From positions 1-24,672 of the IMG/VR virus record IMGVR_UViG_3300025853_000617: 24,672 bases of DNA; one strand, 5' to 3'. The notes beneath the pieces are model-generated. The model was given only the letters and a program-made list of their open reading frames with translations. It had not been told where the DNA came from and made no database searches. This DNA comes from a virus. The translations under genes were made by a program, and so were the position numbers. The stretch's first letter is position 1, and every line of letters begins with the position of its first letter. Shown piece by piece: positions 1-24,672 of this stretch.

Positions 1-355
1 TAATATACAGATATTCGTTTTTATTTACGTGCTCTGCTTCGCTTCCATTATATATAACTGTGCCTAGCCTATATAAATCTGTAGGCTCTACAAAATGATT
101 AGCAGAATATGTTGGCTGTGCTGTTTTTTCAAATATAGATATTTTTTCTTCAAGTATGTCAACCATATCTGAATACTCAGTGCTATTGCCTGGTAGTCTG
201 CTAAACTGATTTAAATCGTAAAAATATTGCTCAAATATTTCAAGTTGCACCTGTGAAGCTATTTTATTAAACTCATCTGGCGTCATGTAGCCTCTCTGTT
301 CTTTATTAAGTATTAAAAGAACTGTTCTATATACTGTATTTACGTTTATCGCCAT
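1..355 (-). CDS. Virion-associated structural protein, partial (C-terminus beyond window edge)
   Basis: The reading frame is open from ATG at 355 to the window edge, giving 118 codons of the N-terminus. It begins MAINVNTVYRTVLLILNKEQ, followed by RGYMTPDEFNKIASQVQLEIFE and YFYDLNQFSRLPGN. I remember this pattern (short helix, NKEQRGY-TP-EFN, then IFE-YFYDLNQ) as a conserved structural protein next to capsid genes in marine and crAss-like phages, possibly a head-tail connector or ring protein; that role is inferred. It is the last gene of the minus-strand head module, 59 nt after the preceding gene, and a small hairpin lies in that gap. Its leader has no Shine-Dalgarno sequence. The gene is clearly real; its function is uncertain. 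Confidence 0.8.
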   Translation of the reverse strand, partial: MAINVNTVYRTVLLILNKEQRGYMTPDEFNKIASQVQLEIFEQYFYDLNQFSRLPGNSTEYSDMVDILEEKISIFEKTAQPTYSANHFVEPTDLYRLGTVIYNGSEAEHVNKNEYLYI

Positions 356-371
356 ATCTATATTGTAATAA

Positions 372-398
372 GGAGCAGCAACATAACGCTACTGCTCC
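372..398 (-). terminator. Intergenic hairpin, possible weak terminator
   Basis: A perfect 7-bp inverted repeat (GGAGCAG and CTGCTCC) with a 13-nt loop lies between the 255-aa gene and the last gene of the block. On the minus strand it is followed by TTATTAC rather than a clean T-run, so it may attenuate or protect the transcript rather than end it. Confidence 0.35.
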
Positions 399-414
399 GT
401 ATTAATATTACGCG

Positions 415-1182
415 TTATGCAAACTTTTTTTCTATTGATTTATAAACTTCTACACCTTCGTCTGTTTGCAAGAAGGCTGCAAAAGCTGAGTATGGGTTTT
501 CATCAAATGGGACTGTCATAAGTTTTTTATCATTTGAAGCCCATGAAAAAAATCTTTGGTCTTGTGAAAGTTTAATAATATTTGCTTCTTTTGCTTTAAT
601 TGCAAAATTGCGAAGCTGAACATTTTCGTCGTTTGCAAGTTCTAAAAATAATGCCGGATTTCTTTTAGCAAATAAAAGTAAATCTCTTTTTAATTCTTTT
701 GAACTCATACTCGATACTGAACTTCCTAACTCAACTCGAACAATAGCTTCCGCCATATCAACGTCCATAGACATTGCTGCATTTAATGCGTCAAGTTCAA
801 CCTCAATGTAATCAAGTTGGTCTTCTGCCTCAATAACAGAATCGTGTTCTGTATATCTTTTATTTAAAAAAGGATGATATAAAGAAAGAAGTTTTTGTAG
901 TGCTTGATTTTCTTTACCAACGTATAAATGCCCATTTTTAAACATAATATGACCTAATGTTGCTTCTCCGTTTTGTTCGTCTACAAAAGGTGAATTTTGA
1001 TTAGTCGCGTACCTTAATTCTCTTTGTTCATTTTTTTCAGGATCAAACCAAAGCATTGATCTGTGTCTTGAGTGCTTAGAAGGTATTGTATATGTTAATG
1101 GGGAAGCATTTATTAAGTAATAATGTCTATCTTTAATTTCCCATTTTGGTGTAGCTGTAGCTACTTTTTCTTTTTTTGCCAT
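415..1182 (-). CDS. Conserved hypothetical phage structural protein
   Basis: This 255-aa protein is not recognised as a named family. The N-terminal third is beta-rich, with SKHSRHRSMLWFDPEKNEQR, then ELRYATNQNSPFVDEQNGEA and GHIMFKNGHLYVGKENQALQ. The rest is charged and helical, with an acidic stretch at about 110-150 and a C-terminal segment rich in F, S and A. I recall similar proteins next to capsid genes in marine phage contigs. It follows the MCP and is separated from it by a strong terminator, so it is probably expressed at a lower level. Its place in the head module suggests a head or connector component, by inference only. The start ATG at 1182 is preceded by an A/T-only leader. Confidence 0.75.
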   Translation of the reverse strand: MAKKEKVATATPKWEIKDRHYYLINASPLTYTIPSKHSRHRSMLWFDPEKNEQRELRYATNQNSPFVDEQNGEATLGHIMFKNGHLYVGKENQALQKLLSLYHPFLNKRYTEHDSVIEAEDQLDYIEVELDALNAAMSMDVDMAEAIVRVELGSSVSSMSSKELKRDLLLFAKRNPALFLELANDENVQLRNFAIKAKEANIIKLSQDQRFFSWASNDKKLMTVPFDENPYSAFAAFLQTDEGVEVYKSIEKKFA

Positions 1183-1199
1183 GATATAATATAATAAAA

Positions 1200-1249
1200 G
1201 TTTTAATAAAAATAAAAACTACCCCCGTAATTAAACGAGGGTAATTTTT
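1200..1249 (-). terminator. Strong intrinsic terminator after the major capsid gene
   Basis: Read on the minus strand, a 14-bp stem runs from AAAAATTACCCTCG to CGGGGGTAGTTTTT (two G-T wobbles). It closes on an 8-nt A/T loop and is followed by a long T-rich tract. Arms are 1236-1249 and 1214-1227. It starts about 14 nt after the MCP stop codon. Because the outer arms are A5/T5, it could also stop plus-strand transcription. Confidence 0.85.
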
Positions 1250-1262
1250 AAAAGGATAATGC

Positions 1263-2714
1263 TTATTTCTTCAATAATACGAAGTTGTTAGCACCTTGAA
1301 CACACAAACATCTTTCTGACAAGAAGTGTACATTCATAGCGTCTTCGCTTGAAGTAAATGCTCCACCTACTGAACCAGTAATCCAAGTTTTAAGTCTTCG
1401 ATCATCAGCTTCAGACGCACGATAACGTACGTGAAGGAATGGTCGTCGAATATTAGTACCAAGGATTTGGTCATATACAGTAGAAGTACCAGCTGGAATA
1501 AGAACTCCATCAATTGAATCTTCGCCTGCAACATTAAAGCTGCTGTCAAATCCACGAGTTGAAGCGTCATTCAAATATTTCCAGTCAGTCTTATAGAAAT
1601 CATAAGAACCTCTGCGGAAACCAGTGAATCCAAGATTCAAAGCCATTTCTTCAGAGTTTTCAAATAGTCCATAAGCAGTACCTCCTTGAGCGCCTGAAGA
1701 AAGACCCGCAAGCATATCATCAAAGGCTAGATTAGTGGTGCGATCTAAGAAAAGCATGTTTTCTTCAATAGCGCCTTGCCCGTCTAGATTTTTAAGAATT
1801 TCATCAAAAGAATCTAGAGTTGCTGGGAAAGCAGAATAAACGTTTCCGCGGCTAGTAAGAGCGGCAAAAAGTCCTTCAGTTCCTTTAGCGCCTTGCTTAT
1901 AAGCAGAAATAGAACCTGTAGTATCAGTATCTGAATCAGATTTTTCAGCTTCAACCATAGTCATTTCTAAGTAATCTTGATAACGAAGTCTTGTTTCAGA
2001 TTCAGCTTTTAGATACCATAGATATCCGGATGTTCCGTCTTCTGTAGCAACTTCAACCCATCCAATCTGAGCAGTGTCAGAACCATTAATACCATAGTGG
2101 TCTTTAATGATAATTGGTGAGTTATTAAACTGAGTAAATTCAGGCTCTACAGAACCTTCCATTCCAGAAGTTCCTTTTCCAAATTCAGAACCAAATACAA
2201 ATACCTTTAAAGCATCTGCGCTAACAAGAGCGGCTGGCCAAGCTGCAGCACCAAATGGGTGAGCTTCAACAGTTGTTCCTGTAACTGCACTTACATAAGC
2301 TTTTGACTCAGTACCCGTATCAGGGTCAAGAACTACAATCAATGCATTCTTACGAATTGCGTGATGTTTTCCAGTACCCCCAACGATACTACTACCGCCT
2401 GTCTTATTGTCTCCAATAGTCACAGTAGCGTCATCAGCAGCTGCAATTGTACATGCGTTATACGAAATATGTAGACGATTTTGTTCAGACCAAATTACTT
2501 GATCAGAAGTCATCGGCATCTCAGCGCCTACCATTTGAAGAAACCCAGAAAGCGTACGATTACCATATCGCTCTACTTCAGCTTCATAAATCTCAGGTAG
2601 ATATTGTTGAGAAAAGTCATTACCAGCACCACTTGTAAAATCAAGATAGTTAGAGGTACCGGTTTGTTTTTGGGCCGTTGGGATCAACGAACCAAACAAA
2701 GGTGATAATGCCAT
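1263..2714 (-). CDS. Major capsid protein
   Basis: This 483-aa protein forms the icosahedral shell. It is identified by its N-terminal pattern (MALSPLFGSLIPTA, then QQYLPEIYEAEVERYGNRTL and MVGAEMPMTSDQVIWSEQNR), which I recall from major capsid proteins of marine Bacteroidota phages, and by its position directly downstream of portal and scaffold genes. Length and mixed alpha/beta composition fit an HK97-type fold, but that fold is inferred. The C-terminus ends in hydrophobic FVLLKK. There is no obvious delta domain, and scaffolding is supplied by the separate upstream gene. The leader is purely A/T-rich with no Shine-Dalgarno. A strong terminator follows, as expected for a highly expressed gene. 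Confidence 0.88.
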   Translation of the reverse strand: MALSPLFGSLIPTAQKQTGTSNYLDFTSGAGNDFSQQYLPEIYEAEVERYGNRTLSGFLQMVGAEMPMTSDQVIWSEQNRLHISYNACTIAAADDATVTIGDNKTGGSSIVGGTGKHHAIRKNALIVVLDPDTGTESKAYVSAVTGTTVEAHPFGAAAWPAALVSADALKVFVFGSEFGKGTSGMEGSVEPEFTQFNNSPIIIKDHYGINGSDTAQIGWVEVATEDGTSGYLWYLKAESETRLRYQDYLEMTMVEAEKSDSDTDTTGSISAYKQGAKGTEGLFAALTSRGNVYSAFPATLDSFDEILKNLDGQGAIEENMLFLDRTTNLAFDDMLAGLSSGAQGGTAYGLFENSEEMALNLGFTGFRRGSYDFYKTDWKYLNDASTRGFDSSFNVAGEDSIDGVLIPAGTSTVYDQILGTNIRRPFLHVRYRASEADDRRLKTWITGSVGGAFTSSEDAMNVHFLSERCLCVQGANNFVLLKK

Positions 2715-2733
2715 TTTGTTTTAATTTTAAGTT

Positions 2734-3942
2734 TTAACGTTTTGTTTTAATTTTAAGTCTTGAAGAATCAGCCCCGCTAACAGACTTAACTCTTAAACCA
2801 TTAATAAAAACATCACCGCTTTGCGTTTGCCGTGGCTCACTGCTAATGTTTTTAGATTTAGCTGTTAACTCACGAACTGCATCCGCTCGGCCCTGCTCAT
2901 AAAAATGATTTATTACTTTGTCAGGGTTGTTAGCTACATATAAAGCTTTATGATATCCACTTAAATCTGACACTTCACCTTTGTCATTCAAGAACTTCTT
3001 GATAAAGTTACTTATATCTGATTGTTGATTTGCAACTGAAGAATTATCCTTTACTCCGTATCTAAACTTTTTTTCGCCGAGGCTAAAATCAAAACCTTTG
3101 AAATCGTCGTTGAAATAAGTTTTTGTACGATTTTGAAAACTTTCAGTTCGCTGCTTTATAGTTTGCTGCTCTTCATTGTATCGATTGAAAAATTCAACTG
3201 CTTTTTGTTGTTCCTGAGTTACGCCGGGTCTCAACTTGATTTCGTCGTAATATTTATCTTTCAGTCCCTCCAAAAAACCTTTGGCTTTTGCAACTTCTTC
3301 TTTATACGCAATTTTTTTCTTACGTATATCTTTTTCATCATCTACGTCTTCATCCCATGTAAAATCTTCCAAAAGAATACTTACATCTTCAGAATCTAGA
3401 TGAGGTTTGCTTTGGCGGTAATATTCCCGCAAAAGTGTATTGTTATCTACATTAGAATAATCTGCGTTTAATCTTACATAATCCTCTAATGTTCCGCCAG
3501 TCTCACTCATAAAGTCTACAACTTTTTGAATGTTTTCTGGTAATGGTTCTGTAGTATCTTGTGATTGCTGCACGGCATCCTCAACTTGCTCTTGCAAAGT
3601 TTCAGTCTGCTCTTGAACCTCTTTTTCTGTTATTTCTTGTATTACAGATACCTCTTCTACTTCTTCTTCGGTGGCCCGTACTTCTTCAACCACTTCTTCG
3701 CTGCTTGGCGAGTCTTCGGATTTTTCGACAGGAGCATTGCTCTCATCTGTTGTACTGACTTGAACGGCATCTTCTTGTTCTTTTTTTTCGGTAAGATCTA
3801 CCTTAATGGTATCACCTGTTTCTTGAGTTTCTTCCGCTTTTTCTGATAAATCTACTTTAATAGTTTTAGGTGCTTCAGAAAGCTTTTTCATTTTTCGAGG
3901 TTTAACTTTAAATTCCCCCTCTTGTGCAATTGTTTCTGCCAT
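2734..3942 (-). CDS. Scaffold-like (prohead core) protein
   Basis: This 402-aa protein lies between portal and major capsid genes, the usual place for a scaffold. Residues about 27-140 are extremely acidic and low in complexity (runs of E, Q, V, D and T), predicted disordered or coiled-coil. The middle region is charged and helical. The last 18 residues are basic (SSRLKIKTKR), like the capsid-binding tails of known scaffolds. Near the N-terminus a short module is repeated: TIKVDLSEK at 27-35 and TIKVDLTEK at 45-53. There is no protease signature, so any removal of the scaffold would need another protein. The role is inferred from position and composition. Confidence 0.72.
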   Translation of the reverse strand: MAETIAQEGEFKVKPRKMKKLSEAPKTIKVDLSEKAEETQETGDTIKVDLTEKKEQEDAVQVSTTDESNAPVEKSEDSPSSEEVVEEVRATEEEVEEVSVIQEITEKEVQEQTETLQEQVEDAVQQSQDTTEPLPENIQKVVDFMSETGGTLEDYVRLNADYSNVDNNTLLREYYRQSKPHLDSEDVSILLEDFTWDEDVDDEKDIRKKKIAYKEEVAKAKGFLEGLKDKYYDEIKLRPGVTQEQQKAVEFFNRYNEEQQTIKQRTESFQNRTKTYFNDDFKGFDFSLGEKKFRYGVKDNSSVANQQSDISNFIKKFLNDKGEVSDLSGYHKALYVANNPDKVINHFYEQGRADAVRELTAKSKNISSEPRQTQSGDVFINGLRVKSVSGADSSRLKIKTKR

Positions 3943-3969
3943 GATAAAATATTATAAAATTAATAAAAA

Positions 3970-6375
3970 TTACTTAGGGTCAAATTGGCCTAAGTCAAAA
4001 CCACCTAACACATCAAATCCAGCTGATTCAAAGTTTTTTGGCAGTGTATCGTTTTTACGCTGATCAATTAATTCTGATTGCTGCGTTGCTTGTATTTTAG
4101 TTCTATCGTCTTTGCGATCTTCCTTATAAGCGTCTTTTTGTTTTAAAACTTCAGCTTGCGCTTCTGCTAATTGCTTATTAAATTGGAATTCAAGTTCCAT
4201 TAAACGCATTTTAATCTCAGCCTCTCTTTCGAGCTTTTGTATTTCAAATTGTGATTTACCTTGCTCTAGCTGTAATTTACTTTCAGTAAGTGCTTGTTGC
4301 TTTTGTAGCTCCGCGAGTGCTGCAGCTTCTGAAGCTTGGGCGTTTGCTTGGCCCTGCGCTTGTATATTTTGCTGCTGAGCCGCTTGATCTGCCTCCTGTT
4401 TCTTTTGACGTTTTATTCGCAAATATTTATTTGCTAAATCAATATTATTTATATTTCGTATTTCAATAGCATCGTCTAAATAAATAGACCCGGATTGTAA
4501 GGCCGCCTGTATGTTAGTTTCTAAAGATTGCTTTTCTTCGACGTCAGGCTCTAATTGTAAATAAATACCAAAATCATGCATATGAAAATTAGACACCTCT
4601 TTTAAAGTTGCTACATTAAAATCGTTTATACTTCTTTCTAAACTTTCTTCTGTTAACGCAAATTCAAATATATCTTTTGCTTTTAATGAAATATTTTCGC
4701 AAAGTCTAAGCGTAATATATGAAGCTGCTTGCAATATATGCCGCGTTGCTGTATTGCTGTTTGCTGCTGCAATTTTTTGTAAGCCTACTAACGCATTTTT
4801 ATCAGGAGTACTCCCGTCTCTTGCCTCGTTTAGTCCGGTTACATCTCTTATCATTTGAAGATAATAATTATATGTACTAATAAGAGAAGCTATTTTGCCT
4901 TGACCAGAAGACGTTTGTAATTCTTGGATTGGAACTTTACCAGGATTCATATCACCGTCTTGCGTAAACGATCTACCTACTATGCTCCCCGTTTGAAAAT
5001 ACATATTAAGTGCCTCTGCAGGATTGTAATTAGTGCCATTGCCAAGATCTACTTCTGCCAAGCCATCAACATCTACATACACGCCGTCTGGTACCATACG
5101 AGACATTACTTGCTGCAACTTTAAATGAGTAAGCTGAATCATATCAGCAAATCCTGTTATACGACTCACTAGTGATTCTATTTTACCTTTATACATTCTT
5201 GGAGCAACTAAAGTATAATTCATTTCAACTTTAGGAGAATCAGCAAATGGTCTTGTCATATTTTCTGACATTTTCCAAGAAAGCATTTTTTCATGCCCTA
5301 ATATTTTTGCTCCCGAATATAAAACTTCAATTACTCTTTCAACTCTTTCAAAGTTATCGTTTGTTGGTGGATTAAAAGTGTCTGGTTTTTCTAAAGCTTT
5401 TTGTAAACCTTGCTCAGTTTCTTTTATTTTAAATACTTGTTTTTCAAAAGTTTTATATTCAAAAAACATAACACTAATTGTGTTATTGTCATTTTGCCCA
5501 TAATAATTTCTTATATAATCATTATTGCCTGGGTATTTTTGTATTTGTTCTAAATCTTGAGGGGTAAGATACGGAAAAAGTTTTGCAATTTCACTTAATG
5601 AAATTTGCTTAACCTCCCCTACGTAATATAAATCGTCGAAATTAGGGTCTTCCGTATAAGAATAAACTAAATTTGCAGGATCAACATACTTAACACGCAA
5701 ACCATTTGATTTATTGTATTCTGTTTTAGCAGCTCCAATTCCACATACAACTAAATCATAAATAACTCTTTTTCTAACTTCATCATATTTGTTTTTATCT
5801 AAAGAATTATTTATAAGCTCTTCTAAAGCTATTTCAATAGCTTCTTTGTAATTAAGCTGCATATAGACTTCAAACTCATCTAAATCTTTTGGTAATTTTT
5901 CAGGTTCAGGGACAGAAAAGAAATTAATACCAGTTTCTTGTGTTAATTGAGAAAGAGCATTCCTATTAAACATATCCGCCATAACAACTTCGGCATATTT
6001 TGTTTTTTTCTTTTTTGCTATAGGATCTTGCGCAGAAGCTTTTATTTCGTAATTACGCTGAGACATTCCATTAACTACAATATCTACAAATTTTGGTATA
6101 ACGGGAACCGGCTTCCAATCTAAATTTAAATAAGATAAATCACCATTAATAGATAATTCATCTTTATATTTTTGTATAGACTGTTCGCCTCTAGCATAGA
6201 GCCTTCTTCTATGATACTCTTGAAAATTAGAAGTAAAACGGTCGCCGCCACGGTTATTTCTAAACCACTCGTTTTCAATAGCTCTCGCTACTTGCAAGCC
6301 ATATTCTAACGTTTGCTTTTCCTCATTAGGTACCACCTGATCGGGAAACGAGCTTTTATAATTAGTATTAACCAT
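3970..6375 (-). CDS. Portal protein
   Basis: This 801-aa protein is the dodecameric DNA gateway at one capsid vertex. Supporting signals are YHRRRLYARGEQSIQKYKDE (about 54-73), DLSYLNLDWKPVPVIPKFVD (about 79-98), VNGMSQRNYEI after it, and YDLVVCGIGAAKTEY with YVDPANLVYSYTEDPNFDD further on, which together are typical of large portals of podovirus-like and crAss-like phages. The C-terminal roughly 150 residues are a Q/A/E-rich coiled coil, as expected for a long barrel extending into the head. It starts immediately after the TerL stop codon with no spacer, implying coupled translation. It is longer than siphoviral portals (about 400-550 aa). Confidence 0.9.
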   Translation of the reverse strand: MVNTNYKSSFPDQVVPNEEKQTLEYGLQVARAIENEWFRNNRGGDRFTSNFQEYHRRRLYARGEQSIQKYKDELSINGDLSYLNLDWKPVPVIPKFVDIVVNGMSQRNYEIKASAQDPIAKKKKTKYAEVVMADMFNRNALSQLTQETGINFFSVPEPEKLPKDLDEFEVYMQLNYKEAIEIALEELINNSLDKNKYDEVRKRVIYDLVVCGIGAAKTEYNKSNGLRVKYVDPANLVYSYTEDPNFDDLYYVGEVKQISLSEIAKLFPYLTPQDLEQIQKYPGNNDYIRNYYGQNDNNTISVMFFEYKTFEKQVFKIKETEQGLQKALEKPDTFNPPTNDNFERVERVIEVLYSGAKILGHEKMLSWKMSENMTRPFADSPKVEMNYTLVAPRMYKGKIESLVSRITGFADMIQLTHLKLQQVMSRMVPDGVYVDVDGLAEVDLGNGTNYNPAEALNMYFQTGSIVGRSFTQDGDMNPGKVPIQELQTSSGQGKIASLISTYNYYLQMIRDVTGLNEARDGSTPDKNALVGLQKIAAANSNTATRHILQAASYITLRLCENISLKAKDIFEFALTEESLERSINDFNVATLKEVSNFHMHDFGIYLQLEPDVEEKQSLETNIQAALQSGSIYLDDAIEIRNINNIDLANKYLRIKRQKKQEADQAAQQQNIQAQGQANAQASEAAALAELQKQQALTESKLQLEQGKSQFEIQKLEREAEIKMRLMELEFQFNKQLAEAQAEVLKQKDAYKEDRKDDRTKIQATQQSELIDQRKNDTLPKNFESAGFDVLGGFDLGQFDPK

Positions 6376-8592
6376 TTATTTTATTATTTTTGAACTATAT
6401 CCTTTGTTGTTATATTTTTTAAAGCCAAGCGGAACAGACTTTAAAACTCTTTCCGCAGACGGCCTATACCTGTTTTTATTGCAAGCCATAATAGCTAAAC
6501 CAGAGCTAATTGTTGCATCAAATTTAGTTCTATTATTTATATTAAATCCAGCCCAGTCTTCTAATGTTTTTTGAAAATATATATCGCCATATATACCTTC
6601 TGTAACTTGACCTACATAATTTTCTATATAACTTTCAATTGCAGCAGCGTGAGCTTGCTTAATATCTTCAGACGAGTTTGGTATACCGCCTATATCTTTT
6701 TCTGTAACAGAAAGCTTATTCCAAAGCTTATCTGGTCGGTTCATTGAAAAACCTCTATAACCTCTTCGTTTTAAATAATACAATAATCGAGGTTTATTAT
6801 TTTCTGCAAGTATAGGCATTCCATAAAATACTAATGCCATAAGTACATCTTCAAAAAATATTTCAGCTGTTTGTGGGCGAGCAATATATTCTAAAAAAAA
6901 CATATTAGGTGGTGCGTCTTCCATGCTAAACTTTGTTAACCCATGCAAAGACCCTTTAGAACCTCTTTTGTCAACTGTACCTGATATATCATATGAGTCA
7001 CATCCAAATGCGCCAACGTGCTCGTTGCCTGGGTATTTAACACCATTCTTTACTATTACACGATTTTGTAAATTTTTAGGAGGCACCCAAGATATTTTAA
7101 ATCTTCCATTCGTGTTTGGCGCAAATATTACATTGCTATCCTGCTGCCCATTCTCCCATTGAAAATTACCTTGTGTAACCTGCATTCCGTTTTGAACTTC
7201 TTCGTTGTAATCTATTTGTTCGTAAATCTTAGTTAGATTAAATAAAGACTCTTTTGCTTCATCTCTAAAAGCATGCTGCTCTGTACGCGGAAACTGTCGA
7301 TAGTATTCATTTAAACTGTCTTGATCGTTTTTAAGTCCATCAACCTCGTTTTGCCAATGTTCTATAACGCCTTGGTCAATAACTTCTCCATACGGTCCTT
7401 CAACTTGTTCTTGCGGTGTATCAAAGACAGGGTTTCCATAAGAATCAATGAACCCTTCGTAGTTCCATTCCATAGGTATGAACAAAGAATATAATCCCGA
7501 GCTAGTCTGTCCATTGCGGTTTCGTTTAGTAACGTCTGAATCTTCGTATAGTTTTTTGAAATTTGCTCCACCTTTATCTAATGCGTTTGAGGTCGAGCCC
7601 ATCATACACTTACCTACGATTCTAGAACCTAATCTAAGCGTTGTTTTTGTAACTCGCCAGTTGTTTAATATATTATCTGGTCTTTCCCACTTGCCACTTT
7701 CATCGTGAGCTAATAGTTTTAGTTTCTCCCCATCGTACGAGTTATCACCCGTGTTTTTCCAGTCGATTGTTGTGTCGAGCCCTTCGAGCTCCTCCGGCCC
7801 TTGGCCCTGATCAAGTTTTCTTCGCGTAAGTTTTGACGCTGGTACTCTGTATGCCAATTCTGTTTTTGGTCGGTCCATCCCGTCTTGTATTGGTTTAAAG
7901 AAAAACGGATAGTTGACGGATATTGGTACAACTTTATCTGTGAACATTTTTTTAGCATCGGCTCCAGATTTGGACAATATCCCAAACCGTGAATCGGAAG
8001 ATATTGTCGCTTGATTAACCAGTTCTCCTGATGCCATGAAAGAAAAACCAGAGCGTCTGTTTTTGAGATAGCACATTCCATAACTGCGTGAATCGGCTTT
8101 GCATGCTTCCCAGAAAATAAAAAATAATCTGTTTGACTCCCTAAAGTCTGCTGCCCCCACGTCAATTTTAGACCACTGCAGGTACATGTAATGAGAGCCA
8201 GTAATATAAGTAGGATTACCCTTGTTAACGAACGAAAAGCCTTCATCACGGCGTTTAAACTCTTCGTCAATATAATCATAATATTTTTCTTTAAAGTATT
8301 CAGGCATTTGATTCCACTCAAATACACTTTTTATTTTTTCAAGTTCTTTAGGGTAATCTATTTGACTCCAAGTATCTTTTTTAAATTTATATGAGTCAGA
8401 TATTTTCGGCAAAGCTATTTTAAGATTTTGTATGCTATACACATCTCCAATCTCGCCGGTTTTACTTATCACTACAACATCACTTTCTTTGTCGTAACCG
8501 TATTTCCATTGCTTATACCTATTCTTCTTATTAAGAACTTTCTTGCTTATATAATCAGGCAGAACTTCAAATAATGTCTGCGTATAATTCAT
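6376..8592 (-). CDS. terL: Terminase large subunit (packaging ATPase and nuclease)
   Basis: This 738-aa protein is the DNA-packaging motor. The ATPase half has a deviant Walker A, LKNRRSGFSF at 176-185, a Walker B with catalytic acid LKLLAHDESG at 291-300 (D297, E298), and a coupling motif MGSTSN at 331-336. The RNase H-like nuclease half shows candidate metal ligands D532 in GCDSYD, E597 in ILAENNKPR and D692 in KFDATISSGLA. An N-terminal extension of about 120 residues precedes NPTYITGSHYMYLQW. The length is above the usual 450-600 aa and fits podovirus-like or crAss-like terminases. It overlaps the upstream small gene by 4 nt and abuts the portal gene. The assignment is firm from motifs and context. 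Confidence 0.92.
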   Translation of the reverse strand: MNYTQTLFEVLPDYISKKVLNKKNRYKQWKYGYDKESDVVVISKTGEIGDVYSIQNLKIALPKISDSYKFKKDTWSQIDYPKELEKIKSVFEWNQMPEYFKEKYYDYIDEEFKRRDEGFSFVNKGNPTYITGSHYMYLQWSKIDVGAADFRESNRLFFIFWEACKADSRSYGMCYLKNRRSGFSFMASGELVNQATISSDSRFGILSKSGADAKKMFTDKVVPISVNYPFFFKPIQDGMDRPKTELAYRVPASKLTRRKLDQGQGPEELEGLDTTIDWKNTGDNSYDGEKLKLLAHDESGKWERPDNILNNWRVTKTTLRLGSRIVGKCMMGSTSNALDKGGANFKKLYEDSDVTKRNRNGQTSSGLYSLFIPMEWNYEGFIDSYGNPVFDTPQEQVEGPYGEVIDQGVIEHWQNEVDGLKNDQDSLNEYYRQFPRTEQHAFRDEAKESLFNLTKIYEQIDYNEEVQNGMQVTQGNFQWENGQQDSNVIFAPNTNGRFKISWVPPKNLQNRVIVKNGVKYPGNEHVGAFGCDSYDISGTVDKRGSKGSLHGLTKFSMEDAPPNMFFLEYIARPQTAEIFFEDVLMALVFYGMPILAENNKPRLLYYLKRRGYRGFSMNRPDKLWNKLSVTEKDIGGIPNSSEDIKQAHAAAIESYIENYVGQVTEGIYGDIYFQKTLEDWAGFNINNRTKFDATISSGLAIMACNKNRYRPSAERVLKSVPLGFKKYNNKGYSSKIIK

Positions 8593-8864
8593 TTTGATCT
8601 ACCTTCTGCAAAGCCTTTAAATGATTTAGCTTTAGCCGCTTGATTCTCGCCTTCTAATAATGATCTTTCCTCGTCTATGCGTGTTAGTATTTCAAACGCG
8701 TCAAAGATCGCTAACTTTTTAGTAGCAGCAGCGTTTTTAAGTCTATCCGCTGAAACATCATCTTCGGTATTTGTTATAATCTTTTCTTCAGCAACGCGAA
8801 TTAACTCATCAACCGCTTTTTGCCCAGCTCGGATTATATTCCTCTTCGTGTCCTTTACGTTCAT
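8589..8864 (-). CDS. Putative terminase small subunit
   Basis: This 91-aa, almost wholly helical and charged protein is encoded directly before terL, overlapping it by 4 nt. TerS proteins recognise phage DNA and recruit TerL. No helix-turn-helix can be recognised with confidence by eye, and 91 aa is short for the family, so the call rests on position, size and helical oligomer-like character. The only methionine is the first residue, which fixes the start at 8864 and forces a 56-nt out-of-frame overlap with the end of the tandem GroES-like gene. It could alternatively be a head-module accessory protein. Confidence 0.55.
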   Translation of the reverse strand: MNVKDTKRNIIRAGQKAVDELIRVAEEKIITNTEDDVSADRLKNAAATKKLAIFDAFEILTRIDEERSLLEGENQAAKAKSFKGFAEGRSK

Positions 8865-9414
8865 ACTTAATAGCTATATCATTTGATTTCATACAATAAA
8901 GACGCTCGTCGTCTATAATAAATTCCCATTCACTACTAGGTGTGAAGCCAACTAGATCCCCTGGGTTAATATGGAGCGCTTCTAGCGCATTATTCCCATA
9001 TTTTAGTATACCAATATGCTTTTGCTCTTTTTCAGTCGAATATGAGCTTGTTTCCTTAATTGGCTTTACAAAGCATCTATTATTAACCATAACCCAATCG
9101 TTATTTTTTTTATAACCATAAACTTGATCTACATTAACGAAGTACATATTATCTTTAAAAAACATACTTCCGTTTCTTTCTTTACCTTTAACATCATACC
9201 ATCTTCTAAATATATTGTGATGTATTAAAACGGTATCACCTATATTTATGCCGGTATTAAATGCTGCTGGTGTTGAAACTACTATAGCTTCTTTGTTTAT
9301 GTGACGAAAGCTTTCTATACTTGTATTTAGTAGCAGGCTAGTGTCACCTATCTTTTTAGTATTATTATATCGTTCGCCTTTGGGTTTAACTATAAATTGG
9401 TATAATGATTTCAT
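8809..9414 (-). CDS. Tandem GroES-fold protein (two co-chaperonin-like barrels)
   Basis: This 201-aa protein appears to consist of two GroES-like modules. Module 1 (about 5-101) has YQFIVKPKGE, then EAIVVS, INIGDTVLIHHN and YFVNVDQVYGY. Module 2 (about 108-185) has CFVKPIKE, GILKYGN, INPGDLVGF and IIDDERLYCMKSNDIAIKYE. The last segment lines up well with E. coli GroES [20 protein letters not shown], and the VGD-V and EVLAVGNG elements have equivalents in both modules. Between IVK and EAIVVS there is room for a mobile loop in each. Doubled GroES proteins are known from plastids (Cpn20); a phage version is inferred here by eye. The last ten residues (EYNPSWAKSG) are an extra tail. It may cap a chaperonin during head assembly, or be a GroES-fold structural protein. 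Confidence 0.65.
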   Translation of the reverse strand: MKSLYQFIVKPKGERYNNTKKIGDTSLLLNTSIESFRHINKEAIVVSTPAAFNTGINIGDTVLIHHNIFRRWYDVKGKERNGSMFFKDNMYFVNVDQVYGYKKNNDWVMVNNRCFVKPIKETSSYSTEKEQKHIGILKYGNNALEALHINPGDLVGFTPSSEWEFIIDDERLYCMKSNDIAIKYERKGHEEEYNPSWAKSG

Positions 9415-9638
9415 TAGTATTCAAGATCATACTCAACGGAAATTGCCATGTTAGAGTTAAATTTCTTCCATGGCAATACCTCTGAGTTTTTCTTAATATA
9501 GATATTGTATGAAGCATCCTCGTCTTCAAACAGTATAGCGGATATTTCATGACCCCCATATACTTGTTGACCTACGGAATAATGCATTGCGTCATTCTTA
9601 TAGTCTGACCCAATACTAATCTTCCTTATTAGCTTCAT
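9414..9638 (-). CDS. Conserved small phage protein
   Basis: This 74-aa protein starts MKLIRKISIG and continues HYSVGQQVYGGHEI, with a C-terminal MAISVEYDLEY. It is probably a compact beta-rich fold. I recall similar small proteins beside terminase genes in marine Bacteroidota phages, but no function is known to me. Its stop codon overlaps the ATG of the tandem GroES-like gene (TAATG) and its start overlaps the end of the upstream coiled-coil gene by 23 nt, so it is translationally coupled on both sides. Confidence 0.7.
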   Translation of the reverse strand: MKLIRKISIGSDYKNDAMHYSVGQQVYGGHEISAILFEDEDASYNIYIKKNSEVLPWKKFNSNMAISVEYDLEY

Positions 9639-9864
9639 CTTTTTCTATTTCGGTATAACTACCGTCTTCAATATTAATATTAACAGATCCATATTTAGCT
9701 TCAAGCTCTTTCTTTGTTTCGTCTATTTCCCCGTTAATAGAGGCTATTTGGTGAAGCAAAGAATGTTTTTGCGCTTCAATTTGCCCTATTTGATTTATTA
9801 CTGTTGACAACTCTTTTTGTTGTTCTTGAACTTTAACTAGTTCTTCTTTTGTAATTTTTGACAT
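9616..9864 (-). CDS. Small coiled-coil protein
   Basis: An 82-aa protein. An in-frame ATG further upstream at 9933 exists, but the start at 9864 (MSKITKEEL) is preferred because it follows an A/T-rich leader like its neighbours, removes a 59-nt overlap with the holin gene and begins the helical region. Residues about 6-58 form a heptad-rich coiled coil (Q, E, I, L), followed by a short beta-type motif (YGSVNINIEDGSYTEIE) and an acidic tail. Its position after the holin could hint at a lysis accessory role, but nothing in the sequence shows this. Confidence 0.72.
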   Translation of the reverse strand: MSKITKEELVKVQEQQKELSTVINQIGQIEAQKHSLLHQIASINGEIDETKKELEAKYGSVNINIEDGSYTEIEKDEANKED

Positions 9865-9874
9865 TTTATTTAAT

Positions 9875-10273
9875 TTAATTGTTATTGCTGGATTTTTTTG
9901 ATTTTTCCCACGTGCGCCCAACAAAATACGCACCGTATACTGTTATTAATAATGATTGAAAAATTGGAATATATTCTTGCGCAACTTCAAACCCACCTAC
10001 ATTACCATCAGCAAATGCTAAAATAGTAAATATAGATGTAAGATACACCAGCACAAGCGGCCGAATGTTTTTAGATAAAAATGAATCTGATTGCATATCC
10101 ATTTTCCATCTTTCTGTTACCTGTGTCTGTGCGTCTTGATCTGCTTTTTCCAATAACTCTTGAATCTTTTGTTTAGCAGCTAATCTTTCTTCGTCTGTAG
10201 TTGTAAGCTTATCAATTACATTACCTACGTCTTTAATTAAACCACCCGATAAAAGACTTAAAAGTTTTTTCAT
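9875..10273 (-). CDS. Holin (GTA_holin_3TM-like)
   Basis: This 132-aa protein likely forms lesions in the inner membrane to time lysis. It starts with an amphipathic segment (MKKLLSLLSGGLI), has a charged cytoplasmic helix at about 22-60, the motif WKMDMQSDSFLSKNIRPLVL at 56-75, a first membrane segment at about 71-89 and a second at about 102-119, and ends in a basic K/S/N tail. The W-x2-D-S-x-S-x2-IRPL pattern is characteristic of the family called holin of 3TMs for gene-transfer release. No endolysin is recognisable nearby. It sits in a tightly packed run with 3-nt and 10-nt gaps. Confidence 0.78.
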   Translation of the reverse strand: MKKLLSLLSGGLIKDVGNVIDKLTTTDEERLAAKQKIQELLEKADQDAQTQVTERWKMDMQSDSFLSKNIRPLVLVYLTSIFTILAFADGNVGGFEVAQEYIPIFQSLLITVYGAYFVGRTWEKSKKSSNNN

Positions 10274-10276
10274 TTA

Positions 10277-10882
10277 TTAAGATTTTTTATTTTTTTTCTT
10301 TTCTAACTTAGTTTGACCAACTATATTAGCAAATCTTGGATCTTGTTTAGCGTCTTTTCTATAGTGTCTTGTTTGACCATACATACTCGCGTCTGCATAT
10401 GCACCTGTAGGATCTATTTCTTTTGCAACATCCATTGCAGCATCGCTTCCAGAGCTTGAAATGTTTCTATTTATTCTTTTTAGTACATGACGTGGATCAG
10501 AGTGAACTTTGCTTTCTAAGTCTTTAATTCTTTTACCGTAATTTTCATACTTAGTAGGCCCACCCGTTAAAACATTTAACGCACCACTTGTTTGATAGCC
10601 AAAACCACTAGTGCCTTCTTTTTGCACATTTTTAAGAATTTTTACAGCTTTATCGGCTTTCCTAACATCATCAAAATATTTATTAGATGCTTCTGATGGA
10701 TCGTAATTAGGGCCCATATCACTTTTAAAATCCTTAGGAATTTTATTACCAAACTCATCTAAATTTTTACCGCTTTTAGGGTTTTTCTTCTGCATAGCCA
10801 TAGAATCGCCATGGGCAAGTCCGGCTGCCTTGTTTGTCATTTGCCCTTTTATTACTTTTACGGGCGATTGTTTATAAGCCAT
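10277..10882 (-). CDS. Small basic phage protein with N-terminal SP and GH-DS-AMQ motifs
   Basis: This 201-aa basic protein begins MAYKQSPVKVIKG and carries GLAHGDSMAMQKKNPKSG near residues 21-38. The protein encoded at 11316-11726 has an equivalent N-terminus (KLGHSDSVAMQTNPKKG), so the two share an N-terminal module with unrelated bodies. The middle holds YFDDVRKADKAVKILKNVQK, then G-rich segments, and the C-terminus is very basic (TKLEKKKNKKS). No enzyme motif is visible. Possible roles are internal virion or nucleic-acid-binding protein, which is speculation. It lies 3 nt from the holin gene. Confidence 0.72.
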   Translation of the reverse strand: MAYKQSPVKVIKGQMTNKAAGLAHGDSMAMQKKNPKSGKNLDEFGNKIPKDFKSDMGPNYDPSEASNKYFDDVRKADKAVKILKNVQKEGTSGFGYQTSGALNVLTGGPTKYENYGKRIKDLESKVHSDPRHVLKRINRNISSSGSDAAMDVAKEIDPTGAYADASMYGQTRHYRKDAKQDPRFANIVGQTKLEKKKNKKS

Positions 10883-10885
10883 CTT

Positions 10886-11251
10886 TTATGTTTTTAATTT
10901 TTGTTTTGGAAATTTATATCTTTTATATATTAAAGTTTTATTGTAATCGCCTGTAAATTTACATATTAAGCGATTTTTACTTTTTAATTTATATTGAATT
11001 GTAACAGTCCATCCATTTTCGGGTCTGTGTATATGCGTTGTAAAAGTGTCTTTGCTTCTTTGAACTATTTGTTCTTGTATATAATGATTTTCAAATGGAT
11101 CAAAATTAACAACGTTTATCACACCAAAATCGGTTTCTTCAATTACCGTTATATAATCTTCTTGCTCAGGATTGTACCACCATCCTTGAAATTTAATCTG
11201 TGCAAATGTAAAAGTTGAAAATAAAATTAATAATAAAAATGATTTTTGCAT
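10886..11251 (-). CDS. Secreted or periplasmic small beta-rich protein
   Basis: This 121-aa protein has a clear Sec signal peptide: MQKS, a hydrophobic core (FLLLILFSTFTFA) and a probable cleavage site before QIKFQGWW. An FA|Q end is typical of Flavobacteriia. The mature part (about 104 aa) is rich in aromatic and beta-forming residues (WWYNPEQEDYITVIEE, then WTVTIQYKLKSKNRLICKFT and TLIYKRYKF), consistent with a small barrel or lipocalin-like fold, though I cannot name a family. A lone exported protein next to the holin could act at lysis, in superinfection exclusion or on the host surface; the sequence does not decide. The leader is A/T-rich and a 14-bp inverted repeat lies upstream. Confidence 0.75.
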   Translation of the reverse strand: MQKSFLLLILFSTFTFAQIKFQGWWYNPEQEDYITVIEETDFGVINVVNFDPFENHYIQEQIVQRSKDTFTTHIHRPENGWTVTIQYKLKSKNRLICKFTGDYNKTLIYKRYKFPKQKLKT

Positions 11252-11267
11252 TGTATTTAATTTAAGT

Positions 11268-11297
11268 TAATTATGTAATATAAATATTACATAATTA
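11268..11297. repeat. Perfect 14-bp inverted repeat in an intergenic gap
   Basis: TAATTATGTAATAT at 11268-11281 is mirrored exactly at 11284-11297 with only two bases between. It lies in the 64-nt gap upstream of the secreted-protein gene. As RNA it would form an AT-only hairpin; as DNA it is a good dimeric operator shape. There is no adjacent T-run on the minus strand, so it is not a standard terminator. Confidence 0.8.
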
Positions 11298-11315
11298 TAG
11301 CTCAAATTACTTACT

Positions 11316-11726
11316 TTAGCTGCTAGACTTAGGCATGCTTAAAAAACTAGGAATAGTGCCTCCGTCCACATCTCTTGATCTTTTTCTCATATATCTAAGA
11401 GTATAAGGAGCCCCTTCTGTTTCTTTCATTTTTTCTAATCTAGCAAGCTCTTTAGATGCATCAGTACCGTAACCAAGGCCAGCTTCGGCTTGTCCTTGAC
11501 TGCCGCTAAACCCTCCGCTAGATATAGTGTTTCGAATTGATTGAAAAGCTTTATCTAATTGGTTTCCAAAAGCTCCTATTTTAGAAGCATCACCTGCTAC
11601 TACAACTTCATTTAATTCTTCTCCTTTTTTAGGGTTTGTTTGCATAGCTACCGAGTCACTATGCCCTAGCTTAGCATAAGGGCTTTTCATTTTAGCCACT
11701 GATGTGTATTTTTGTTTATATGGCAT
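11316..11726 (-). CDS. Small phage protein, paralogous N-terminus to the 201-aa protein
   Basis: A 136-aa protein with N-terminus MPYKQKYTSVAKMKSPYAKL, then GHSDSVAMQTNPKKGEELNE. The GH-DS-AMQ-NPK pattern matches the protein at 10277-10882. Residues 37-45 read ELNEVVVAG, which resembles the LNEVVV string common near TonB boxes of SusC-type receptors. The body is G/S-rich (FSGSQGQAEAGLGYGTDASK) and the C-terminus contains MRKRSRDVDGG. No catalytic motif is seen. It is probably a virion-associated or internal protein, by inference from neighbours. Confidence 0.7.
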   Translation of the reverse strand: MPYKQKYTSVAKMKSPYAKLGHSDSVAMQTNPKKGEELNEVVVAGDASKIGAFGNQLDKAFQSIRNTISSGGFSGSQGQAEAGLGYGTDASKELARLEKMKETEGAPYTLRYMRKRSRDVDGGTIPSFLSMPKSSS

Positions 11727-11732
11727 GATTAT

Positions 11733-11945
11733 TTATTTTTTATTTAATGGATATTCTGTTACATATTTAGCCCCTGGAAATGTATAATCATAACCAGGAT
11801 ACATTATTTTAGCTGAGCCATTATTATCAATTCCCAGCACTTTAAATTCAACTCCTTTCATTGTTATTTTATTGCCTTTAATAACGTTATAAGACTTATT
11901 AACATCAGGGCTATTTTTTAAATATCCTTTTTTAGAAGTTTTCAT
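11733..11945 (-). CDS. Conserved small phage protein (KNSPDVNK type)
   Basis: A 70-aa protein: MKTSKKGYLKNSPDVNKSYN, then ITMKGVEFKVLGIDNNGSAK, MYPGYDYTFPGAKYV and a basic end. I recall close look-alikes in other marine Bacteroidota phages with the same KNSPDVNK start and PGYDY-FPG core; function unknown. It is probably a small beta fold. It shares the short SP motif with neighbouring small proteins. The start overlaps the end of the HExxH gene by 4 nt (ATGA type), so it is coupled to it. Confidence 0.72.
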   Translation of the reverse strand: MKTSKKGYLKNSPDVNKSYNVIKGNKITMKGVEFKVLGIDNNGSAKIMYPGYDYTFPGAKYVTEYPLNKK

Positions 11946-12253
11946 TTGCTTTTATTATAAGCTTCTTTTTCCCAAGGTAAATTTTTATTACCTTCATCAA
12001 TACTAGATCTTGGTATTATACGACCTTTCCAGTACACATTTTTATCGTCGTAATCAAGATCCCCTCTGCGCATTTGATCTATATGTACTTGCTCGTGTTT
12101 AATAACACTTTTAGCTTCTAGTGGTGATAAATTTTCATCCACTATTATTGTGCCATTATTATTAGCTTTACCTAAAACGCCTTCTTCCATGTCTACATAA
12201 TATACTGGAGTTTCATCCATTTTAAATGGGGCGGGTTTCATTTTAAAAGCCAT
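11942..12253 (-). CDS. Minimal HExxH metallopeptidase-like protein
   Basis: A 103-aa protein with KHEQVHIDQM at 52-61, that is H53-E54-x-x-H57, the zinc and catalytic motif of gluzincin-type metallopeptidases. A candidate third zinc ligand lies about 40 residues later in LPWEKEAYNK (E95 or E97), matching the HExxH...PxExEA layout I know from small DUF4157-like and similar predicted peptidases. Before it come a short beta region (YVDMEEGVLG, GTIIVDENLS) and the helix PLEAKSVI leading into the motif. It starts with MAFKMKPAPFKM, like its small neighbours. No signal peptide is present. Possible roles are virion protein maturation, host protein cleavage or lysis; none is shown. Confidence 0.68.
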   Translation of the reverse strand: MAFKMKPAPFKMDETPVYYVDMEEGVLGKANNNGTIIVDENLSPLEAKSVIKHEQVHIDQMRRGDLDYDDKNVYWKGRIIPRSSIDEGNKNLPWEKEAYNKSK

Positions 12254-12256
12254 AAT

Positions 12257-12421
12257 TTATTTTTTACCGTATGGTACAACTTTATTAAGATATGCCTGTC
12301 GCTTTTTGCAGCCACAACCACCGGGTATATTTAAACCATTGGCAAATTGCTCTGCAAACCTATCTATACCTGTAGCTTTAGTAGCACGTGCTATAGTATC
12401 ACCAAGCCCTCTATCTTTCAT
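12257..12421 (-). CDS. 54-aa conserved phage microprotein (GLGDTI / CGCKKR type)
   Basis: A short gene of 54 codons plus stop. It reads MKDRGLGDTIARATKATGID, then a helical linker, GGCGCKKRQAYLNKVVPYGK and a final K. The combination of GLGDTI-ATGID at the start with CGC-KRQ-LN-PY at the end is a pattern I recall in many unrelated phages, which supports it being real; the function is unknown. The CxC pair could bind metal or be redox active. Its ATG overlaps the stop of the upstream gene (ATGA) and its stop is 3 nt from the next start, as expected inside this packed operon. Confidence 0.78.
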   Translation of the reverse strand: MKDRGLGDTIARATKATGIDRFAEQFANGLNIPGGCGCKKRQAYLNKVVPYGKK

Positions 12422-12789
12422 TTAGATTCTTTATACTTTTTAATTGCTTTAGCCCCTAATTTAATTAAACCTTTAGCAATACCTGCCCTACCGGCAGCTC
12501 CGGCCGACATAGTCCCGCCAACTAAATTAGGATTTTTTGGACCAGTGAGGTTATGTACTACACGTTTCATAGTGGTATTAAATTTATCACCAATGCTGCT
12601 ACCAGGTGTGTATTGAGGCATGTTAGCTTGATGAGCCTTGTACTCTTGCATTCCTGGAGCTGTAGAATCAAAGTCTACTAATTCGCCTTGCGTTTGCCGC
12701 TCTACCGCATCAGAATCAATGGTCTGTTTTAAAGGGCTTGTAAACCTTGAAGGCGTACAGTGTTTTGATGTAAACGGTTTATATTTCAT
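12418..12789 (-). CDS. Small basic/amphipathic phage protein
   Basis: A 123-aa protein. An ATG at 12855 would add 22 residues, but the start at 12789 (MKYKPFTSKH) is preferred: it is one base past the stop of the preceding gene, and the N-terminus then matches the M-x-Y-K style of its neighbours. The region FTSPLKQ at 16-22 holds the SP motif found in several adjacent genes. The C-terminal third is G/A-rich and amphipathic (MSAGAAGRAGIAKGLIKLGA, then KAIKKYKESK), which may contact membrane or DNA. No known family. Confidence 0.68.
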   Translation of the reverse strand: MKYKPFTSKHCTPSRFTSPLKQTIDSDAVERQTQGELVDFDSTAPGMQEYKAHQANMPQYTPGSSIGDKFNTTMKRVVHNLTGPKNPNLVGGTMSAGAAGRAGIAKGLIKLGAKAIKKYKESK

Positions 12790-12790
12790 A

Positions 12791-13105
12791 TTAGCAATTC
12801 CATTTTCTTCGCGCAGCTCTTCCTCTTTCAGACTTCCAGCCTTTAGATCGTGCACAAAATGATTTTCTGCGTTTCCACGCTTTACTTCCTTTTTTAAGCT
12901 TTGATGGTGGTGTAGTTACAGCAGTTGATAATTTACTGCCTGGATTATCTTTGCGATATTTCTTAACGCCTTTTTCAGTCATACCGCCACCTGCTTTGCT
13001 TCCAGTGCCGCTGCCTTTTTTTACTTCAGCGTAATACCCTTTTGATTTCTTCCTAGATGGAGCATCGCCTTTTTTAGTAAACGGTGAGTTATGCTGAACG
13101 TACAT
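12791..13105 (-). CDS. Highly basic conserved phage protein (DUF6321/DUF5872-like)
   Basis: A 104-aa protein dominated by K, R, G and S. The core GGGMTEKGVKKYRKDNPGSK, then LSTAVT, KKGSKAWKRRKSFCARSKGW and GRAARRKWNC matches a viral and phage domain of unknown function that I recall under DUF6321/DUF5872-type names; the exact family name should be verified. Conserved RRKSFCAR with a C-terminal RKW-C suggests nucleic-acid or metal binding. It begins MYVQHNSPFTKKGDAP, carrying the local SP motif. It may be packaged with DNA, which is inference. Confidence 0.75.
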   Translation of the reverse strand: MYVQHNSPFTKKGDAPSRKKSKGYYAEVKKGSGTGSKAGGGMTEKGVKKYRKDNPGSKLSTAVTTPPSKLKKGSKAWKRRKSFCARSKGWKSERGRAARRKWNC

Positions 13106-13107
13106 AA

Positions 13108-13293
13108 TTATTGTTTTGCGCGTTGTGTAATAGGAGGGTTTAAGTCATAAGACTTGCAAGGGTATTTTTTAATTTGCATACCGTTTGCACCTGAACTACT
13201 ACCCTTCCCCATAGGAAACCCTGATGTATCAATAGGTCCATCCCATACGTGAGACTCTCCTACTATTCCGCCTTTTAATGGTTGTTTTTTCAT
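13108..13293 (-). CDS. Small hypothetical protein
   Basis: A 61-aa protein (MKKQPLKGGIVGESHVWDGP, then G/S-rich residues and YPCKSYDLNPPITQ). No recognised family. Gaps of 2 and 5 nt to its neighbours and an A/T-rich leader argue that it is translated. It is predicted to be largely disordered. Confidence 0.55.
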   Translation of the reverse strand: MKKQPLKGGIVGESHVWDGPIDTSGFPMGKGSSSGANGMQIKKYPCKSYDLNPPITQRAKQ

Positions 13294-13298
13294 AATTA

Positions 13299-13619
13299 TT
13301 ATTTTACGTTATAAGTTTTTCCGCTAACTTCAAATGTACTAGCACCTGATGCCTTAGCTGCTTGCAAGGCCGCTGTAAAAGCATTACCATTTAAAGGTGA
13401 GTCCTTCATAAATAAAGGTGCATTCATACCACCTGCTGCGTATTGTCGCATTTCAGGTGATCCTGTCATACCTTGCACATTTTGCTGAACTTGCGGTGTA
13501 AAGCCACCGCCCATTGGCGCCATTTGTGGTGGTACCATTGTTGTTTGCATTGGCTGACCTGTCATAGGATCTATTTGAGGATTACCCAAACGCATTATTG
13601 GATTTTTTGTATAAGCCAT
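13299..13619 (-). CDS. Small protein with a C-terminal FxxAxxxAKxxGxxxFxVxGKxYxV module
   Basis: A 106-aa protein. The N-terminal two thirds are M/P/Q/G-rich and disordered (MTGQPMQTTMVPPQMAPMGG). MKDSPLNG at 71-78 carries the local SP motif. The C-terminal 28 residues (NAFTAALQAAKASGASTFEV, then SGKTYNVK) match a short motif I have seen at the ends of small phage proteins of Bacteroidota and Alphaproteobacteria phages, generally near structural genes; function unknown. It lies 2 nt from the winged-helix gene. Confidence 0.7.
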   Translation of the reverse strand: MAYTKNPIMRLGNPQIDPMTGQPMQTTMVPPQMAPMGGGFTPQVQQNVQGMTGSPEMRQYAAGGMNAPLFMKDSPLNGNAFTAALQAAKASGASTFEVSGKTYNVK

Positions 13620-13621
13620 AG

Positions 13622-14065
13622 CTATCTTTCTTTGTCGTTATTTATTCTTTTGATTGCAACCTGAAGCATTCTGTCTGTATACGCTTTGCTTTTAATTACA
13701 TTTTGTGTTGCGCTACTTGGAATATCTTCTTCGCCTGTAAGTATTCTATAAACACGTGTTAATAACTGCGTTGTTTTTAAAGATACTTTATATAGACTGC
13801 CTTTACTATCTGATTTATTACCTCTTCGCCATAATACTATCCAGCCTTCTTTTAAAAGTCGTGAAAACCTATTGTTGTCCCAGCTGTATGCATATGTGTC
13901 AAGCTTAAAATCTGTTTTACTAAAAAAGCCCTGACAGTCTAAAAATAAAAGAAGCTCCAAATCTGCATCTTTTATACCGTAGTTTCGGCATGCCCATCTT
14001 CTAACTATACGGTAATGCTTTAATACGTTTGAGTCGCGCAAATCCGAAGCCTTTATTGTTTTCAT
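13622..14065 (-). CDS. Winged-helix (MarR-like) putative regulator
   Basis: A 147-aa basic protein. Residues about 30-100 look like a winged helix: GIKDADLELLLFLDCQGFFS (helix 1-2), a recognition-type helix NNRFSRLLKEGWIVLWRRGN (about 64-83) running into the wing, and KGSLYKVSLKTTQLLTRVYR (about 88-107). The pattern L-x2-L-x3-G-I-x5-R...Y-x-LS/T is that of MarR-type regulators and of some phage assembly proteins. The start overlaps the end of groES by 4 nt, so it is co-translated with the chaperonins. It may be a DNA-binding regulator of late genes; without a search the call is tentative. Confidence 0.5.
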   Translation of the reverse strand: MKTIKASDLRDSNVLKHYRIVRRWACRNYGIKDADLELLLFLDCQGFFSKTDFKLDTYAYSWDNNRFSRLLKEGWIVLWRRGNKSDSKGSLYKVSLKTTQLLTRVYRILTGEEDIPSSATQNVIKSKAYTDRMLQVAIKRINNDKER

Positions 14066-14322
14066 AATATAACGACTACATCTTGCGCTTTAATTACATT
14101 ATACACTTTATTATCTAGCTCAATGGAATGGCCGGCGTGTCTATCATAATAAATAGCATCGCCAGCCTTTATTCCCACTATATCGGCGCCCGCTGATATT
14201 ACGCTTGCTTTTGCGTATCTTATATCTTCACGGGCATTTTCTGCAATTAGCAGACCGCCTTCTGTTTTTTGTGAACCTTGTTTTTCTTTTTCTACTATTA
14301 AGTAATATCCGATTGCTTTCAT
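14062..14322 (-). CDS. groS: Co-chaperonin GroES
   Basis: An 86-aa single-domain GroES that caps the GroEL cavity. The barrel start is MKAIGYYLIVEKEKQ. The mobile loop follows at about residues 15-34, with GGLLIAE supplying the hydrophobic tripeptide that docks on GroEL. Then come VISAGADIVGIKAGDAIYYD (equivalent of LAVG...VKVGDIV) and IELDNKVYNVIKAQDVVVIL (equivalent of [18 protein letters not shown]). Length is slightly below the bacterial 95-97 aa. It sits downstream of groEL with a 4-nt overlap, the reverse of the bacterial groES-groEL order. Confidence 0.9.
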   Translation of the reverse strand: MKAIGYYLIVEKEKQGSQKTEGGLLIAENAREDIRYAKASVISAGADIVGIKAGDAIYYDRHAGHSIELDNKVYNVIKAQDVVVIL

Positions 14323-15869
14323 AACTGTTCTATTCTAACGTTATTAATTACACAATCGGTTGATATAATTGTTGTGGCTACTGAAGCCGCGTTCCGAAGA
14401 GCGCTTTTAGTAACAAGTAGTGGGTCGATAATTCCAGATTTAATCATATTCACCATACCCCCTGTAACAACATTTAACCCTCTGCCTTTAATAGTAGGCT
14501 CTTCAAATTCTTCAATACCTGCATTACTAAGTATCGTATGAAAAGGCGCTTTAATTGACTTATAAAGTAGTTCTTCGCCTTTACCGCTCGGCTTTATTTT
14601 TTGAGCGGCATTTAAAAGGGCTATTCCACCACCTGGCACTATGCCTTCTTTAATCGCGGCTTTTGTAGCACATATAGCGTCTTCAACTCTATCACGCTTT
14701 TCTTTTAATTCAACCTCTGAATTAGCACCGACTTTTACAACGGCAACTTTTGCAGATAATCTTGCGAGCCTTTTTTCATGCCTAATTTTTGCACCCGGCA
14801 TCATTGGCTTTTCAAGCTCTTCTTGTATTGCTTTAATTTTTTCTTCGACCTCTTCAGATTTGCCCTCAACTTGCAAAACAGTTTCTTCTGAATTAGTAAC
14901 CGCTTTAACACAAGTTCCAAGCATTTCAATATCTATGAGGTCCATATCGTCGCCAAGGTCTTCATTAATAACTTTAGCTCCTGTTAACATACAAAGATCT
15001 TGCATAACCTCTTTTCGCGTTATACCATAAGTCGGCAAATCAATTATGTTAACTTTTATATTGCCTTTCATTTTATTCATTGCAAGAGTGTTCAGCACTT
15101 GAGGCTCAACATCCGCAATAACTAACAATGATTTATTCTTTTTTATAACATGCTCCAGCACCGACTGAATTCTACGTATATTTGGAATAGGTGATTCTGA
15201 TATTAATATATACGGGTTGTCCAGCTCTGCGGCGTTTATATTTTCGTTTGTTATAAAGTGATTAGATTTAAGTGGCTGATCGTATTGAACGCCATCTACA
15301 ACTTCTATTGTTGTGTCCGGCTCATCCGTTGTTTGCATGATGACTACACCTGTATTGCCTACAGACTTGAACGCATCACTTATAAGCTTACCAAGCTCTT
15401 TATCATTATTTGCAGATATAGTTGCTACTTGGTCAATCATATCACCGTCAACCGGTATTGCAATTTTTTCTAAATATGCAATTACTTTTTCAACACCACT
15501 TGCAATCCCTTCTTTCAGTGTTCGGGAGCTATCTTGCTCTAATGCTTTATATGCATTTTTAAGAATTGAATGCGCAAGTACAGTTGCGGTTGTTGTTCCG
15601 TCACCGGCTTCTTGTACGGTTTTTCGCGCAGCATCTTTTAAAAGCGTTGCACCCATATTTTCAACAGGATCACGCAAAAATATATTGTTTGCTACTGTTA
15701 CACCGTCTTTTGTAATTACCGGCTTGCCTTTATCGTTTTCAAGTATTACGCTAAGACCGCTAGCCCCGAGCGTGGAGCTAACGGCTTTTGTTAGCTTTTC
15801 AATACCTTCGTAAACCTTAGAGCGAGCGTCGCTTCCAAAGTTTAAGTTCTTAACTATTGCGTCAGACAT
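14319..15869 (-). CDS. groL: Chaperonin GroEL (phage-encoded)
   Basis: A 516-aa group I chaperonin subunit. The equatorial ATPase is intact: VITKDGVTVA (D55), EAGDGTTTATVLA (D90), RVEDAICATKAAIKEGIVPG with GG following (D397). Intermediate and apical domains follow the usual order. Against E. coli GroEL recalled from memory, several apical substrate and GroES contact positions differ (Y199 to L, Y203 to H, L234 to Q, V263 to A, V264 to M), while F204 and L237 are kept. The protein ends at VINNVRIEQL and lacks the C-terminal GGM repeats. It probably folds capsid or fibre proteins. It starts the chaperonin operon, preceded by an A/T-only leader of 34 nt after the previous gene. Confidence 0.95.
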   Translation of the reverse strand: MSDAIVKNLNFGSDARSKVYEGIEKLTKAVSSTLGASGLSVILENDKGKPVITKDGVTVANNIFLRDPVENMGATLLKDAARKTVQEAGDGTTTATVLAHSILKNAYKALEQDSSRTLKEGIASGVEKVIAYLEKIAIPVDGDMIDQVATISANNDKELGKLISDAFKSVGNTGVVIMQTTDEPDTTIEVVDGVQYDQPLKSNHFITNENINAAELDNPYILISESPIPNIRRIQSVLEHVIKKNKSLLVIADVEPQVLNTLAMNKMKGNIKVNIIDLPTYGITRKEVMQDLCMLTGAKVINEDLGDDMDLIDIEMLGTCVKAVTNSEETVLQVEGKSEEVEEKIKAIQEELEKPMMPGAKIRHEKRLARLSAKVAVVKVGANSEVELKEKRDRVEDAICATKAAIKEGIVPGGGIALLNAAQKIKPSGKGEELLYKSIKAPFHTILSNAGIEEFEEPTIKGRGLNVVTGGMVNMIKSGIIDPLLVTKSALRNAASVATTIISTDCVINNVRIEQL

Positions 15870-15903
15870 ATTAAATTAGATTAAATTAAATTAGACAAAT
15901 GTC

Positions 15904-16197
15904 TTACTCGAAAGTTTTTACAACTACAGGTCCTTTTGCAAATTCGAGCTTTTTGCTGTAGTGCTCAACTGAAGCATCAATTGCTGCTTCTGCACCCTCG
16001 ATAGTCTCTCTTCGCGTTACGTCGACCCAATCGTTATCTTTGTTTGGATTAAGGTATTCGGTTTGAAAATATCCATTTGGTAGTTGTACAATTCGCCAAT
16101 TCTTTTTATCAACTAAATGTTTTAAAAATTGGACTTCTTCTTCGGTTATTTTTGGAGATGTTGTTCCCCAAGAATAGGTTCTATAATATAGTGTCAT
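15904..16197 (-). CDS. Conserved hypothetical phage protein
   Basis: A 97-aa protein beginning MTLYYRTYSWGTTSPKITEE. It contains WRIVQLPNGYFQTEYLNPNK and ETIEGAEAAIDASVEHY, suggesting a beta-hairpin followed by a helix. Family not recognised. It lies between the fibre module and groEL, 34 nt before the chaperonin operon, with an 80-nt non-coding gap upstream of it that contains A/T-rich DNA and a weak CCC-GGG hairpin (around 16232-16246) but no convincing promoter. Confidence 0.65.
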   Translation of the reverse strand: MTLYYRTYSWGTTSPKITEEEVQFLKHLVDKKNWRIVQLPNGYFQTEYLNPNKDNDWVDVTRRETIEGAEAAIDASVEHYSKKLEFAKGPVVVKTFE

Positions 16198-16277
16198 AGG
16201 TTTTGGTTTTAATTAATTATTGGTTTACTCTATCCCGAGTAGGGTATATGTTATATATTACTGGTTTTTACTAATTT

Positions 16278-16625
16278 TTACTCTTCTTCCTCCTCTGCGG
16301 GTGGCGGAGGTGGATCTTCAACTACAGCTTCAATATATTCTGCTGCCATTGCATTTACTTTTGCCGCTAAATTACTTTTAAGAGTATTTACTTCGTCTTC
16401 ACCTAATGTTTCTTGCACCCAGCTGATAATATTTTCATGAGTTAAATCAGAAAACTCTATAAAAGATTCTATATTGCTTGTGTCTAAAACAACCTTGCCA
16501 GCTTCTACTTGACCGTAATTTTCTATTTCTCCAAAAAGTTTCCAATTTACTTTAGCAACAATTTTTTCATTTGTTCCGTCGGTTGGTATAAGCTCAACCC
16601 TTCTACAATTCCAAGTATAATTCAT
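16278..16625 (-). CDS. Small conserved protein next to fibre genes (DUF7936-like)
   Basis: A 115-aa protein: NYTWNCRRVELIPTDGT, then VAKVNWKLFG, IEFSDLTHENIISWVQETLG and a helix ending in an acidic, proline-rich tail (VEDPPPPPAEEEEE). The layout of W-C-x-VE, a V-x-W strand, FI-F--LT---V--WV---LG and a terminal helix matches a short protein I recall beside tail genes of T7-like and cyanobacterial phages. The function is unknown; a tail accessory role is inferred from position. It starts 2 nt after the fibre gene stop. Confidence 0.65.
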   Translation of the reverse strand: MNYTWNCRRVELIPTDGTNEKIVAKVNWKLFGEIENYGQVEAGKVVLDTSNIESFIEFSDLTHENIISWVQETLGEDEVNTLKSNLAAKVNAMAAEYIEAVVEDPPPPPAEEEEE

Positions 16626-16627
16626 TT

Positions 16628-19129
16628 TTATGTTTCTTTTCTAACAAGTTCTACAGCATAACAAGATTCCCCAAAAAGAGAATTAATATTCCACGTCATT
16701 TCTATTCTATCACCTTCATAAAAATCATATGAATTAACGTTTGTATTTGTAAATTTAAATACTTTATTACTTCCGGAGCCAGATAAAGAAACATTAGAAC
16801 TAGAAATTGATGTACCGGTGCCATTTATATAAACTACAAGAGCTAACTGAGTTGCATTAGAGCTGTCCAGCCCAACACCTCTGTGGTAAAAGCTTCCAAT
16901 ATACCCGTCAAATGGAGCAACAAAGCTATTTTCAGCATATCTAGAGCTGCTAAAAGATGTACTTTGATGCCAATTATAATACCAGTATGCGTAGCTATTT
17001 TGAAAGGTGTGATCTACACTTCCTGTTATTACATAAGTTTGACCAACATACTGGTCGGCATGAACTGTGTCATTAAAATATGTGTCTGTTTTTTTTACTC
17101 GCATAGCAATAGTACTAGTATCGCCTTCTGTATAAAACCTAAGTTCTGAACCGCCGGGATTTGAAATATATTGTATTCTAGATCCAATACTGCCACTTGT
17201 ATTCGAAAAATCAATTTTACTGCCAATATAGCCTGAAGTATCCCCGTCTTCTAAAGTTAAAACAGCTTCGTTGCCAGAGGAAGCATTGATTCGAAAATTT
17301 TGATCGTTTCGGGTTTCACCGCTGCCAATTACAACTCTAGCCGTTGTTGAACCGTTTCTAGAAAGCACTAAATCTTGATTGTCAGACCTAAGAGTACCTT
17401 GGCCTACTTGAACCTTCTTATTAAATATAAAGCCGCTTAATCTGTCTGTTGTAAAATGGCAATGATTAGCATCCTGAGGACCTACATCAACATACCCGTT
17501 ATTTGTTTGTAATCTAATAGAATTGGTACTTCCTTCTGTTAATCTTGTGTTGCTATCGTTTATATATATATCGCCACCATCCACTTCAATGTCGCCTGAA
17601 AAATATAATCTTCCACTTGTAGACGTTATTCTATAATTATAATCGCTAGTTGTAGTGTCGGATTCGTGGAAATCAATATACTTACCAGCTTCTAAAACAC
17701 CTGAACTGCCAACAGTTGGCACAACACCCCATCTATTGCCGCTAGAAGTCGTTTGGAGCCCATCTAACAGATCCGCATCTAATCCTGAGCCAGCACCATC
17801 ATTGCCAGCGTTCCATACTGTATTGCTGTTTATTTTTACAGCACTATTGCCTGCGGTACCTGGCAAAAAGTTTATGCTGGAAATAAGACTTGTGCCGCCT
17901 TGCCCAATTTGAATTTGATCACTAGTTTTGCCTATTAATTTACGAAGATATCCACCGTCTTTTGTGTATATAAAATCTTCCTCGTCTATAACCAAAGGAG
18001 CAGTAACTGTATCTGTTCCTGCGTTAAAGGATCCTCCTTGTAAATATAAACCAATACCTGAATCAAAAGCATCATCTTTGAGGTAATTAGTTGGTATGGT
18101 TGTACTATTATATGCATTAGATCCAAAAATTTCTGAAAATCTTTTACGACGCTCTGCACCATTATCTAAAAGTATTATTTCATCAACAGTGGGGCTTATT
18201 GCCGCGGTCATATCTGTTAGCTCAGATAAGTCTAATGAAACTGTAAATGTAGAGTTTCCAGATTGATTAGCTGTAAACGAAGCGCCACCATCAAGTCCAG
18301 TACTTGTACTTAAAGTCAGTGTTCCATTATTAACGGTTGGCAATGAAGATGATGTAATATAACCACTATCATTTGTCCACTGTGAAATGTTACCACCTTT
18401 ATTAGTTAACGTATCGCTTGATGATGCAGTTATAAATCCATAGGTATTATTCCAGCCGGTATTTCCGTCTGTAATGTACCCAGCACCGTTTGTAAGCTGA
18501 TTGTTATTTGTGGGTATAGTCGTAGAGTTGTATGCGTTTGAACCAAAGATTTCTGCAAACCTTTTTCTTCTTTCAGATCCGTTGTCAAGAAGTATTATTT
18601 CATCAACACTTGGGTCTATGTCACCCGTCATGTCGGTAAACTCTGAAAGATCTAAGTTTAAAGTTATATTACCTGAACTTGTTACTGGGCTGCCACTTAC
18701 GTCTAGCCCTGTTCCTGGCGAAATTCCTACTGAAGTTACAGTACCCCCGCCACTTGCGGCATTTTCCCAAGCAACGCCGGAACCTGTAGAGGTTAGAACT
18801 TGGCCGTCAGAGCCTTGCCCACCGTTAATAGTTAAGTTATCTAAATTAACAGTACCGGTTACGTCAATACCCGTGCTAGTAGTTATGAATTTTTCGCTAC
18901 CATTATGATAAATCTGCACAGCACCATTACTTACCGCTCTTAAAAAGTTCTCGCCGGTTGCTGTGTCATTAAGTATTAGGTTAGTACCAGAAATAAGTAA
19001 ATTTCCGGTACCACCGTCTACTATACGACTACTAGAGCCATCGTGATATATTCTAAGGTCCTCACCATCTCCAAAGCGCAGTTCTACATTATCTTCAAAG
19101 ATTGTTTTGGACAGAAATGATACTGCCAT
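16628..19129 (-). CDS. Tail fibre / receptor-binding protein with internal duplication
   Basis: An 833-aa protein rich in S, T, N and G, typical of trimeric beta-structured fibres. The N-terminal part carries LRFGDGEDLRIYHDGSSSRI and a second IYHNGS copy, modules common in marine phage fibres. A 50-residue unit is duplicated at 159-208 and 299-348. The C-terminal domain (about 700-833) reads YAENSFVAPFDGYIGSFYHR, then TQLALVVYING, and looks like a compact jelly-roll suited to receptor or glycan binding. It is the largest and last of four consecutive fibre-like genes. Which of them binds the receptor is not shown. Confidence 0.8.
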   Translation of the reverse strand: MAVSFLSKTIFEDNVELRFGDGEDLRIYHDGSSSRIVDGGTGNLLISGTNLILNDTATGENFLRAVSNGAVQIYHNGSEKFITTSTGIDVTGTVNLDNLTINGGQGSDGQVLTSTGSGVAWENAASGGGTVTSVGISPGTGLDVSGSPVTSSGNITLNLDLSEFTDMTGDIDPSVDEIILLDNGSERRKRFAEIFGSNAYNSTTIPTNNNQLTNGAGYITDGNTGWNNTYGFITASSSDTLTNKGGNISQWTNDSGYITSSSLPTVNNGTLTLSTSTGLDGGASFTANQSGNSTFTVSLDLSELTDMTAAISPTVDEIILLDNGAERRKRFSEIFGSNAYNSTTIPTNYLKDDAFDSGIGLYLQGGSFNAGTDTVTAPLVIDEEDFIYTKDGGYLRKLIGKTSDQIQIGQGGTSLISSINFLPGTAGNSAVKINSNTVWNAGNDGAGSGLDADLLDGLQTTSSGNRWGVVPTVGSSGVLEAGKYIDFHESDTTTSDYNYRITSTSGRLYFSGDIEVDGGDIYINDSNTRLTEGSTNSIRLQTNNGYVDVGPQDANHCHFTTDRLSGFIFNKKVQVGQGTLRSDNQDLVLSRNGSTTARVVIGSGETRNDQNFRINASSGNEAVLTLEDGDTSGYIGSKIDFSNTSGSIGSRIQYISNPGGSELRFYTEGDTSTIAMRVKKTDTYFNDTVHADQYVGQTYVITGSVDHTFQNSYAYWYYNWHQSTSFSSSRYAENSFVAPFDGYIGSFYHRGVGLDSSNATQLALVVYINGTGTSISSSNVSLSGSGSNKVFKFTNTNVNSYDFYEGDRIEMTWNINSLFGESCYAVELVRKET
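18086..18235 (-). repeat. Fibre repeat unit, second copy
   Basis: Encodes residues 299-348 of the 833-aa fibre (LDLSELTDMT ... SNAYNSTTIPTN). It matches residues 159-208 at 43 of 50 positions, while many third codon positions differ, so it is an old duplication kept by selection on the protein. Confidence 0.85.
18506..18655 (-). repeat. Fibre repeat unit, first copy
   Basis: Encodes residues 159-208 of the 833-aa fibre (LDLSEFTDMT ... DEIILLDNGSERRKRFAEIF ...). It pairs with the unit 420 nt downstream in the gene. The S-N-A-Y-N-S-T-T-I-P-T-N end is identical in both copies. Confidence 0.85.
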
Positions 19130-19145
19130 ATTTTATTTTATTTTA

Positions 19146-20834
19146 TTATCCTATTTTTTGGACTAAAATTGTTATATTGTTTGCGTGAGCAGAGTTTATA
19201 GAAGCTGTAACGCTTGTTGATGTTCTAGTCACGTCGCAGAAAACGGTATCGCCCGAAGAAGCATCAATAGTTTGCACCATTGTATTTAGACCAAAGCTGT
19301 GTGTAACTGAACCAGAAGTGTTCCCTGCTGTAATTGTACCTGTAGCACTTCTACTATCAGCCGTAACAGTAGCTGTACCAGAATTGTATGATACTGTTAT
19401 GCCGGTTCCTCCAGCAACAATAACAGCACCTTTATTAGTAGCAGATGAATCTTCCGCAGCAACAGTTGCCGTCCCATTTGAGTATGAAACATCGATACCG
19501 CCGCCCGCTGCTACATTACCAATACCTATTGCACTAGCTGTTGCTACATCTACGTTTTTATTAACTTCTGTCCAATGTGCCTCAGTAGTTGGATTATCTT
19601 GTTCAGCTATAATAAGATCACCAATTTCTAATTCAGTTGTAAAGAAACCACTGCCGTCACCAGCAACTGTTACTGTATAGGTAAATCCTTTTTTAACAGA
19701 TGACCCCGTGGGAGGCGCTGCCGAAGCATCATATGCCCCTTGATAAACTAACTGACCGGTGTTAACACTATCTGTATAAGCTTTTACCGCTGCAGATGTA
19801 GGCACTGTAGTATTGTTATTATTACTACCTATACCTTCACTTGATGTTACAACAGCTGCTCCTGCAAGCATTGCAAAATCAACTGCTCCAGCTGCAATTG
19901 TAGTTGTAATTGAAGTTGTACCACTCCCGGTAACATCTCCGCTTAAAGTTATAGTCTCGTTACCTGTAATATAACCTGAGTCATTTGTAAACGTACTTAC
20001 ATTTAACCCTGTGGTAAAATCATATATCTGATCACCTGTTGCTAGGTTAGCACTGTTATTTGCAACAGCTGCAGTATTTGCAGATACGGTTGGATCAGCA
20101 GCAGTTCCGCCGATTGTTATAGTATTTGTATTACCACTTGTTACTGTTTCAACACCAAGTCCGTCAGTTGGCAATGTTACTGTTTTTACATTTATAGCCG
20201 TTATGTGACCTGTAGCATTTGTGCTTACACTGTCAACAGCTGTAAAAGTTCCGCCTGCACTTGGAGATCCAGTGGAAGTGGTGTCTGTTCTAGATGTTGC
20301 GTCGTGATTTAAAGTTACAGTACCACTTGTACCGCCACCGCCTAAATAAGTTCCTGCAGTAACGCCTGTAATATCCCCAGTTGTTTGAGCAATCCAGTCA
20401 TAGTCGGTACCTGTCCATGATAAAATCTGAGCAGCGGTTGCCGTACCTGTATTTAAATGCGAATCAACATCGCTATTTGTATAATAATCAGGAGTAGCCC
20501 AAGAGTTATCGCCTCTAAGAAAATTACCTGATCCAGGTGAACCTGACGCGGAAAGGTCGAATGTACCTAAATCTACAGCGCCAGTAGCAGTTGAGGCTGC
20601 CGTGAAAGAAACAAATGTTCCGTTAGCCGCTGATAAACTATCTACTTTAGTACCTGTAGTTACCGATTCCCAGGCTGACCCGTTGTAAACTTTTAGTTTA
20701 TTTGTTGATGTATTAAAATATATTTGACCTTCAACACCTGTTCCAGCTGCGGTATCGTTTGCTTGGTTTTCTATACGAGCATGGATAAGTTCGTTTTGAT
20801 TTAGGTCAAGACTTGCTAAATAATTTATTGCCAT
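19146..20834 (-). CDS. Tail fibre-like protein
   Basis: A 562-aa protein composed mostly of T, S, G, A, V and N. The N-terminus (INYLASLDLNQNELIHARIE, then GVEGQIYFNTSTNKLKVYNG and SAWESV) is a marine-phage fibre module. The middle is repetitive beta sequence with GYITGNETITLSGDVTGSGT and TVPTSAAVKAYTDS, both familiar from phage fibres. A folded insert follows at about 360-430 (LVYQGAYDASAAPPTGSSVK, then KGFTYTVTVAGDGSGFFTTE). The C-terminus (SVTHSFGLNTMVQTIDASSG ... NITILVQKIG) is a compact domain often found at fibre tips. Attachment to the virion and host binding are inferred. Confidence 0.78.
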   Translation of the reverse strand: MAINYLASLDLNQNELIHARIENQANDTAAGTGVEGQIYFNTSTNKLKVYNGSAWESVTTGTKVDSLSAANGTFVSFTAASTATGAVDLGTFDLSASGSPGSGNFLRGDNSWATPDYYTNSDVDSHLNTGTATAAQILSWTGTDYDWIAQTTGDITGVTAGTYLGGGGTSGTVTLNHDATSRTDTTSTGSPSAGGTFTAVDSVSTNATGHITAINVKTVTLPTDGLGVETVTSGNTNTITIGGTAADPTVSANTAAVANNSANLATGDQIYDFTTGLNVSTFTNDSGYITGNETITLSGDVTGSGTTSITTTIAAGAVDFAMLAGAAVVTSSEGIGSNNNNTTVPTSAAVKAYTDSVNTGQLVYQGAYDASAAPPTGSSVKKGFTYTVTVAGDGSGFFTTELEIGDLIIAEQDNPTTEAHWTEVNKNVDVATASAIGIGNVAAGGGIDVSYSNGTATVAAEDSSATNKGAVIVAGGTGITVSYNSGTATVTADSRSATGTITAGNTSGSVTHSFGLNTMVQTIDASSGDTVFCDVTRTSTSVTASINSAHANNITILVQKIG

Positions 20835-20840
20835 TTTTGT

Positions 20841-21539
20841 TTAGTTTAAATATGCTTTCCCAGAAAACCCTCCGGAAAAAGTTGCTGTTAATTCATTTAA
20901 TGATGTGTACTCTATTTCGCCGTTAACAACTATGTCATTATTATTAACAACTGCTACCGACGGATATTTATTAAGGTTGTGAACAATAGTCCACTGTGCT
21001 GATGGGTTGGCTTGCGTAAAAACAAAATGCTTGTCACTTACGTTGCTTGCTTCATCATATTGAATTGAATAGTATTTAAGTCTTGCTAATGTTGAATTAC
21101 CTGAAACATAAGTAAGCGACATATCATATATATCGTCACTGACTAATGTTAAGGAATTTAATTTATATACTCCGAACCTAGCCGAAGCTCTTACGTCTTG
21201 TATTATAATATTTTCACCAACTAAACGTTGTAAAAAAGGTAAAGAAACAACAGGGTTGTCTGGCATTCGAGTATTTATATACATGCTGCTAATGCTTGAC
21301 CAGGCTGTTCCGTCACCTCCGTAATTTTGAAAAGATAAACTTCCGTAAGGCCTTTCTGATGGGGAGGGGTCTGTAGATATAAATTGCCAGTTAGTTTGTT
21401 TTAAATATAAATTTAAAGCAACTCCTGACAAAGAGTCTACGGTAAAATTTTTTGTCTGCCCGTTGGTTACATCTGTTCCGATTAGTATATCGGTAGCTTC
21501 CGGCGTAGTGTTTATTACGTAAGATGATATTTTAGGCAT
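20841..21539 (-). CDS. Short tail fibre or adaptor with shared N-terminal anchor
   Basis: A 232-aa protein. The N-terminus (MPKISSYVINTTPEATDILI, GTDVTNGQTKNFTVDSLSG) is related to that of the next fibre and to a common adaptor module, probably the virion-binding part. The C-terminal 50 residues (WTIVHNLNKYPSVAVVNNND, then LTATFSGGFSGKAYLN) match a small phage tail domain I recall from T7-like and marine phages. The region between is a beta domain without obvious relatives (about 70-175). It sits between two larger fibres with 6- and 10-nt gaps. Confidence 0.78.
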   Translation of the reverse strand: MPKISSYVINTTPEATDILIGTDVTNGQTKNFTVDSLSGVALNLYLKQTNWQFISTDPSPSERPYGSLSFQNYGGDGTAWSSISSMYINTRMPDNPVVSLPFLQRLVGENIIIQDVRASARFGVYKLNSLTLVSDDIYDMSLTYVSGNSTLARLKYYSIQYDEASNVSDKHFVFTQANPSAQWTIVHNLNKYPSVAVVNNNDIVVNGEIEYTSLNELTATFSGGFSGKAYLN

Positions 21540-21549
21540 ATTTTTTTTA

Positions 21550-23031
21550 TTATGTTACAGCTGCGCCGGTGTTAAGCGTAGATGTGTTGGTTACATAAGT
21601 GTAGCTACCCATGATTTGAAAATTAGAATTTACATTTGCAAAATGCTTTACTCGTAAATCGTCTGGTAAATAGTGATTAGTTATTGAAGTATTTTTTAAT
21701 CCTGGCTGAAAATTTAAATTTCCTATATAGCTAGAGCCTGTTAATACTATAACATCACTTAAAGATAATTCCCATCCCCTAGAATAAGAGATATACCCAG
21801 TCACAAGATCACTAGATGTTGCATCATAAGGAGTTCCTTGTATCTTTACATTTGCAGTTGAAGCTGTGTTAGTTATAGTTAAATCACTTAAATTAACTAT
21901 TATAGTAAAATCGCATGTAACCACGTTACCCACTCTTACCCACCTGCCTACTTGTGTTGCATAACTATTTACTGTAAGATCAGAATTTGAGCAAACTAAT
22001 TGCGGAGTATAGGTTCCTTTGGTTTGCGCAATTGCATTAGGTGTTTCAATTAAATTACCACTTGCATCAACGCTTATGTTACGCGTGGCTGTTCCTGTTA
22101 ACGTACCAGATCCGTACTCTTCAAGTTGTAGTTGACCGTTTGTTTTAAATCTGTTCCAATAGGTAGTACCAGTCGGAGGTCCGGCTTTAGATGCTATTAC
22201 AACTTGACCTCCAGCTGCGGATTGATTTTGTATAACAACATTTCCTGCGCCTCCAGTATTTATGCTGTTTGGCCCGTGTGCTTTAAATGATCCAACTGTT
22301 TCTGTGTTTGTGCTTGTTTCTTTAGAGCGTACATTAATTATAGCGGTTTGAAAATTTCCGCCAGTAGTTTCTTCGTTTTTTATTGCTAGGACTGGGTTCC
22401 CGCTGGTTTTTAGGATAGTAAGATCACCAGACATTGTATCGCCGGTCTTAGCTACTTTACCTGTAATAGCTGTTGTATTTGAACTTATATTAGATGTATT
22501 CGTGCTAATGCTGCTAGTGTTTGTAGATATATTACTAGCATTTGTAGTCACATCACTATTTAAAGCCGCGCTTATTAAAGTTCTAACTTCAGTTGCAGTA
22601 ACCCCAGTTGATAGCGAAGGTGTTCCTGAAGTATTTAAAATAGCAGGCAAACCCGTATCAGGGGATGAGTTTGTAATTGTAACTATTGAGCTAGAGCCAG
22701 ATCCGCTTAAAACAGCACTAATCCCTGTTCCTGAAGTAAATCTAAGTGTACCACCGTTTGACATTTGGCCGGTGGTGCTTCCGTCTGTTATGGAAAAAGT
22801 TGTGCTGTTAGAATATTGAGGTATATTCAACGTAGCTCCAGTTAATGTTGCCGCACCTGATGTACCAGTTGTTGTTAGAGTTAACTGGTTTTGCTTGCCT
22901 ATGTTAATATGACTAGCTAAACTTGATATCTCTACACTGTTTGTAGTGTTATTTGCCGAGGTGTCCGATATTAATAGCAGGTCATCGTCTGCAACGGAGC
23001 CTATTAGGTCATAGCTGTCTATTCTTGGCAT
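21550..23031 (-). CDS. Tail fibre-like protein with asparagine/threonine coiled segment
   Basis: A 493-aa protein. The N-terminus MPRIDSYDLIGSVADDDLLL, ISDTSANNTTNSVEISSLAS resembles that of the 232-aa neighbour. A heptad-type stretch at about 158-190 (SNISTNTSSISTNTSNISSN) is a typical trimeric fibre shaft element, followed by KVAKTGDTMSGDLTI, the classical phage fibre motif. The C-terminal domain, from about residue 330 (GTYTPQLVCSNSDLTVNSYA, then QVGRWVRVGNVVTCDF), resembles beta domains found at fibre ends. It is the first of four fibre genes in the transcription direction. Confidence 0.8.
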   Translation of the reverse strand: MPRIDSYDLIGSVADDDLLLISDTSANNTTNSVEISSLASHINIGKQNQLTLTTTGTSGAATLTGATLNIPQYSNSTTFSITDGSTTGQMSNGGTLRFTSGTGISAVLSGSGSSSIVTITNSSPDTGLPAILNTSGTPSLSTGVTATEVRTLISAALNSDVTTNASNISTNTSSISTNTSNISSNTTAITGKVAKTGDTMSGDLTILKTSGNPVLAIKNEETTGGNFQTAIINVRSKETSTNTETVGSFKAHGPNSINTGGAGNVVIQNQSAAGGQVVIASKAGPPTGTTYWNRFKTNGQLQLEEYGSGTLTGTATRNISVDASGNLIETPNAIAQTKGTYTPQLVCSNSDLTVNSYATQVGRWVRVGNVVTCDFTIIVNLSDLTITNTASTANVKIQGTPYDATSSDLVTGYISYSRGWELSLSDVIVLTGSSYIGNLNFQPGLKNTSITNHYLPDDLRVKHFANVNSNFQIMGSYTYVTNTSTLNTGAAVT

Positions 23032-23032
23032 A

Positions 23033-23275
23033 TTATTCGTTTTTTGTACCGTTTTTGCTGGGGTTCATACCTCCCCTGTTTCTATGAGCTGTTACAAAAG
23101 TTCCAGTATAGTGATCATAGTCCTTGCCTTTTATGTTTTTACCTGCTTTTTTAGCTGCACGGCGCTTTTTTTGGCTATCTGCTCGCTTTTTCTTGCGGTC
23201 ATCACTGTTGGCATACCTTAAATCGCGCTCTTTCTTGGCTTTTGCGGCTGCCGGAGATAACTTTTGCTTACCCAT
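23033..23275 (-). CDS. Small highly basic protein
   Basis: An 80-aa, K/R-rich protein (PAAAKAKKERDLRYANSDDR, then KKKRADSQKKRRAAKKAG) with a C-terminal GKDYDHYTGTFVTAHRNRGG. The D-H...NRG pattern is reminiscent of a degenerate HNH-type or DNA-binding phage protein, but the catalytic layout is not complete. It is probably nucleic-acid binding. It is the first gene of the minus-strand block, adjacent to the divergent non-coding region, so it is the gene nearest to any late promoter. Confidence 0.68.
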   Translation of the reverse strand: MGKQKLSPAAAKAKKERDLRYANSDDRKKKRADSQKKRRAAKKAGKNIKGKDYDHYTGTFVTAHRNRGGMNPSKNGTKNE

Positions 23276-23354
23276 TTAATTCTTTTTACGTATATAATAC
23301 TAATTCACACGCTTTTCACCGTTTTTACGAGCATCGGGGTGACAATTGCTACCT

Positions 23355-23384
23355 ATTATATATATCTTAACTGGCTACCGTCAC
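23355..23384 (-). promoter_or_regulatory. Possible promoter for the minus-strand block
   Basis: On the minus strand, GTGACG and TATAAT are separated by 18 nt, about 80 nt upstream of the first minus-strand gene. This resembles a sigma70-type promoter (four of six matches at -35) and not the Bacteroidota TTTG/TAnnTTTG consensus, so confidence is low. Confidence 0.28.
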
Positions 23385-23614
23385 ATATTTTAGGTACCCA
23401 AATAATTTAAGGGGGTGCTTTTAAAAAAAAGTATCAGATATTTAGGGGTTTGGGGTTATATACTAATTTTTAACTACATAAAACTTTACGGAAACCATTT
23501 TATTTTTGCCGGGTCCCCGTTGTTTTATCCGAATCGTACGGATGTTTTGACCTTTTCCTGGATTTTCCTGCAGATTTTTAGAGCTTTCCGGGATAGCTAC
23601 TAGCGCAGCGCAGC

Positions 23615-23634
23615 GTGCATAGCACGTATAGCAT
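23615..23634 (+). repeat. Iteron-like 9-bp pair, copy 1, with small hairpin
   Basis: GCATAGCAC followed directly by GTATAGCAT. The segment overlaps a perfect CGTGC-ATA-GCACG hairpin (23614-23626). The same pair, with three bases inserted, recurs at 24021-24043. It lies 20 nt upstream of the first promoter-like element. Confidence 0.6.
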
Positions 23635-23653
23635 AGTGCCGCCTGCCGTTTTG

Positions 23654-23690
23654 CAGACTAACCACGATCCTACACCGATAATATATTTGA
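23654..23690 (+). promoter_or_regulatory. Conserved upstream element, copy 1 (probable early promoter)
   Basis: CAGACTAACCACGA at 23654-23667, ten variable bases, then GATAATATA at 23677-23685 and TTTGA. The TATATTTG here also fits the Bacteroidota -7 box TAnnTTTG. The start codon of the 46-aa gene is 22 nt beyond. Spacing is identical in three copies. Confidence 0.7.
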
Positions 23691-23707
23691 ATTTAAAATT
23701 TAGAATT

Positions 23708-23848
23708 ATGTTTGTAACAATCAAATCAAAAGACGGATACAATGTGGACGTCACCAGACTATTCCTTAAACGTATGAAGAACGAGATATCCACAGAGGAA
23801 TACGTATCACACCTAAACACGATAACATCAACCAACAAAAACGTTTAA
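23708..23848 (+). CDS. 46-aa hypothetical early protein
   Basis: Starts at ATG 23708 (MFVTIKSKDGYNVDVTRLFL) and ends STNKNV. A longer in-frame ATG at 23615 exists, but it would read through the iteron and promoter-like element, so the internal start is chosen; it has the same A/T-rich leader ending in AATTATG as the genes at 24104 and 24295. The protein is small, charged and probably a strand followed by a helix. It is two bases upstream of the next gene. Function unknown; small early phage proteins often target host machinery. Confidence 0.68.
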   Translation: MFVTIKSKDGYNVDVTRLFLKRMKNEISTEEYVSHLNTITSTNKNV

Positions 23849-23850
23849 CT

Positions 23851-24003
23851 ATGAAAGTACGAATTGATACAAAGAACTGGATGGGTAACTACAGCGGACG
23901 GATCCAGATCTTCGAGAGCGAGGGTCACCTCAATAACTATCTGCGGTTCATGCGCAACCACGAGATTGAGAGTAAGATCATCGGGTTCGAGATCCTGGAA
24001 TAA
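23851..24003 (+). CDS. 50-aa hypothetical early protein, GC-rich codons
   Basis: A 50-codon gene beginning two bases after the stop of the 46-aa gene. It reads MKVRIDTKNWMGNYSGRIQI, then FESEGHLNNYLRFMRNHEIE and SKIIGFEILE. It has no promoter-like element of its own and is probably co-transcribed. Codon choice differs visibly from all neighbours (many C- and G-ending codons such as ATC, CAG, GAG, CGG, AGC), while the rest of the window favours A/T endings. This suggests recent acquisition or special selection. It is likely a small alpha/beta fold; no family is recognised. Confidence 0.62.
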   Translation: MKVRIDTKNWMGNYSGRIQIFESEGHLNNYLRFMRNHEIESKIIGFEILE

Positions 24004-24009
24004 CCGCGG

Positions 24010-24023
24010 CACCGCCTGCGGTG
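24010..24023 (+). other. GC-rich hairpin (CACCGC / GCGGTG)
   Basis: A perfect 6-bp inverted repeat with two central bases, directly after a CCGCGG palindrome and 7 nt past the stop of the 50-aa gene. It may end the first early transcript, though no T-run follows, or be part of the repeated module upstream of the second promoter-like element. Confidence 0.45.
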
Positions 24024-24043
24024 TATAGCACCGCGTATAGCAT
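24021..24043 (+). repeat. Iteron-like 9-bp pair, copy 2
   Basis: GTATAGCAC (24023-24031), three bases, then GTATAGCAT (24035-24043), lying 4 nt upstream of the second promoter-like element. It matches the pair at 23615-23634. Confidence 0.6.
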
Positions 24044-24046
24044 TTA

Positions 24047-24083
24047 CAGACTAATCACGATACTACTTCGATAATATAAATGT
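24047..24083 (+). promoter_or_regulatory. Conserved upstream element, copy 2 (probable early promoter)
   Basis: CAGACTAATCACGA at 24047-24060, ten variable bases, GATAATATA at 24070-24078, continuing AATGTAA as in copy 3. The start codon follows after 25 nt. Confidence 0.7.
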
Positions 24084-24103
24084 AACGAATTAAAATGTAA
24101 ATT

Positions 24104-24244
24104 ATGAGTATAAACGAAAAACTAAATGAATTGTACAAAAAGTACGACTGGTACATTGACTGCGATAAGTATGTACAAGCACGATCAGTGCAAAAAGAAA
24201 TAAGAGAGCTTGAGCTCCTACGTGAAGAAAGTTATACAAACTAA
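24104..24244 (+). CDS. 46-aa hypothetical early protein (helical)
   Basis: Reads MSINEKLNELYKKYDWYIDC, then DKYVQARSVQKEIRELELLR and EESYTN. It is strongly helical with a repeating hydrophobic pattern, so probably one or two amphipathic helices. The start is set by the A/T-rich leader and the promoter-like element 25 nt upstream. The stop codon TAA lies inside the next promoter-like element (its CTAA), an economical overlap. No family is recognised. Confidence 0.66.
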   Translation: MSINEKLNELYKKYDWYIDCDKYVQARSVQKEIRELELLREESYTN

Positions 24245-24275
24245 ACACGAAGTAAAGTAGATAATATAAATGTAA
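24237..24275 (+). promoter_or_regulatory. Conserved upstream element, copy 3 (probable early promoter)
   Basis: CAAACTAAACACGA at 24237-24250, ten variable bases, GATAATATA at 24260-24268, then AATGTAA. It overlaps the stop codon of the preceding gene and lies 26 nt before the start of the 83-aa gene. Confidence 0.7.
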
Positions 24276-24294
24276 ACAATTAAAAATTAAAATT

Positions 24295-24546
24295 ATGTCA
24301 AATAAAATTCAAACACTAGTAAGCAAAAGATTTATCATTCGCAAATCTTTAATCGGTAAAAATGTCACAGTCTCATTCACAGACTACGACGGTAAAACTC
24401 ACAAGTACTCACATGACAAAGTATACGAGTTATGTAAAGAAAGATTCGACAACATGAAATGCTTTCAAAAGTACAAGTATTACTCTCAAACATTCGCACT
24501 ACCGAAGTTTGTACGCGAGTTAGGTGATGAGGTCTTAGTAAAATAA
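24295..24546 (+). CDS. 83-aa hypothetical early protein
   Basis: Reads MSNKIQTLVSKRFIIRKSLI, then GKNVTVSFTDYDGKTHKYSH, DKVYELCKERFDNMKCFQKY and ends in FVRELGDEVLVK. It is basic, with a probable beta-hairpin (VTVSFTDYDGKTHKY) followed by helices and two cysteines in ELCKERFDNMKC. The gene is well supported by its promoter-like element, A/T-rich leader and codon use like the rest of the phage. Function not recognised; it could be a small nucleic-acid-binding or host-takeover protein. Confidence 0.72.
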   Translation: MSNKIQTLVSKRFIIRKSLIGKNVTVSFTDYDGKTHKYSHDKVYELCKERFDNMKCFQKYKYYSQTFALPKFVRELGDEVLVK

Positions 24547-24579
24547 GACTTCACACTCGGACGGGTAAATAATGTAAGA

Positions 24580-24608
24580 AGTGGGCTAATCTGACAGCAA
24601 GTCCCACT
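24580..24608 (+). other. Intergenic hairpin after the last complete gene
   Basis: AGTGGG at 24580-24585 pairs with CCCACT at 24603-24608 across a 17-nt loop. No T-run follows. The remaining bases to the window end are GC-richer and hold an ATG at 24639 with 11 open codons, too few to call a gene. Confidence 0.35.
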
Positions 24609-24672
24609 CGCCCTACCCCGATCGCTTCACCGACAACGATGGACGAATACCAACTCTATCGGTGGAGTGTAT

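Follow-up and report, generated by a model that had tools for sequence, protein, structure and literature searches.

A short serine-proline peptide on unrelated small basic proteins of a marine phage lineage: a candidate virion-incorporation signal

In this study, we analysed a cluster of small genes in a stretch of viral DNA of 24,672 nucleotides (IMG/VR record IMGVR_UViG_3300025853_000617), referred to here as the window. The initial annotation had proposed that six proteins of this cluster share a short serine-proline (SP) motif. All six peptides were located on the minus strand of the window (Table 1), AKMKSPYAKLGH being the SP-bearing peptide of the 136-aa protein, and the claim holds for five of them. 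The sixth, KNSPDVNK, is not the same tag, because its SP is located within a conserved domain and is followed by Asp instead of a hydrophobic residue. Two further proteins have degenerate tags, which are intact in relatives: MKKQPLK of the 61-aa protein reads MKKSPLK in the L035 orthologue, and MAFKMKPAPF of the metallopeptidase corresponds to PSPF in L090. In the 106-aa protein the SP is at residue 74 and hence not N-terminal, and the L003 orthologue has LNSPLNG. For the 123-aa protein the in-frame ATG was taken as the start, and a GTG at 12855 was not used; besides its tag this protein contains a second motif, FTSKHC. The match of the 104-aa protein to DUF6321 has a score of 42.5 bits, above the Pfam gathering cut-off of 28.5, and the 201-aa protein has a weak homologue at L053:6153-6689. 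A PADLOC search returned no defence family.

Table 1. Genes of the SP-peptide cluster and the terminase gene of the window
Coordinates	Strand	Product	SP peptide	Position of SP	Remarks
6376..8592	-	terminase large subunit (TerL)			defines lineage
10277..10882	-	201-aa basic protein	MAYKQSPVKV	10862-10867	
11316..11726	-	136-aa protein	MPYKQKYTSVAKMKSPYAK	11679-11684	
11733..11945	-	70-aa protein	LKNSPDVNK	11907-11912	phrog_36695 match, 1.2e-7
11942..12253	-	103-aa minigluzincin-like zinc metallopeptidase (HExxH, third ligand Glu)	MAFKMKPAPFKM (degenerate)		
12257..12421	-	54-aa conserved protein (GLGD...CGC)	none		family 7; regular cluster member
12418..12789	-	123-aa basic protein	MKYKPFTSKHCTPSRFTSPLKQ, including FTSPLKQ	12733-12738	
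12791..13105	-	104-aa DUF6321 protein	MYVQHNSPFTKKG (QHNSPFTKKG)	13082-13087	PF19846, 1e-10
13108..13293	-	61-aa conserved WDGP-family protein	MKKQPLKGG (degenerate)		
13299..13619	-	106-aa Met/Pro/Gln-rich protein	FMKDSPLNG (internal)	13395-13400	
13622..14065	-	147-aa conserved protein (phrog_17028)			upstream edge of tagged-protein cluster

It had also been noted that two of the proteins share the pattern GH-DS-AMQ-NPK. The match between the 201-aa and 136-aa proteins is real (AHGDSMAMQKKNPK and GHSDSVAMQTNPK, respectively); however, the pattern was found in no other locus, so that the two genes look like local, partial duplicates, and it was rejected as a second general motif. The MCP of the window (MALSPLFGSL) was likewise rejected as a tagged protein, since its SP is not a conserved feature of MCPs.

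Among nine small ORFs of the window, SP followed by a hydrophobic residue occurs within residues 2-31 in four, whereas the mean in shuffled sequences was 0.35 and none of 5000 shuffles reached this number. Any SP occurs in this range in five ORFs (1.06 expected, P=0.0008), and the reversed dipeptide PS in two (1.09 expected). In a sample of 92 syntenic IMG/VR loci with 1146 cluster proteins, 192 proteins are tagged, compared with 40.6±5.8 after shuffling and 38 with the reversed motif. With one representative per family the count is 42 of 147 against 7.4, and at least 48 of the 147 homology families have tagged members. The motif proposed in the initial annotation has withstood both the comparison with shuffled proteins, over which it is enriched about fivefold, and the comparison with homologues, in which it is conserved. 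SPL was seen 84 times (6.5 expected) and SPF 68 times (4 expected), which is 13-17 times over expectation, whereas SPK is depleted (2 against 15.6 in shuffles); Lys is often found two residues after SP. An unbiased motif search returned SPLN at the top, in 46 sequence clusters versus none, and the TP and PP variants are mildly enriched too. The consensus is approximately [K/N/S]-S-P-[L/F/I]-[x]-[K/N], sometimes repeated and often preceded by the start M-[A/P/G]-[Y/F]-K-[M/Q]-K; as had been remarked before, an M-x-(Y/F) start is frequent, being found in 40% of tagged and 8-13% of other proteins. The tag sits in the disordered N-terminus or in linkers of late-expressed small basic proteins, with 10-11 SP per 1000 positions in residues 1-20 against about 4 elsewhere, and the net charge per 100 aa is +5.4 for tagged and +0.5 for untagged cluster proteins. 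At least three tags are present in 37 proteins, compared with 0.7 after shuffling, and the density of internal tags is 4.2 per 1000 aa where a family has tagged members but 0.48 in never-tagged families. A literature search found no description of an SP tag in phages.

The same short peptide is carried by dozens of small basic bodies that are otherwise unrelated. In family 14, with 11 tagged and two untagged members, it is located outside the homologous body; 17 of the 19 members of the family of the window's DUF6321 protein are tagged, and DUF6321-type bodies without the tag occur in HTVC028P, S-CRES3 and MEP301. The operon's enzymes, chaperones and lysis genes are without the tag. Families with no tagged member include the holin (0/82), a GroES-adjacent family (0/90), a coiled-coil family (0/88), family 7 (0/44) and membrane and lipoprotein-like families (0/26 and 0/23, respectively). 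The N-termini of family 10 are gappy, and the tag forms an island of conservation within them (S 74%, P 89%, F 68%, L 68% and K 58%). Both Ser codon boxes are used in 179 tag contexts, with 19 different SP hexamers. Tagged genes within one locus have a codon identity of 0.37 (0.35 by chance), and when the tagged genes of a genome are compared, their 5' DNA identity is 0.34 versus 0.33; these comparisons argue against recent copying of a DNA stretch, and it is the peptide that is maintained. That unrelated bodies share a signal which marks them for one partner is thus well supported by enrichment and by conservation in homologues, although KNSPDVNK does not belong among the examples.

The tag-bearing phages form an uncultured marine family whose hosts are probably Bacteroidota. 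Every checked record with a genuine FKMKxSP tag encodes the TerL of the window at 68-76% identity, two checked records without this TerL have no genuine FKMKxSP-tagged ORF, and the strict tag was seen only in phages sharing this TerL. Contigs with T4-like replication genes had suggested that the tag is common to unrelated marine phage lineages, but these contigs also carry the window's TerL and the suggestion was dropped. Within the lineage the tag is not obligatory, since 20 of the 88 loci with the metallopeptidase (about a quarter) do not contain the strict tag. The cultured relatives phi40:1, elemo and phi18:3 are tagless, and the phage collection searched yielded no isolate of the tagged clade. 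Single IMG/VR scans gave at least 600 matches, and the lineage is apparently abundant.

Several of the bodies are related to virion proteins. In the tagless phages phi40:1, elemo and phi18:3, the region corresponding to the cluster encodes virion proteins annotated by MS, which in phi40:1 are small and basic. Family 14 (KGKFTAW), which is found in the relatives and not in the window, matches a domain of crassvirus cargo protein 1, gp45 (hhalign E=8.4e-13), and cr128_1 matches the gp45 chain 7qog_M at 3.7e-139; gp45 was not recovered when PDB chains were searched directly by profile. The gp45 protein is virion cargo (PMC10172136). A core ejection-type protein, which is syntenic with the MS-annotated gp099 of phi40:1 and matches it by profile (2.6e-5, probability 75%), bears the tag in G009 and G016 but not in G001 or G007. 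The 70-aa protein of the window is a free-standing copy of the domain found at the N-terminus of a virion structural protein in the Cellulophaga phages phi17:2/phi4:1; we do not claim that phi17:2 gp041 is related to crAss gp45, as this match is weak and local (E=0.15). A protein of cyanophage S-B43 that is annotated as T4-like structural protein has DUF6321 at its end; no paper on DUF6321 was found.

Since known virion or cargo proteins are homologues or syntenic counterparts of several bodies, virion packaging, one of the functions suggested in the initial annotation, is the best one available, the support for it being indirect. We therefore read the tag, with moderate confidence and from sequence comparison, as a portable signal for virion incorporation (a cargo signal) that is specific to the lineage. 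The residue following SP, which is hydrophobic, would dock in a groove on a head component particular to this lineage, which may be a portal, scaffold or capsid protein. The scaffold of the window is encoded at 2734-3942. Docking during prohead assembly would lead to co-assembly of the tagged proteins into the head, where their basic bodies would associate with DNA and might be ejected with it; several tags on one protein would provide avidity. More tentatively, we suggest that SP[L/F] together with the M-x-Y/F-K start is a modular, evolvable label, without sequence relation to the T4 capsid-targeting sequence (CTS), that any new gene can acquire, and that a single reader brings unrelated small proteins, dozens of them, into the head in parallel.

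The late basic proteins could share the tag for a reason other than packaging. One such possibility, which we consider unlikely, is that it docks a non-capsid partner, namely the phage chaperonin GroEL/GroES encoded nearby, a different late protein of the phage or a host factor encountered after injection. In most loci the cluster is flanked by the genes for GroEL and GroES, SP[LF] peptides, being hydrophobic and situated in disordered regions, are suited to docking in general, and the portable, multi-copy character of the tag would suit any partner. However, elemo phages encode both GroEL and GroES and have no tags. Furthermore, the tag is limited to one phage lineage and is not shared by unrelated phages with similar hosts; this points to a reader that is specific to the lineage and encoded by the phage.

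A role in processing had also been suggested, and the cluster encodes a candidate protease. The tag could be the site that the metallopeptidase, or another protease acting in maturation, recognises or cleaves. The metallopeptidase is present in nearly all examined tag-bearing genomes, including L182 and L163, where it was detected by six-frame search, and absent from five complete tagless relatives; its HExxH and third Glu (H53, E54, H57, E95) are invariant in 61 homologues. The model of the window protein has a pLDDT of 87, and the nearest PDB folds are IrrE/PprI, abylysin and selecase, all with E >0.1. Nevertheless, tag and active peptidase dissociate: the G022 relative is itself canonically tagged (MPYIQRNSPFKKK), yet its HExxH has become EEIEH, without the first His, which leaves it catalytically dead, while neighbouring proteins keep their tags, and tags are absent from the stretch examined of the peptidase-positive G019 as well as from the 20 loci mentioned above. 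Many tags are, in addition, internal or repeated. We regard cleavage at the tag as improbable, and the metallopeptidase looks more like another tagged client than the reader.

It is very improbable that the tag has no function and that disordered, low-complexity late proteins share N-termini through duplication or composition. The cluster is indeed rich in low-complexity proteins, the neighbouring 201-aa and 136-aa proteins look like partial duplicates and TP and PP are mildly enriched; against this stand the fivefold fewer matches with the reversed motif and shuffles, the chance-level codon choice and 5' DNA identity, and the conservation island of family 10. An SPKK-type minor-groove DNA-binding element, with basic proteins condensing the AT-rich genome, would fit the basic charge and the Lys at the second position after SP, but can be rejected as highly improbable because SPK is depleted, SPL and SPF are enriched and a hydrophobic residue after SP is nearly obligatory.

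If the tag is indeed a packaging signal, it would provide a way, portable and independent of that of T4, to load proteins into the head of a tailed phage. Many genes without known function in an uncultured marine lineage would become a predictable class, virion cargo, and the free swapping of accessory virion proteins would be explained, the body changing while the label stays.

Among known systems, the SPKK units of sperm histones H1/H2B resemble the tag as repeated SP-x-basic units in basic disordered tails; however, with Leu, Phe or Ile after Pro and SPK depleted, the tag lacks their defining feature. The marine phage proteins of DUF6321 (PF19846) and DUF5872 (PF19197) have the same basic Cys-containing bodies, but the SP tag is absent from those homologues in Pelagibacter, Methylophilales and Synechococcus phages that were examined. 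Encapsulin cargo-loading peptides are short and hydrophobic, occur on unrelated cargo and are read by one shell protein; in contrast to the SP tag they are usually C-terminal, differ in sequence and serve a non-viral shell. The tagged family 14 of the relatives is a stand-alone version of one domain of crAss001 gp45, and both are late proteins of Bacteroidota-type phages; gp45, however, is a single large protein of several domains that is bound to the portal and the tail barrel, and this domain shows no SP tag in crAss001, whereas here many small separate bodies carry it. Compared by description, the SP tag differs from the T4 CTS in its SP[LF] centre, its basic flanks and its often internal or repeated position. 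Like the CTS, which is found on unrelated small basic internal proteins encoded by late genes, it is a short, mainly N-terminal peptide common to otherwise unrelated small late proteins, and by analogy it may, as proposed for the CTS, direct co-assembly into the prohead.

We show here that the SP tag of the small-protein cluster is real, lineage-restricted and portable, a peptide-level feature with a hydrophobic core that is borne by a restricted class of basic proteins expressed late. The initial annotation had named six serine-proline peptides in the cluster, and all six were found in the window; SP followed by a hydrophobic residue lies within residues 2-31 in four of them and at residue 74 in one, whereas KNSPDVNK, unlike the other five, has Asp after SP. 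Of the nine cluster ORFs, four carried SP with a following hydrophobic residue between residues 2 and 31; shuffles that preserved composition averaged 0.35 such ORFs, none of the 5000 reached four, and the reversed motif was at background level in these nine ORFs. As this sample comprised only nine proteins, relatives were collected by three IMG/VR scans (TerL, the 11942-12253 metallopeptidase and the homologue of the conserved 147-aa protein), which gave at least 154 non-redundant loci among the matches listed; 92 of these have the conserved interval between the 147-aa protein homologue and the GroES-like/TerL genes, with 1146 cluster ORFs. The proposed motif held up against shuffling in this larger set, with N-terminal tags in 192 of the 1146 ORFs compared with 40.6±5.8 in shuffled sequences and 38 for the reversed motif. 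The dipeptide SP occurred at 1.62 times expectation and PS at 0.89 times, and SP was concentrated in residues 1-20 (10-11 per 1000 positions). Related phages are non-independent samples, a point met in part by drawing one random representative per homology family, by which 42 of 147 were tagged against 7.4 expected; in all these counts ORFs were called by length, and families 0 and 1 are conglomerates. The strict form SP[LFMIVY][KNQR] was present in 108 of the 1146 cluster ORFs. Among 1500 other ORFs it turned up in 15, almost all of them cluster proteins from truncated loci. An unbiased search for gapped four-residue patterns ranked SPLN first (46 clusters versus 0 shuffled), with KSPL, M..SPL, SP.KM, SPAK and the start patterns M.YKQ and MAY.Q among those lower down.

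Genes of the window, in which late genes lie on the minus strand; the window is a fragment, although a complete IMG/VR virus record of 24,672 bp
Feature	Position	Strand	Remark
MCP	1263-2714	minus	head/packaging gene
Scaffold-like protein	2734-3942	minus	head/packaging gene
Portal	3970-6375	minus	head/packaging gene
TerL	6376-8592	minus	head/packaging gene
GroES-like protein	8809-9414		longer than GroES; beside TerL
Holin	9875-10273		
Small-protein cluster	10277-13619		
Conserved 147-aa protein	13622-14065		
GroES	14062-14322		adjoins cluster, with GroEL
GroEL	14319-15869		tail-fibre-like genes come next

The layout of GroEL/GroES with a second GroES-like protein is retained in most relatives. 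Within the cluster, a small protein of the form IVGES.xWDGP...GSSSG...GPITQ.AKG (13108-13293) is present in most lineage loci and matched no family in Pfam or PHROGs. A second common short motif, [FW][MTI]SKH[CS] (12418-12789), occurs in 29 proteins, each from a different locus, and 28 of these also have SP; the 29 may be one fast-evolving orthologous family. The MCP start MALSPLFGSL (2680-2714) is tag-like, but its SP is not conserved among related MCPs and we do not count this protein as tagged.

The residue after SP was L in 84 cases (6.5 expected), F in 68 (4.0) and I in 29 (7.2), while SPK was depleted (2 versus 15.6), as were SPG and SPS. Lys or Asn follows the hydrophobic residue, Met and Lys are enriched on both sides, and TP and PP variants are enriched too. 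An M-x-[YF] start was found in 40% of tagged proteins versus 8-13% of other cluster and control proteins, and 37 proteins had three or more tags (0.7 shuffled). Tagged members occur in at least 48 of the 147 families. Family 14 has its tag beyond the part of the protein that aligns (11 members tagged, 2 untagged); in the DUF6321 family it forms a conserved island inside an otherwise gappy N terminus, so that conservation in homologues is borne out, and the tag is missing from the DUF6321-type homologues of Pelagibacter, Methylophilales and Synechococcus phages. A basic character marks the tagged proteins (net charge +5.4 per 100 aa versus +0.5 for untagged cluster proteins). No tags were counted in other proteins of the same operon, namely holin (0/82), the GroES-adjacent family (0/90), coiled-coil proteins (0/88), CGC proteins (0/44) and membrane or lipoprotein-like families (0/26 and 0/23). 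Recent copying of a DNA stretch does not explain the tag, since in same-genome tagged genes of different families Ser/Pro codon identity is as expected by chance and 5' DNA identity is the same as between genomes; both TCN and AGY serine codons are used, and 19 different SP hexamers occur among 179 distinct tag contexts. There is some excess of TCA at the tag serine (49% versus 27%), and the tags are therefore likely to be partly of common ancestry.

The tag belongs to one clade. When 2.9 million viral contigs were searched for DNA encoding FKMKxSP[F/Y-like], 69 stretches matched, and lineage genes were locally present at 45 of 72 pattern loci (two scans). Window-type TerL (68-76% identity) was present in 14 of 16 records subsequently checked, and in the other two an FKMKxSP-type tagged ORF was not found either. 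Tags were essentially absent from cultured relatives at lower identity, namely elemo (45%), phi40:1, phi18:3 and Gundel_1, and from ctfjg026 (63%). This restriction suggests that the tag reader, the partner proposed to recognise the tag, is phage-encoded. One 129.5-kb IMG/VR record (G024; L131, L347 and L348) has two metallopeptidase/cluster regions about 64 kb apart with differing sequences and is possibly a chimeric contig.

The metallopeptidase was first suggested to be this reader. It has 103 aa with an invariant HExxH and Glu, its predicted model is confident (pLDDT 87) with IrrE/PprI, abylysin and selecase as best, statistically weak, structural neighbours, and it is present in nearly all examined tag-bearing genomes and absent from five complete tagless relatives, a distribution that gave rise to this suggestion. 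However, one homologue (G022, L346:16241-16600) carries a canonical tag among tagged neighbours and is apparently catalytically dead, the first His of HExxH being replaced (EEIEH); a further relative, G019, keeps the motif intact but shows no tags over the 20 kb read, and 20 metallopeptidase-positive loci are without a strict tag. The metallopeptidase is more likely to be one more tagged client than the reader.

Several tagged bodies have links to virions. Family 14, found in relatives and not in the window, shares homology with one domain of crassvirus cargo protein 1 (hhalign E=8.4e-13, against this domain from cr128_1, Rudgehvirus jaberico and crAss001 gp45); the cr128_1 protein is a gp45 orthologue (3.7e-139), and gp45 has been detected by mass spectrometry in virions, in capsid and tail (PMC10172136). 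A direct PDB profile search with family 14 did not recover gp45, so this link goes via intermediate sequences. In cr50_1 (L323:1171-1389) the KG.FTA domain is found by itself, flanked by portal and capsid genes, under the annotation 'transcriptional regulator', and in cr127_1 (L324:1192-2550) it opens a protein annotated 'endolysin'; both names look doubtful. The 70-aa window protein 11733-11945 corresponds to the N-terminal domain of the phi17:2 gp041/phi4:1 protein, annotated as structural, and cyanophage S-B43 has DUF6321 fused to a protein that bears a structural annotation. Downstream of MCP, a core protein syntenic with the MS-annotated phi40:1 gp099 (similarity modest, 2.6e-5) is tagged in the relatives G009 (MALGVYKMKGPFKMKRSPFKVPFAP) and G016 (MAKNKNKQPSPFHKG) and untagged in G001 and G007. 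The corresponding phi40:1 region encodes small basic, MS-annotated virion proteins, gp080 among them. Homology of the very basic 80-aa window protein 23033-23275 to phi40:1 gp080 (1.5e-17), an MS/MS-annotated virion protein, suggests that it may be a virion protein in the window phage too.

We hold it about evenly balanced whether the tagged class is virion cargo that the tag loads. The tag is alike in idea to the T4 capsid-targeting sequence; membership of that family, which would call for head location, sufficiency and proteolytic removal of the tag, is not claimed.
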